A stretch of DNA of 64,000 bases from an uncultured Alphaproteobacteria bacterium (GTDB lineage Bacteria; Pseudomonadota; Alphaproteobacteria; Geminicoccales; Geminicoccaceae): assembly GCA_937926445.1 (NCBI GenBank), contig CALBAK010000006.1, positions 1 to 64,000 on the forward strand, given 5' to 3'. Shown one piece after another: positions 1-64,000 of this stretch. The notes beneath the pieces are model-generated. The model did no database searches. It was given only the letters and a program-made list of their open reading frames with translations, and was not told the origin of the DNA. A program made the translations under genes and the position numbers. Position 1 is the first letter of the stretch; each line of letters opens with the position of its first letter.

Positions 1-181
1 CGAGAGCCGGGAGCGGGGAAGCTCGGCCGCCGCTTCCCGGCGGGGTGAACGAGCTGCGACGAACCTCCTGCCCGGCCCCGCCGCCCGACCGCGCAGCTCG
101 GTTCGGCGCCCGCACGGGCGAGCGGGCTCGCGCTCGAGGCGAGCTCGATCCCACCCGGCGCCGTTCCTCTCTCGCCTCGGC
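1..181. other. window edge, no independent gene supported
   Basis: The first bases are open in one plus frame that leads into the TssL-like remnant. The translation is Arg/Ala/Ser-rich and shows no recognisable domain. It may be the degraded N-terminal part of that gene, most of which would lie outside the window. Confidence 0.4.
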
Positions 182-442
182 CACGGGCTCGGCGCCGAGC
201 CCGGCCGGATCCGGTTCATCGGCTACGGCGAGGATCGGCTGATGCGAACCGCCCGTCTCGCCTCGTACAGGGAGCTCTCGCGGGCGCGCGCCGAGACGGT
301 CCGAGCCGGGCTCGCGCCGGCTTTCGCCGATCTCGGACGGATCGCGGTCGAGGGTCCGCCGGACAGCGAGCCCGTGGCGCCGAACAGGGACGAGAGCGGC
401 CGATCCCGCGACCGGCGCGTCGAAATCCTTGGTGTCGCGGTG
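182..442 (+). pseudogene. C-terminal remnant of TssL (T6SS, OmpA-like domain)
   Basis: Frame +2 reads a short stretch typical of the OmpA/Pal peptidoglycan-binding domain found at the C-terminus of extended TssL proteins. The visible pieces are RIRFIGYGEDR, then LSRARAETVRAGLAPAF, then DSEPVAPN, then SRDRRVEI. In the family, TssL anchors the type VI secretion baseplate in the inner membrane with TssM and TssJ, and the OmpA domain binds peptidoglycan. After RRVEI the frame runs on without a normal stop into sequence with no similarity, and nothing upstream resembles the transmembrane core. Its position directly before a TssM-like remnant and tagF supports the call. I infer a decayed gene. Sequencing error is a less likely explanation, because most of the rest of the window is clean. 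Confidence 0.5.
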
Positions 443-447
443 CCGCG

Positions 448-1275
448 GTGGCGAGCCTTCTGCACACTCTCTGGGCTGTCCCCGCCGCGCATCGCGCCCT
501 CGGCCTTCTGGGCGCGCTCCAGCACGCGGCCCCGGTCCGGTTCACGGGCGATCTGTCGGCGTTCGGCACCTCTCGGCCGCTCGCGGGCGAGGCCCGCGAG
601 CTCGTGGCGGTCCTCGTTGTCGCCTCGCTCCGGAGGGCACGCGATCTCTGGCACTAGCACCGCACTAGCCGGCCGAACGCGGCGCTCGTCGAGGCACTCG
701 CCGCACCCGCTGCCCCGCTCGACGCGGCTGCCGACGAGCCGCCCGGTACGCCGGTCGAGCGTCATTTCGCTCGGCTCCCGGCCCACGTCGCGGAGCGGGA
801 CGGGGCACCACCGGCGCTCCATGCCGCGCTCGCTGCGCTCGGGCGGGCCAAGCAGGACCAGCAGCGCGCTGTTCCCGCCCGGCCCACTACCCGGCTGGCG
901 TTCTTCCCCATCCCGCTCGGGCTCGACGTGGCGGCTTGGAGCGTGAGCCTCGACCTCGACGGCCGAGAGCTACGCTACGATGATAGGCGGGCGCCGCCGC
1001 GGAGCTTCCTTTGGCCCGGCCCGGCGGCACCGGGCTCGTGCGGCTTTCTTTCGCGCCGCTCGACAGCGCGCCGACCGTGGCCGTGTTGCGGAGGGGGCAT
1101 GGTCGCTCTTCCGACCGATCGACCGACGCGAGGTCCGGGCCGCGGGCCAACCCGACCTGTTCGAGCCGCCGCTGGGCGCGGGCCGCGACCGGGCTTTCGC
1201 CTCGAGGTCGGCAGCGTCGAGAACGCGTTCGACCCGGGCTCGTTTTCGGGCTCTACCCGTCTGGAGGCGCTATGA
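448..1275 (+). pseudogene. Truncated, frame-disrupted TssM/IcmF C-terminal remnant
   Basis: Frame +1 reads the end of a TssM (IcmF) protein. Visible pieces are PVERHFARLPAHV, then LDGRELRYDDRRAPPRS followed by FLWPGP, and a final stretch EVGSVENAFDPGSFSG that ends in a TGA overlapping the tagF start codon. The reading frame is interrupted by an in-frame TAG at 655-657. Between about 1040 and 1195 the coherent sequence moves through the other two plus frames (GLVRLSFAPLDSAPT, then GAWSLFRPIDRREV). TssM is normally over 1000 residues, whereas only about 275 codons separate it here from the TssL remnant. The gene has therefore lost most of its length and also carries several lesions. The stop/start overlap with tagF preserves the ancestral operon arrangement. 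Confidence 0.7.
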
Positions 1276-1919
1276 ACGCTGTCGGTGTCTTCGGCAAGCT
1301 GCCTGCGCGCAGCGATTTCGTGGCGCAGGGGCTGCCGCCATTCTTCACCGAGGCTTGGCACGGCTGGCTCGTGCGGGGGCTCGCCGAGGCCAGGCTGCAG
1401 CTCGGGGAACGTCTGCTCGAGGTCTGGCGGGTGGCGCCGGCTTGGCGGTTTCTCCTCGCACCGGGCCTCGCCGGGCCGGTGGCCGCGGCGGGCGTGCTCG
1501 TGCCGAGCGAGGATGCAGTCGGCCGGACCTTCCCGCTGACCCTGGCCCGCCTCGCGGCCGAGCCCCTCGAGCCGCTCGGGCTGCTCTCGGGCCCGCCCTG
1601 GCTCTACCGGCTCGAGGCGGCGGCCCGCGCGGCGCTGGTTCCCGACCTCGACCTCGAGGCTTGGCTCGCGGAGCTCCGGGCGACGCCGCCCGAGCGGCCG
1701 CCGGTGGCGCCGCCGCCATCTCTCCCGCTGCGGCTGTTCGGCGAAGCCGGCGGGCTCGCGCCGCGCCTGGCCGAGGCGCTCGTGGCGCGCGGCGGGCACG
1801 GTCTGGCACTCTTCTGGACCGCGGGCTCGCCCTATGTGGCGGCCGGTCTGTTCGCGAGCCTCGGTCTGCCCGAGGGGCGCGATTTCCTTCGGCTGCTGAG
1901 CGATCGGGAGGGGACGTGA
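1272..1919 (+). CDS. tagF: TagF/ImpM-family type VI secretion accessory protein
   Basis: This 215-residue protein starts at an ATG that overlaps the stop of the tssM remnant. The N-terminus NAVGVFGKLPARSDFV and the following GLPPFFTEAWHGWL are hallmarks of the TagF/ImpM family, as is the LVPSEDAVGRTFPLTLA segment near residue 75. TagF proteins are cytoplasmic regulators of type VI secretion, acting in post-translational control alongside PpkA/PppA-type kinase and phosphatase pairs. The frame is intact and of normal length, in contrast to its neighbours. The stop overlaps a GTG that opens what looks like a PP2C phosphatase remnant. With tssM broken, this protein is probably non-functional in secretion unless another T6SS cluster exists elsewhere in the genome. 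Confidence 0.85.
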   Translation: MNAVGVFGKLPARSDFVAQGLPPFFTEAWHGWLVRGLAEARLQLGERLLEVWRVAPAWRFLLAPGLAGPVAAAGVLVPSEDAVGRTFPLTLARLAAEPLEPLGLLSGPPWLYRLEAAARAALVPDLDLEAWLAELRATPPERPPVAPPPSLPLRLFGEAGGLAPRLAEALVARGGHGLALFWTAGSPYVAAGLFASLGLPEGRDFLRLLSDREGT

Positions 1920-2460
1920 GCAGAGATCGACGTCGGCAGGCCGCAGGTGGGAGCGACGTCGGCAGGGTCCGGCGCTCGACGGCACGACCTCGGTGCAGCG
2001 GACTTTCACGTTCCGAGCGGCACCCGTTCCGGCTCCGTCGTCCGGCCGACCCGTCGCACCCGATCCTCTGGCGGGGCGAGGCCGAGGTCCCCTGCGGCCG
2101 GCGCCCGCGAAGGTCACGGTCCGACGCCACAGGAGCCGGAGCGCGGGCGCTCCGGGCGACAGGACGGCGCCTTGGGTGCTCGACCCGTCGAGTGGGCAGC
2201 GACCGCCGCGATCGGTCACGATCGCGGTCCGCCTCGAGCACCGATCGCGGCCGGAACGAGAGCGCAGCAGCGATCGCGGGCGAGGACGGCCCGCCCGCGC
2301 AAAGCGATCATTCGCTCGGCCGCGGCGGGCAGGTCGTGGCTGTCGCGATGGCAGAGAGGGGCCCGTCGCCCGGACACTCGACGACCCGACCGTCTGCACG
2401 TGCGACCCCGGCCAGCAGCCGGTCGAGCGGGCGCCGGACGAGGCGGCGGTGCGGCGCCGG
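1916..2460 (+). pseudogene. Possible remnant of a T6SS-linked PP2C phosphatase
   Basis: A GTG overlapping the tagF stop opens a frame beginning VSRDRRRQAAGGSDVGRVRR. The GSDVGRVR segment matches the start of PP2C-type phosphatases, which often follow tagF in T6SS operons. The expected downstream Asn-Glu-Asp and DGMGGH-type metal motifs cannot be found in any frame, and the rest is Arg-rich sequence without a domain. I read it as a decayed phosphatase gene. The evidence is one short motif plus position, so this could also be chance. Confidence 0.35.
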
Positions 2461-2465
2461 CGCCG

Positions 2466-3160
2466 CTAGCGTTCGGCGAAAGCCCGGGCGCAGCAGCGGC
2501 GTCGACCGACCTCGGCGAGGAACAGCATCGGCAAGACGAGGATGCCGAGAAGCGAGTGGTCGGCGCGGCCTACGGGCGTTCACCCGCCGAGCCCGGCGCG
2601 GAGTGCTCCGAGCCGGGCCTCCGCGGCCCGAACTTGCGCATCGTCCGCCGGCAGCCGGTTCCGCACGGCGGCGAGGCCGGCACGGGCCTGCTCGGCCAAG
2701 AAGCGGGCGCGGTCGCGCTCGCCGCGGGCCCGGCTGGTCTCCGCGGCACCGAGCAGCCCCTCCACCTGCAACCACTCCTCGGCCGTGCCGAACATCGGCG
2801 GGGGGCAGAGAGGGAGCGTCGATCGGGCAAGCCGCTCCGGTCCGCCTCGAGGAGACCGGGGCCGGGTGCGGCCTCCGAACGGTCGCGGGCGGCGCGCTCG
2901 GCTCTGGCCGCGTGGCGGCGGAGCTCCACAAGCTCCCGGGCGGCGCGACCGCGTTCGATCGAGGCGGAAGCCGGCAAGTCGCGCTCGAGGCGTTCTAGTC
3001 AGCGGAGCGTGTCGGCCGGGACGTGGCGGATCTCGCCGCCGAGCGGGCCGCTGCGCTCCGGGCCCGAGTGCTGTGCACTGGCCGGGTCGGCCGCCAGCGC
3101 GAGGAGGAGCACGGCGGCGCACGCTGTCGCGGCCGCCCGAGTGCGGCTTGACCGGTGGGC
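2466..3160 (-). pseudogene. Degenerate secreted coiled-coil protein, family unknown
   Basis: On the minus strand a signal-peptide-like stretch (TACAAVLLLALAADPASA, about 3060-3120) is followed by a stop at 2999-3001. After this, a shift of frame continues charged helix-like sequence (RAARELVELRRHAARAERAA). A second shift gives a coherent tail, MFGTAEEWLQVEGLLGAAE followed by RARGERDRARFLAEQ, ending with TGA at 2580-2582. A further short hydrophobic piece (LLGILVLPMLFLAEVG) follows and ends at 2466. Jumps between frames with sensible amino-acid composition suggest one or two decayed genes. I do not recognise a family. The location next to T6SS remnants is the only hint of role. Confidence 0.35.
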
Positions 3161-3229
3161 GCCGGGCACCGGATGCTCGCCGCGGGCGTCGGGTCGGGTG
3201 TGGGGCCCGACCGTGGAGGAGATGGAAGG

Positions 3230-3514
3230 ATGCGGCATCGGCTTCGGGCCCTTCTGGCGACTGCGATCCTGCTCGACGCGGGCACCGCCTCCGCCGGCTG
3301 GCAGGAGGATCTGGCGGTCGAGCTGCTGGCCGCCAAGGGCTGCAGCTTGGCCTATCTGAGCCAGGTCGTCGAGCGGCTCGTGGACGGTCGCCAAGTCGTC
3401 CTCGCCAAGGTGCATTGCGAGGACGGGCGGGTGTTCGACGCGAGCCGCACCGACCCCTCGATGCCGTTCGAGCTCAAGGAGTGTCAACCTGCGAAGCAGC
3501 CGCAGGCCTGCTGA
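3230..3514 (+). CDS. Small secreted protein, unknown function
   Basis: This 94-residue protein starts at an ATG preceded by a GGAGGA ribosome binding site 9 bases upstream. The N-terminus has a clear signal peptide (basic MRHRLR, hydrophobic ALLATAILL, cleavage after TASA). The mature part of about 72 residues has three cysteines (GCSLAYL, VHCEDG, KECQP) and a charged C-terminus. No domain is recognised. It ends five bases before the convergent end of an esterase gene. An upstream in-frame start would add an unlikely Gly-rich stretch before the signal peptide and is not preferred. Confidence 0.65.
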   Translation: MRHRLRALLATAILLDAGTASAGWQEDLAVELLAAKGCSLAYLSQVVERLVDGRQVVLAKVHCEDGRVFDASRTDPSMPFELKECQPAKQPQAC

Positions 3515-3518
3515 GGGC

Positions 3519-4457
3519 TCACACCAGCCGGCGGGCGAGGAAGCCCGCGACCTCGGCCACGAAGAGCTCGGCCCGCGGCAGCATCCGGCTCATCTGGAAG
3601 CAGCCGTGCGTCACGCCGCGCCAGAGCCGCCAATCGAGCTCGACACCGGCCTCGATCAGGCGATGGGCCAGGCGCTCGGAATCGTCGCGCAGGGGATCGA
3701 GCTCGGCGGCCGAGACGTAGAGCGGCGGCAGCCCGCGCAGATCGGCCCGGAGCGGGCTCGCGAAGGGGTCGCGGCGGGTCGCAGGGTCCGGGGCGTAGTG
3801 GTTCCAGAACCAGCGCATGGTCGAGGTCGACAGGAAATGGGCGCCACCGCCGAAGGCGGCATGGCTCGGACTGTCGAAGTCGTCGGAATAGCAGCCGTAC
3901 ACGAGAGCCGCCGCCCGGACGAGCGGCTCGCCGGAGTCCCGTAGGCGCAGACAGGCGGCGAGCGCCAAATTGGCGCCGGCCGAATCGCCGGCCAAGGCCA
4001 GCCGGCCTGGATCGACCCCCTCGCTCGCGCCGTGCTCGGCGAGCCAGCGCACAGCGTGGACCACGTCGGCGAGCCCCTGCGGGAAAGGGTGCTCGGGGGC
4101 GAGGCCGTAATCGACGCTCACGACCTCGAGGCCAGCGGCGCGCGCCAGCCGGCGGCACACATGGTCGTGGGTGTCGAGCGAGCCGATCACCCAGCCGCCG
4201 CCGTGCAGGTAGACGATCGCGGGCGACAGATCGCCCGCGCCCTGCGGCACGTAGAAGCGGAGCCGCAACGGGCCGCGCGGGCCCTCGATCGTGACGTCGT
4301 CGACCTCGGGCAGCGCCGGTGCGTCCTGGTTCCAGAAGGCGTTGCGGCGCTCGCTCTCGGCCCGCGCCTCGGCCGCGGGCATGGTCTCGTAGGCCGGTAG
4401 CGCCTCGGCTTGGAGCATCGCCAGGATCTCGGCCATGGCCGGATCGAGCTCGGGCAT
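3519..4457 (-). CDS. Alpha/beta hydrolase-3 (HSL-family) esterase
   Basis: The 312-residue protein starts MPELDPAMAEIL, with a GGGAGAGGG ribosome binding site just upstream. The HSL family signature is complete. It has the oxyanion-hole HGGGW (YLHGGGWVIGS), the nucleophile elbow GDSAG, the acid in SAAELDPLRDDS and the catalytic His in GVTHGCF. Enzymes of this family hydrolyse short- to medium-chain acyl esters and lactones in the cytoplasm; the natural substrate cannot be read from sequence. It sits in the same direction as the next hydrolase gene, 71 bases downstream of it. An upstream in-frame start would add 17 Arg-rich residues and is not preferred. Confidence 0.88.
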   Translation of the reverse strand: MPELDPAMAEILAMLQAEALPAYETMPAAEARAESERRNAFWNQDAPALPEVDDVTIEGPRGPLRLRFYVPQGAGDLSPAIVYLHGGGWVIGSLDTHDHVCRRLARAAGLEVVSVDYGLAPEHPFPQGLADVVHAVRWLAEHGASEGVDPGRLALAGDSAGANLALAACLRLRDSGEPLVRAAALVYGCYSDDFDSPSHAAFGGGAHFLSTSTMRWFWNHYAPDPATRRDPFASPLRADLRGLPPLYVSAAELDPLRDDSERLAHRLIEAGVELDWRLWRGVTHGCFQMSRMLPRAELFVAEVAGFLARRLV

Positions 4458-4528
4458 GGTCCCTCTCCCAGGGGGCCGCCGGCGATCGCCGCGGCGCGAG
4501 CGGAGCACGCCCGCAGCTCAGCCCGCCG

Positions 4529-5401
4529 TCAAGCCTCGCCGCGCAGGAAGGCTGCGATTCGGGCGGCTTCGTTGACCGGCAGCGAGATGTGGCCCGCATC
4601 GGGGACGATCTCGAGACGGGCGTTCGGCAGGCGGGCGGCGTACCAGTGGGCATGGGCCGGAGGCACCACGCGGTCGAGCGCGCCGTGCAGGACGAGGACC
4701 GGACAGCGCACGTCGCGCGGCGCGACGTCCCACCGGCGGGTCAAGAGCTCGAGGTCGGCGAGGGCCCCCTGTACGCCGCGCCGGGTGCCCTCGCGCAGCG
4801 AGACGAGCACGAGCCGCTCGAGCCGCTCGGGGTCGATGCCCGGGGCGAGCAGGTGGTGCTCGGGCAGGAGGACCAGGCGGAGGACCGCCTCGTCGAGCCC
4901 GTGGCGGCGCAGGTTCCGCAGGAGCACGGGTGCGAGGCCGAGCGCCAGGCGGCCGTGCCGGCGGGCGAGTCGCATTAGCCGCACGGCACCGCCCTCGGTC
5001 CGGAGCGTACGCTTGTTGGCGACCGCACAAACGAGGGCCAGGCGGACCACCCGCTCGCCGAGCCCGGCGGCGATGGCCATGGCGTAGGGCCCACCGGCCG
5101 AAACGCCGACGACCGCCACCCGGTCGAGCCCGAGTGCGTCGAGAAGCGTCGCCACATCGGCGGCGAAGCCGCGGAGCGTGAGCCCGGGACAGGGTTCGGA
5201 GGCGCCGTAGCCCGGCCGGTCCGGGGCGAAGAGGTGCAAGCCGAGCTCGCCCGCCACTCTGGGCTCGAGCCGGCTGCCGAGGAAGCCGTGGAGGTAGAGG
5301 ACGGGGATCGAGCGTCCGCGCTCGCCGTACTCGGCGCAGACCAGGATGCGGCCGTCGGGGAGCCGGACTCGATGCTCCTCCGCGGGAGGAGGCGCGCTCA
5401 T
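4529..5401 (-). CDS. Alpha/beta-fold hydrolase
   Basis: A 290-residue alpha/beta hydrolase of the proline-iminopeptidase/haloalkane-dehalogenase-like group. Visible motifs are [12 protein letters not shown] (oxyanion region), the nucleophile [10 protein letters not shown], the acid in [13 protein letters not shown] and the catalytic His in PDAGHISLP. The frame stays open about 300 bases further upstream, but that extension is antisense to the HerA-like gene and has no domain. The ATG giving [12 protein letters not shown] is therefore chosen. It probably shares a 70-base divergent promoter region with the HerA-like gene and may form a transcription unit with the HSL esterase. Substrate unknown. 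Confidence 0.85.
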
Positions 5402-5471
5402 CGCGAGGTACCCGTCGCCCGTCTCAAGCGGCTCGCCTATATCGGGGTCGGCTCGGCGGAGGAAGGGTGCG

Positions 5472-7118
5472 ATGGCGGGTGGCGGATCGATCCTGTTAGG
5501 CAAAGGCGAGCGGGAGGTCCGGCTGCACCTGCCGCTCGCCAATCGGCACGGGCTCGTGGCGGGGGCCACCGGGACCGGCAAGACGATCACGCTGCAGGTG
5601 ATGGCCGAGAGCCTGTCGCGTGCGGGCGTCCCGGTGTTCTGCGCCGACGTCAAGGGCGATCTCTCGGGCCTCGCCGCACCGGGAAATCCCAACCCCAAGC
5701 TCGAGGGGCGGGCTGCCGAGCTGGGTGTGACGGACTTCGCCTACGAACCCGCTCCGGTGATCTTCTGGGACCTGTTCGGTCGCCGGGGGCATCCGATCCG
5801 TACCACGGTGAGCGAGATGGGCCCGCTCCTTTTGGCCCGGCTGCTCGAGCTCAACGAGACGCAGGAGGGGGTGCTCAACATCGCCTTCAAACTGGCCGAC
5901 GACGAGGGCCTTCTCCTTCTCGACTTCAAGGACCTGACGGCGATCCTGCAGTTCGTAGCCGAGCAGGCGGACCGGATCACCACTGCTTACGGGAACGTAT
6001 CGAAAGCCACGGTCGGCACGATCCAGCGCCGGTTGCTCACCCTGGAACAGCAGGGGGGCGAGCATTTCTTCGGCGAGCCCGCGCTCGAGCTCGAGGATCT
6101 CCTGCTGACTACACCCGACGGCCGCGGTGCGGTCAACGTGCTGGTGGCCGACCAGCTCATCCAGAGCCCGCGGCTCTACGCCACCTTCCTCTTGTGGCTG
6201 CTCTCCGAGCTGTTCGAAGAGCTGCCGGAGGTGGGCGATCGCGACAAGCCCAAGCTCGTTTTTTTCTTCGACGAGGCGCACCTGCTCTTCAAGGATGCGC
6301 CCAAGGCCCTGATCGAGAAGGTCGAGCAGGTGGTCCGACTGATCCGCTCGAAGGGTGTGGGGGTCTATTTCGTTACCCAGAACCCGCTCGATCTGCCCTC
6401 GAGCGTGTTGAGCCAGCTCGGCAACCGGGTGCAGCACGCGCTCCGGGCCTTCACTCCCGCCGAGCAGAAGGCGGTCAAGGCGGCAGCCGAGACCTTCCGC
6501 CCCAACCCGCGTTTCAAGACCGAGGCCGCGATCACCGAGCTCGCCGTCGGCGAGGCGCTGGTCTCGACACTCGAGCCTGGTGGGGTCCCGGGAATGGTGG
6601 AGCGGGCCCGGATCTGCCCGCCGCGCTCGCGGATGGGACCGCTGCAGGAGGAGGAGCGGCGGGCAGTGATCGAGCAGAGCCCGCTTTCCGGCAAGTACGA
6701 GAAGGTGGTCGACCGCGAGTCGGCCTACGAGATCCTGCAGGGACGGGCGACGAGCGGGCCCTCGACGGTCGAGCCGCACGCGCCCTCGGGTGCGGGACCG
6801 GCCCCCGTCCGCGCCGGCAGCCCCTGGGGGACGGCGCCGGCCGGAACAGCGCGGCGAGTGGGTGGAGCTGCCGGTGCGCGGGCCGAGGCCGCGCCGGCGA
6901 GCCCGCGCCGGCGGGTCCTCGAACCGGCGCCCGAACCGGCTCGAGCGGGCGGGGCCGGCGGGATCCTGGGCGAGATCCTGACCGGGAGCGGTGGCCGTCG
7001 CCAGGGAGTCGCGGAGGCGGCGGCCAAGACGCTCGCGCGGACCGTATCGAGCCAGGTCGGCCGTCGGCTCGGCAACGCGCTCGTGCGCGGGATCCTGGGC
7101 TCGCTTCTCAAGGGTTGA
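5472..7118 (+). CDS. HerA-like ATPase, DUF853 (YjgR) family
   Basis: A 548-residue P-loop ATPase. Walker A is GATGTGKT at residues 31-38, and Walker B ends in the Asp-Glu pair 267-268 (FFFDEAH). Other DUF853 hallmarks are [32 protein letters not shown] and the basic C-terminal helix [16 protein letters not shown]. Residues of about 425-520 form a Pro/Ala/Gly/Arg-rich linker. The family is related to the HerA/FtsK translocases, but its cellular role is not established; DNA or protein translocation is inferred only from fold. The start is set by GGAGGAAGG just before the ATG. Confidence 0.87.
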
Positions 7119-7145
7119 GAGCGCGAGCCCCCCGGGCTCGGCGGG

Positions 7146-7956
7146 ATGCGAGCGACCAGCCGACGAACGCTGCTCGGCGGGTTAGCGCTCGCACCGGCGC
7201 TGTTGCAGTGGGCGGCGGCGGCCGAGACCGAGGTCGTGGTGGTGGGGGCGGGCGTGGCCGGGCTAGCCGCCGCCCTGGAGCTCGCGCGGCGGCGGGTGGG
7301 ATTCACGGTGCTCGAGGCGCGCGGCCGGATCGGCGGGCGGGCCCGGACCGAGAGCACGAGCCTGGGTGTGCCGTTCGACCACGGTTGCTCCTGGCTGCAG
7401 GCGGCGCAGCGCAACCCGTTCGTCGGGCTCCGGCGCGAGCGCGGCTTGCGGCTCGTGCGCGAGGCGGCGAAGCGTCTCTGGCTCGACGGCCGGTTCGCGG
7501 GCGCGGGCGAAGAGGCGAGTCTTCGGGCGGCGCTCGGACGGCTCGAGCGGGCGATCGCCGAGGCCGGGCGGGCCGGGCGCGACGTTGCGCTCGCCTCGAT
7601 TTTTCCGGCCCGCGACCGGTACGAGCGGATCGCGCTCGCGATCACCGGGCCCTTCGAGGCCGGCGTCGAGCCGGAGCGGCTCTCGGCGCTCAAGGTCTGG
7701 AGCCGGCCCGGCGGGCTCGAGTACCTCGTCGAAGGTGGGCTCGGCGCGGCGCTGGCGACCTGGGGCTCGGCCGTCCCGGTCGAGCTTGCGGCGACCGTAC
7801 GGCGGATCCGCCGCGACGTCGGTCGACGGGCGGCTCCTGCTCGCGGGCGAGGCGACCGAGCCCGAACTCTACACGGTGGGCCAAAGGGCGCTCGCCTCGG
7901 GCCGGCGGGCGGCACGGCTCGCCGCACGGCTGATCCGCGGCCGGCGACGAGGCTGA
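7146..7956 (+). pseudogene. Flavin amine oxidase, internally deleted and frameshifted
   Basis: The N-terminus carries a Tat-like leader (TSRRTLLGG) and the FAD-binding fingerprint VVVVGAGVAGLAAALELA, then the ARGRIGGRARTE motif of flavin-containing amine oxidases. Coherent sequence runs to about 7810 (VPVELAATVRRIRR). The expected central domain is then missing, and the C-terminal FAD-contact motif GRLLLAGEATEPELY resumes in the next frame, ending at a TGA at 7954-7956. Family members are about 420-500 residues, whereas only about 270 codons remain. An internal deletion of roughly 150 codons plus a frame change explains this. The product would be inactive. The start ATG at 7146 follows the HerA-like gene by 27 bases. 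Confidence 0.8.
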
Positions 7957-7959
7957 GCC

Positions 7960-8844
7960 TCAGCGGATCCCGGCCCTGAGGAAACTCTGTACGAACTGGC
8001 GCTGGAAGATCAGGAAGGCGATCAGCAACGGCCCGCTCGTGACGAGCGTGGCGGCGCAGATGATCGACCAGTCGATGCCCTGGTCGACGCTCGAGAAGAC
8101 CTGCAGGCCCACTGTCACCGGTCGGGTCTCGACCGAGGCGGTGACGATGAGCGGCCACAGGAAGTTATTCCAGTGGTAGCTCACCGAGACCAGGCCGTAG
8201 GCGACGTAGGTCGGTCGCGCGACCGGCACGTAGACACGCCAGAGCACGCCGAGCCAGGAGCAGCCCTCGACCCTCGCCGCCTCCTCGAGTTCCTTGGGCA
8301 CCTGCTTGAAGGTCTGGCGGAGGAGGAAGATGCCGAAGGCCGAAGCCATGTAGGGCAGGCCGATCGCCAGGATCGTGTCGAGGATGCCGAGCCGGGAGAC
8401 CGTCCGATAGTTTTCGACGAGGAGCACGTCCGGAGTGATCAGGAGCTGGACGAGGACCAGGGCGAACAGCATCTCACGGCCCTTGAAGTCGAAGCGGGCG
8501 AAGGCGAAGGCGGCGAGCGTGCAGAGCAAGAGCTGCCCGGCGAGCGTCATGGTGACGAGCAGCACGGTGTTGAGGAGGTAGCGCGGGAAGGGTGCCGCCT
8601 CGAGCGCGCGCGCGAAATTCTCGAGGGTGAGGGGTGCGGAGAGGGTGAAGCGGGCAGCGTAGGCGGCCGGGTGGAAGGCGGTCCAGATCGCGTAGAGGAG
8701 CGGAGCGACCCAGAGCAGAGCCAGCATCCAGGCGCCGAGCTGAACGAGGCCGAAGCCGAGTCCGCGGCCGCGGCCGACCATGCCCTCGGCGGTGCGCGCC
8801 GACAGGGCGGCGGGTCGGACGAGGGAGGCCCGGTCGGCGCTCAC
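7960..8844 (-). CDS. Sugar/glycerol-phosphate-type ABC permease (UgpE/MalG-like)
   Basis: A 294-residue inner-membrane permease with about six hydrophobic segments. The EAA loop is clear (KELEEAARVEGCSWLGVLWR), followed by VPVARPTYVAYGLV. The C-terminal FLIFQRQFVQSFLRAGIR is characteristic of the UgpE/MalG branch of carbohydrate importers. The GTG start at 8844 overlaps the stop of the upstream permease in a GTGA arrangement, implying translational coupling. It forms the inner-membrane channel with the adjacent permease and is energised by the ATPase at the head of the operon. The substrate class (sugar, polyol or glycerol-3-phosphate ester) cannot be narrowed further. Confidence 0.9.
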   Translation of the reverse strand: MSADRASLVRPAALSARTAEGMVGRGRGLGFGLVQLGAWMLALLWVAPLLYAIWTAFHPAAYAARFTLSAPLTLENFARALEAAPFPRYLLNTVLLVTMTLAGQLLLCTLAAFAFARFDFKGREMLFALVLVQLLITPDVLLVENYRTVSRLGILDTILAIGLPYMASAFGIFLLRQTFKQVPKELEEAARVEGCSWLGVLWRVYVPVARPTYVAYGLVSVSYHWNNFLWPLIVTASVETRPVTVGLQVFSSVDQGIDWSIICAATLVTSGPLLIAFLIFQRQFVQSFLRAGIR

Positions 8845-9719
8845 CGGTAGTGGATCCGACGGTCGAGGAAGCGGACCTGGGCGACCGAGATCGAGCCCAG
8901 GACCAGTAGCAGCACGACGGTGAGTGCTGCGGCGTAGCCCGTGTCCCAGAACCGGAACGCGGTCTCGTAGATGTAGAAGAGCAGGAGCGCGCTCGCATTG
9001 TCCGGTCCGCCCTGGGTCATCGCGACGACGTGGTCGACCACCCGGAAGGCGCCGATGAGCGCGTTGACCAGCACGAAGAGCGTGGTCGGCATGAGGAGCG
9101 GGAGTGCGACCCGGCGGAGATAGACGAAGTGCGAGGCGCCTTCGAGCCGCGCCGCCTCCTCGAGGACGGGTGGGATCGCCTGCAGGGCCGCCAAGTAGAA
9201 GATCATGAAGAAGCCGGCCTCCTTCCAGATCGTCACGACCATGACGCTCCAGAGCGCGGTGTCGCGCGAGCCCAAAAAATTGGTGTCGGGCAGGCCGAAA
9301 GCGGTCAAGATCTGGTTCAAGAGGCCGTAGCCGGGGGTGTAGAAGAAGAGCCAGATGTTGGCCGCGGCAACCATCGGCAGGACGGTCGGGGTGAAGTAGG
9401 CGAGCCTGACGAGGCCGCGGGCGCGAATCCGTTCGTTGACGAGGAGCGCCATGGCGAGGGCGAGCAGGATCGAGGTCGGGACGGTGATCAGCGCGTAGAG
9501 CAGGTTGTTCCAGATCACCTGCAGGAAGATCGGATCGTCCACCAGCATCCGCCGGTAATGGTCGAGGCCGACGAACTGCGACGGCCGGCGGCCCTTGGGG
9601 GTCGACCAGAAGCTGTCGAGGAAGGAGGCCAGGGCCGGCCAGTGGGTGAAGGCAGCGAGCAGGAGGCAGGCCGGCAGGGCCAGCAACCAACCGTAGATCG
9701 CCTGGATGCTCCGTTCCAC
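8841..9719 (-). CDS. Sugar/glycerol-phosphate-type ABC permease (UgpA/MalF-like)
   Basis: A 292-residue membrane protein. The N-terminus IYGWLLALPACLLLAAF is the first transmembrane helix. Family features include FVGLDHYRRM after the first periplasmic loop, YFTPTVLPMVAAANIW, the EAA loop LEEAARLEGASHFVYLRRV and TQGGPDNASALLLFYIYE. This last motif is diagnostic of UgpA-type permeases. It lies 39 bases downstream of the binding-protein gene and overlaps the second permease by four bases. Confidence 0.92.
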   Translation of the reverse strand: MERSIQAIYGWLLALPACLLLAAFTHWPALASFLDSFWSTPKGRRPSQFVGLDHYRRMLVDDPIFLQVIWNNLLYALITVPTSILLALAMALLVNERIRARGLVRLAYFTPTVLPMVAAANIWLFFYTPGYGLLNQILTAFGLPDTNFLGSRDTALWSVMVVTIWKEAGFFMIFYLAALQAIPPVLEEAARLEGASHFVYLRRVALPLLMPTTLFVLVNALIGAFRVVDHVVAMTQGGPDNASALLLFYIYETAFRFWDTGYAAALTVVLLLVLGSISVAQVRFLDRRIHYR

Positions 9720-9758
9720 CGAAGCGCGGGGAGCGGTCGCCCGCTCCCCTCCCCCGGC

Positions 9759-11075
9759 TCATCGGTAGGGGGCGAGGATACGCGTCGCCTCGGCCTGCGC
9801 GTCCTTCATCGCCTGGGCCGGGGTCTTGGCGAGGGTGAGGGCGGCCTGGAGCCCGTCGTTGAAGACCTTGGTCACACGCTGGTTCTCGTGGGTCGAGAGC
9901 TCCGCCTTGGCATATTGCAGCTGGTCGCGCGCGACCGTCGCGGGCGGGAACTCGGCGACGTACTTGCGCATCGCCTCGGTCTCCCAAGCGGCCGGGCTCG
10001 TGGCGACGTAGCCCGTGGCGATGCACCAGTCGGCGGCCATCTCGGGCGAGGTGAGCCAGCGCACGAAGCCGAGGGCGGCCTTCCGCTCGGCCTCGTTGGC
10101 CCGCTTGAAGATGAAGAGGTTGCCGCCCCCCGTGGGTGCGCCACGGCGCTTCCTGGCCGGGAGCATGGCGACGCCGAACGGGAAGGGGGCGTTGTTGCGG
10201 ACGTTGGTGAGGTTGCCGGTGGTGGTCCACATCATGGCCGTGCGGCGCTCGAAGAAGTCCTTGGGCGTGGTGCCCCATTCGATGATGCCGGGGGCCATGA
10301 CGCCGTGCTTGCGGGCGAGGTCGACCTGATACTGCAGCGCCTCGATCACTTCGGGCGTGTCGAAATAGACCTCGTTGCCGGCCTCGTTCATGAGGTGGCC
10401 GCCATTCTGGATCACGAGCCCGTGGAACAGCCAATAGGGGAAGCCGGAGGAAGGGATCTGGATCCCGTACTGGGTGACGTTGCCGGCCGCGTCGCGCTTG
10501 GTGAGCTTCTTCGCGAATTCGACCTGCTCGTCCCAGGTGGCGGGCGGCCGCTCGGGGTCGAGGCCGGCCTCGACGAAGGCCTGCTTGTTCCAGTAGAGGA
10601 CCGGCGTCGAGCGCTGGAAAGGGATGCCCCAGGTCTTGCCGTCGATCGCCCCGTTCTCGAGGAAGGCCGGGTAGAAGCTGCGCATCCAAGCGCGGTCGGC
10701 CTCGCTCGAGACGAGCTCGTCGAAGGGGACGATCGCGTCCTCGTCGTAGAGGGTGAAGGTGTCGACCGCGAGCAGGACCGCGAGATGGGGCGGGTTGCCG
10801 CCCTTGAGGGCGGTCAGGGTCTTGGTCATCGTGTCCTGGTAGCTGCCGGTGTAAACCGGCTCGATCACCACCCCCGGGTTCAGTTCCGAATAGCGCTTGG
10901 CGTAGCCGTCGACGATCTTGGTGATCGGCCCGCCCACCGCGATCGGGTAGTAGAAGGTGAGCTTGACCTCGGTCGACCGGGCCGGCCGGCCGCCGAGGAC
11001 GGTCCCGCCGATCGCTGTGGCTCCGCCGATCGCCGCCGCCCCGAGGGCGGTGAATCCACGCCGCGTCACGCGCAT
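9759..11075 (-). CDS. ABC importer periplasmic binding protein (UgpB-like, extracellular family 1)
   Basis: A 438-residue substrate-binding protein. The N-terminus MRVTRRGFTALGAAAIGG is a twin-arginine-type export signal. Motifs of extracellular solute-binding family 1 include GSYQDTMTKTLTALKGG, PPHLAVLLAVDT, IPFQRSTPVLYWNKQAF and a C-terminal QAMKDAQAEATRILAPYR. The YNTGS/YTGSYQ pattern and overall length are close to UgpB, the glycerol-3-phosphate/phosphodiester binding protein. The exact ligand remains uncertain, since the best-conserved residues are structural. It follows the ATPase gene by 29 bases. Confidence 0.9.
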   Translation of the reverse strand: MRVTRRGFTALGAAAIGGATAIGGTVLGGRPARSTEVKLTFYYPIAVGGPITKIVDGYAKRYSELNPGVVIEPVYTGSYQDTMTKTLTALKGGNPPHLAVLLAVDTFTLYDEDAIVPFDELVSSEADRAWMRSFYPAFLENGAIDGKTWGIPFQRSTPVLYWNKQAFVEAGLDPERPPATWDEQVEFAKKLTKRDAAGNVTQYGIQIPSSGFPYWLFHGLVIQNGGHLMNEAGNEVYFDTPEVIEALQYQVDLARKHGVMAPGIIEWGTTPKDFFERRTAMMWTTTGNLTNVRNNAPFPFGVAMLPARKRRGAPTGGGNLFIFKRANEAERKAALGFVRWLTSPEMAADWCIATGYVATSPAAWETEAMRKYVAEFPPATVARDQLQYAKAELSTHENQRVTKVFNDGLQAALTLAKTPAQAMKDAQAEATRILAPYR

Positions 11076-11104
11076 CGTCTCGCTCCCTTCCGCTCGCTAG
11101 CCGC

Positions 11105-12157
<1,053 letters not shown>

Positions 12158-12461
12158 GGTCTTCCCCGTTACTGGCGCGCGAGCGAGGCCTAGGCGATCG
12201 CCTTCCGTCGAGCAAGCCGGGCCCGGTCCGAGGCGGGCTCCGGCAGAGTGGGGGTCGAGGCCGGCGGGGTCGCAGCGACGACGTCGGCGGTCGCCGTCGG
12301 TCCCCGAGAAAACCTCCCTTCCTCGCCCCGGGATCGGGACCTCGCTCCTGATTCGGCGCCCTCGAGGGGAGGTCCGGCGGCGGACATCGGGATCGCCGAG
12401 CCCGATGGGCTCGCTGTTGCCGGAACGAGCGCCCCGGCCGGGGCCGGTCGGCGGCGAAAGC
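12158..12461. other. intergenic stretch, no gene supported
   Basis: About 300 bases between the start of the importer ATPase gene and the original end of the YcgN-like pseudogene, both on the minus strand. Open frames here are high-GC shadows without domains. It should contain the promoter of the importer operon, but I cannot point to a convincing -35/-10 pair. Confidence 0.5.
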
Positions 12462-12944
12462 TCAGCGGCGGTCCCGCTCGGCCAGGGCTTCCTCTGCCCA
12501 GTCGACCTCTTCCTCGCTCACGAGCTCGCCGCGCATGGAGGGACCGCGGATTTGCACGGCCTCGGGGTCGCCGCAGACCAGGTGATGCTACTCGGGGAGG
12601 CAGACCCCGAAGGCGACGAGCCGATAGGCGCAGCTCCGAAGCAGCCAGGAGAGGGCTCGGATGTTCTCGGGCGTCAGCGCCACACAGTCGGGGACCCGCA
12701 CGTGACGGTCGGCATAGTGGCGGCAGCGATGGGTGCAGAGGTCGAGCAGCCGGCAGGCCACGTCGGAGAGCGCCGTCTCGCCGGTGTCCGGGTCCTCGAC
12801 ACGGATCTGGTAGCAGAGGCCGCAACCGTCGCAGAGCTCCTCCCACTCGGCCGGGCTCAGGGCCGCGAGCGCCTTGGTGCGCCAGAAGCCGGGCTCGAGC
12901 CCGGCTTCCAGTGACAGGTGATCTGGGGCGCAGCTGCGCGTCAA
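12462..12944 (-). pseudogene. UPF0260/YcgN-like Cys-cluster protein broken by in-frame TAG
   Basis: The frame reads a YcgN-family protein: FWRTKALAALSPAEWEELCDGCG, here given only as family landmarks WEELCDGCG, DVACRLLDL, RVPDCVALTPENIRAL and SCAYRLVA. The frame meets a TAG at 12588-12590 where relatives have a Trp in LPxWHPLVSGDP. The same frame continues as HHLVCGDPEAVQIRGPSM and then RGELVSEEEVDWAEEAL to a natural TGA at 12462-12464. A single TGG-to-TAG change therefore truncates it. The first Cys cluster reads CGLCY where relatives have CGKCC, so a conserved Cys is also lost, along with other usually invariant positions. The TTG start overlaps the stop of the upstream fused cytochrome gene by four bases. 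Function of the family is unknown; the Cys cluster suggests metal or Fe-S binding. Confidence 0.8.
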
Positions 12945-14077
12945 CGGCTTACCTGCAGGCCGGTGAGCCAGGCGAGGATCGCCTTCAGGTCCTCCTCGCT
13001 GGCGGTGTCCTTCCAGGCCGGCATGACGAGACCCGACTGGGTCTGCAACCGGCCCTCGCGGACCGCCTGCCAGTAGGCTTCGGTCCAGCCCGTGCGGTAG
13101 CGGATCTTCATCCGCCGCAGATCGCGCGGCTTGTCGGGGCCGACTGCTTCGGGCCCGTGGCAGTGGGCGCAGCCCAGGACCGAGTTGAAGAGCTCGCGGC
13201 CTCGCTCGGCGATCGCCTGGAGGTCGTCCGCGGCCGGCGCTTCGGCTGCGACCCTGACGATGCCCGGGGCGACGGCCGGCGCGATCGAACCCTGCCGCTC
13301 CGCGCTCGCTGGCAGCCAGTTCCAGACGATGCGACCGTCCTGGCGCAGACCGTAGTCGCGGGCGATCGCCGCGATCTCGTCACGCATGCCGCGCAACAGC
13401 TCCTCGAGCCGGTCGCGCAGAGGCTTGTTGGCACGGGCGACGCCGGCTGCCGAGCGCCAGCGCAGCCGCGGTCCGTCGACCGCCACGATCGTGAAGCGAC
13501 GGCCGGTTTCCCGCTCGATCCAGGGGACGGGGGCTTCCCAGACGAAGGCGGCATCGACCTCGCCGCGGGCGAGCGCGCGAAGCGCCTCTTCGGGCTCGCG
13601 GAAGGTCACGGGCCCGACGCCGTCGAGGGTGGCGAGCGCATTCTGCGCTTCGCTGTTGAAGGCGACCGCGACGCGTCGGCCGCGCAGCTCTTCGATCGCA
13701 CCGACCGAGTTTCCCTCGGGCAGAACGAGCACGTAGCCGAGCTCGAGGAGAGGTCCCGCCACCAGCAGGCGCGGCCCCATGAGGCCCTTCACGTCGGGCA
13801 CGCCGAGCATGACGTCGCAGCGGTCGGCCAAGAGCGTCAGGCGGATGGCGCGTTTGCCGAGGTCGGTCGGCCACCAGTAGACCTGGAACGGCCGGTCGAG
13901 GGCGCGCGCCAGGCGCTCGCCGACCTCGTAATAGACCCCGTGCCGCTCACCCGCGACCATGCTCAAGGGCGGCGTGTCGGGATCGAGGCAGACGCGGAAC
14001 GGCTCGGTGGCGACCGCCTCGGCGAGGGGGGCGAGAAAGAGAAAGGCGGCGGTGAAAAGGAACGGGAGGCGTCGCAA
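12941..14077 (-). CDS. MoxJ/XoxJ-like binding protein fused to cytochrome c
   Basis: A 378-residue periplasmic protein with signal peptide (residues 1-23, ending AEAVA). Residues of about 25-255 form a family-3 solute-binding-type domain (FRVCLDPDTPPLSM, ELRGRRVAVAFNSEAQ, ARGEVDAAFVWEAPV) like the MoxJ/XoxJ proteins of quinoprotein dehydrogenase operons. The C-terminal 100 residues are a c-type cytochrome with the heme site CAHCH at 303-307 and a probable axial Met in GLVMPAW near 352. MoxJ-like proteins are thought to help assemble or activate the dehydrogenase, and the cytochrome accepts its electrons. Here both are one polypeptide. It lies 57 bases downstream of the PQQ dehydrogenase, separated by a strong hairpin. 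Confidence 0.85.
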   Translation of the reverse strand: MRRLPFLFTAAFLFLAPLAEAVATEPFRVCLDPDTPPLSMVAGERHGVYYEVGERLARALDRPFQVYWWPTDLGKRAIRLTLLADRCDVMLGVPDVKGLMGPRLLVAGPLLELGYVLVLPEGNSVGAIEELRGRRVAVAFNSEAQNALATLDGVGPVTFREPEEALRALARGEVDAAFVWEAPVPWIERETGRRFTIVAVDGPRLRWRSAAGVARANKPLRDRLEELLRGMRDEIAAIARDYGLRQDGRIVWNWLPASAERQGSIAPAVAPGIVRVAAEAPAADDLQAIAERGRELFNSVLGCAHCHGPEAVGPDKPRDLRRMKIRYRTGWTEAYWQAVREGRLQTQSGLVMPAWKDTASEEDLKAILAWLTGLQVSR

Positions 14078-14099
14078 GGGGGCGTCTCCGGGGACCGGG

Positions 14100-14126
14100 G
14101 ACGGGCGGTCCCTCGGACCGCCCGTC
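14100..14126 (-). terminator. 12-bp GC stem-loop between PQQ dehydrogenase and fused cytochrome
   Basis: GACGGGCGGTCC at 14100-14111 pairs perfectly with GGACCGCCCGTC at 14115-14126 around a CTC loop. No T-run follows on the minus strand, so it may attenuate rather than end transcription. Such stems between a highly expressed dehydrogenase and its downstream partners can set unequal transcript levels; that role is inferred. Confidence 0.55.
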
Positions 14127-14134
14127 CTGCAGGA

Positions 14135-15838
14135 TCACTCGAGGGTGAAAGCGAACAGCATGCCCGCCGTCGGCTGGGCGTCGATCATCTTGCGGCCGAT
14201 ATCACCCAAGAAGCCCGGAATGGTCTCCGAACGGCCGACCGCGACGACGACGTACTGCTTGCCGCCGACCTCGTAGGTCGACGGGCCGGCATGGATGCCG
14301 GAGCCGAGCTGCTTCTTCCAGAGCACCTCGCCGGTCTTGGCGTCAACGGCGCGGAACTCGCCTTCGTAGTTCCCTGCGAAGACGAGACCGCCTGCGGTCG
14401 CTAGGGCACCCCCGTTGAAGGGCCACTTCTCCTGGATGCTCCACACCTTCTTGCGGGCGACCGGATCCCAGGCGATCAGCTCGCCGAGGTAGCCGCCGGG
14501 CCCGGGCTTCGTCGGGAAGTCCTTGCCGAGGTAGAAGGAGCCACGCTTGTACTCGACCTCGCTGTCCTCCATGTCCATGCAGAGGTTGTTGGCCGGGATG
14601 TAGACGAGCTTGGTCTGCGGGCTCCAGGCCATCGGCATCCAGTTTTTGCCGCCGATCAGATTCGGGCAGATGTCGGTGGCCTTCTTTTTGAGCCCGGGCC
14701 GTTTCGCCGGATCCTCGATCGGCCGCTGGGCGGCCAGATCGTAGCCCTTGGCCCAGTTGGTCGGCACGAAGGTGTCGGCCGACAGGGCCTTGCCGGTGGT
14801 GCGGTCGAGCACGAAGAAGAAGCCATTGCGATCGGCCTTGAGGCCGACCGGATCGGGCTTGCCGTCACCCGTGACGTCGATGTCGACGAGAACGAGTTCG
14901 TTGACGCCGTCGTAGTCCCAAGCGTCGTGCGGCGTGCCCTGGAAGCCCCAGACGATCTTGCCGTCGTCGGGATTCACGGCGATCGTCGCGGCGGTCCATT
15001 TGTTCGTGTATTGTCCGTAATCGGAAGTGTTGGGGCCGCGGACGTGGGCGGCCCAGGGGGCCGGGTTCGAGGTGCCGAAATAGGCGAGGTTGCGCTCCGG
15101 GTCGTAAGAGGCGACGAGCCAGACGGTGCCACCGCCGTGCTTCCAGGAATCGCCCTTCCACGACTCGTTGCCGGGCTCGCCCGGACCCGGCACGGTCCAG
15201 GTCTTCCAGCGCTCCTTGCCGGTCTTCTTGTCGAAAGCCACGATGTAGCCGCGAGCGCCGTACTCGCCGCCACCGAAGCCGGTGATCACGAGGTCCTTCA
15301 CGACCAGCGGCGGGGAAGTGATCACCGAACCCTGCTTGTAGTCGACCACGTCGGCGGTCCAAACCTCTTCGCCGGTCTTGGCGTCGAGGGCGGTCAGGGC
15401 CCCGTCGAGCCGGCCGACGAAGAGGAGACCGTCGCTGTAGGCGGCTCCGCGGTTGACGACGCCGCAGCAGGCGTATTGCTGTACACCAGCCGGCATCTCG
15501 AGGTCGACCTTCCAGCGGATCGCGCCGGTGGCCGCGTCGAGCGCCATCACGTGCTGGGGCCCGTTGGCGCTCGTCACGAACAGCGTGTCACCGACGACGA
15601 GCGGGGTGCTCTCCTGACCGAAGGCATTGCCGAGCGAGCGCGCCCAGGCGAAGGAGAGCTTCTTGACGTTGTCGCGGTTGATCTGAGCGAGCTCGCTGTA
15701 ATGCCACTTCTGGTAGTTGCCGCCGTACATCGGCCATCCGGTGTCTGCGGCTCGGGCCGTCACGGCGGCGCCGAGCGCTCCGGCGGCACAGCCGGCCAGA
15801 AGTGTACGTCGTAACAGCATGCGTGCGTCGATTCGCAT
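14135..15838 (-). CDS. PQQ-dependent alcohol dehydrogenase, ExaF/PedH-like, predicted lanthanide type
   Basis: A 567-residue quinoprotein. The signal peptide MRIDARMLLRRTLLAGCA ends near TARA (residue 30). The vicinal disulfide pair is C124-C125 (YACCGVVNRG). The active site reads PHDAWDYDGVNE, with catalytic Asp308 and a second Asp310. In this family Asp two residues after the catalytic Asp marks lanthanide-binding enzymes, while calcium enzymes have Ala or Ser there. DRNGFFFVLDRTTGK and GGKNWMPMAWSP resemble ethanol-type ExaA/ExaF more than methanol-type XoxF. It oxidises primary alcohols (and possibly aldehydes) in the periplasm and passes electrons to cytochrome c. The start chosen has a purine-rich GGGGGG upstream; an earlier in-frame start would precede the signal peptide by 22 residues. 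Confidence 0.9.
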   Translation of the reverse strand: MRIDARMLLRRTLLAGCAAGALGAAVTARAADTGWPMYGGNYQKWHYSELAQINRDNVKKLSFAWARSLGNAFGQESTPLVVGDTLFVTSANGPQHVMALDAATGAIRWKVDLEMPAGVQQYACCGVVNRGAAYSDGLLFVGRLDGALTALDAKTGEEVWTADVVDYKQGSVITSPPLVVKDLVITGFGGGEYGARGYIVAFDKKTGKERWKTWTVPGPGEPGNESWKGDSWKHGGGTVWLVASYDPERNLAYFGTSNPAPWAAHVRGPNTSDYGQYTNKWTAATIAVNPDDGKIVWGFQGTPHDAWDYDGVNELVLVDIDVTGDGKPDPVGLKADRNGFFFVLDRTTGKALSADTFVPTNWAKGYDLAAQRPIEDPAKRPGLKKKATDICPNLIGGKNWMPMAWSPQTKLVYIPANNLCMDMEDSEVEYKRGSFYLGKDFPTKPGPGGYLGELIAWDPVARKKVWSIQEKWPFNGGALATAGGLVFAGNYEGEFRAVDAKTGEVLWKKQLGSGIHAGPSTYEVGGKQYVVVAVGRSETIPGFLGDIGRKMIDAQPTAGMLFAFTLE

Positions 15839-15944
15839 CGTGCCCCCCTCTTCGGCGCATGGCAGCCATGCGCCTCCTGTCGCCGAGGCCCGACCGTCTG
15901 TCAACGGCCCTGCGACCGGCCGTCCCGCCGACGGCGAGGATGGT

Positions 15945-16781
15945 TCAGCGGCGCCAGCGCTCGACGCGCCGGGCGAGCGGCTCGAGGCCGGCCCATTCGA
16001 CGAGTTGGACGATGGCGACGAAAGCGAGTGCGTAGGCCAAAATGGTGGCCACGTCGAAGAGCTGGAAAGCGGTGTGGATCTGGAAACCGACCCCGTTCGG
16101 CCGACCGAGGAGTTCGACGACTAGCACGATCTTCCACACGAGCGCGAGGCCCGAGCGGGCGGCGGCCAGGAGATAGGGAGCGAGCTGGGGCAGGACGAGA
16201 TGCGCGAGGACGCGGCCACGCGGCACGGCGAAAGCCTGCGCCATCTCGAGGAGACCCTTGTCGAGGGCGCGGGCCCCCTCGCGCACCGTGACCGCGACGT
16301 TCGGAATCTTGTTGAGCGCGACGGCGGTGATCGCGGCGGCCTCGATCAGGCCGATCCAGATGTAGCAGAGTACGATCGTGACGAGGGCGGGCATGTTGAG
16401 GGCGAGAAGGAGCCAGGGGCGGCCGAACTCGTCGGCGGGCGCGAGCCGACCCATGAGGATGCCCACCGCGGTGCCCACGGCCATGGCGATCGCGAAGCTC
16501 GCCGCGACGCGAGCGAGGGTGGCGGCGAGGTGGTGCAGGAGCTCGCCGGCGGCCAACTCCCGGACGCCCGCCTCGAAGACCGCGAGCGGGCCCGGTAGGG
16601 TTCGCGGCGCTTCGGCGAGCGCGGCGGCGGCGGCCCAGAGCCCGATCAGGACGAGGAAGGAGGCGAGCGGCAGGAACCGCCGCGACCGCGAGCCGAGCGG
16701 CGGCGCGGAGGGGGCCGGGGCGCTCGGGAGCGCCGCGCCCTCGAGGCCGGCTTCACCAGACAAGCGGCCAGAACGTGCCAT
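15945..16781 (-). CDS. NitT/TauT-type ABC permease in the PQQ operon
   Basis: A 278-residue permease with about six transmembrane segments (LASFLVLIGLWAAAAAL; FAIAMAVGTAVGILMGRLA; LVTIVLCYIWIGLIEAAAI; a C-terminal ILAYALAFVAIVQLVEW). The EAA-like loop LLEMAQAFAVPRGRVLAHLV followed by LPQLAPYLLAAARSG places it in the SsuC/TauC/NrtB group. The ATG at 16781 overlaps the end of the upstream binding-protein gene by 29 bases. A matching ATP-binding subunit is not found anywhere nearby, unlike usual operons. In quinoprotein clusters such transporters are suspected of moving substrate, cofactor or metal; the cargo here is unknown. Confidence 0.85.
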   Translation of the reverse strand: MARSGRLSGEAGLEGAALPSAPAPSAPPLGSRSRRFLPLASFLVLIGLWAAAAALAEAPRTLPGPLAVFEAGVRELAAGELLHHLAATLARVAASFAIAMAVGTAVGILMGRLAPADEFGRPWLLLALNMPALVTIVLCYIWIGLIEAAAITAVALNKIPNVAVTVREGARALDKGLLEMAQAFAVPRGRVLAHLVLPQLAPYLLAAARSGLALVWKIVLVVELLGRPNGVGFQIHTAFQLFDVATILAYALAFVAIVQLVEWAGLEPLARRVERWRR

Positions 16782-17742
16782 CGGGCAGGCTCTTGGCTTT
16801 GCCGACGAGCTTCTCGCCGCCGAGCTCGGCGAGGACGGCGAAGAGCTTGGCGGCGGCCTGCCGCTCGGCTTCGCCCCAGCTCGCGACGATCCCCTCGCGG
16901 TAGCGCTGCCGGAGCGTCCGGAAGGTCGACTCGTCCTCGGCACGGGTGAGGGGTCGCAACTTCTCCCATTCGGCGTCGCTCTCTTTCATGATGGCCTTGG
17001 CGGCGCGAGAGGCGCGCGAAAAGGCGGCGATCCGCTCCGGGTTGGCCTTGGCCCAGCCCTCTTTAAAGATGTAGCCGAGCTGCGGGGTGGTGGGCGGCAC
17101 ACCGAGGGCGGCCATGGCGTCGGCCACACCCAAGAGCCGGGTCATGCCGCGGGCCTCGAGGCGGGCGGCGAAGGGCCAATAGGTCAGCACCGCGTCGAGC
17201 TCGCCCGAAGCGAGTTTCTCGGAGAGGAGCGGCGGCGCGCCGAACACCGGGCTCGCCGCACTCGCGAGCTCGAGGCCGGCCTCGCGCCGGGCCAGGCCCT
17301 GTAGGATGAGCCAGCTCTTGTCGAGCGCGCCGCCGGCCACGCCGAGCTTCTTGCCGGCGAGATCGGCGAGCTTGGTGATGCCGCGATCCGGCCGGACGAC
17401 GAGCGCGCCCACGGCGCTCGAATAGGGCAGGAAGCTCACCGCGACACCCTCGGCGCGTTGGCGCGCGACCCAGAGCCAATCCTCGACCACGATGTCGACC
17501 GCATCGCCCATGAAGGCGATCGAGGCGGCGTCGTTGGCGGCGAATTCCTGGACTTGGAGGGTGAAGCCCTCCTTGGCGTCGAGACCGTGGCGTTTGACGA
17601 CGTCCAGCTCCCAGCTCACCGTTCCGAAGCGCAGCACGCCCGCGCGTATCGTACCGAATTCGGCCGCCGCGAGCGACGCCGGGCCGAAGGCGGCGAGCAG
17701 CACGACGGGAAAGAAGAAGCGACGGAACACCGAACGGAACAT
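16753..17742 (-). CDS. NitT/TauT-type periplasmic binding protein in the PQQ operon
   Basis: A 329-residue protein starting MFRSVFRRFFFPVVLLAAF with a Sec signal peptide ending ASLAAAEF. It has the family pattern GTVSWELDVVKRHGLDAKEGF, followed by VQEFAANDAASIAFMGDAVD, GVAGGALDKSW and GELDAVLTYWPFAARLEA. Relatives bind nitrate, sulfonates, taurine or thiamine-precursor-like ligands, and a subgroup is encoded beside PQQ alcohol dehydrogenases. It is the first gene of the minus arm and diverges from the cupredoxin-like gene across a 268-base region. A longer frame would add 16 residues before the signal peptide and is not preferred. Confidence 0.85.
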   Translation of the reverse strand: MFRSVFRRFFFPVVLLAAFGPASLAAAEFGTIRAGVLRFGTVSWELDVVKRHGLDAKEGFTLQVQEFAANDAASIAFMGDAVDIVVEDWLWVARQRAEGVAVSFLPYSSAVGALVVRPDRGITKLADLAGKKLGVAGGALDKSWLILQGLARREAGLELASAASPVFGAPPLLSEKLASGELDAVLTYWPFAARLEARGMTRLLGVADAMAALGVPPTTPQLGYIFKEGWAKANPERIAAFSRASRAAKAIMKESDAEWEKLRPLTRAEDESTFRTLRQRYREGIVASWGEAERQAAAKLFAVLAELGGEKLVGKAKSLPDGTFWPLVW

Positions 17743-17963
17743 CGCGGGCGCCTCCCCCTCGCACGGATCAGCGATCAGATGATCCGCCACCGCTCCAGTG
17801 ACAAGGGCCGTTCACCGTGCCGTCTCTCCTTCGATCGACAATCCCCCTCGGAGTTCTCGCCGCGAACGACCGAAACCGCGAGCGGGCAGCGAAGCACCGG
17901 TCCGGGCGGTAGGCCGGCCGCGTGCAGCCCCGTGTCTTGACAGGCAACCAAATTGCCGCTTAT

Positions 17964-17979
17964 CGCTCTCATAAGAGCG
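17964..17979. repeat. Inverted repeat upstream of cupredoxin-like gene
   Basis: CGCTCT at 17964-17969 and AGAGCG at 17974-17979 are separated by CATA. The element lies 31 bases before the cupredoxin start in the divergent region between the two PQQ arms, a plausible place for an operator. It is short, so chance is possible. Confidence 0.35.
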
Positions 17980-18010
17980 GCTTCGGTGGCGGCCGAGAAA
18001 GGGAGGGGCG

Positions 18011-18427
18011 ATGCTGTATCGAGCGCTGTTCGCTTTGCTCGCGGGGACGCTGGTCGCCACTGCCGCGGAGGCCGCCGGAAACCTCGCCACCAAACCGACC
18101 CGCCTCGAGGTCGCGATCAACAAGGATCTCCAGTTCTCCAAGAAGGAGTTCCAACTCGAGACCGGTAAATATTATCGGCTCACGGTCGACTCGAAAGCCG
18201 GCGACGAGGTGATGTTCATCTCGCCCGATCTGTTCCGCAACGCCTGGATCTCGCAGATCGTGATCGCGGGAATCGAGGTGCACCCGATGGGTGGGATCGA
18301 AGGGATCGAGTTCGACGAGGACGGCAAGGTCGACATCTACTTCGTGCCGATCCGCACGGGCGATTTTACCTTCGGCCTCAAAGGGCATGAGGGCCGCGGC
18401 GCGGTCGGCAAGTTCGTCGTCCGCTGA
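18011..18427 (+). CDS. Cupredoxin-fold periplasmic protein lacking the usual Cys ligand
   Basis: A 138-residue protein with a signal peptide (MLYRALFALLAGTLVATAAEA). The mature chain (FQLETGKYYRLTVDSKAGDE, then VHPMGGIEGIEF, then DIYFVPIRTGDFTFGLKGHE) has the beta-sandwich pattern of cupredoxins. It contains no cysteine, so a type-1 copper site of Cys-His-His-Met type is impossible. Remaining His residues (HPMGG, KGHEGRG) could still bind a metal. GGGAGGGGCG precedes the ATG. It begins the plus arm of the PQQ island, 24 bases before the next gene. Electron transfer is doubtful; metal handling or an accessory role for the dehydrogenase is inferred. Confidence 0.75.
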   Translation: MLYRALFALLAGTLVATAAEAAGNLATKPTRLEVAINKDLQFSKKEFQLETGKYYRLTVDSKAGDEVMFISPDLFRNAWISQIVIAGIEVHPMGGIEGIEFDEDGKVDIYFVPIRTGDFTFGLKGHEGRGAVGKFVVR

Positions 18428-18450
18428 GTTCGGTCCCCGGAGGTCGTACC

Positions 18451-19644
18451 TTGGTCTCGCCCCTGCGCGCCGTGACCGTTGCTCTGGCGCTGGTAGCCGC
18501 CGCGACGTCGGTGCACGCGCTGGAGCGGCCCAAGGTCACGCTCGGCTATATCGGGCTCGAGGACGATCCGCGGTACCGCGAACTCAAGACCTACGCCAAC
18601 GTCCCGATTCGCCCGGCGATCGTGCCGCTCGACGGTGCCGCCGTGGCGATGCGGGACGCGCGCGCGATCGGTCGGGCGATCGGCGTCGAGATCGGCCTCG
18701 AATCGCTGCGGGTGAAGGATCTGGACGGCGCGCTCGCCGGGGTCGAGCGGCTGACGAGCGCGTTCGGCGTGCGCTTTCTGCTGGTCGACGTCGAGGACGG
18801 GATGCTGGCCGAACTCGCCGCTCGCACCAAGGGCCGCGAGCTCGTCCTCCTTAACGTTTCCGCGCGCGACGATCGGTTACGGGGCGAGGCGTGTGCCCCG
18901 CACCTGTTCCATGTCGCCGCGAGCCGGACGATGCTCGCCGATGCACTCGGCCAATATCTCGCCAACCAACAATGGCGGGATGCGCTCCTGCTGGTCGGGC
19001 CGGAGGCCGAGGATGCGCTTTGGGGCGAGGCCTTCACCCGTGCCATCCGCCGCTTCGGCGGTCGGGTGGTCGAGACCCGGCGCTTTGTCTCGGGGCGCGA
19101 TCCGCGGCAGCGCGAACAGAACAACGTCCGCCTGTTGACCCAGGGTGTGGCCTACGACGTCGTGGTCGTCGCCGACACCAACGGGGAGTTCGGCCGCGCG
19201 TTGCCCTACCAGACCGTGCTGCCGCGGCCCGTGGTGGGGACGCACGGGCTCGTGCCCTCGGTCTGGCACTGGGCCTACGAGCGGCAGGGCGCGCCGCAGC
19301 TCGAACAGCGCTTCGAGCGCGCGCTGACGGTCCCGCGCAAGATGCAGGATCCGGAATTCTCGGCCTGGGCGGCGATCCGGGCGGTGCTCGAGGCCATGAG
19401 CCGGGCCCGCTCGAGCGACTTCACGAAGGTGCGCGAAGCGCTCCTCGACCAGAGCGTGACCCTCGATCTCTACAAGGGTGCGCCTTCGACCTTCCGGCCG
19501 TGGGATCTCCAGCTTCGCCAGCCGATCCTGCTCGGGACCCTGGACGCGGTGATCGCCCGGGCGCCGCTCGACCGCTTCCTCCACCAGCGCAACACGCTCG
19601 ACACTCTGGGTGTCGACCAGCCCGAGAGCCGCTGCCGGTTCTGA
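18451..19644 (+). CDS. ABC-type binding protein of PQQ alcohol dehydrogenase systems
   Basis: A 397-residue periplasmic protein of the Leu/Ile/Val-type binding fold. Signal peptide: VSPLRAVTVALALVAAA to VHALE. The pattern KVTLGYIGLEDDPRYRELK, followed later by VVADTNGEFGRALPYQT, VWHWAYERQGAPQLEQRF and PSTFRPWDLQLRQPILL, matches the subfamily found beside PQQ-dependent alcohol dehydrogenases. The start codon is TTG, chosen because GGAGGT lies seven bases upstream and a signal peptide follows at once. In other genomes this protein has its own ATPase and permease partners; neither is present here. The ligand is unknown. Confidence 0.85.
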   Translation: MVSPLRAVTVALALVAAATSVHALERPKVTLGYIGLEDDPRYRELKTYANVPIRPAIVPLDGAAVAMRDARAIGRAIGVEIGLESLRVKDLDGALAGVERLTSAFGVRFLLVDVEDGMLAELAARTKGRELVLLNVSARDDRLRGEACAPHLFHVAASRTMLADALGQYLANQQWRDALLLVGPEAEDALWGEAFTRAIRRFGGRVVETRRFVSGRDPRQREQNNVRLLTQGVAYDVVVVADTNGEFGRALPYQTVLPRPVVGTHGLVPSVWHWAYERQGAPQLEQRFERALTVPRKMQDPEFSAWAAIRAVLEAMSRARSSDFTKVREALLDQSVTLDLYKGAPSTFRPWDLQLRQPILLGTLDAVIARAPLDRFLHQRNTLDTLGVDQPESRCRF

Positions 19645-19765
19645 TCCCGCGGGCGGGTCGTCGCGGCGATTTATTCGCACTTGCTGAATTTCAGAGGAGG
19701 GCGTAGCCCTTCGGGCGGTTTGCCGTCGCGTGACGGGGGCCGATATCCCCGAAGGGGGGCGGAGA

Positions 19766-21472
19766 ATGAAAAAGCATACGAGCTGGCTCGCAGGAGCCAG
19801 CCTCCTCGCTGTGGCGGTCGGCGCGACCGGCAGCGTACAGGCTCAGGAGGTCAAGGGAGCCACCAAGTACGGCGACACGCGCACCGCGACCCAGCGCGTG
19901 CTGAACGCCGCTGCCGGTGACGGGAACAACTTCCTGTACACGAACCACAACTACCATCAGACCCGCTTTTATCCGAACCCGCAGATCAACACGTCGAACG
20001 TGCACCTGCTGCGCCCGGCCTGGATCTTCCAGACCGAGTTCAAGGAGACGATGGAAACCACGCCGATCGTGGTCAACAGCGTTATGTACGTGACCACGGC
20101 GTTCAACCACGTCTACGCGTTGGATGCCCGGACCGGTGAGCAGCTCTGGCACTACAAGCACAAGCTCGGACCGATCACGGTCTATTATTGCGGCCCGAAC
20201 AATCGCGGCGTGGCGGCCTATGGCGACATGGTCTACATCGGCACCCTCGACCCCAAACTCGTTGCCCTCGATGCCAAGACGGGCAAGCTCGTCTGGGAGA
20301 CCGAGATCTCCGATCCCGAGCTCGGCTACTCGGAGACCATGGCGCCGACAGCGGTCGACGGGAAGATCCTGATCGGCATGAACGGCGGCGAGTACGGCAT
20401 CCGCGGCTTCGTCAAGGCGTTCGACGCCAAGACCGGCAAGCGCGTCTGGACCTTTCACACGATCCCCGAGAACTCCGTCGGGGTCTGGGCGACGCAGGAC
20501 GCCACCGGCCGCGACTTGAAGCGCGACATCGCAGCCGAGAAGGAAGTGCTCGCCAAGACGGGCGATCCGTACATGACGCTCGGTGGCGGGGTCTGGCAGA
20601 ACCCGGCGGTCGACCTCGAGCGCCGGCGGATCTATTTCGTGGTGGGCAACCCCTCACCCGACCTCGACGGCTCGCTCCGGCCTGGCGACAATCTCTATAC
20701 CGACAGCCTCGTGGCGGTGGATCTCGACACCGGCAAGTACCTCTGCCACTTCCAGTACATCGCGCACGACGTGTGGGATCTGGATGCGGTCAGCCCGCCG
20801 ATCCTGATCGATGTGAAGGACGAGGACGGCAAGGTCGTGCCGGGTGTGATCCACGACGGCAAGACCGGCCACGTCTACGTCCACAAGCGGGACGATTGCT
20901 CGCTCATCCGCTTCTCCGAGGCGATGATGCCGCAGGAGAACATGTGGGTCATGCCGACCAAGGAAGGCGCCCGCATGCTGCCCGGCGCCAACGGTGGCAT
21001 CGAGTGGTCGCCCATGGCCGTGGACGAGCGGCTCGGCCTCGCCTACGCCATGAACCTGCACCAACCTATGATTTATCACGTCGAGAGCACACCCTATCCG
21101 GGTGGCGAGCCTTGGCTCGGCAGCGCGTTCAAGGTCATTCCGAGCGAAGAGCAGTGGGGGATCCTCTCCGCGGTCGACTACAACACCGGCAAGATCCGCT
21201 GGGAGGTCAAGACGCCGCAGCCCTTGATCGGCGACGTGCTGGCGACCGCTGGTGGACTGGTCTTTTTCGGCGCGGGCAACGGCCGCTTCAACGCCCTCGA
21301 TTCGGCGACCGGTGCGCAGCTCTGGAGCTTCCAGGCCGGTGCCGGCGTCGACGCGCCGCCAGCCAGCTACACGGTGGACGGCAAGCAGTACATCGTGGTG
21401 GCGACGGGTGGGAACACCCAGCTCGACTACGAGTGCCGCAACAATATCATCGCCTTCAGCCTCGCCGATTGA
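19766..21472 (+). CDS. Second PQQ-dependent dehydrogenase, divergent, no vicinal disulfide
   Basis: A 568-residue quinoprotein with signal peptide ([20 protein letters not shown], cleavage near VQAQ). Beta-propeller W-motifs recur ([48 protein letters not shown]). The active-site segment is [13 protein letters not shown], with catalytic Asp338 and a second Asp340 in the lanthanide-associated position. Where type-I alcohol dehydrogenases have the Cys-Cys pair, this protein reads YYCGPNNRG (Y141-C142), so the vicinal disulfide is absent. It belongs to a less-studied PQQ dehydrogenase clade and the substrate is unknown. An earlier in-frame start would add 12 residues before the Lys-Lys signal start. 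The diheme cytochrome 94 bases downstream is the likely electron acceptor. Confidence 0.88.
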
Positions 21473-21566
21473 GGCAGGCGACGGTCGATTTTCTTCATCC
21501 GCATGGGCGGTGTCGGGCGACCGGCGCCGCCCGCAGCGAGAGGACGGATCCCGAGGAGCACGCCCC

Positions 21567-22202
21567 GTGACCCGATCTACCCCCCGGCTTCTGCTCGCCC
21601 TATGCGCCGTACCGATCGCTTGGCTCGTCGCCACGGGCGTCCACGCCGAGGGCGAGCGGCCGCCGGCGCCGTCCACGATTCCGGGGATCGACCAGCTCGC
21701 CGGACATCTGGCGGAGCTCGTGCCGATGTGCGTGGCCTGCCACGGCGAGAACGGAGTGCCGAACTATGCAGAATCACCGATCATCGACGGCCAGCACGAG
21801 GGCTACATCTACATCCAGCTGCGCGACTACAAGAACGGATCGCGCAAGCACGAGGTGATGAACGAGATCGTCAAGGATTTGTCCCGGCAGGATCTCCGCG
21901 AGCTCGCCGCCTTCTTCGCCAAGCGCCCGTGGCCGCGGCTGCAGCAGCAGGCCGAGGAGGGCGACGACGTGGTGGCCGAGAGGCTGGCCAGCGCCGGCAT
22001 GTGCAAGGAATGCCACCTCGGCGGCTACCTGGGCGACGGCACCGTGCCGCGGCTCGCGGGCCAGCTCACGAGCTACCTCGTCGTCACGATGCGCGCCTTC
22101 AAGACGAAAGAGCGCGCCAACAACGCCGCGATGTCGAGCCTCCTCGACACCTACACCGACGAGGAGATCGACGTGCTCGCCCGTTACTTGGGCGCGCTCT
22201 GA
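21567..22202 (+). CDS. Diheme c-type cytochrome
   Basis: A 211-residue periplasmic cytochrome. The signal peptide runs to about residue 27 (ATGVHA). Two heme sites are visible: CVACH at 55-59 and CKECH at 146-150, each in a cytochrome c4-like half (PIIDGQHEGYIYIQLRDYKNG and PRLAGQLTSYLVVTMRAFK). Such proteins shuttle electrons from periplasmic dehydrogenases to oxidases. The GTG start is favoured by GAGGAGC upstream. The 3' end overlaps the convergent ankyrin gene by 19 bases. It is the natural partner of the second PQQ dehydrogenase. Confidence 0.9.
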   Translation: MTRSTPRLLLALCAVPIAWLVATGVHAEGERPPAPSTIPGIDQLAGHLAELVPMCVACHGENGVPNYAESPIIDGQHEGYIYIQLRDYKNGSRKHEVMNEIVKDLSRQDLRELAAFFAKRPWPRLQQQAEEGDDVVAERLASAGMCKECHLGGYLGDGTVPRLAGQLTSYLVVTMRAFKTKERANNAAMSSLLDTYTDEEIDVLARYLGAL

Positions 22203-22798
22203 GTCCGAGGCGCGCGTTCGGCGATCGCCGGCTCGGCCGCGAGCTCGGCCAATCCCAGGCCCTCGCGGTCGCGCCAGCCCGGATCGGCGCCGTGCTCCAG
22301 CAGGAGGGCGACGAGGCGCTCGTTGCCGTTGAAAACGGCGGCGAGCGGGGTGAGGCCGCTGCGGCCGGGCCGATCGACGGGCGCACCGTGCTCGAGCAGG
22401 AACCGGACGACGTCCACCTGGTCGAGCTCGCTCGCCAGCAGGAAAGGTGTGCTGCCGGCGAGATCGGGGGCGGCGAGGTCGGCGCCCGCCTCGAGGAGGA
22501 GCCGCGCGGTCTCCTCCTTGGCGCCGCGGGCGGCGTGGTGGAGCGCCGTCCGCCCCGTCCGATCGCGCGCCCGCGGCGAGGCGCCACGGCCCAGGCGCTC
22601 GCGCAGGATCGCGACGCAGCCTTTTTCGGCGGCGAGTGCGAGCTCCCGGTCGAGCCGACGTTGCTCGACCGTGCCCGGGACCAGGAAGTCGCGCGCGAGC
22701 TGCTCGCAGACGCGATCGGCGGCCCGCGCCGAGGGGGCGGCAACCAGCATCGGGCCGACGACGAAGGGGGAGGCGCAGACGAGCCGGGCATAGCGCAT
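22184..22798 (-). CDS. Secreted ankyrin-repeat protein
   Basis: A 204-residue protein starting MRYARLVCASPFVVGPMLVA, a signal peptide ending SARAAD. After a Cys-containing linker (RVCEQLARDF), about four ankyrin repeats follow: GCVAILRERLGRGASPRARD, GRTALHHAARGAKEETARLL, GSTPFLLASELDQVDVVRFL and GLTPLAAVFNGNERLVALLL. Ankyrin repeats mediate protein contacts; periplasmic ones are often linked to redox or stress partners. It lies opposite to and within the PQQ plus arm, so a role in that system is possible but unproven. A longer frame upstream is antisense to the beta-propeller gene and rejected. Confidence 0.8.
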   Translation of the reverse strand: MRYARLVCASPFVVGPMLVAAPSARAADRVCEQLARDFLVPGTVEQRRLDRELALAAEKGCVAILRERLGRGASPRARDRTGRTALHHAARGAKEETARLLLEAGADLAAPDLAGSTPFLLASELDQVDVVRFLLEHGAPVDRPGRSGLTPLAAVFNGNERLVALLLEHGADPGWRDREGLGLAELAAEPAIAERAPRTQSAPK

Positions 22799-22953
22799 CG
22801 GTACGAATTCTACCGTTCTGGCGACGGCCCATTCTCGCGTGGGCCGGAAGATTTGACGAGCGTCGGCCCCCATTCCCCGGCGCACGGCTTTTCGAGCGTT
22901 CGAATGCGCCTTATGTCGGCTATCGCACCGACTTATGGCTTCGGAGAGGGAGC

Positions 22954-23934
22954 ATGCGGAAGACGACGGCTTCGTTGGCATCGGCGCTGCTCGCGCTGAC
23001 GCTCGCGGCCACGGAGGCGGCGGCGGCACAGGGTTTCGCGATCGTGACCAACGAGAAGTCCGCCAATTTCTCGGTCTACGACCTCGACGGCAATCTGCTC
23101 CGCACGGTTCCGGCCTGCAGTCGCCCCCGCGGCATGGTGTTCACCAAGGACCGCAAAGAGTTCCTCGTCTGCTGCGCCGAGGACAACATGATCGGCGTCT
23201 TCGACACGCAGACCCAGAAGCTCGTTCGCCGGTTGCCCAACGTGCTCTATCCCGAGGTGCATTACCTGCATCCGGACGGCCGGCATCTCTATGTCTCGAA
23301 CGAGGAGGACAGCCAGGCGACGGTCTTCGACCTCGAGACGGGCCGACAAGTGGCCGCCTACGACACGGGCGCCGAGCCCGAAGGGATCATCGTCACGAAC
23401 GACGGGAAGCTCGCTTTCGTCGCCTCGGAGGCGGCCAATCTCCTCCACGTCATCGACATCGAGAAGGAGGAGATCGTCAAGGATATCGTGATGAACACGC
23501 GTCCCCGCCGTATGGCGCTGACCCCCGACGGTAAGGAACTCTGGGTCTCGGCCGAGATCGCCGGCGTCGTCGACATCGTGGACATCGGCAAGCTCGAGAT
23601 GGTTCACACGATCGACTTCGAATTTCCGGGGCTGCGGAAAGAGAACGTCACCCCGGTCGACGTCCTGGTCGACCGTCGCGGCGAGCGTGCCTATGTCGGG
23701 CTCGGGCGCGCCAACCACGTGGCCGTGATCGACGTCAAGACGCGCAAGCCCACGAACTACATTCTGGTGGGTCGGCGGCCGTGGGGTCTGGCGCTGAACA
23801 AGGACGAGAGCCGCCTCTGGGTGACCAACGGCCTGTCCGACGACGTGACCATCATCGACACGAAGACCCTGAAGCCGCTCAAGAGCATGCCCGCCGGCGA
23901 GGTGCCCCACAGCATCCTCATCTTCGAGCCCTGA
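22954..23934 (+). CDS. PQQ-dependent catabolism-associated beta-propeller protein
   Basis: A 326-residue periplasmic seven-bladed YVTN-type propeller with signal peptide (residues 1-25, ATEAAAAQ). Blade motifs repeat: VYDLDGNLLRTVPACSRPRG, DGRHLYVSNEEDSQATVFDL, NDGKLAFVASEAANLLHVID, DGKELWVSAEIAGVVDIVDI and KDESRLWVTNGLSDDVTIID. This composition matches the propeller subfamily encoded beside PQQ-dependent alcohol dehydrogenases. It carries no heme or enzyme motif. GAGAGGGAGC precedes the ATG. Function is unknown; scaffold or sensor roles are guesses. It closes the plus arm of the island. Confidence 0.87.
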   Translation: MRKTTASLASALLALTLAATEAAAAQGFAIVTNEKSANFSVYDLDGNLLRTVPACSRPRGMVFTKDRKEFLVCCAEDNMIGVFDTQTQKLVRRLPNVLYPEVHYLHPDGRHLYVSNEEDSQATVFDLETGRQVAAYDTGAEPEGIIVTNDGKLAFVASEAANLLHVIDIEKEEIVKDIVMNTRPRRMALTPDGKELWVSAEIAGVVDIVDIGKLEMVHTIDFEFPGLRKENVTPVDVLVDRRGERAYVGLGRANHVAVIDVKTRKPTNYILVGRRPWGLALNKDESRLWVTNGLSDDVTIIDTKTLKPLKSMPAGEVPHSILIFEP

Positions 23935-24471
23935 GCGGAGCCACGGTCTGGGTGTGACGTCGGTTGGCCGGGGCTTTCCCCGTAGCAGATAATGGACGGG
24001 TTCGCTGCTCGAACCGCTGATAGCCGAGCTTGCCGTTCGCGGCCACGGCAGCTTCCGTGCCGGTTTCGAGGCGTCTGGGCGGGGCGGCGAAAATATTGCG
24101 CTGCAACATCGCATCGACCGGTGCGGGGTCGGCTTGACGCGTGGAACGCGTCGCCCTAGGAGCGCTGTGACGGATTGCCTCACCGCCATCCGTGCAAGAG
24201 CGAGCCCCGAGAATCTCGAGGCCGATCGTTCCCTGAGAAAAAATGGCCGGGCACGAGGCCCGGCCGAGTGGATCAGGGAGGCTAAACGTCTGGGGGAAGA
24301 GGGACCCGGAGATCCCCTCCCGAGGGCGTTGCGCCCTCGGGACCGCGGCCGCGAGGACCGCCACAACGAGGGCTCCCAGAGCAGCCCTTGTTGCGGCGCA
24401 TCAATTAGAGATCGCTGAGCCCTTCCGCTAGTGTCTGGATGCAACAGTAGCATGCTTTTTTTGCATGCCTA
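23935..24471. other. 537-bp gap with hairpins; possible minus-strand small RNA
   Basis: No convincing protein gene. Three structures stand out: a 10-bp stem CCCGAGGGCG/CGCCCTCGGG with TTG loop at 24319-24341, GCATGC repeated on both sides of seven T at 24450-24468, and a minus-strand terminator at 24236-24265. A transcript running leftward from about 24440 to the terminator is conceivable. A 39-codon Gly/Arg-rich frame lies inside it on the minus strand but lacks recognisable features. Confidence 0.4.
24236..24265 (-). terminator. Rho-independent terminator, minus strand
   Basis: GGCCGGGC at 24245-24252 pairs with GCCCGGCC at 24258-24265 around a 5-base loop. On the minus strand the stem is followed by A and six T. 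It lies about 205 bases past the lysR stop, so it ends either the lysR transcript or an unrecognised small RNA. Confidence 0.75.
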
Positions 24472-25377
24472 TCACCAGACCGGCTGCTGGGCCACCTTTT
24501 CCAGCAGGAAGTCACGGAACACCGCGACTCGCTTCGAGTTCCGCAGCTCCTCCGGATACACGAAATAGCCCGTGAAGCTCGGACCATCGAGCTCCGGTAG
24601 CACGCGCACAAGAGAGCCGCTGCCGCTCGCCAGATAGTCCGGCAGCGAGGCGAGGCCGAGCCCGCTCTGCACCGCACGCAGCATCCCGTAGACGTTGTTG
24701 ACGCGCAGCGCCGCCTTTCGCGGCCGATCGATCTCGCCTTCCTCGAGCCCGGCGTAGAGGATCCAGTTGAGGGGCTGGCTCGATAGGTTCGGATCTTCGC
24801 CGTAGGCCACGAGACGATGTCGGTCGAGGTCGGCGGTCGAGGTCGGCGTACCGTGCCGCTCGAGGTAGGACTGAGCGGCATAGATGTGGGTGTGAACCGT
24901 CATCAGCCTACGCTGGATGAGGTCGGACTGGGTCGGCCTTTGCATCCGCACCGCGACGTCGGCCTCGCGCATCGAGAGGTCGAGTTCCGCATCGGTGACG
25001 ATCAGCGAAATCGTGATCTCGGGGTAGCGGTCGAGGAACTCGCCGAGATGCGAGGCGAGCCAAACCGTGCCGACACCCACGGTCGTACAGACCCGCAGAT
25101 GGCCGGCCGGCACCTCGCGGCTCTCGCGCAGCGCAGTCTGGGCGGCGGCCATCTTGCGGGCGATCTCGCGCGCCGCCTCCACCAGGATGTCGCCCTGCTC
25201 GGTGAGCACGAGGCCGCGGGCGTGCCGATGGAAGAGCGGAGCGCCCAGATCCTCCTCAAGCGCGCCGATCTGCCGGCTGATCGCCGACTGCGACAGACCG
25301 AGACGGTCGGCGGCGCGGGTGAAGCTGCCCGCCTCGGCGACCACGTGGAAGATGCGAACCCGATCCCAGTCGAGCAT
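24472..25377 (-). CDS. LysR-family transcriptional regulator
   Basis: A 301-residue regulator. Residues of about 1-60 are the winged helix-turn-helix (LDWDRVRIFHVVAEAGSFTR, AADRLGLSQSAISRQIGALE), followed by the LysR substrate-binding domain (HLRVCTTVGVGTVWLA, DAELDLSMREADVAVRM, AVQSGLGLASLPDYLA). It is related to the group whose DNA-binding domain begins with LDWDR-type sequence, common next to trxB in alphaproteobacteria. The ligand and regulon are unknown. It follows trxB by 32 bases and may be co-transcribed. Confidence 0.92.
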   Translation of the reverse strand: MLDWDRVRIFHVVAEAGSFTRAADRLGLSQSAISRQIGALEEDLGAPLFHRHARGLVLTEQGDILVEAAREIARKMAAAQTALRESREVPAGHLRVCTTVGVGTVWLASHLGEFLDRYPEITISLIVTDAELDLSMREADVAVRMQRPTQSDLIQRRLMTVHTHIYAAQSYLERHGTPTSTADLDRHRLVAYGEDPNLSSQPLNWILYAGLEEGEIDRPRKAALRVNNVYGMLRAVQSGLGLASLPDYLASGSGSLVRVLPELDGPSFTGYFVYPEELRNSKRVAVFRDFLLEKVAQQPVW

Positions 25378-25409
25378 GTGCTCCGCGCGTCCCCCGTCTC
25401 GCTCGGGCC

Positions 25410-26360
25410 TCAACCCCCCGCGGCCCGTTCCGCGAGCCAGCGATCCGCCTCGAGCGCCGCCATGCACCCGGTTCCGGCGGCCGTCACCGCCTGACGATAC
25501 ACCTTGTCCTGGACGTCGCCGGCTGCGAACACGCCCGGAACACTGGTCCGGGTGCTGCCCGGCGCGGTCACGATATAGCCCTCGCGATCCATGTCGAGCT
25601 GGTTCTTGAAGAGACCCGTAGCGGGATCGTGCCCGATCGCCACGAAGACGCCGTGAACCGGGATCTCGCCCGTCTCCCCGGTCGCGACGTGCCGGATCCG
25701 CACACCCGTCACCCCTTTGGGCTCGTCGCTGCCCAGGATCTCGTCCACCACGTGGTTCCAGACGACGTGGATCTTGCTGTTGGCAAAGAGCCGGTCCTGG
25801 AGGACCTTTTCGGCGCGAAGGCTGTCGCGGCGATGGATCAGGGTGACCTTCGCGCACAGCTGGGCGAGGTAGAGCGCTTCCTCGACCGCGCTGTTGCCGC
25901 CGCCGACGACCGCGACCTCGCGGCCGCGGAAGAAGAACCCGTCGCAGGTGGCACAGGCGGACACGCCGAAGCCCTGGAACCGACGCTCGCTCTCGAGGCC
26001 GAGCCAACGCGCCTGGGCGCCGGTGGCCACGATGAGCGCATCGCAGCGCACGCTGTCGCCGCTGTCGAGCACGAGACGGAACGGCCACTCGTTCAGATCG
26101 ACCGCGCTCACCACGTCGGCCAAGAGCTCGGCCCCGCAGCGGCGGGCCTGCTCGGCCATCCGTTCCATGAGCTCCGGCCCCTGGACGGGCTCGGGAAAGC
26201 CCGGGAAGTTCTCGACATCGGTGGTGATCGCGAGCTGGCCGCCCGGCTGCAGGCCCTGGATCAGAAGCGGTGCGAGGTTGGCACGGGCGGCGTAGATCGC
26301 GGCGGTGTATCCCGCCGGACCGGCGCCCACGATCGCGAGCTTGACCCTGCGCTCCGCCAT
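25410..26360 (-). CDS. trxB: Thioredoxin-disulfide reductase
   Basis: A 316-residue flavoprotein. The FAD fingerprint GAGPAG is at 12-17, the redox-active CATC at 136-139, the NADPH-binding VVGGGNSAVEEALYLA follows, and the C-terminal FAD site reads GVFAAGDVQDKVYRQ. It reduces thioredoxin with NADPH in the cytoplasm. Length and motifs are normal for the low-molecular-weight type. Confidence 0.96.
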   Translation of the reverse strand: MAERRVKLAIVGAGPAGYTAAIYAARANLAPLLIQGLQPGGQLAITTDVENFPGFPEPVQGPELMERMAEQARRCGAELLADVVSAVDLNEWPFRLVLDSGDSVRCDALIVATGAQARWLGLESERRFQGFGVSACATCDGFFFRGREVAVVGGGNSAVEEALYLAQLCAKVTLIHRRDSLRAEKVLQDRLFANSKIHVVWNHVVDEILGSDEPKGVTGVRIRHVATGETGEIPVHGVFVAIGHDPATGLFKNQLDMDREGYIVTAPGSTRTSVPGVFAAGDVQDKVYRQAVTAAGTGCMAALEADRWLAERAAGG

Positions 26361-26412
26361 CGCCGCTCCACCCGGCCGGTGCCCGCCCGGCCCGACGCCG
26401 GACGGCGGCCGC

Positions 26413-26889
26413 TCAGCCGTACTTGACCTCGAGGATCTCGAAGTAACGGGTGCCGCGCGGGGTCGTCACCTCGACGGAATCGCCCGCCTCCTTGCCGAGG
26501 AGAGCCTGGGCGAGCGGCGAGTTGACCGAGAGCAGGCCCTGGGCGATCTCCGCCTCTTCGGGTCCGACGATCTGGTAGGAGACCTCTTCGTCGGTCTCCT
26601 CGTCGACCAGCCGGACCTTGGCGCCGAACATGATTTTCGAGCCGGAGAGCTTCGAGATGTCGATGATCTCGGCTCGCCCGAGCTTGTCTTCGAGCTCCAT
26701 CACCCGGCCTTCGATGAAGCCCTGACGCTCACGGGCGGCTTGATACTCGGCGTTCTCGGACAGATCGCCGTGCTCGCGCGCCGCGGCGATCGCCTTGATC
26801 ACCGCCGGACGCTCTACCGTCTTGAGGCGCTTGAGCTCGGCGCTCAACCTCGAGTGGCCCTCGGGGGTCATCGGTATGCGGTTGGACAT
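26413..26889 (-). CDS. greA: Transcription elongation factor GreA
   Basis: A 158-residue protein with the N-terminal coiled coil carrying [20 protein letters not shown] and the C-terminal FKBP-like domain ([39 protein letters not shown]). It rescues backtracked RNA polymerase by stimulating transcript cleavage; the acidic tip residues Asp-Glu of the coiled coil are present. The ATG giving [15 protein letters not shown] matches the family start; a longer frame would add 19 residues. It follows carB by 59 bases. Confidence 0.96.
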
Positions 26890-26948
26890 CCCTGCCCGTC
26901 CGTTGCTTCGACAAAAATAGATCGGCCTTCGGTCGCCGTACCGCACGC

Positions 26949-30215
<3,267 letters not shown>

Positions 30216-30233
30216 GGTCGCGCTCGCGGAAGC

Positions 30234-31394
30234 TCAGACCGCGGCCCGCTCGACGAGCGCGCGGAAGCGGTGGAAGAGGTAGTGGCTGTCCTGCGGCCCG
30301 GGCGAGGCCTCGGGATGGTACTGGACGGAGAAGACCGGTCGTCCCTTCAAGCGGATGCCCTGGATGGTACCGTCGAAAAGCGAGCGGTGGGTGACCTCTA
30401 TCTCGGCGGGCAGACCCTCGTCGGCGATCGCGAAACCGTGGTTCTGGCTCGTGATCTCGACTTTGCCGGTGGTCAGATCCTTGACCGGATGGTTGGCCCC
30501 GTGATGGCCGAAGCGCATCTTCTCGGTTCGGGCGCCGACCGCTAGGCCCAGCATCTGGTGGCCGAGGCAGATTCCCATGATCGGCAGCCCCGCGGCCAAC
30601 AGCTCGCGGATCACGGGAACCGCATACACACCGGTCGCGGCCGGGTCGCCGGGGCCGTTCGAGAGCACCACACCGGCAGGCTTCAGGGCCAGGATCTCGG
30701 CGGCCGCGGTGGTGGCCGGAACCACGGTCACTTCGAAGCCGACCGAGACCAGCGAGCGCAGTATGTTCCGCTTGATACCGAAGTCGATCGCCACGACCGG
30801 CGGTCCGCCGGGCTCGCCCGCGACGTAGCCGCGGCCCCACTGCCAGCGGCTCTCGCGCCAGAGGGCCCGCTGCCGCGAGGTGACCTCGGGCACGAGGTCC
30901 ATGCCGACGAGGCCGGGCCAGGAGCGGGCGCGGGCGACGAGTTCGTGCGGATCGATCCGCCCGTCCGGCGCGTAGGCGAGGGCCGCGTTCTGGGCCCCCT
31001 TCTCGCGCAGGATGCGCGTGATCCGCCGGGTATCGACCCCGGTGATGCCGGCGATCCCGTTGCCCTCGAGCCAGCGGTCGAGATGCCGGTCGGCACGCCA
31101 GTTCGAGGCTCGGGTCACGGGCGCCCGCAGCACGAGACCGCGGACGACGGGTGTGGTCGCCTCGACGTCCTCGGAATTGGTGCCAACGTTACCGATGTGG
31201 GGAAAGGTGAAGGTGACGATCTGGCCGGCGTAGGACGGATCGGTCAGAATCTCTTGGTAGCCGGTCATCGCGGTGTTAAAGACCAGCTCACCGACATGGA
31301 CGCCCGGCGCGCCGATGCCGGAGCCGAGGAAGACGGTGCCGTCCTGCAGCCCCAACGCCGCGGTTGCCGAGCGCCGGTCGGAATCTAGGTTCAC
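30234..31394 (-). CDS. carA: Carbamoyl-phosphate synthase small (glutaminase) subunit
   Basis: A 386-residue subunit. The N-terminal domain shows [14 protein letters not shown] and [20 protein letters not shown]. The class-I glutaminase domain shows the nucleophile in [12 protein letters not shown] and the catalytic His-x-Glu in [11 protein letters not shown]. It releases ammonia from glutamine for CarB. A GTG start ([10 protein letters not shown]) is chosen; the frame continues much further upstream, but that part is antisense to yqeY and lacks similarity. Confidence 0.96.
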
Positions 31395-31520
31395 GCGCGA
31401 GGATCCGCTGTTCGGCGCACGGCGCAGGACAGCCGCGGCGCCGCTTGGGCAAACGCCCGGGGTTCTACCAACCCGCGGGCGGGCGTCAAGCAAGGCAGCT
31501 CCTCGCCGGGTGACGACGGA

Positions 31521-31985
31521 GTGATCGTGGTGCTGAGGGAACGGCTGCAGGCCGCGCTCAAATCCGCCACCGAGCGGACCGACGAGCAGGCCGCGGCGAC
31601 GCTGCGCCTGGTGTTGGCGGCGGTTCGCGAGCGCGACCATTGCGCGCGCGCGGCGGGTGCGGGCGAGGGCCTGGGCGACGCGGAGATCGAGGAATTGTTG
31701 CGCGAGATGGTGGCCCAACGCGCCGAGCAGATCTCGCGCTGCGAGAGCCAAGCCCGGCTCGACGAGGCCGAACAGGAGACGGCGGAGATCCGGCTCCTCG
31801 AATCCTTCCTGCCGCCCAAGCTCGATGAGAGCCAGACCCGGGCCGCGGTCGAGGAGGGGATCCGGGCGGTGGGTGCGAGCAAGCTCAAGGACGCCGGCAA
31901 GGTGATCGCCTGGCTCAAGCAGCGGCACAACGGTCGGATGGACTTCGCCCTCGCTCGCCGCTTGATCTGCGAGCGACTTGGCTGA
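31521..31985 (+). CDS. yqeY: GatB/YqeY family protein
   Basis: A 154-residue helical protein starting with GTG ([14 protein letters not shown]). It matches the YqeY/GatB C-terminal-like family ([55 protein letters not shown]). The family resembles the tail domain of GatB and is suspected to act in tRNA-dependent amidation, although its role is unproven. It precedes dnaG and rpoD, the usual alphaproteobacterial order, and overlaps dnaG by eight bases. Confidence 0.92.
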
Positions 31986-33882
31986 GGGCCGGAAGGTGAC
32001 CGCCGGCGGCGCTGCGCGGTCACGGCCGGGTGCGGCGACGACGGCCTCCCTCGAGGAGTTCAAGGCCCGGCTGCCGCTCGCCGAGATCGTCGGTCACTGG
32101 GTAAAGCTCAGCCGGCGCGGCCGGGAATGGGTCGGGCTCTGTCCGTTCCACAACGAGAAGACACCGTCCTTTACCGTGGCGGAAGACAAGGGCTTCTATC
32201 ATTGCTTCGGCTGCGGTGCGCACGGTGATGCCGTCTCCTTCGTCATGGCGGTGGAACGGCTCGAGTTCAAAGAAGCCATCGCCCGGCTCGAGGAGCTCAC
32301 CGGCATCGAGGCGCCGCGCCGCGCCGGGCCCGAAGCGAAGCGGGCCGACCCCGGCCTCTACGAAGCGAACGCCGCCGCGGCGCTCTGGTTCCAGGCCCGG
32401 CTCGCCGACCCCGAGGCTGGAGCGGCGCGCGCCTATCTCGAGCGGCGCGGGCTCGACCGGGCGACGATCGGCGCCTTCCGGCTGGGGTGGGCGCCGGCCG
32501 ACCGTTCGGCGCTGGGCCGGTCGCTCGCCCGGCAGGGCTTCGCCTCGGCGCTCCTCGTGTCGGCCGGCCTGCTGCGTGTTCCGGAAGGCGCTGGCGAGCC
32601 GTATGCCCTGTTCCGCGAGCGGGTGATCTTCCCGATCGCGGATGCCCGCGGCCGGATCGTGGGGTTCGGCGGGCGCACGCTCGGCGACGCCCAGCCCAAA
32701 TATCTCAATACCCCGGATACCGAGCTGTTCCACAAAGGGCGCCTGCTCTACGGCCTCGACCGGGCGATCGAGCCGGCGCGGCGCAGCGGCCGGCTCGTCG
32801 TGGCCGAGGGCTACATGGACGTGATCGCGCTCGAGCGGGCGGGCTTTCCGGCGGTCGCTCCGCTCGGCACGGCGATGGGCGAAGAGCAGCTCCTGCGCTG
32901 CTGGCGGCTCGTCGACTGCCCGATCGTCTGCCTCGACGGCGACGCGGCGGGGCTGCGAGCGGCGCTGCGCCTGGCCGAGCGGGCCGCGCCGCTGCTCCGA
33001 CCGAATCGCTCGCTCGCCTTCGTGGTGCTGCCCGAGGGCGAGGACCCGGACAGCCTGATGCGGACGGGGGGGGCGGAGGCCCTGGCCGGAGCTCTCGCGA
33101 GGCCCGAGCCGTTCGCCGCGTTCGTCTTCCGGGTCGTTCGCGCCGGTCTCTCGCCCGGGCTCGAGCGGATGGAGGAGCGCGCTCGGCTTCGGACCACGCT
33201 GCGCGGGTTGGTCGCCAAGGTCGCCGACCCGGACGTCCGGGCGAGCCTCGCCGAGGATCTCCGGGCGAGGCTGACAGCCGAACTCGAGCGGCTCGGGCTC
33301 GACCGGCGGTCGCCACGGCGGGGCGCCCCGAGTGGCGCACGCGGGCTACCGCCCGCCTCGCGCGCGGTTCCGGCGAGCGAGCTCCTGTCGGGGCTCGGCC
33401 GTCTCGAAAGCTGGCGCGAGGCGCCGATCCTGGCGCCACTGCTCGCGAATCCCGAACTTCTCGCCGAGGTCGAGGAAGAGCTCGCCGAGCTCGTGCTCGA
33501 GAACCCCGTGCTCGAGCGTCTTCGCCAGGAGATCCTCCTCTGCTGGTCGCAAGACCATCATCTTGACGCCACGGGGCTCGCAGACCATCTGGCTCGGTGC
33601 GGTTTGGCCGAGCCGGCGGCGCGGGTGCGGCAGGCGGGCGGTTCCGGGGGCGAGGCCGGCACGGACGAGGCATCGGGGTCCGCCAATGATCGTTGGCGGG
33701 CCACTGTTGCGCGTCTGCGCCGGCGGCTGACCCACAGGCGCGAGCTGGATGCGCTCGCGCAACGGCCCGACATGGCGTACGTCGAGCGACCGCTCGGCGG
33801 CCTCGACCGCCTTTTGAATGCACGGGACGAGGATGCCGCTGGCGAGCCGCCGCCTTATCCGATCCGGCCGCGCGAGTCCTGA
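31978..33882 (+). CDS. dnaG: DNA primase
   Basis: A 634-residue primase. The CHC2 zinc finger uses C55, H58, C76 and C79 ([11 protein letters not shown] ... [10 protein letters not shown]). The RNA polymerase domain shows [38 protein letters not shown], the TOPRIM Glu in [13 protein letters not shown] and the metal-binding CLDGDAAG. The C-terminal 200 residues form the less conserved DnaB-interaction part. The TTG start overlaps yqeY by eight bases; a GTG 18 bases later is the alternative. It primes lagging-strand synthesis. Confidence 0.96.
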
Positions 33883-33975
33883 GGGAGCGCCAGCCGAACA
33901 CGGATCGCTGCGCCGTCCTTCCCGCCTCTCGCCCCGATCGAGCCACCATCGCCCCTTGTCGAGGAGAGCTCCCGC

Positions 33976-36180
<2,205 letters not shown>

Positions 36181-36226
36181 GGCGCGTCTTGCGCGCAGGC
36201 GGGCGGGAGTTAGGCTCGCCGCGTTC

Positions 36227-36302
36227 GGGCCCGTAGCTCAGCGGTCAGAGCCGGCCGCTCATAACGGTCTGGTCGCAGGTTCGAATCCTGCCGGGCCCAC
36301 CA
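36227..36302 (+). tRNA. tRNA with CAT anticodon, probably tRNA-Ile2 (lysidine type)
   Basis: A 76-base cloverleaf with encoded CCA. The acceptor stem is GGGCCCG/CGGGCCC, the D-arm GCTC/GAGC, the anticodon stem GGCCG/CGGTC (one G-T pair) with loop CTCATAA, and the T-arm GCAGG/CCTGC with loop TTCGAAT. The anticodon CAT fits either elongator Met or the AUA-reading Ile tRNA modified by TilS. The C4-G69 and C5-G68 pairs and the TGGTCGC variable/T-stem region resemble tRNA-Ile2. The first base lacks the initiator mismatch, so it is not fMet. Confidence 0.93.
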
Positions 36303-36325
36303 GCCCGTCGCCATCGGGACGACCG

Positions 36326-36973
36326 TCAGTCCGGCGCGGGCTCGAGGGCGCGGGCGAGCGCTCCGACGTCGATCGCTTCCTCGAGGCGGGCATAGGCCCC
36401 GCAGAGGAGGAAGCGGACATTGTTCTCGACGACCTCGCGGTCGGCCCGCTGGTCCGTGCGCAACGGCAGGAGGTCGAACAGTCTCCGGCCGGAAGTCCGC
36501 CCGAGGAGATGCGCCGGGCGAGGCTCGTCGGCGAGCGCCCGGGCGAGACGGTCGAGGATTTCGTGCTCGATGGTCTCGAGGTCCAGCGGGATAGCGGGCT
36601 CCCCGTGGAAACGCAGTGCCGCCCGGATCACGGGACCGAGCCTGTCCGGACGGGCCGCTCGGAGCTGCCCGGCGCGCCGGAGCAGCACCTGGGTGAGCTC
36701 GGCCAGATCGCCCAACAGGAGAGGAAAAGCCGACCAGCGGGAGCGCGCCATCTCGAGGGCGAACTCGTCCTGATCGAACAGCTTCGCCCAGTCGCAGCCG
36801 GCGCGCGCACGACAATATTCGATCGTCGCCTTTTGAGCGACGAAAGCGGCTTCCCCGGCCAGCAAGGCCGCGAGCTCATCGGGCGTCCGGCACGGTGCCC
36901 CGGCACCGGAGCGGCCGAGGGTCCGGCAAACGATGTTCTTGATCCGTTCGAGCGCTGCGGCAGCATGTCCCAT
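36326..36973 (-). CDS. Hypothetical protein
   Basis: A 215-residue, mostly helical, soluble protein starting MGHAAAALERIKNIV with GAGGCGATC upstream. I recognise no domain. It contains three Cys in the first 75 residues (IVCRTLG, APCRTPDE, EYCRARAGCDW) and a segment LLLGDLAELTQVLLRRAG. It diverges from the symporter pair across 200 bases, which hints at shared regulation but nothing more. Confidence 0.65.
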   Translation of the reverse strand: MGHAAAALERIKNIVCRTLGRSGAGAPCRTPDELAALLAGEAAFVAQKATIEYCRARAGCDWAKLFDQDEFALEMARSRWSAFPLLLGDLAELTQVLLRRAGQLRAARPDRLGPVIRAALRFHGEPAIPLDLETIEHEILDRLARALADEPRPAHLLGRTSGRRLFDLLPLRTDQRADREVVENNVRFLLCGAYARLEEAIDVGALARALEPAPD

Positions 36974-37175
36974 GATCGCCTCTGTCGGCCCGGCGAGGTG
37001 CGTCCTTGCGCCCACCTTACAGCGGATTAGCGTCGTGAAACATCGCCCTGCGACCCGTGCCGGGGTCGTCCGCCGGCCGGCGGGCGGCGGACGCGGCGGA
37101 GCGGGGCGCAAGACGACCACCCGATGACCGAGGCCAAGCCGCGCGTCGCGAAGGGGGTGGAGTGGGAGGTGGTAC

Positions 37176-37436
37176 ATGCAGCCGTCGACACGTGCCGAAG
37201 AACATTGGCGCCGCACACGCGGGCTGATGATCGTCTCGATGATCATTTGGTTCATTTTCGGGTTCGCGATCCATTTCTTCGTCGAGCCGCTGAATCGTAT
37301 TACTTTCCTGGGTTTCCCCTTGGGATTCTACATGGCGGCGCAGGGTTCGCTGATTGTCTTCGTCGTTCAGATCTTCTGGTTCGCCTGGAAGCAGAACAAG
37401 ATCGACGAAGAGTGCGGCATGGCCGAGGAGGAGTGA
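37176..37436 (+). CDS. DUF4212 small subunit of sodium/solute symporter
   Basis: An 86-residue protein with two transmembrane helices (LMIVSMIIWFIFGFAIHFF and GFYMAAQGSLIVFVVQIFWF) joined by VEPLNRITFLGFPLG, the DUF4212 pattern. A GGGAGGTGG site lies seven bases before the ATG. This small protein is always encoded just upstream of an SSS-family symporter of the VC_2705 group, as here (six-base gap), and is presumed to be its accessory subunit. Confidence 0.92.
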   Translation: MQPSTRAEEHWRRTRGLMIVSMIIWFIFGFAIHFFVEPLNRITFLGFPLGFYMAAQGSLIVFVVQIFWFAWKQNKIDEECGMAEEE

Positions 37437-37442
37437 GGAAGC

Positions 37443-39332
37443 ATGCAGGACGCATTCGTCGCCAACCTCGGCAAGATCTACACCTTCTATACCGGGGGCT
37501 TTCTCGGTTTCGTGATCGTCCTTGCGATCCTTGAACAGCTCGGAGTTCCGGGCTATATCCTCGGTTATCTTTTCGTTCTGCTGACGATCGCCGTTTACGC
37601 CGGGATCGGCTACATCTCCCGTACTGCGCAAGTTTCGGAATATTACGTCGCCGGTCGACGCGTGCCGGCTTTCTACAACGGCATGGCGACGGCCGCCGAC
37701 TGGATGAGTGCCGCCTCCTTCATCGGCATGGCGGGTTCGCTCTATGCCCAGGGCTATGACGGTCTCGCCTTCATCCTGGGTTGGACCGGCGGCTACGTGC
37801 TCGTCGCGGTCCTGGTCGCCCCGTATTTGCGCAAGTTCGGCGCCTACACCGTTCCGGATTTCCTGGCGGCGCGCTACGGCGGCAACTTCGCGCGACTCGT
37901 CGGTGTCGTCATCCTCGTCAGTTGCTCCTTCATCTATCTCATGGGCCAGCTCACCGGCACCGGCCTCGTGATGGCGCGTCTGATCGGCATCCCGTTCGAG
38001 TACGGGGTGTTCGTGGGTCTGCTCGGTATCCTCGTCTGCTCGATGCTGGGCGGGATGCGCGCGGTCACCTGGACCCAGGTGGCTCAGTACATCGTGCTGA
38101 TCATCGCCTACCTGATCCCCGTCGTGATCCTCTCGACTCAGAAGACCGGCGTGCCGGTGCCGCAGCTCACCTACGGCTCGATCCTCGCCGAGATCACCAA
38201 CCTCGAGCGCACCGCGGAATACATTGCGCCCTACGTCGGCGCCGCGAAGGGCCACGCGACACCCTTCTGGTTCCGCGATCCACTCAATTATTTCGGCCTC
38301 ATTCTCTGCCTCATGGTCGGCACCGCGTCCCTGCCACACGTGATCATGCGCTACTTCACGACGCCGAGCGTCCGCGACGCGCGCAAGTCGGTCGGCTGGT
38401 CGCTGTTGTTCATTTTCATTCTCTACTTCACGGCGCCGGCCTATGCGGTGTTCGCCAAGTACGAGGTCTTCACGAACGTCCTGGGCAAGGACATCTCGAC
38501 GCTGCAGGCGGTGGCGGCGCTGCCGTCCTGGGTCTTCACTTACGGCAAGATCGGCCTCGTCAAGATCTGCGGCGCCAACGCCGCGAGCCCGGAGGCGGTC
38601 TTCGCCGCCTGCCAGGGTGTCAAGGACGCCGCCGGCAACCTGACGCCGGTCACGACCCTGACCTTCAATCGTTTCTCGATCGCGCCCGATACGGTCGTGC
38701 TCGCGACGCCCGAGATCGCGGGTCTGCCCTACGTGATCGCCGGCCTCGTGGCGGCGGGCGGTCTCGCCGCGGCGCTCTCCACCGCCGACGGTCTGCTCCT
38801 GGCGATCGCCAACGCTCTGAGCCACGACATCTACTACAAGATGATCGACGCCCGGGCCTCGACCGCCCGGCGGCTCATCGTTGCCCGTCTCCTGCTGATC
38901 CTCGTCGCGCTCGTGGCGGCTTATACGGCGATCACCCTTCCGCAAGGCATCCTGATTTTCGTGTCTTGGGCCTTCTCGGTGGCCGCCTCGGGATTGTTCC
39001 CGGCTCTGGTGTTGGGCGTGTTCTGGAAGCGGTGCACCTCGGCCGGCGCCATTTTCGGAATGATCGCCGGCTACGCGACCTGCTTGTATTACATGTTCGG
39101 CACCGAATATTACGGTGTTCCGAAGTGGTTCGCCGGTACCTGGCTGACCCAGCAGGGGCTCAACAACATCGCTTCGGGGATGGTCGGTATTCCCGTCGCT
39201 TTCTTCGTGACGATCGTCGTGAGCCTGCTCACCAAGGCACCCTCCAAGGAGATGCAGGATTTCATCGACCAGATCCGCGTTCCGAAGGGTGGCGAGCTCA
39301 TGAGCGAGGCCAAACCGGTCGGCGGCCACTGA
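37443..39332 (+). CDS. Sodium:solute symporter (SSS family, ActP/VC_2705-like)
   Basis: A 629-residue inner-membrane transporter with about 13 transmembrane helices. Recognisable SSS features are SEYYVAGRRVPAFYNGMATA, ADWMSAASFIGMAG, GGYVLVAVLVAPYLRKFG, TVPDFLAARYGG and LPHVIMRYFTTPS. A large loop near residues 360-410 with two Cys (KICGANA; AACQGVK) is typical of the VC_2705 subgroup. Relatives carry short carboxylates such as acetate. A strong stem-loop follows the gene. Confidence 0.93.
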   Translation: MQDAFVANLGKIYTFYTGGFLGFVIVLAILEQLGVPGYILGYLFVLLTIAVYAGIGYISRTAQVSEYYVAGRRVPAFYNGMATAADWMSAASFIGMAGSLYAQGYDGLAFILGWTGGYVLVAVLVAPYLRKFGAYTVPDFLAARYGGNFARLVGVVILVSCSFIYLMGQLTGTGLVMARLIGIPFEYGVFVGLLGILVCSMLGGMRAVTWTQVAQYIVLIIAYLIPVVILSTQKTGVPVPQLTYGSILAEITNLERTAEYIAPYVGAAKGHATPFWFRDPLNYFGLILCLMVGTASLPHVIMRYFTTPSVRDARKSVGWSLLFIFILYFTAPAYAVFAKYEVFTNVLGKDISTLQAVAALPSWVFTYGKIGLVKICGANAASPEAVFAACQGVKDAAGNLTPVTTLTFNRFSIAPDTVVLATPEIAGLPYVIAGLVAAGGLAAALSTADGLLLAIANALSHDIYYKMIDARASTARRLIVARLLLILVALVAAYTAITLPQGILIFVSWAFSVAASGLFPALVLGVFWKRCTSAGAIFGMIAGYATCLYYMFGTEYYGVPKWFAGTWLTQQGLNNIASGMVGIPVAFFVTIVVSLLTKAPSKEMQDFIDQIRVPKGGELMSEAKPVGGH

Positions 39333-39354
39333 GCACGGGACCCGTACGGTTCGG

Positions 39355-39380
39355 GGAGCGGGGCCTTCGGGCCCCGCTCC
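39355..39380 (+). terminator. Perfect 11-bp hairpin with TTCG loop after symporter
   Basis: GGAGCGGGGCC at 39355-39365 pairs with GGCCCCGCTCC at 39370-39380 around TTCG. Only a weak T-rich tail (TGTCTT) follows, so it may act as an mRNA-stabilising or partial terminator. It separates the symporter from the YggT-like gene. Confidence 0.7.
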
Positions 39381-39402
39381 TGTCTTCGCAGGGAGGCCGA
39401 CG

Positions 39403-39735
39403 ATGGACGCGTTGATCGAGGCGCTCGCCTGGTATTTCTTCCAGGATCCGGTGTTCGGGATCGGAAATTTCCTTCTCGCGGCCCTGATGTGGACGATGCT
39501 AGGCCGTTTCCTCCTCGGACTTTTCGTGCCGCCCGATTGGGACTTCTACATCTGGCGTTTCTTTCGCAAGGTGACCGACCCGGTCATCGCGCTCGTACGG
39601 CCGATCACGCCCTCGTTCATGATCGAGGGATTGATGCCGCTAGTCGCCGTCTGGTGGCTGATCGCGGCCCGCATCGCCTGGTGGATCCTCTGCCGCCTGC
39701 TCGGCCTCGCAACCACGGTCGACTCGCCCTTCTGA
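39403..39735 (+). CDS. YggT-like small membrane protein
   Basis: A 110-residue protein with three hydrophobic segments: NFLLAALMWTMLGRFLLGLF, the region around SFMIEGLMPLVAVWWLIAA, and RIAWWILCRLLGLA. The central WRFFRKVTDPVIALVRPITP resembles the DPxLxPxRxxxP core of YggT proteins. The family is membrane-bound, with roles suggested in cell division and osmotic homeostasis. It follows the symporter after a hairpin and is frequently seen in that neighbourhood. Confidence 0.75.
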   Translation: MDALIEALAWYFFQDPVFGIGNFLLAALMWTMLGRFLLGLFVPPDWDFYIWRFFRKVTDPVIALVRPITPSFMIEGLMPLVAVWWLIAARIAWWILCRLLGLATTVDSPF

Positions 39736-39751
39736 GCGCGGTCCCGCCCCT

Positions 39752-40141
39752 TTGGCTCGGGACACACACGATCCGATCGAGCGGGCGGCGGAACTTTCGG
39801 TCCTGCGCGGCGTGGGCTTCGGGACGGTCGCGATCCTGTGTGCCTGCCTGGGCCTCGCCGGTTACCCGGTCGTTTCGCTGCGTCTCGGGGCGGCCGCCAC
39901 CCCTCCTGATGGCGGCGATCCTCGAGCTCAAGGCACGCCTCGCCCCCAACGGCCCTACAAGCGGACCGAGGCCTGGTTGCTCCTCGATCCGCCGCCTCGG
40001 CTGCCGGCTGCGGTCGCCCAGCGGTTGGTCGGCGCGGCACTCAAGCGGACGTTTCGCTGCTATGCCCGGCTCGCCTTCCTGGCAGCCGTCGTCCTGTGGC
40101 TCGCGAGCCTCCTCTTGCGCCTCGTCGACGGGATGCCGTGA
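39752..40141 (+). CDS. Hypothetical two-helix membrane protein
   Basis: A 129-residue protein with TTG start (LARDTHDPIERAAELS). One hydrophobic segment is GFGTVAILCACLGLAGYPVV and a second is LAFLAAVVLWLASLLLRLV, with a Pro-rich soluble part between them (PRAQGTPRPQRPYKRTEAW). No family is recognised. It starts 16 bases after the YggT-like gene and is probably in the same transcript. No better start is visible. Confidence 0.55.
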   Translation: MARDTHDPIERAAELSVLRGVGFGTVAILCACLGLAGYPVVSLRLGAAATPPDGGDPRAQGTPRPQRPYKRTEAWLLLDPPPRLPAAVAQRLVGAALKRTFRCYARLAFLAAVVLWLASLLLRLVDGMP

Positions 40142-40211
40142 GCTCCGAATACGGCGAAGCGCGGCCGGTCGCCCGGACGCGCCCCGCCGGAGACGGCAGA
40201 ATGTGTGGGAC

Positions 40212-41102
40212 TCAGCGCTGCCGGATCTCGACGCGCCGGTTGCGCGGCTCCTTGACGTTCGGACCGGTTTGCACCGCGAGACGGGTGAAGCTGTAGCCCC
40301 GCACGGTCATGCGGTCGCGCGAGACGCCCTTGCGCTCGAGGTAGGCGGCCACCGCGTTCGCCCGCCGCTCGGACAGGCGCTGGTTGTACTGCATGGTCCC
40401 CACCGTGTCGGTGTGGCCCGAGATCTCGACCCGGATGTTGGTGTTCTTGACCAGCATGTCGGCGACCTTGTCGAGAGCCGGGTAGAAGGCCGGCTTGATC
40501 ACCGCCTTGTCGAAGTCGAAGAGGACGTCGGCGGCGATGGTGATCGTCTCCGGCGCACCGGCGGCCGTCGTCTCGATCTGGGCCAACGCCTCCATGAACT
40601 GATTCTTGCAGTAGGCGATGTCGCGCGGCTGAAAGTTCTCTTCCTGCTGCTCCATCCAGCAATTGAAGCGCGCCACGGCCTTGCCGGCCGCGTCCGGATT
40701 GCGGCTCGCACCGCCGGCGTTCAGGGCGGCGACCAGCCGATTACGCGCGCTGGTGAGTTCGTCGACCTTGTCGGCGGGGAGCTGGCGAGAGGAGATCGCA
40801 GCCGGCTCCGGGGCTCCGCCACGGGCCGCGGCCATCGCGTTGTTGGCGTGGTACGTCGCGCTCCGATAATGCTCCATCTTGTTGAATTCGTACTCGGCGT
40901 GCTCCATCGAGTACTTGTAGTAGGCGGCACGGTAGGGATCGGCGCCGGGGCTGGTCGCACGCGCTTCGCTCATCACCTTGGCCGCCGGCCCGGCCTCGAA
41001 GAGGCGGCCGATGATGTCCGTGTGGCCGGGCGGCCGATCGCCGCAGCCGACCAGAAGAGCCAGACAGCTCGCTGCGGCTGCCACGCGTACATAGCTCAGC
41101 AT
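40212..41102 (-). CDS. OmpA-family lipoprotein
   Basis: A 296-residue envelope protein. The lipobox LLVGC places the lipidated Cys at residue 20. The middle part is helical (YRAAYYKYSMEHAEYEFNKM). The C-terminal OmpA domain shows ADVLFDFDKAVIKP, RVEISGHTDTVGTMQYNQRL, SERRANAVAAYLERKG and EPRNRRVEI, all needed for peptidoglycan binding. It probably links the outer membrane to peptidoglycan. The frame extends further upstream, but without a signal sequence. Confidence 0.9.
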   Translation of the reverse strand: MLSYVRVAAAASCLALLVGCGDRPPGHTDIIGRLFEAGPAAKVMSEARATSPGADPYRAAYYKYSMEHAEYEFNKMEHYRSATYHANNAMAAARGGAPEPAAISSRQLPADKVDELTSARNRLVAALNAGGASRNPDAAGKAVARFNCWMEQQEENFQPRDIAYCKNQFMEALAQIETTAAGAPETITIAADVLFDFDKAVIKPAFYPALDKVADMLVKNTNIRVEISGHTDTVGTMQYNQRLSERRANAVAAYLERKGVSRDRMTVRGYSFTRLAVQTGPNVKEPRNRRVEIRQR

Positions 41103-41342
41103 GCGACCTCGCTCCCTCTGCTCTGCTCCCGTGACCACCGGTGATACCGGCATCGTCGAGGCATGGGAACGCTCGACATCCGCGCGAGCCACCGGCTGCG
41201 CAGGAAAGCCGCGGTGCTGTTGTCCGTTTCCTACACTGTCCGTCGGCCAATAGGGAAGGGCCGGGCCGTGCGACCAGCCGCGCCCTGGCGTCCCGGTCTC
41301 GACGGCGGGTAGGAGAGCCCGAGACCGATCCGGAGGTGGGCC

Positions 41343-41522
41343 ATGCAGGAGAGCGAGGGTCTCGGAACCTTTGGTTGGGTGGCGCTCGCACTCGTTCTGT
41401 TGGGCATCGTGGTGGCACTGACCGCCGGCTTTTCTCGGCTCGTCATGCTCGCGCTGCCGCTCGCGGCGGTCGTCTTCGCGGCGATCCTCGCCCTGTGCAC
41501 CGGGAACACCCGGGAGGCTTAG
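41343..41522 (+). CDS. Small two-helix membrane protein, 59 residues
   Basis: Starts with ATG seven bases after GGAGGTGG, an excellent ribosome binding site. The sequence begins [20 protein letters not shown] and forms two hydrophobic helices ([19 protein letters not shown] and [19 protein letters not shown]) before a short polar tail (TGNTREA). It ends overlapping the convergent thyX stop by four bases. Family unknown. The helices plus site make a real gene likely despite the small size. Confidence 0.6.
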
Positions 41523-42544
41523 CCGCCGCGGACCGTGCCGGCGAGCTCCGGCAGGGCCGCTACGAGTTCCTCCCATTCCCGCCGGCCGAGGCCGAGCGCG
41601 GTCGGATCGATCGGCTCGCCCCGAAGAGCCCGGCGCACCGCTTCGCGTGCCGCGGCCGAAAGCTCGAGCGCGCCGCGGCGATAGTCCTCGAACGCTTCGT
41701 GGACGAGCGGTACCCAACGGCGGACGATATCGAGCAGGACCTCGGCGTAGGCGCGGATCTCCTGTTGGGCGTGCGGATCGGCGCGCAGCCGCACGAAATG
41801 CAGGAGGTTGTGGAGATCGATCTTCCAATACCACTGGGTGTAGGTCGAGAGCGGCAGGACGGTGCGGGCAAGCTCGCGGGCGATGCCGAAGCCCTCGACC
41901 CCGTCGTCCGCACCCAGTAGCTTTTCGTAAAGGGTGAAGTCGGTCTCGGCGGCCCGCTTCATGCGGCGAACCACGTCGGCCGCCACGGCCGCTTCGAGCT
42001 TGCCCTCGCGGCCCTGACGGTTCGTCGTCGACTGCGGTGCGGTCGCTTGGGCCTCGGGCGCGGGCGCGTCGAACAGTCGCTCCTGCCGGACGCCCTCCTC
42101 CGCCCGCTCGACGCGGACGAGCTGGAGCAGCTCGCGATCGGGCAGGTAGAACTCGCGGTCGAGCACCGAATAGCGGGCAGAATATTCGTTGACGCTGGCG
42201 GTGCGGTGGCGGATCCACTGTCGAGCCACGAAGATCGGTAGCTTCACGTGAAGCTTGATCTCGCACATCTCGAAAGGGCTCGTGTGGTGGTGGCGCATCA
42301 GGTAGCGGATCAGCGTTCGATCGCCGCTCACCTGCTTCGTGCCTTTACCGTAGGACACGCGCGCCGCCTGAACGACCGCGGCATCGTCCCCCATGTAGTC
42401 GATCACGCGAACGAAGCCGTGGTCGAGGACCGGGAACGGTCGGCCGAGGATCTCCTCGAGCGCAGCCACCGTCGGTCGCCGGGTCGGGGTCAACTCGGCG
42501 CGCGCCGCCTCGATCTCGGCGAGCTTGTCGGCCTCGAGCCGCAT
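41519..42544 (-). CDS. thyX: Flavin-dependent thymidylate synthase
   Basis: A 341-residue enzyme. The ThyX motif [15 protein letters not shown] starts at residue 112, and FAD/dUMP-contact sequence ([16 protein letters not shown]) precedes it. Near the C-terminus is the conserved [19 protein letters not shown]. It methylates dUMP using methylenetetrahydrofolate and FADH2. A hydrophilic insert of about 40 residues ([18 protein letters not shown]) makes it longer than the shortest family members, as in many alphaproteobacteria. The ATG giving [14 protein letters not shown] is chosen over a longer Arg-rich frame. Confidence 0.95.
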
Positions 42545-42634
42545 GCCACACCTCCGTGTCGAACGGCGCGCTTCATGGACCGGCCGACCGCGTGGAGTCG
42601 AGTGGAGTCGAGAGGTGCTGTCAGGTCGGGCCGG

Positions 42635-42662
42635 TTGCAGTTGAGCGACCATTGCCTATATT
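42635..42662 (+). promoter_or_regulatory. Sigma-70-type promoter of ssrA
   Basis: A -35 element TTGCAG (42635-42640) and a -10 element TATATT (42657-42662) are separated by 16 bases. The predicted transcript start is near 42669, just before the acceptor piece of the tmRNA gene. Confidence 0.7.
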
Positions 42663-42668
42663 GGGGTT

Positions 42669-42960
42669 GCCGGCGCGAGCCGGAGATGGCGATGAACACC
42701 ACCCGGAATAGGCGTAGCGGACCCGGGGGCGGAGCCCGGCGCCTCCACCAATTCGAGCCGGGTCCCCGCGAGGGGGCTCGGCCGCACGGGGGCGAATGAG
42801 GATCGACGCGCGTAGTAAAGGGGTGGCTTTCGCCCGGCATGGTACCGCCGTTATCGGGCCAAAACCACAAGTGCCAACGACAATCGGCTGGCGCTCGCTG
42901 CCTGATTTCGGTTAGGTAAGCGCGGCTCGGGGGGCGCCGGGCAACAGAAGCCCCCCACCT
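42669..42960 (+). ncRNA. ssrA: tmRNA, circularly permuted two-piece type
   Basis: The order is acceptor piece, spacer, then coding piece. The 3' acceptor strand CGCCTCC plus A and CCA lies at 42740-42750. After a 37-base spacer the 5' strand GGGGGCG begins at 42788, followed by GAGGATCGACG, the conserved tmRNA start region. The two strands pair over seven positions with one G-T. The tag frame at 42873-42902 reads ANDNRLALAA with stop TGA at 42903-42905. tmRNA rescues stalled ribosomes and tags the peptide for ClpXP. The stem before the CCA has loop GGCGGAG rather than a standard T-loop in my reading. The outer ends are approximate. Confidence 0.92.
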
Positions 42961-42990
42961 CCATCGCCGGTGCGGAGCGGCCGAACGGGC

Positions 42991-43473
42991 ATGGCGCGAG
43001 GGGCGATCGATTACGGGCGCATGGTCGAGCAGGCGCTCAGGACCGTCGTGCGCGACGTTCTGCGCCGGCTCGCCGCCGAAGGTCTGCCGCCGCCGCACCA
43101 TTTTTACATCACGTTTCGCACCTCCGATCCGGGCGTCGAGATCCCCGACCACCTGCGTGAGCGCTATCCCACCGAGATGACGGTGGTGCTGCAGCACCAG
43201 TTCTGGGACCTCGAGGTCGACGACACGGCGCTCTCGGTCACCTTGAGCTTCAACGACGTGCCGCAGCGCCTCAGGATCCCCTTCCACGCGATCAAGGTCT
43301 TCGCCGATCCGGGTGCCGAGTTCGGCCTCCAGTTCACGCTCGAGCCCGAGATCGTCCCACTGCCGTCCCCGGCGGTCGACAAGAAGCCGCCCGTGGCACC
43401 GAAGCCGGCCGACAGCGAGCCGCCGAAGGGCGGGGCGGAGATCGTCACCCTCGACCGGTTCCGCAAGAAATAG
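42991..43473 (+). CDS. sspB: SspB-family ClpXP adaptor
   Basis: A 160-residue protein. The core [20 protein letters not shown], followed by [18 protein letters not shown] and [20 protein letters not shown], matches alphaproteobacterial SspB, which delivers ssrA-tagged proteins to ClpXP. The C-terminal [11 protein letters not shown] is the short tail that docks on ClpX, after a flexible Pro/Lys-rich linker. It lies next to the tmRNA gene, a functional pairing. A GTG 21 bases upstream is the alternative start. Confidence 0.93.
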
Positions 43474-43583
43474 CGCTGGATCCCGCCGGCTCCGGCTCGA
43501 ACGACGCGCCGTGCTTCCGGTCGCGTCGACAAGGGAGCGCACCTGCGCTAGGCGCGGGCCCGGTCGAGCGCGGAGGAAGGGCG

Positions 43584-44987
43584 ATGGGCAGCGAGCGCCA
43601 GATGCGGATCGAGACCGACAGTTTCGGGCCGATCGAGGTGCCGGCGGAGCGCTACTGGGGAGCGCAGACCCAGCGATCGCTGCAGAACTTCAGGATCGGC
43701 GGCGAGCGGATGCCGATCCCGCTCGTGCGAGCGCTCGGCGTGATCAAGCTCGCGGCGGCCCGGGTCAATGTCCGTCTGGGCGCCCTTGAGGCGCGGCTCG
43801 GCGAGGCGATCGCCAAGGCCGCCCAGGAAGTGGTGGACGGCAAGCTCGACGACGAGTTCCCGCTGGTCGTCTGGCAGACCGGCTCCGGGACCCAGAGCAA
43901 CATGAACGCCAACGAGGTGATCGCGGGCCGGGCCAACGAGCTCCTGGGAGCCGGTCGTGGCGGGAAGAGCCCGGTCCACCCGAACGACCACGTCAACCGC
44001 GGCCAGTCCTCAAACGACACGTTCCCGACCGCGATGCACCTGGCGGCCGCGCAAGAGGTGCACCATCGGCTCTTGCCGGCCCTCAACCACCTGCACGGTG
44101 CCCTCGCCGGCAAGGCCCGGGCGTTCGCCGACATCGTCAAGATCGGCCGGACACACCTGCAGGACGCGACGCCCTTGACTCTGGGCCAGGAGTTCTCGGG
44201 CTACGCGCACCAGGTGGCGATGGGGATCGAGCGGATCCGCGCGGCCCTGCCGAGGGTCTTCGAGCTCGCCCAGGGCGGTACCGCGGTCGGCACCGGCCTC
44301 AACACCAAGAAAGGATTCGCCGAGGCGGTCGCGGCCGAGATCGCGCAGATCACCGGTCTGCCATTCGTGACCGCGCCCAACAAGTTCGAGGCCCTCGCTA
44401 CACACGACGCGCTCGTGGAGCTCTCGGGCGCGCTCAACACCGTGGCCGTGAGCCTCACGAAGATCGCCAACGACATCAGGCTTCTCGGATCGGGGCCGCG
44501 ATCTGGCCTGGGCGAGCTCAGGCTGCCGGAAAACGAGCCCGGTTCTTCGATCATGCCGGGCAAGGTGAACCCGACGCAATGCGAGGCCCTGACCATGATC
44601 TGCTGTCAGGTCATGGGCAATCACGTCGCGATCACGATCGGTGGCGCCAACGGCCATCTCGAGCTCAACGTCTTCAAGCCGGTGATCGCCTACAATGTAC
44701 TGCAGTCGATCCGTCTGCTCGCCGACGCGGCCCGAAGCTTCACCGACAATTGCGTGGCCGGGATCGAGGCCAATCGGGAACACATCCGGGAACTCGTCGA
44801 GCGCAGCCTGATGCTGGTCACTGCCCTCACGCCCAAGATCGGCTACGATGCCGCGGCCAAGGTCGCCAAGAAGGCGCACGCGGAAGGCACCACCCTCAAG
44901 GAAGCGGCGCTCGCCCTGGAGCTCGTGACCGCCGAGGAGTTCGAAACGCTGGTCCGGCCGGAGACCATGCTCGGGCCTTCCGACTAG
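43584..44987 (+). CDS. fumC: Class II fumarase
   Basis: A 467-residue TCA-cycle enzyme hydrating fumarate to malate. The superfamily signature [15 protein letters not shown] is present with its catalytic Ser. Other landmarks are [59 protein letters not shown] and [10 protein letters not shown]. Full length. Its stop overlaps the convergent AsmA-like gene by four bases. The oxygen-stable class II type is usual in this group. Confidence 0.98.
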
Positions 44988-47908
44988 GGCCGGCCGGCGG
45001 TCTCGGAAACGTAGCGCCTCAGCCGGTCGGGCGGGCCGAGGAAGCGGACGCGGCCCCCGGAGGCCGGTAGCTCGAGGTCGAGGATCCAGGCGGCGAGATC
45101 GAAAACGAGTGTCGCCGGACCCGGGCCCCCCGCGCTTTCGACTTCGAGCTCGCGGGCTCGCAACACGCCGCGCTCGAGAAGGAGCGGGCCGCGCAACAGG
45201 AGCTCCCCGCTCGGCCCGCCCCCCGCCGGGTCGGGCAGCGCGAGCTCGCGCAAGACGAGCGCACCGCGACCGCCCGCGTTGCCCAAAAGCTCGCCGATCG
45301 AGCGACCCTCGCTCGCGAGCGCGAGCTCGAGATCGAGGGTCCCGGCGGCCGGCGGCGAGGCTCCGATCGCTTCTGCGAGGGTGGCGAGGGCGGCGCTCGC
45401 GAGCCGTAGCTCGGCTTCGACACGTCCGGACTCCGTCCCGAGCTCGGCCAGTAGCCGGCCGGTCAGACGGCCGCCGGCGAGCGGCAGGTCGATCGCGTCG
45501 AAGGCCAAGGAGGGTCCCGCGAAGGCGAGGGCGGTCGAGCCGCGCCCGAGCGGCGTGCCGTCCTCCTGCACGAAGCCCAGATCGAGCGCGAGGTCGAGAT
45601 CGACGGACGGCAGCCGCGGAGGGCCGAAGGGGCGGCGAGGCCAGGCACCGGGCCACGCGCGCAAGGGCCCCGGGGGCAAGCCAAGAGGTGCTTCGAACAG
45701 GCGGTAGAGATCCAGGAGACTCGCCGCGTCCGCTCCGTCGAGTCCGAGGCGGCCGCGCACGAGCGGCACACTGTGGGCCTGGGCGAGCTCGAGCGCGGCT
45801 TCGAGCGCGAGGCGGCCTGGCGCGAGGCGGCCCTCGATCCGCAAGCCTTCCGGCGTGCGCGACGCCTCGACCTCGCCGTCGAGACGGCCGAGGAGGCGCG
45901 GGGCGAGGGCGCCGCGGCCGGCGAGGCGGGCGGCGAGCGCGGCGGTGTCGGCAAATCCGCCCGCGAGCCGGAGCCGCCGAGGCTCGAGCGAGCCTCGGGC
46001 GAGCTCGAGATCGAGCCGGAGCCCGCCTTCGGCCGTGCCCAGCTCCGCCTCGAGCCGGCGGCCGACCTCGTCCTCTCGGAACCGGGCGCGAGCGCGCAAC
46101 GGGCCTTCGAGCAGCGCCGCCAAGGTCGGCTCGAGCCCCAGCGCCCGGACGAGCCGAGCCGGCTGGTCTGCATCGAACTCGAGGGCGAGGTCGGCGGCCC
46201 CGGCGGGTCCGAGGCTGCCCACGAGCCGCGCCGAGCCGCCACCCAGGGCCGGGCTCGCGAGCTCGTCGATTCTGAGCTTTCCCGCGGCGAGCTCACCCCG
46301 GATCCGCACCCGCTCGGCCCGCAGGCCACGCCACGCGATCCGTTCGATCAGGAGGTCGAGCTCGGCCTCGAAGCCCGCGGGCGGGCCGCCCGCGAGCCAG
46401 CCTGACACGGGCCGATCGCTCGCCTCGTCCAGCCAGGGGTCGAGGATCAGCCGGTCGACCTCGCCCAAGAGCCGAAGCCGCAGTGGCGGACCCAGGAGGA
46501 AGGCGAAGGTCCCCTGGGCACGCGCGCCGGCGAGGCGGATCTCGGCCCGTCCGAGGCTCGCACCCTCGGGCACGGCCAGGAGGTCGCCCGCGATCGCGAC
46601 CGCACCGAGCCGCTCGACCGCCCAGCCGGACGGGTAGCCGAGCCAGGCGAGGAGCGGGCGCGGATCCTCGACGCGGGCCTCGAGGTGGCCGCGAAAACGC
46701 GGACCGGCCGGGCTCGGCACAAGGGTCCCCCGGACGTCGAGGTCGCCGGTCCCCGGGAGCTCGGCGCCGAGCGTGTCGATATGGAACTCGCCGTTTCCGG
46801 GCAGCCGCGCGTCGAGCCGGACGAGGCGGAGCGCTTCGCCCGCTCGGGCGAGCGTGCCGATGCGAACGGTGAGGCTGCCGGCCAGATCGGCCGGTGGCCC
46901 GGCCCAGAACGCGGCCAGATACGCGGCCGGATCGAATCCGGCGGGAAGTTCCAGTCGGGAGGCCTCGATCTCAAGGCCGAGGCTGTGCGGCTGGGCGAGC
47001 CCGAGGGCGAAACGGACGGCGAGCTCGCCCCCGGCCGTGGCGATCCTGAGCCCCTCCGTCTCGATCCGGCCGTCGTCGGCGCGCAACCGGCCGCGGGCGG
47101 CGAAGGAGCCTACCGGCGCGAGGCGGTCGGCGAGGCGCTCGGCACCCAGTGCGACGAGCAGCGGCCGAAGGCGCGCAGCATCGGCCGCGACCTCGAGATC
47201 GCCCTCGAGCCGCGGGCGCGATCGGACGACATCGAGCCCGCCGCGATAAGCGAGGCGCGAGGCAGTGGGTCCCACGCCGAGGCCGAGCTGGGCGCGGACC
47301 GCGTGCGGCCCGACCGAGGCCACCCGCAGCTCCATCGCGACCGAAAAGCTCTGGTCGCGCCAGCGGCCGCCGCCGGTGAGCACAAGGGGTCCGCGACCGG
47401 TCTCGCGGGCGAGCTCGAGGTCGAGTTCGGCGAGCTCGAGGGGCTCGGGAAGGCGCGCATCGCGAAAAAGCACGCGGCCGCCCACGACCGAGAGCGCTTC
47501 CGGGCAGGTGCTCTCGCCGCGCAGCGCATCGAGCAGCCGGCCGAGCGCGGCGAGATCGGGAAGAGCCTCGGCGCGCAGCTGCGGACGGATCAGGCGGGCC
47601 TCGCGCGGAGACGCCTCGAGGCCGAGGAGGCCAGCGAAGCCGATCAGGAGATCGACCCGTTCGATCGACAGTGTGGTTGCGCCCTGCCCTTCCTCGCCGA
47701 GGACGAGCCGGCCGAGGGTGAGGCGCGGCTGAGGGAACAGGGCGAACTCGGTCGGGCCGAGGACCCTGGCCGAGGCGCCGGTGGCCCGCTCGAGGCGGAC
47801 CAGGAGCCGCTCCCGGGCGAGCTCGCCGTCGACCAGCCGCGGGCCGAGCAGGAGCCCTGCCACCGCGGCGGCGATCAGGGCGGCCAGGGTCAGAAAGAGC
47901 GCGCGCAA
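44984..47908 (-). CDS. AsmA-like envelope protein
   Basis: A 974-residue protein anchored by an N-terminal helix ([20 protein letters not shown]). The early [20 protein letters not shown] and [20 protein letters not shown] are AsmA-type beta-strand repeats. The C-terminal third contains the AsmA_2-like part ([38 protein letters not shown]). The AsmA superfamily is thought to form bridges that move phospholipid between membranes. Composition is very rich in Leu, Ala, Arg and Gly throughout. Confidence 0.88.
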
Positions 47909-48021
47909 GCCGTCATGCGATCCGAGCGGGCACGGGCCCGCTACCGTCCCGTCCCGTCAAGCTCTTATGGGGCGCGATCGTACGGCGCAATCGCCGGGAG
48001 CGGGCATCGGCGCGGCCCGCC

Positions 48022-48960
48022 TCAGCCGCGCGGGTGGTGGAGGGCGTGGAGTGCGAGCAGACGCTCCACCTCGACCCGGGTGTAGATCTGGGTGGTCGAC
48101 AAGTTGCGATGGCCGAGCAGTTCCTGGATCGACCGCAGATCGGCGCCGTCCTCGAGGAGATGGGTGGCGAAGCTGTGCCGCAGCGCGTGCGGCGTCGCGG
48201 TCTCGGGCAGGCCGAGCGCTACCCGGAGAGCTCGCACGCGGCGCTGCACCACCGCCGGCTGCAGAGGACCGCCCCGGGCTCCGCGGAACACCGGTTGCTC
48301 GGCGCTCAATGGCCAGGGGCAGGCGGCGCAATAGGCGGCGAGTGCCTGGGCCACCTCGGGCAGGACCGGGACGACCCGCTCGCGGCCTCCTTTGCCGCGG
48401 ATCCCGAGCGTCCGAAGGGCAGCCGGATCGGGGCCCAGCGCTTGGCGTGAAAGCCCGAGGGCTTCGCCGATCCGCAGACCCGAGCCCCAGAGAAGGAGGA
48501 GGAGCGCGCGGTCGCGCAGGGCCAGCCACGGTGCGCCCCCGGCGCGCTCGAGGGCGGAGGCGGCGAGAATTTCCGCCTCCTCCGCCGCCAAGGCTCGCGG
48601 CAGGGCGCGGTGCACGCAGCCGAGCCTGATGGCGCGGGCGGCGGGGCAGGCGATGTCGCGGGTCCGCTCGAGGAAACGGAGGAAGCCGCGCACCGCGGCC
48701 AAGGCCCTGGCGGTCGAGCTGCGCGCATAGCCGCGGTTCTGGCGGGCGGCGAGCCAGGCGCGGAGATCGGCCGGCTCGAGCCCGGCGAGCTCGGCGGAGC
48801 GGACCGGGCCGCCGCGATGCGCGGCGAGGAAGGCGAGGAAGCCGTCGAGGTCCCGGCCGTAGCCGGCCACCGTCCGGGCCGCGAGGCGCCGTTCACCCGC
48901 AAGCCGAGCGAGCCAGGCACGAGCACTCCGGGCGATCTCGTCGGTGGCCTGGGTGAACAA
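48022..48960 (-). CDS. xerC: Tyrosine recombinase XerC
   Basis: A 312-residue site-specific recombinase for chromosome dimer resolution at dif. The catalytic set is visible: Arg in [12 protein letters not shown], Lys in [14 protein letters not shown], His-x-x-Arg in [13 protein letters not shown], His in [11 protein letters not shown] and Tyr in QIYTRV. The N-terminal SAM-like domain shows [16 protein letters not shown]. No ATG fits; a TTG giving [11 protein letters not shown] sets a family-like length. It diverges from priA with only 32 bases between them. Normal chromosomal XerC rather than a mobile integrase. Confidence 0.9.
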
Positions 48961-48992
48961 GGCGGCAGCATCCTTCGCCGTCGGCTCCGAGC

Positions 48993-51227
48993 ATGATAAG
49001 GGCGCCGCCGTCAACTCCGGCGCAAGCCGCGCCGCCCGGGAGTGTCGTGGCCGCCACTGTCCTGCCGGTTCTGCTGCCGGTGCCGCTCGACCGGCCGCTC
49101 GACTATCGGGCAGACGAGCCCGTTCCCCCCGGCAGCCTGGTCCGGGTCGCTCTTGGTACGCGCGAGGCGGTGGGCGTGGTCTGGGACGGCGGGGCGGAAG
49201 GCGGGCTGCCGGCACAGCGGCTGAAGCCGATCCTCGCGCGGATCGAGGCCCCGCCGCTGCCCGACCGGTTGCGGCGCTTCCTCGAAAGGGCGGCGGGCGA
49301 GACGTTGACACCGCTGGGCTCGATGCTGCGGCTCGTGTTGAGCGTACCGGCGGCCCTCGAGCCGCTGCCGGCTCCGCTCGGCTACCGTGTGGCGGCGGAT
49401 GCCCCCGCCCCCCGCAACGCCGCGGAACGTCGGGTCGTGGCGGCGCTCGCCGGGGTCGGCATGCTCCCGGCGCGCGAGCTGGCCCGCGCGGCGGGCGCGA
49501 GCCTACCCGCTCTCGCCCGCCTGGCGGAGCGAGGCCTGATCGAGGCCGTCCCGCTCGAGCCGGCTCCCGAGCCCGGACCCGACCCCGACCGGCCGGGTCC
49601 CGTCCTTACCGAAGAGCAGGCGGCGGCAGCGCGGGCGCTCGTCGGCCGGGTCGAGGCGGGGGACGGGGTGGTGCTGCTCGAGGGAGTGCCGGGCAGCGGC
49701 AAGACCGAGGTCTATCTCGAGGCGATCGCCGCCGCGCTGCGGCGGGACCGGCGCGTGCTCGTGCTGCTGCCGGAGATCGCGCTCACCGCCCAATGGCTCG
49801 AGCGTTTCGTCCGTCGCTTCGGGGTGGAGCCGCAGCTCTGGCACTCGGGGCTCACCGCCGCCCAGCGACGCAAGGGCTGGCGGCGTATCGCGGAGGGGCG
49901 CGCACCGGTCGTGGTCGGTGCCCGCTCGGCGCTCTTCCTGCCGCTCGCCGAGCTCGGGCTCGTCGTGGTCGACGAAGAGCACGACCCGAGCTTCAAGCAA
50001 GACGAGGGCGTAGTCTACCACGCCCGCGACCTGGCGCTTTTGCGGGCCCGTCTCGAGGGCTGCCCGGCGGTACTGGTGAGCGCGACCCCTTCGCTCGAGA
50101 CGGCGGCCGCGGCTGGAGTCGCCCCCGGAGGAACGACGGCTCGGCCGGGCTGGTCGCACCTCGTGCTGCTCGGCCGTTACGGAGGAGCCGCGATGCCGCG
50201 GGTCGAGCTCGTCGATCTGCGGCGTGCGCGGCCGCCGCGTGGCGCTTTCCTCGCGCCACCGGTCCGCGAGGCGCTAGTCGGCACGCTCGAAGCCGGCGAG
50301 CAGGCCCTGCTCTTCTTGAACCGGCGCGGTTTCGCGCCATTGACGCTCTGCCGTGCCTGCGGGCACCGGCTGCGGTGCCCGAGCTGCACCGCCTGGCTCA
50401 CCGCGCACCGGCTGCGGCGGCGCCTTCTCTGCCATCACTGCGGCTGGTCGGCCCCCGAGCCGGACCATTGTCCCGCCTGCGGTGCAGTGGGCTCGCTCGT
50501 TGCCTCCGGGCCGGGGGTCGAGCGGATCGCCGAGGAGGCCCGCACGATCGTGCCGAGCGCGCGGATAGCAGTCGTGACTAGTGACACGGTGAGCAGCGCC
50601 CGCGCCGCGGCCGACCTCGTGCGCGCGGTGCTGGCGGGCGAGCTCGACCTCCTCGTCGGCACCCAGATGCTCGCCAAGGGGCACCATTTCCCCAAACTCA
50701 CGCTCGTAGCCGTGGTGGATGCCGATCTCGGGCTCTCGGGCGGCGACCCGCGGGCCGCCGAGCGGAGTTTCCAGCTGCTGCACCAGGTCGCGGGCCGAGC
50801 CGGGCGCGCCGACCGTCCGGGTCGGGTGCTGATCCAGACGCACGATCCCGACCATCCGGTCGTGGTGGCGTTGGCGTCGGGCGATCGTATGGCGTTCTTG
50901 CGGGCAGAGCTCGCCGAGCGCGAGGCCGGGGGCCTGCCGCCCTTCGGCCGGCTCGCCGCCCTGGTCGTGAGCGGCGCCGACGCCGAGGCGGTGCGCGAGG
51001 TCGCCCGCACACTCGCGCGCTCCGCCCCGAGCGTGGACGGGGTGCGGGTCCTCGGGCCTGCGCCTGCACCGCTCGCACTCTTGCGGGGTCGCTGGCGCGA
51101 GCGGATCCTCGTGGCGGCACGCGGCTCTCTCGATCTGCCCGGCTATCTGCGCGGTTGGCTCGCCGGCCGGCGACTGCCGTCGCGGGTCGCGCTCGAAGTG
51201 GACGTCGATCCCGTGAGCTTTCTCTAG
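48993..51227 (+). CDS. priA: Primosomal replication helicase PriA
   Basis: A 744-residue restart helicase. Walker A is [12 protein letters not shown], and Walker B is [12 protein letters not shown]. Between them is [16 protein letters not shown]. The zinc-binding Cys set is [13 protein letters not shown] plus CHHCGW and CPACG, and the late motifs include [19 protein letters not shown] and [19 protein letters not shown]. The N-terminal 3'DNA-binding domain ([16 protein letters not shown]) is present. It reloads the replisome on stalled forks. Confidence 0.96.
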
Positions 51228-51572
51228 AGGCGTTCCGGGTACGGGGGCACCGGGACACGGCCGCCACCCTTTACAATCGGGCGGCCGATCGGCGATCATA
51301 TGAGGGCGGGTTCCGGCCGGGGGTACCGGATGGTCTCGGTCGATAGGCCCGGCGGAGCGAGTCTTTGCGAAGAGCGGCGAGAGGAACCGACGAGGTGGTC
51401 GGCGGGCGGCGTCATCGGGCCGTCGGCGCGATGTGCCCGTTCGCCGCTCCGTTCGCGAGTTCGGTGCTCGGACTGCGACTTACGGGCCCCTGAGCGACGG
51501 GTCGGGCGACCGGCCGGCGTTCAGGGGTGTCGCTCTGTCGCAACATCAGCGTCGTCCGAGGAAGTACCGATC
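51228..51572. other. 345-bp leader upstream of leuA, no gene supported
   Basis: No leucine-rich leader peptide, riboswitch core or terminator/antiterminator pair could be identified. A frame runs through it into leuA, but the extension has no similarity. The region probably holds the leuA promoter. Confidence 0.45.
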
Positions 51573-53159
51573 ATGACCACCCCGATCGATTCGTTGGCGC
51601 GAGAGGCGGCCGAGGCCGCCCTCGGCGAGCCGGTAGTGATCTTCGACACCACGCTGCGCGACGGCGAGCAGTCGCCGGGCTGCTCCATGACCGTCGAGGA
51701 GAAGCTCAAGGTCGCCGAGGTCCTCGAGGGCATGGGGGTCGACGTCATCGAGGCCGGCTTCCCGATCGCTTCCGAGGGTGATTTCCAGGCCGTTCAAGCG
51801 ATCGCCAAGAAGGTCAAGAACAGCGTGGTCTGCGGGCTCGCCCGTGCCTCCGCCGCCGACATCGACCGCGCGGCCGAGGCGCTGGCGCCCGCCGAAAGGC
51901 GGCGGATCCACACCTTCATCTCGACCAGCCCGCTGCATATGAAGTACAAGCTGCAGATGGACCCGGAGGAGGTCCATCGGCGGGTGATCGAGAGTGTGAC
52001 GCGGGCCCGCCGCTACACCGACGACGTGGAATGGTCCTGTGAGGACGGCTCGCGCAGCGAGCGCGATTTCCTCTTTCGCTGCATCGAGAGCGCGATCCGC
52101 GCCGGTGCTACGACCATCAACATTCCGGACACGGTGGGCTACGCCTATCCCGAGGAGTTCGCCGACCTGATCCGGGCGATCAAGAACAACGTACCGAACA
52201 TCGACAAGGCGGTGATCTCGGTCCACTGCCACAACGATCTCGGGCTAGCGGTCGCCAACAGCTTGCTCGCGGTCAAGGCCGGTGCACGGCAGATCGAGTG
52301 TACGATCAACGGCATCGGCGAGCGGGCGGGCAACGCGGCGCTCGAGGAGATCGTGATGGCGATCCGGACGCGGAACGATCTGTTGCCGTTCCGCAATCGG
52401 ATCGTCACCCAAGACATCATGAAGGCCTCGCGGCTGGTCTCGGCGATCACCGGTTTCAACGTCCAGCCCAACAAAGCGATCGTCGGCGCCAACGCGTTCG
52501 CCCACGAGAGCGGCATCCATCAGGACGGCATGCTCAAGCATGCCGGCACCTACGAAATCATGCGTCCGGAGGACGTCGGTCTCGTCAAGTCGAGCCTCGT
52601 CATGGGCAAGCATTCGGGCCGTCACGCTTTCCGCAAGAAGCTTGCCGAGCTCGGCTACGAGCTGGGCGAGAACGCGCTCGAGGACGCTTTCGTCCGCTTC
52701 AAACAGCTGGCCGACCGGAAGAAGGAGATCTTCGACGAGGATATTATCGCGCTCGTCGACGATCAGATCCAGAGCGAGGACCAGCGGGTCCGGCTCGTGA
52801 GCCTCGAGGTACGCTGCGGCACGACGGTCCGGCCCCAGGCGAACCTCGTGCTCGAGGTCGACGGCGTCGAGCAGCGGGCGGAGGCCGTCGGTGACGGGCC
52901 GGTGGATGCGATCTTCCGGGCGATCCGCGCCATCGTGCCGCATCGGGCGCAGCTGCCACTGTTCCAGATCAACGCCGTTACCGAGGGCACCGACGCCCAG
53001 GCCGTCGTCACGGTACGACTGGAAGAGGGCGGCAAGTCGGTGAACGGGCAGGCTGCCGACACCGACACGATGGTGGCCTCTTGCCGTGCCTATGTAGCGG
53101 CGTTGAACAAGCTTTTAAACAAGCGTGCCAGGAGTGCCCCCGCGGCGCTTTCCGCCTGA
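51573..53159 (+). CDS. leuA: 2-isopropylmalate synthase
   Basis: A 528-residue enzyme, first step of leucine synthesis from 2-oxoisovalerate and acetyl-CoA. The HMGL/LeuA signature [18 protein letters not shown] is followed by [16 protein letters not shown], the metal-binding [14 protein letters not shown] and [20 protein letters not shown]. The C-terminal LeuA regulatory domain for leucine feedback is present (residues of about 395-528). The ATG giving [15 protein letters not shown] is chosen. The mreB gene follows after 69 bases. Confidence 0.97.
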
Positions 53160-54269
<1,110 letters not shown>

Positions 54270-54306
54270 GCGGTCCGGGGGCCCGGACCGGCGGGAGCTC
54301 GTCCAG

Positions 54307-55218
54307 GTGAGCGGCGCTCGCCGAGAGCGTGCCGGCACGCCAGGCGCTCTGCGCGCGGCTCTGGCACGCTCCGCGATCGGGGTCTTCGGGACCTTGGCTT
54401 TCGCCCTGATCGTGCTGACCAAGGCCGACCTCAAGTTCCTGTCTTATGCCTCGGAGAAAGCGGCCGACGCGCTCGCCTGGATCGCCGGCCTCCCGGCCAC
54501 GCCGCTCGCCTTCGTGCGACGCGGTACCGAGGTCGTCGGCTCGCTCCTCGCTCTCGAGGAGGAAAACGCGAGGTTGCGCGAGGAGAACCGCCGGCTGGTC
54601 TACTGGCAGAACGAAGCGATCCGGTTGGCGGTCCAGAACGCCGCCCTTCGCGAGGCCCTGAAGATGCCGGCCGTAGCAGGTACGCGGCGGCGGACCACGG
54701 CACGGATCGTGGCCGATCCCGGCGGTCCGTTCGTGCAGACCCGGTTGATCGACGCCGGTCGTGACCGCGGCATCGAAAAGGGCATGGCGGTGGTCGACGG
54801 TTTCGGCATGGTGGGGCGGATCGTCGAAGTCGGGGAGCGCAGCGCCCGGGTCCTCCTCGTCACCGATTTCAACTCCCGGATTCCCGTCCTTGTCGAGCGT
54901 TCGCGCGATCACGCCATTCTCGAGGGTCGCAACGGGCCGCTCGCCGAGCTCCGCTTCCTGCCCATGAGCCCCTCGTTCCGGGTCGGCGACCGGGTTCTGA
55001 CTTCGGGCCGCGGCGGGCTCCTGCCGCCGGGTCTCCCCGTGGGAGAGATCGTTCATGTCGAGGAGCGGCGCGTTTTGGTGCGCCCGCTCGTCGACTGGGA
55101 CCGGCTCGATCATGTGGCGGTGCTCGAGAGCGAACCCGTGCCCGCGCCGGACGGCAGGATGCCGAGCACGGAGGTCGTGCCGGAATCGATCCACGCGGCG
55201 GGGCGGTACGGGCGATGA
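54307..55218 (+). CDS. mreC: Rod-shape protein MreC
   Basis: A 303-residue bitopic protein with GTG start. One transmembrane helix (IGVFGTLAFALIVLTKADL) is followed by a coiled coil at about 80-118 (ALEEENARLREENRRLVYWQ), then two beta domains (RTTARIVADPGGPFVQTRLI, VGDRVLTSGRGGLLPPGLPV). It links MreB to PBP2 and RodA in the periplasm. It overlaps mreD by four bases. Confidence 0.94.
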   Translation: MSGARRERAGTPGALRAALARSAIGVFGTLAFALIVLTKADLKFLSYASEKAADALAWIAGLPATPLAFVRRGTEVVGSLLALEEENARLREENRRLVYWQNEAIRLAVQNAALREALKMPAVAGTRRRTTARIVADPGGPFVQTRLIDAGRDRGIEKGMAVVDGFGMVGRIVEVGERSARVLLVTDFNSRIPVLVERSRDHAILEGRNGPLAELRFLPMSPSFRVGDRVLTSGRGGLLPPGLPVGEIVHVEERRVLVRPLVDWDRLDHVAVLESEPVPAPDGRMPSTEVVPESIHAAGRYGR

Positions 55219-55745
55219 ACAACAGCGTCCCGTCGCGGCTCCACTTCGCGATCCGCGGCTCGCTGGTGTTCGCGAGTGGGCTCTTGGCCCTTCTCCTCGA
55301 CCTGCTGCCCCTGCCCTCCGCCGCTCCTCAGGCGGTGGCCCCGCTCGTCACCCTCGCCGTCGTGTACCACTGGGCGGTGCAGAGGCCGGATCTCATGACG
55401 CCAGGCTCGATCTTCTTCTTGGGGCTGGTGCGGGACTTGGCCGGGCAGCTGCCTCTCGGGCTGCACGCCGCGAGCTTCTTGCTCGTGCCGGCGCTCCTGC
55501 GGCGGGTTCCGCGCGGGCTCCTCCAACGCTCCCCGGTGCTCGCCTGGATCCTGCTGATACCGGTCGTCGTCGTGGTCGATCTCTGGCGCTGGCTGGCTGC
55601 GGCCCTGCTGTGGATGCAGCCGGCACCCGCCCGGGTCTTTCTTCTCGAGGCGGTTCTCACTTGGGCGGCCTATCCGCTGGTCGTGGCGCTGTTGGCACCG
55701 GTCGGCCGCCTCTTGCCCCGGACCGGATATGCATCAGGAAGCTGA
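55215..55745 (+). CDS. mreD: Rod-shape protein MreD
   Basis: A 176-residue membrane protein with five to six hydrophobic segments (LVFASGLLALLLDLLPLP; VAPLVTLAVVYHWAVQ; GSIFFLGLVRDLAGQLPLG; LLIPVVVVVDLWRWLAAALL). LVRDLAGQLPLGLHA is the conserved family core. It overlaps both mreC and mrdA, indicating tight translational coupling. Confidence 0.88.
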   Translation: MNNSVPSRLHFAIRGSLVFASGLLALLLDLLPLPSAAPQAVAPLVTLAVVYHWAVQRPDLMTPGSIFFLGLVRDLAGQLPLGLHAASFLLVPALLRRVPRGLLQRSPVLAWILLIPVVVVVDLWRWLAAALLWMQPAPARVFLLEAVLTWAAYPLVVALLAPVGRLLPRTGYASGS

Positions 55746-57597
55746 CCGCAACCGCTGCTTCCGCCGACGGACCCTGCTCCTGGGCGGCTTGCAGGTGGCG
55801 CTTTTCGCCGGGCTCGCCACGCGGCTCTGGCAGCTGCAGGTACGCGACGCTGCGACCTACCAGCTCCTCGCCGAAAACAACCGGATCAGCCAACGTCTCA
55901 CGGTTCCTCCGCGGGGCGTCATCGTCGATCGCCGCGGCCGGGCCTTGGCGGTCAACGCCCCGACCTATCGTGTGCGCGTCGTTCGCGAGCAGGCCGGCGA
56001 CCTCCGTCGCGTGCTCGAGGCGCTCGCCGAGATCGTTCCTCTCGACGCCCGTCGGATCGAGGAGGTGGTGCAGCAGGCGAGGCTCCACCGTCCCTTCGTC
56101 CCGATCACCGTGCGCGAGGACCTTTCCTGGGAGGAGGTCGCCAGGATCGCCGTGCGCGGGCCGGAGCTTCCCGGCATCCTGCTCGATTCGGGACTGCTGC
56201 GTCAGTACCCGCACGGCCCCGTGACCGCGCACGTCGTCGGCTATGTGGGGCCCGTGGCCGAGCACGAGCTCGCGCGCGAGACGGATCCGCTGCTCAAACT
56301 CCCGGACTTCCGGATCGGCAAGAGCGGTATCGAGCGGGCCTACGACCGGGAACTCCGCGGCCGCGCCGGGCTCTGGCGCGTCGAGGTCAATGCGATCGGC
56401 CGCGAGATCCGCGAGATCGACCGTAACGACGGCGAAGAGGGTGCGGATCTCCAACTCTCGATCGACCTCGATCTCCAAGCCTACTGCATGAACCGGCTGG
56501 CCGAGCAGGAGGCGGCCGCCGCGGTCGTGCTCGAAGTGTCGACGGGTGCGGTGCTCGCCCTCGCCTCGGTTCCGACCTACGATCCGGGTGCCTTCGCGGG
56601 TGGCCTCTCGGCGGCGCTCTGGCGCCAGCTCGCCGACGATCCGCGCCATCCGCTCGTCAACAAGTGCATCCGCGGTCAATACCCGCCCGGCTCGACTTTC
56701 AAGATGATCACGGCCATGGCGGCCCTCGAGGCGGGCCTGGTGACGCCCACGAGCGAGGTCTATTGCCCTGGCTTCATGAGCCTCGGCAACGCCCGCTTCC
56801 ATTGCTGGAAGCAGCACGGGCACGGGCGTATCGCGCTCGTTCAGGCGCTCGCCCAGTCCTGCGACGTCTATTTTTACGAGCTGGCACGGCGTGTCGGGAT
56901 CGACGCGCTCGCCGCTATGGCTCGGCGCTTCGGTTTAGGCGAGACCCTCGGGATCGATCTGCCCGGCGAAAAGCCTGGGTTGATGCCGGACAGCCGTTGG
57001 AAGCGCGAGCGGCTCAAGCAGGCATGGCAGAAGGGCGAGACGCTGGTCTGCGGGATCGGCCAGGGCTTCGTGAGCGCCACACCGCTGCAGCTCGCCGTCA
57101 TGACCGCGCGGCTGTGCAACGGCGGGAGGGCCGTCCGTCCTTGGATCGTCCGCGGTCCGCACGCGCACGTGCACGAGGGCAAGGGGGTGCCGGCTCCGCC
57201 CGTGGGAGTGGCCCGCGCCAACCTCGAGCTCGTCCTCAAGGGCATGTTCGAGGTAGTCAACGGTCCGCGCGGGACGGCCAAAGCGAGCGCGCTGCCGATC
57301 GCGGGGACCTTCATGGGCGGCAAGACCGGAACCTCGCAAGTCCGCCGGATCAGCAAGACCGAGCGTGCACTGGGCGCGCACAAACGCATGGACCGGCCTC
57401 GGGAGGAGCGCGATCACGCGCTCTTCGTCGCCTACGCGCCGCACGACCGGCCGCGCTACGCCGTGGCGGTGGTCGTCGAGCACGGCGAGAGCGGCGCCAA
57501 GGCCGCGGCACCCATCGCCCGCGACATCATGGTCGAGGCTCTCAAGCTCGAGCCGGGAACGCCGCCTGGCCGCCTCGACATGGCGGCACGCCGGTGA
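55729..57597 (+). CDS. mrdA: Penicillin-binding protein 2 (elongasome transpeptidase)
   Basis: A 622-residue transpeptidase. Single membrane anchor LLLGGLQVALFAGLATRLW; dimerisation-domain RISQRLTVPPRGVIVDRRGR. The active-site Ser-x-x-Lys is in PPGSTFKMITAM, Ser-x-Asn corresponds to SCDVYFYE, and Lys-Thr-Gly is in GGKTGTSQVRRIS. It crosslinks peptidoglycan for lateral growth. The stop overlaps the rodA start by one base. Confidence 0.96.
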   Translation: MHQEADRNRCFRRRTLLLGGLQVALFAGLATRLWQLQVRDAATYQLLAENNRISQRLTVPPRGVIVDRRGRALAVNAPTYRVRVVREQAGDLRRVLEALAEIVPLDARRIEEVVQQARLHRPFVPITVREDLSWEEVARIAVRGPELPGILLDSGLLRQYPHGPVTAHVVGYVGPVAEHELARETDPLLKLPDFRIGKSGIERAYDRELRGRAGLWRVEVNAIGREIREIDRNDGEEGADLQLSIDLDLQAYCMNRLAEQEAAAAVVLEVSTGAVLALASVPTYDPGAFAGGLSAALWRQLADDPRHPLVNKCIRGQYPPGSTFKMITAMAALEAGLVTPTSEVYCPGFMSLGNARFHCWKQHGHGRIALVQALAQSCDVYFYELARRVGIDALAAMARRFGLGETLGIDLPGEKPGLMPDSRWKRERLKQAWQKGETLVCGIGQGFVSATPLQLAVMTARLCNGGRAVRPWIVRGPHAHVHEGKGVPAPPVGVARANLELVLKGMFEVVNGPRGTAKASALPIAGTFMGGKTGTSQVRRISKTERALGAHKRMDRPREERDHALFVAYAPHDRPRYAVAVVVEHGESGAKAAAPIARDIMVEALKLEPGTPPGRLDMAARR

Positions 57598-58742
57598 TGG
57601 TCGCGGGACCACTCGGCGCGGAGCAGTCGCCCTCGCCCGGCGAGAAGCTCGCGCGCCTCGCCTGGCCGCTCGTCGCTCTCGTGGTCCTTTTGGGCCTGGT
57701 CGGCTACGCGCTCCTCTACTCCGCCGCCGGCGGCTCGCACACACCCTGGGCGCTGCGCCACGGGATACGTCTCGTCGTCATGACGGTGCTCGCCGTGGCG
57801 ATCGCCATGGTCGATATCCGGCAGTTGTTCCGTTTCGCCTATCCGATCTACGGCGTGCTTCTGATCCTTCTCCTGGCGGTCGAGATCGTGGGCGAGATCA
57901 ACAAGGGTGCTAAGCGCTGGATCGACATCGGGATCGTCCAGCTGCAACCCTCCGAGCTCATGAAGCTCGCGCTCGTCCTGGCGCTCGCCCGTTATTTCCA
58001 CGCGGCTTACCTCGAGGAAGTCCGCCGACCGCTTTTCCTCGTTCCGCCCGTTCTGATGATCCTCGTGCCGGTCGGACTCGTCCTGAAACAGCCCGACCTC
58101 GGAACGGCGGGGATGCTCGCCATGGTCGGCACGGCCATGCTCTTCCTCGGTGGAACGGCCGTGTGGAAATTCGCCGCGGCGGGTGCTCTGGCCGGAGCCG
58201 CGCTGCCAGTCGCCTGGTCGCAGCTCCACGACTATCAGCGTCAGCGCGTCTTCACCTTTCTCGACCCCGAGGCCGATCCTCTGGGGGCGGGCTACCACAT
58301 CATCCAATCGAAGATCGCGATCGGCTCGGGCGGCTTTTGGGGGCGGGGCTATCTGCAGGGTAGCCAGGCGCAACTCTCGTTCCTTCCCGAGAAGCACACC
58401 GACTTTGCCTTCACCATGCTGGCCGAGGAGACCGGGTTCGTCGGCGCGCTCGCGGTCCTCGCTCTGGTGCTCACGATCACCCTCGCGGGCATGACGGTGG
58501 CCTTGCGCTCGGAGAGCCATTTCGCGCGGCTGTTGGCAGCCGGTGTGACCTGCAATTTCGCGCTCTACGCGATCATCAACGTGGCGATGGTGAGCGGTCT
58601 GATCCCGGTCGTGGGCGTGCCCATGCCGCTCGTTTCCTACGGTGGCACCGCCATGCTCACCGTGATGTTGGGTCTCGGCCTCGTGCTCAACGCACAGGTG
58701 AACCGTGACACGGTGATTCCGCGTTTCCCAGCCGATCTCTAG
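57597..58742 (+). CDS. rodA: SEDS peptidoglycan glycosyltransferase RodA
   Basis: A 381-residue SEDS protein with about ten transmembrane helices. Family motifs are AKRWIDIGIVQLQPSELMKL, LVLKQPDLGTAGMLAMVG, QSKIAIGSGGFWGRGYLQGS, SFLPEKHTDFAFTMLAEETG and VPMPLVSYGGTAMLTVMLG. It polymerises glycan chains with PBP2. The ATG shares one base with the mrdA stop. It ends four bases inside the convergent larB gene. Confidence 0.96.
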   Translation: MVAGPLGAEQSPSPGEKLARLAWPLVALVVLLGLVGYALLYSAAGGSHTPWALRHGIRLVVMTVLAVAIAMVDIRQLFRFAYPIYGVLLILLLAVEIVGEINKGAKRWIDIGIVQLQPSELMKLALVLALARYFHAAYLEEVRRPLFLVPPVLMILVPVGLVLKQPDLGTAGMLAMVGTAMLFLGGTAVWKFAAAGALAGAALPVAWSQLHDYQRQRVFTFLDPEADPLGAGYHIIQSKIAIGSGGFWGRGYLQGSQAQLSFLPEKHTDFAFTMLAEETGFVGALAVLALVLTITLAGMTVALRSESHFARLLAAGVTCNFALYAIINVAMVSGLIPVVGVPMPLVSYGGTAMLTVMLGLGLVLNAQVNRDTVIPRFPADL

Positions 58743-59401
58743 ACGCCGGGCAGAGCTCGCAGGACGCGGAGCGCGGCGCAGGCGGCACCGTAGCCGTTGT
58801 CGACGTTGACGACCACGATGCCCGGCGCGCAGCTCGCGAGCGCGCTGCGAAGCGCTGCTCGCCCTCCCTCGGCGACGCCGTAGCCCGCGGATACGGGAAC
58901 CGCCACGACGAGGCCCGGCGCGAGGCCGCCCAACACCGAGAAGAGGGCGCCTTCCATGCCGGCACAGGCGATCAGAACCGGGAAGCGGGCCAGCGCTTCG
59001 CGGCGTTCCATCAAGCGCCAGAGGCCCGCGACCCCCACGTCGTAGTGCCGCTCGACGGCTTCGCCGTGGAACGCGAGCGTACGCGCCGCCTCCTCGGCGA
59101 CCCGCTGATCGCCGGTGCCAGCCGTGACGATCGCGATCCGGGCCGGCCGTATCGGCGGCAGGACCGCACCGAAGAAGGCCGTGCCCGACCGCGGGTCGTA
59201 GTCGAGCCGGGCACGCAGATCCTCCGGAAGAGCCCGGTGCTGCTCGGGGGCGAGTCGGGTCAGGAGCACGCTGGGCTCCCTCCCTTCGAGCGCGCGCAAT
59301 ACGCTCGCGAGTTGGTCCGCATCCTTGCTCGCGCAGAGGACCACCTCGCTCAGGCCGATCCGTTGCCGCCGATCGGCGTCGTGGACGAAGTTCCCGCTCA
59401 C
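58739..59401 (-). CDS. larB: LarB, pyridinium biscarboxylate mononucleotide synthase
   Basis: A 220-residue PurE-like protein. It carries the LarB core (RIAIVTAGTGDQRVAEEAAR; YDVGVAGLWRLMER; IACAGMEGALFSVLGGLAPG; VAVPVSAGYGVAEGGRAALR). LarB carboxylates and hydrolyses nicotinate adenine dinucleotide in the first step of nickel-pincer nucleotide synthesis. The GTG start overlaps the larE stop (GTGA), indicating coupling. It is slightly shorter than the usual 245 residues at the N-terminus. Confidence 0.92.
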   Translation of the reverse strand: MSGNFVHDADRRQRIGLSEVVLCASKDADQLASVLRALEGREPSVLLTRLAPEQHRALPEDLRARLDYDPRSGTAFFGAVLPPIRPARIAIVTAGTGDQRVAEEAARTLAFHGEAVERHYDVGVAGLWRLMERREALARFPVLIACAGMEGALFSVLGGLAPGLVVAVPVSAGYGVAEGGRAALRSALASCAPGIVVVNVDNGYGAACAALRVLRALPGV

Positions 59402-60222
59402 CGGCCCGGGTGTCCGAGAAAGGCGCTGCCACGCCGGTAGGGTGCGAGGCGCAGCGGGAGCTCGACGCCGCGCTCCGAGACGATGGCGGCCACGGCCGCC
59501 AGTAGGGCCGCGCGGGCCTCGGCGCCGAGGGTCTCCAGCCGCCGTTCGGGCAACTCGAGCTCGATCGCATCGGCGCGGATCCGACAGCGCTGGTCGCCCG
59601 GGCCAAGCCGCGCTTCGAGAAACCGCTCGACCTCGGCTACGAGGGCGAGCCTCTCGGGCGAGACCGGGATCCCGGTCTCGAGCCGGCTCGCGAGACAGGG
59701 GGAGGCCGGAAGATCGGCGATCGGCCCGAGGCCCAGGAAGCGCGCGAGCGCGCGAACGGCCTCTTTGCCGAGCCCGGCTTCGACATAGGGGTGACGGACG
59801 CCGGCCTCTTCGGCGGCGCGCAGTCCCGGACGAAAATCGCCCAGGTCGTCGAGGTTGGTGCCCGAGGCGATCGGCCCCTCCCACACCCGGCGGACGGTAT
59901 CGTACAGGTTCAGCTTGCAGAAATAGCAGCGGTCGAGCGGGTTGGCGCGATAGCGTGGATCCGCGAGCTCCCGCGCGTCCAGAAGGCGGAGCGCGAAGCC
60001 CTCGCGCGCCGCGAGCGCGCGCAGCCGCGTGGTCGCAGCCCCTGGCACGGCCGGCGAGACGGCGTGGACCAGCAGTGCCCGGGCTCCGAGAAGGCGGTGG
60101 GCGAATACACCCAGCGTCGTGCTGTCGACCCCACCGCTCACCGCAACGGCGAGGCGGTGGAACGTGCCGAGGATCGCCTCGAGTTGCGCCACCACGGGAT
60201 CGGTCGATGCCACCCTGCTCAC
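59398..60222 (-). CDS. larE: LarE, ATP-dependent sacrificial sulfur transferase
   Basis: A 274-residue PP-loop protein. The ATP pyrophosphatase motif SGGVDSTTLG lies near residue 29. CYFCKLNLYD, GTNLDDLGDFRPGLRA and SPCLASRLETG follow; the Cys in SPCLAS matches the sulfur-donor position of LarE. It adds sulfur to the pincer precursor. It overlaps larC by four bases and larB by four. Confidence 0.93.
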   Translation of the reverse strand: MSRVASTDPVVAQLEAILGTFHRLAVAVSGGVDSTTLGVFAHRLLGARALLVHAVSPAVPGAATTRLRALAAREGFALRLLDARELADPRYRANPLDRCYFCKLNLYDTVRRVWEGPIASGTNLDDLGDFRPGLRAAEEAGVRHPYVEAGLGKEAVRALARFLGLGPIADLPASPCLASRLETGIPVSPERLALVAEVERFLEARLGPGDQRCRIRADAIELELPERRLETLGAEARAALLAAVAAIVSERGVELPLRLAPYRRGSAFLGHPGR

Positions 60223-61439
60223 GGCCCCTCCGCCGGCTCGCCGAGGGCCCTGGCCTCGGCCTCCCGGCGGAGCCGGCCGCGGGCGGCGGCGTCGCTACCG
60301 GCGGCACCCACATCCGCGAGCTCGGCCTTGGCCGTGCGGGTCCCGTCGGGGCGCTGCGCGCGCTTGACGCGGACCGTCCGTCCCTCCGCTTCGATCACGA
60401 CCGTCTCGCGCGGGAGCACCCGCCGCTCGACCGTCTCGATCCGCACACCGAGGGTGGTGGTCTCGGTGAGGCAGGCCTCGGCCACCGCTTCGCTCGTCGC
60501 CGGGTCGCACAGGATCTGGACGGCGGCGGCGAGCCGACCGGCCTTGCCAACGACCGACCATTGGCAAACGTCGAGCACACCCCTCAAGCTCCGCACGCGG
60601 GCGAGCCCGAGTGCGAGATCCTCGGCCGTCTGGTCGTCGACCTCGAAGCGCAAGACCGCGACGCGCTCACCGGCGTTGCGGTCGCCCTCGGCGGTCTCGA
60701 CCTCGCCCATCACGAGCATGCGCAACACGTTCGGCTTTCCCGGCAGCTCGCGGGCACCGAGCCCGTGACCCGCGGCCAGAAGGCGCAGGGGCCGCGAGGG
60801 CGGTCGGGTCGCCGGAGCGAGCTCGGCCAGTATCGCCGCTCCGGTCGGGGTGACCCGCTCGCCCGGGAGACCGTCGTCCCGGACGGGAAACCCCCGAAGA
60901 AGCCGGGCGGTGGCCGGTGCCGGCACCGGCAGCTCGCCGTGCAGGGTCCGAACGGTGCCCGAGCCCAAGGGTAGGGGCCCGACCGACCAGGTGACCCGCC
61001 CGAGCGCCTCGATCGCGCTCGCGGCCGCCACGATATCGGCGTACGAGTCCCAATCGGCGATCTCGTGGAAGTGCACGGTCTCGGGCGGGACGCCGTGGAC
61101 GGCCGCCTCCGCTTCCCCGAGCCGGCGGTAGATGGCGCTCGCACGGCGCTTGACGGCCTCGTCCATCGCCGAGCCCGCGATCCGTTCGAGGATCTCGCGC
61201 AACGTTCCCGAAGCCGTTGCTTTCTCGACCACGAGCACGAAACGCAGCCCGAAGATCCCGCCACGCCGGTCGCCTCGAAGTTCGATCCGGTGACGCTCCG
61301 GCAGGCCGCTTCGGCGCAGCTGCCCGAGGACGGCGATCTCGAGTTCGGGCCAGCCGTGGACGAGAGCGGCCACGAACATGTCGCCCGCGACTCCGCCCAG
61401 GGGGTCGAGATGGAGATGGACCGGCGTCTCAGGCGGCAC
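60219..61439 (-). CDS. larC: LarC, nickel insertion protein
   Basis: A 406-residue cyclometallase inserting nickel into the pincer cofactor. Landmarks are HLHLDPLGGVAGDMFVAALV, VHFHEIADWDSYADIVAAAS, VPAPATARLLRGFPV, RVTPTGAAILAELA and NVLRMLVMGEV. A GTG at 61439 overlapping larA by 11 bases is the chosen start, since the core begins nine residues later. The frame runs in one piece; some genomes use a frameshift between LarC1 and LarC2, but here they are fused. Confidence 0.9.
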   Translation of the reverse strand: MPPETPVHLHLDPLGGVAGDMFVAALVHGWPELEIAVLGQLRRSGLPERHRIELRGDRRGGIFGLRFVLVVEKATASGTLREILERIAGSAMDEAVKRRASAIYRRLGEAEAAVHGVPPETVHFHEIADWDSYADIVAAASAIEALGRVTWSVGPLPLGSGTVRTLHGELPVPAPATARLLRGFPVRDDGLPGERVTPTGAAILAELAPATRPPSRPLRLLAAGHGLGARELPGKPNVLRMLVMGEVETAEGDRNAGERVAVLRFEVDDQTAEDLALGLARVRSLRGVLDVCQWSVVGKAGRLAAAVQILCDPATSEAVAEACLTETTTLGVRIETVERRVLPRETVVIEAEGRTVRVKRAQRPDGTRTAKAELADVGAAGSDAAARGRLRREAEARALGEPAEGP

Positions 61440-62724
61440 GGTGCACCGGAACGACGTAGGGGCCTTCGGGGACGAAGGCCACGTGCGGATCGCGCTGACG
61501 CTCGATCGCCTCGGCGAGGGCACGGTCGAGCGAGGCGACGATCTCGACCCCGGTCAGCCGCCGCGCCTCCGGGTCGAGCCCGTCGGTGTAGAGCCGCACG
61601 CGGCCGGCTTTGCGCATGGGTTCGAGCTGCTTTTGGGTCTGCCATTCGTCGATGTCGGCATGCGGCTTGCCGGCGATGCTCCGCCAGAAACCCTCGATAC
61701 CGAGCTCCACGAGCCGGCGCTGGGCTTCGGCGAAGTGCGGGGAGCCCAGGCCTTCGGAGCAGGCGGAGGCGACCAGCAGGTCGCCGCCCGGCTCGAGGAT
61801 GGCGAGGGGACCCACCATGGCCTTGACGGTCTGGTAGTAGGTCTTGTCGAGCGGGTAGCCGGCCGAGGAGGTGACGACGGTGCGGAAGCGGCGCGGCAAC
61901 TCGACCCGTGCATAGCGCCCGCAGAACCGTACCGCCGCCAAGTGGCTCGCCACGATCTCGCCGAAGTTGACGAAGGCGAGGCGTCGCTGTTCGTCGACGA
62001 CGGTGTTGAGCGCGAGCGCCCCGCCCAGCATCGCCACGATGGCGAGCTGCTCCTCGTGCAAGGGATTGCCGTCCAGCACGCAGCTCGTCGCCCGCGGGTG
62101 GCTCATGAAGGCGGCGTTGTGAAACGTCGTGATGGTTTCGGCGTGCGCCACGCCCGGGGCGATCACCTTCCGGCCGCCGGACCAACCGGCCATGAAATGG
62201 GGCTCGACGAGGCCCGTGGCGATCTTGAGCTCGGCCTCGACCAGCCGGCGGTCGAGCCGGACCACCGTTCCCCGGCCCGGCGTGCGGCCGAGGAACACGT
62301 GATCTTCGTCGGCCGTGGCGACGTGGTTCTCGACCCGGACCTCGCCCAGGAGGGCGGGATCGCCCACGATCTCGGCCAGCTCCTCGGGCGGCGCGGGCCG
62401 GTGCAGGCCGGTCGCGACCAGTACGGTGATCCCCCCGCGCGGTACGCCGGCCGCCACGAGCCGCTCGATCAGCGGGCGCAGGAAGAGCTTGTTGGGAACC
62501 GGCCGGGTGATGTCGCAGACGAGGACGCAGGCCGACCGTCGGCCCCGCGCCAGCTCGGCGAGCGGCGGGCAGCCGAACGGCTCGTCCAGCGCTCGACCGA
62601 CGGCGCCCACGGGGTCCTCGAGGAGCGGCATCGGCCGCTTGCGAACGATTGTCGGTACGCAGTCCGGCGGTGGTGTCACCCGGATCGTGCCCCGGCCGTA
62701 GAGCAGCTCGATCGGCTCGGTCAT
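61429..62724 (-). CDS. larA: LarA-family nickel-pincer racemase/epimerase
   Basis: A 431-residue enzyme. LarA landmarks are VCDITRPVPNKLFL, VATGLHRP (His108), EPHFMAGW (His176), SGGRKVIAPG with Lys186 as the likely cofactor-tethering Lys, and FHNAAFMSHP. The founding enzyme racemises lactate; homologs act on other 2-hydroxy acids, so the substrate is not certain. It heads a complete larA-larC-larE-larB operon and diverges from a TPP-enzyme gene across 163 bases. Confidence 0.9.
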   Translation of the reverse strand: MTEPIELLYGRGTIRVTPPPDCVPTIVRKRPMPLLEDPVGAVGRALDEPFGCPPLAELARGRRSACVLVCDITRPVPNKLFLRPLIERLVAAGVPRGGITVLVATGLHRPAPPEELAEIVGDPALLGEVRVENHVATADEDHVFLGRTPGRGTVVRLDRRLVEAELKIATGLVEPHFMAGWSGGRKVIAPGVAHAETITTFHNAAFMSHPRATSCVLDGNPLHEEQLAIVAMLGGALALNTVVDEQRRLAFVNFGEIVASHLAAVRFCGRYARVELPRRFRTVVTSSAGYPLDKTYYQTVKAMVGPLAILEPGGDLLVASACSEGLGSPHFAEAQRRLVELGIEGFWRSIAGKPHADIDEWQTQKQLEPMRKAGRVRLYTDGLDPEARRLTGVEIVASLDRALAEAIERQRDPHVAFVPEGPYVVPVHRAA

Positions 62725-62887
62725 CGCCGCCTCCCCACCCGTTCGATCTTAGCGGAGCCCGTGCCCGCGGGAAGCGGCCCCGGCGGAGCTCCGGGTTCGC
62801 GCGATGGAGGGCGCGCAGCCGGGGTGCTGGCCGGACGAGACGGTCGCCGCTATGTCGGCGCGGATACGGTCGGGAGCGCGGACGATC

Positions 62888-64000
62888 ATGGAAGGCACGG
62901 CGCGGCACGGCGGCAGGATCCTCGTCGACCAGCTCGAGGTGCAGGGCATCGGGTTCTGCTTCGGCGTCCCGGGCGAGAGTTACCTCGCCGCGCTGGACGG
63001 CTTCCACGGCCGCAACAGGCCGCGCTTCGTGGTCTGCCGCCAGGAGGGCGGGGCGGCTATGATGGCCGAGGCGGTGGGCAAGCTCACCGGCAGGCCCGGG
63101 GTCGCCTTCGTGACCCGTGGGCCGGGTGCCACCAACGCGGCCGCAGGCGTGCACGTCGCCCAACAGGACAGCACGCCCATGATCCTCTTCGTGGGCCAGA
63201 TCGACAGCGCGACCCGCGAGCGCGACGCTTTCCAGGAGGTCGACTATCGCCGGATGTTCGGCGGGATGGCCAAATGGGCGGCGGAGATCGACCGGGTCGA
63301 GCGGATCCCCGAGTTCGTTCAGCACGCGATGTCGACCGCGATGGGCGGCCGACCGGGCCCCGTAGTCCTCGCCTTGCCGGAGGACATGCTGCATGAGCGA
63401 GCGGTGGTTGCCGACGCGCCGCGCTGGGAGGGGGTCGAGATCTGGCCCGATCCGCAGAAGCTCGCGAGCCTGCGCGCGAAGCTCGCCGAGGCCGAGCGGC
63501 CCATGGTGATCGTGGGTGGCAGCGGCTGGACGGCCGGGGCCTGTGCCGGCCTCGCCCGCTTCGTCGAGGCCTTCGATCTGCCGGTGGCGGCCGGCTTCCG
63601 CCGGCAGGACCTGCTCGACAACGAGCATCCCTGCTACGTGGGCGACATCGCGATCGGTCCCAACCCGGTGCTCGTCGAGCGCATTCAGTCCGCAGACCTC
63701 CTCCTGGTACTGGGTTCGCGGCTCTCCGAGATGACGACCCAGGGCTACAAACTTCTGGGCGTGCCGCACCCGGGTGTGCCGCTCGTCCATGTTCATCCCG
63801 ATCCGGTCGAGCTCGGCCGGGTCTACGCCCCCGAGCTCGCGATCTGCGCCACCATGCCCGCGATGGCAGCGGCGCTCGGGGCCCTCCCGCCGCCCGCCCG
63901 GCGCCCCTGGGCCGAGGACCGAGCGCGCCTTCGGACCTCGTACCTCGCTTGGCGAACCCCCGCTCCGCATCCGGGCGAGGTCCAGATGGGACGGGTCATG
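62888..64000 (+). CDS. TPP-dependent acetolactate-synthase-like enzyme, 5' part
   Basis: At least 371 residues, cut by the window end. The N-terminal TPP-binding domain is clear: GIGFCFGVPGESYLAALDGF, VCRQEGGAAMMAEAVGKLTG with catalytic Glu, TRGPGATNAAAGVHVAQQDS and RPGPVVLALPEDMLHE. The central domain follows (LLVLGSRLSEMTTQGYKLLG). The C-terminal TPP pyrophosphate-binding part lies outside. It could be acetolactate synthase-like, oxalyl-CoA decarboxylase-like or a benzoylformate/sulfopyruvate-type enzyme; the exact reaction cannot be told. It is divergent from the lar operon. Confidence 0.85.
   Translation, partial: MEGTARHGGRILVDQLEVQGIGFCFGVPGESYLAALDGFHGRNRPRFVVCRQEGGAAMMAEAVGKLTGRPGVAFVTRGPGATNAAAGVHVAQQDSTPMILFVGQIDSATRERDAFQEVDYRRMFGGMAKWAAEIDRVERIPEFVQHAMSTAMGGRPGPVVLALPEDMLHERAVVADAPRWEGVEIWPDPQKLASLRAKLAEAERPMVIVGGSGWTAGACAGLARFVEAFDLPVAAGFRRQDLLDNEHPCYVGDIAIGPNPVLVERIQSADLLLVLGSRLSEMTTQGYKLLGVPHPGVPLVHVHPDPVELGRVYAPELAICATMPAMAAALGALPPPARRPWAEDRARLRTSYLAWRTPAPHPGEVQMGRVM

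Follow-up and report, generated by a model that had tools for sequence, protein, structure and literature searches.

The ped cluster of P. putida KT2440 (PedE/PedH, PedF, PedG and PedA1A2BC) is described as comprising quinoprotein alcohol dehydrogenase, cytochrome c, binding protein and lanthanide transporter (PMC6839425, PMC12997753). In Methylorubrum extorquens AM1, the lut and xoxFGJ genes specify a LutA/B/E/F-type transporter, a lanthanide-type quinoprotein, a cytochrome and a J protein (PMC7391723), and Ped/Lut are reported to be required for efficient lanthanide-dependent growth (PMC6839425, PMC7391723). In the XoxG/XoxJ fusion of Methylacidiphilum, which serves a quinoprotein, a J-type binding protein and a c-type cytochrome are joined (PMC8498564, PMC8170126). 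High-affinity binding of PQQ by PqqT has been published for M. extorquens (PMC12124388), and structure 9B1V contains PqqT with PQQ and Gd, the lanthanide being bound through PQQ (PMC12828617); in the available text of PMC13088180 a PQQ ester is merely cited.

Relatives of components of these systems lie at one locus of the window, the whole 64,000-nucleotide stretch of DNA that was analysed. The region is probably an island for the supply and use of both lanthanide and PQQ, and appears to be a variant of the ped/lut/xox systems, its function being predicted from homology and linkage. As the preliminary description proposed, there are two divergent arms, each with a binding protein, a PQQ dehydrogenase and a c-type heme protein, and their junction is at approximately 17743–18010. 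The left arm (minus strand) consists of a PqqT-like protein, an ABC permease, a PQQ dehydrogenase (ADH_L) and a MoxJ-like/heme fusion. The right arm (plus strand) consists of a small exported protein (CUP), a TIGR03863 protein, a PQQ dehydrogenase (ADH_R), a diheme cytochrome c and a TIGR03866 propeller, with an ankyrin gene on the minus strand, convergent with the cytochrome gene. The features are as follows.

12588..12944, minus strand: YcgN-family cysteine-cluster protein; its gene overlaps the fusion gene at the latter's end
12941..14077, minus strand: MoxJ/PedG-like binding domain fused to a mono-heme cytochrome c (profile matches)
14135–15904, probable start 15838, minus strand: ADH_L, left PQQ alcohol dehydrogenase (TIGR03075, 647 bits, above cut-off)
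15945–16781, minus strand: ABC permease (BPD_transp_1, 72 bits, above cut-off)
16753–17790, probable start 17742, minus strand: PqqT-like periplasmic binding protein (homology to PDB 9b1u)
17937..17975, plus strand: promoter/operator-like site, TTGACA followed by CTTATCGCTCTCATAAG at 17959–17975
18011–18427, plus strand: CUP, small exported protein (homologues near ped/lut-type genes)
18451–19644, plus strand: PedA1/LutA-like binding protein (TIGR03863)
19730–21472, probable start 19766, plus strand: ADH_R, right PQQ alcohol dehydrogenase (TIGR03075, 461 bits, cut-off 480)
~21567–22202, plus strand: diheme cytochrome c (motifs CVACH and CKECH)
22184–22798, minus strand: exported-looking ankyrin-repeat protein with a signal-like N-terminus (Ank_2, 79 bits)
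~22954–23934, plus strand: PedA2-like beta-propeller (TIGR03866, 313.9 bits, above cut-off 287.3)

The beta-propeller and ankyrin protein of the right arm had been named in the preliminary description and were both found, the former over the family cut-off; the transport half of the island, for lanthanide and PQQ, was overlooked there. Scores below cut-off for TIGR03863, for TIGR03871 and, in the case of ADH_R, for TIGR03075 were counted against the island reading.

Compared with the ped cluster of KT2440, the island has alcohol dehydrogenases from two other clades and fused J-type and cytochrome parts, and adds a PqqT-like gene, a diheme cytochrome and an ankyrin protein; in the window genome, PedB and PedC lie on a separate contig. 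In contrast to lut and xoxFGJ of AM1, ADH_L represents a sister clade of XoxF and both gene sets are interleaved at one locus; in comparison with the lut cluster, no TonB receptor was found among the annotated genes of the window. Unlike XoxG/XoxJ of Methylacidiphilum, the fusion accompanies ADH_L and has the J part first and the heme part last. The PqqT-like protein belongs to the same family as PqqT of AM1 (PDB 9B1U/9B1V) but its gene is linked to lanthanide-transporter and alcohol dehydrogenase genes, and its binding of PQQ is a prediction.

Two flanking genes were considered. The YcgN-family gene matched NCBIfam YcgN models (E 6e-38), yet below cut-off. A tblastn search at 1e-5 gave no match to it in 22 loci, G005 included, where the next ABC gene directly follows the fusion gene with no YcgN between; the protein is probably outside the system. 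A LysR gene (~24472–25380), 90–97 % identical across all six genus species, was rejected as the island regulator, since it adjoins a TrxR-like gene and GreA and may be conserved flank.

The D-x-D lanthanide motif, given as a rule for the lanthanide type in PMC11996626, is present in both dehydrogenases (WDYD in ADH_L, WDLD in ADH_R) and in all their aligned homologues. Phylogenetic trees were reconstructed from 52 rows minus three partial or misread rows (Lf_G002, Lf_G004 and o_G029) and from the 52 rows minus eleven (the same three and others that were partial, duplicated or on long branches). ADH_L and ADH_R fell in distant clades, both outside the PedH clade in the two trees. The ADH_L clade joined XoxF (95/94 and 90/83), not inside the XoxF clade but as sister to four XoxF-type rows in both trees, and ExaA, PedH and the Methylorubrum PedF/PedG-linked enzyme formed a separate 100/100 clade, a placement at odds with the earlier label of ADH_L as ExaF-like. 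ADH_R formed its own clade (100/100); the long row o_G057 joined it in the first tree, and the clade persisted without this row. The ADH_R clade occurs in Alpha- and Betaproteobacteria, and no known enzyme was assignable to it.

A single palindrome, CTTAT-N7-ATAAG, lies between the arms and is kept, with TTGAC, in all six genus species. The TTGAC and palindrome pair occurred once in the 3.7 Mb genome and in none of 100 shuffles of the window. A sigma-70 scan of 17600–18100, between the arms, found no promoter, and a looser palindrome search of the window gave two sites against 1.26 expected, i.e. no second site beyond chance; both results were counted against the island reading. Co-regulation of the arms is predicted.

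Because both arms were present in all six genus members sampled, the island is taken to be more than a chance arrangement. Outside the genus the arms were mostly apart. G017, G030 and G101 possessed the right core but lacked the left fusion throughout the genome, G006 and G100 possessed the left core but gave no match of the ADH_R type, and G026 had both cores, not adjacent on the contigs available. The right core of Bradyrhizobium, Caballeronia, Ideonella and Paraburkholderia was without a left arm in the flanks that were read, and no plasmid record covered 80 % of the fusion. This pattern, together with the distant clades of the dehydrogenases and the mixed histories of right-arm genes (those of PedA1, PedA2 and CUP differ from that of ADH_R), would fit two independent alcohol-oxidation cassettes that are neighbours by chance in one genus, without functional coupling. 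However, such independence is unlikely given that the arms were retained in all six species despite divergence (identity to the window copy of 67–89 % for ADH_R and 77–91 % for ADH_L), that one conserved palindrome lies between them and that ped transporter genes are split between them in G001 and G003. The preliminary description had proposed a composite system and named separation of the arms in related genomes, with no co-occurrence or co-regulation, as evidence against it; such separation was in part observed outside the genus, and the composite reading is supported within it.

The PqqT-like protein was identical to PDB 9b1u at 140 of 293 residues (48 %; 261 bits), with a profile match of 366 bits. 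A lysine at the position of K142 (offset inferred) was invariant in 14 of 14 sequences, and weak matches to sulfonate/taurine families were also obtained. In 33 of 34 genomes, an ABC permease gene adjoins that for the PqqT-like protein. In the window genome, the genes for an ATPase, PedB and PedC are on another contig than the island, outside the window (PedB and PedC on G000:C70; PedC, TIGR03861, 402 bits, above cut-off 241; PedB, TIGR03864, 319 bits, above cut-off 302). The position of these three transporter genes outside the island was likewise counted against the island reading. In the sister species G001 and G003, the ATPase beside PqqT, PedB and PedC are all inside the left arm, and the four lanthanide-transporter parts are split between both arms; in G002 the ATPase and PedC are at the ends of two broken contigs and PedB was not seen.

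Among 318 genomes of the class, PqqT-like genes were found in 34, PedC in 45 and both in 32 against 4.8 expected, uncorrected for relatedness; as the genomes are related, the 32 co-occurrences are not independent events. The pairs were within 10 kb in 15 of 32 genomes, from nine families, on different contigs in 13 and far apart on one contig in four, while G038 and G059 had the PqqT-like gene without PedC. Both transporters were in same-strand gene runs in G105, G220, G341, G155 and G314, G341 lacking a propeller match. A plasmid of Alloyangia pacifica carries, in a different arrangement over ~16 kb, ADH_R, cytochrome, ankyrin, PedA1/A2-like, PqqT-like, CUP-like, XoxJ and XoxF genes. It is quite improbable that the ligand of the importer is some other small compound (a lanthanide chelate or one resembling a sulfonate) instead of PQQ. 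The sulfonate/taurine matches and the binding of lanthanide by PqqT through PQQ (PMC12828617) would allow this, the PQQ role being backed by homology and linkage, but the identity to a PQQ-binding protein, the invariant lysine and the linkage to quinoprotein and ped genes argue for PQQ.

The preliminary description assigned a vicinal disulfide to ADH_L, in which the Cys-Cys pair is indeed present, and treated its absence as a mark of the ADH_R clade. However, Cys-Cys was present in 25 of 25 other ADH_R homologues (17 others aligned, six read later and both P. sprentiae copies), and the window copy was the only one without it, with a single Cys (YYCGPNNRG) owing to one changed codon, TAT at 20186–20188. 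That ADH_R is decaying or inactive in the window genome, the island running via ADH_L alone, is very unlikely: the private Cys-to-Tyr change and a branch of 0.12, against 0.03 in sister G005, point that way, but the frame is full-length, the residues for metal binding, catalysis and the remaining PQQ contacts match the clade, and one altered codon could be an assembly error.

In the fusion protein, the MoxJ/PedG-like domain covers residues 27–244 and the heme motif CAHCH is at 303. The heme domain scored 41.7 bits with Cytochrome_CBB3, above cut-off, and the top PDB match was XoxJ (6onp_A). The J-type model TIGR03871 gave 77.8 bits, under its cut-off of 212, compared with 289 bits for a XoxJ-like protein at G000:C29 of the window genome. 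The fusion was a single open frame in nine of nine genomes with ADH_L-clade enzymes.

For the right arm, the PedA1-like protein scored 395.6 bits with TIGR03863 (cut-off 413.6), covering the full model as its sole family match. The diheme cytochrome scored 77 bits with the PdsA model, under the cut-off of 330, and was above cut-off for Cytochrom_C and CBB3. Of 21 loci whose flanks could be read, 19 had the ankyrin gene close to ADH_R. The cupredoxin fold previously attributed to CUP is unproven, there being no Pfam match, a best PDB profile match to filamin (E 0.021) and an uninformative single-sequence AlphaFold model (pLDDT 44.8). Type-1 copper sites have Cys among their ligands; CUP has no Cys and hence no such site. 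In 12 aligned homologues, its carboxylates E66 and E89 were invariant and E100 and D102 nearly so.

On the island reading, the right-arm proteins PedA1 and PedA2 would combine with PedB and PedC into a PedA1A2BC/Lut-type lanthanide transporter, and the PqqT-like protein and permease of the left arm, with the ATPase encoded beside PedB/PedC, would recapture PQQ. Alcohol oxidation by ADH_L and ADH_R would take place in the periplasm and use PQQ and lanthanide. The fusion protein may serve ADH_L, its MoxJ-like part docking to or activating the enzyme and its heme part accepting electrons, and the diheme cytochrome would accept electrons from ADH_R, whose usual companion, the ankyrin protein, is perhaps a scaffold or maturation factor. 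A further, rather speculative suggestion, with a low probability, is that a single system, made up of the PqqT-type importer and PedA1A2BC, imports or recovers lanthanide jointly with PQQ, perhaps as a complex of the two, for a dedicated set of quinoproteins, with the small, acidic CUP as a new lanthanide-binding periplasmic component.

Among the papers searched, none joined PQQ and alcohol dehydrogenase with ankyrin and lanthanide, none brought ankyrin repeats and cytochrome c together with a quinoprotein and lanthanide, and none covered four of lanthanide, XoxF, PedA1A2BC, NMT1, sulfonate and taurine, which does not make these links unpublished. An importer of the PqqT type, which binds PQQ, is connected with lanthanide-transporter genes by their proximity in nine families. 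The diheme cytochrome and ankyrin protein are concrete candidate partners for the ADH_R quinoprotein clade, and the fusion, a J-cytochrome protein from beyond Methylacidiphilum, is relevant to the action of J proteins at the contact between dehydrogenase and cytochrome. The genus keeps both halves of the island together; elsewhere each half is also found alone.

The source genome, G000, comprises 3.7 Mb over 120 contigs, with the window forming part of contig C6. Two divergent arms, each with a binding protein, a PQQ dehydrogenase and a c-type heme protein, were present as set out in the preliminary description, with the point of divergence at approximately 17743–18010.

Left arm, minus strand: binding protein; ABC permease; PQQ dehydrogenase (ADH_L); MoxJ-like domain fused to a mono-heme cytochrome c.
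Right arm, plus strand: small exported protein (CUP); TIGR03863 binding protein (PedA1); second PQQ dehydrogenase (ADH_R); diheme cytochrome c; TIGR03866 beta-propeller (PedA2).
Right arm, convergent gene: ankyrin protein with a signal-like N-terminus.

A YcgN-family gene (12588–12944) overlaps the end of the fusion gene and had no match by tblastn over 22 loci. ARAGORN reported a tmRNA marked by an asterisk, which we take to indicate a permuted tmRNA; together with Bradyrhizobium matches to ADH_R, this suggests that the genome is alphaproteobacterial.

Conservation of the arms was surveyed in 115 relatives. Both arms were present in all six genus members (G000–G005) and were contiguous in G000, G001, G003 and G005. 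As the G005 genome is one contig, this contiguity is not a binning artefact. One contig of G004 carries the right arm, the binding protein, the permease and most of ADH_L before ending, while in G002 a first contig extends from the right arm as far as the left ATPase and a second contains PedC, ADH_L and the fusion. Outside the genus, ADH_R was detected at 68 % identity or more in G017, G026, G030, G089 and G101, and the fusion in G006 and G026 (55 %) and G100 (34 %); G026 has both, non-adjacent on the available contigs. The arms are thus kept together in the genus and are mostly apart elsewhere, such that separate arms in relatives, which had been named as evidence against a composite system, were largely observed outside the genus but not within it. 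Identities of 18011–23934 to five loci (L051, L052, L053, L054 and L056) formed a gene-level mosaic. CUP, PedA1 and PedA2 were closer to G001–G003 (81–84, 78–82 and 69–83 %) than to G004/G005 (49–51, 70–71 and 64–66 %), while ADH_R and the diheme cytochrome were nearer to G004/G005 (85–89 %).

Both dehydrogenases contain the D-x-D motif (WDYD in ADH_L, WDLD in ADH_R), a lanthanide indicator in PMC11996626. Phylogenetic trees, in which named references were few and six were segments from PDB alignments, placed ADH_L and its homologues with four XoxF-type rows (95/94 with 49 rows; 90/83 with 41 rows, after long, partial and duplicate rows were left out), and the earlier label of ExaF-like was therefore not upheld. 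ADH_R formed its own clade (100/100 in both trees), which in the 49-row tree lay apart from ExaA/PedH and quinohemoprotein enzymes. Three positions of the pocket distinguish ADH_R from the ADH_L, XoxF, ExaA and PedH rows: Lys stands in place of Arg, Glu or Gly in place of Asn/Asp, and Ile/Leu/Val in place of Trp or Asn. Lack of the vicinal disulfide, previously read as a mark of this clade, is a peculiarity of the window copy, with codon TAT at the site (20186–20188). Cys-Cys occurred in 25 of 26 homologues (the window, 17 aligned rows, six more and both P. sprentiae copies). A third quinoprotein of the window genome (L068 9137–10843, contig C31) has Ala-Leu at the vicinal site, retains D-x-D and adjoins a Rieske-type protein and a molybdenum-oxidoreductase-like gene. 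Another XoxF-type enzyme is encoded on contig C29 (L069 9481–13614), together with a XoxJ-like protein that scores above the TIGR03871 cut-off. In the sister genus (L091 8470–13906, G006; L101, G026), yet another quinoprotein has Thr-His in place of Cys-Cys and is neighboured by J-type and PedA2-like genes; in G006, PedA1-like and CUP-like genes are also nearby.

The diheme cytochrome and ankyrin genes were near ADH_R at 19 of 21 loci with at least 60 % identity and readable flanks (the window, L051–L054, L056, L060–L063, L071–L075, L102, L103, L176 and L178). Neither gene was found in the flanks on the P. sprentiae plasmids L104 and L105, or near the ~50 % relatives in G009, G053 and G281; L064 and L177 stop at contig edges. 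ADH_R at 60–80 % identity occurred in 14 plasmid records, of which seven were examined. In Alloyangia pacifica, the right core lies within ~16 kb of PedA1/A2-like, PqqT-like, CUP-like, XoxJ and XoxF genes, in an arrangement unlike that of the window genus. The J-type domain and cytochrome c formed a single open frame in 9/9 genomes with ADH_L-clade enzymes. The J part of the window protein scores well below the TIGR03871 cut-off. Fusions of XoxG and XoxJ are known in Methylacidiphilum (PMC8498564, PMC8170126).

In P. putida, PedH-dependent growth at low lanthanide requires four proteins, namely the binding protein PedA1, the propeller PedA2, the ATPase PedB and the permease PedC (PMC6839425), and the lut genes of M. 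extorquens are similar to this transporter (PMC7391723). PedA1 and PedA2 are encoded on the right arm. Between the permease and ADH_L, the left arm of G001 and G003 also encodes a taurine/sulfonate-like ATPase, PedB and PedC (TIGR03864 322 bits and TIGR03861 380 bits in G001, both over cut-off). G002 has the ATPase and PedC each at a contig end, and PedB was not seen; PedC of G004 is on contig C181. The three genes are grouped away from the island in G000 (C70:3130–5422) and G005 (near 3.142 Mb), flanked by frames that look unrelated. Consequently, the parts of the lanthanide transporter lie at separate places in the window genome, and no ATPase adjoins the PqqT-like gene and permease.

A profile of 14 homologues of the left binding protein matched PDB entries 9b1u/9b1v and 9ooz at 366 and 364 bits, with 140 of 293 positions of the window protein identical to the PqqT structure. 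High-affinity PQQ binding has been published for M. extorquens PqqT (PMC12124388). The Lys read as K142 (offset inferred) was invariant (14/14). Gene position suggests that the permease and ATPase transport PQQ. Of 318 genomes of the class, 34 encode a PqqT-like protein (E up to 1e-40), 45 a PedC over cut-off and 32 both, against 4.8 expected. Kinship was ignored in this figure, so its hypergeometric value does not represent independent events. Only G038 and G059 had PqqT-like proteins without PedC. The pairs were <10 kb apart in 15 of 32 genomes, spanning nine families, on separate contigs in 13 and distant on one contig in four. The permease adjoins the PqqT-like gene in 33/34 genomes (exception G280) and the ATPase does so in 31/34 (it lies elsewhere in G000 and G005; contig edge in G100). 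PQQ and ped genes form one seven-gene same-strand run in G105, G220, G314 and G155 and a six-gene run in G341, with the propeller unmatched; in G311 the trio adjoins xoxF-like and xoxJ-like genes. PqqE was over cut-off in 27 of the 34 genomes, including that of the window (contig C8), and not in G204, G280, G316, G220, G338, G108 or G038 (partial match). Retention of the importer without PqqE fits with PQQ uptake. Six of these seven, G204, G280, G316, G220, G338 and G108 (loci L152, L154, L148, L158, L159 and L157), had PqqE unmatched at 1e-60 and are candidate PQQ non-producers.

Conservation between the arms is otherwise poor (50 % mean column identity); the exceptions are TTGAC and a palindrome, CTTAT-N7-ATAAG, both retained in 6/6 genus species. 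Across whole genomes, the exact palindrome (N6–8) occurred once in G000, 2, 1, 2, 2 and 2 times in G001–G005, and 0, 0 and 1 times in G006, G017 and G026; read backwards, the pattern was absent from the genus and had 1, 2 and 1 matches in G006, G017 and G026. In G004 and G005 the second site is directly before PedA2; in G001 and G003 (L192 2663; L193 2163) it is upstream of a katG-like gene, a position that hints at a regulator responding to oxidative stress or metal. Two results weigh against a regulatory reading: a scan between the arms for sigma-70-type promoters found none, and a two-mismatch palindrome search of the window gave a single additional site, at chance level and not before its PedA2.

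Gene families and neighbours point to a working model for the metal, substrates, electron route and role of the ankyrin protein. ADH_L and ADH_R would oxidise alcohols in the periplasm using PQQ and a lanthanide, passing electrons to the fused J-cytochrome and the diheme cytochrome, respectively, and then to an oxidase, while PedA1A2BC would take up lanthanide and the PqqT importer would recover PQQ.
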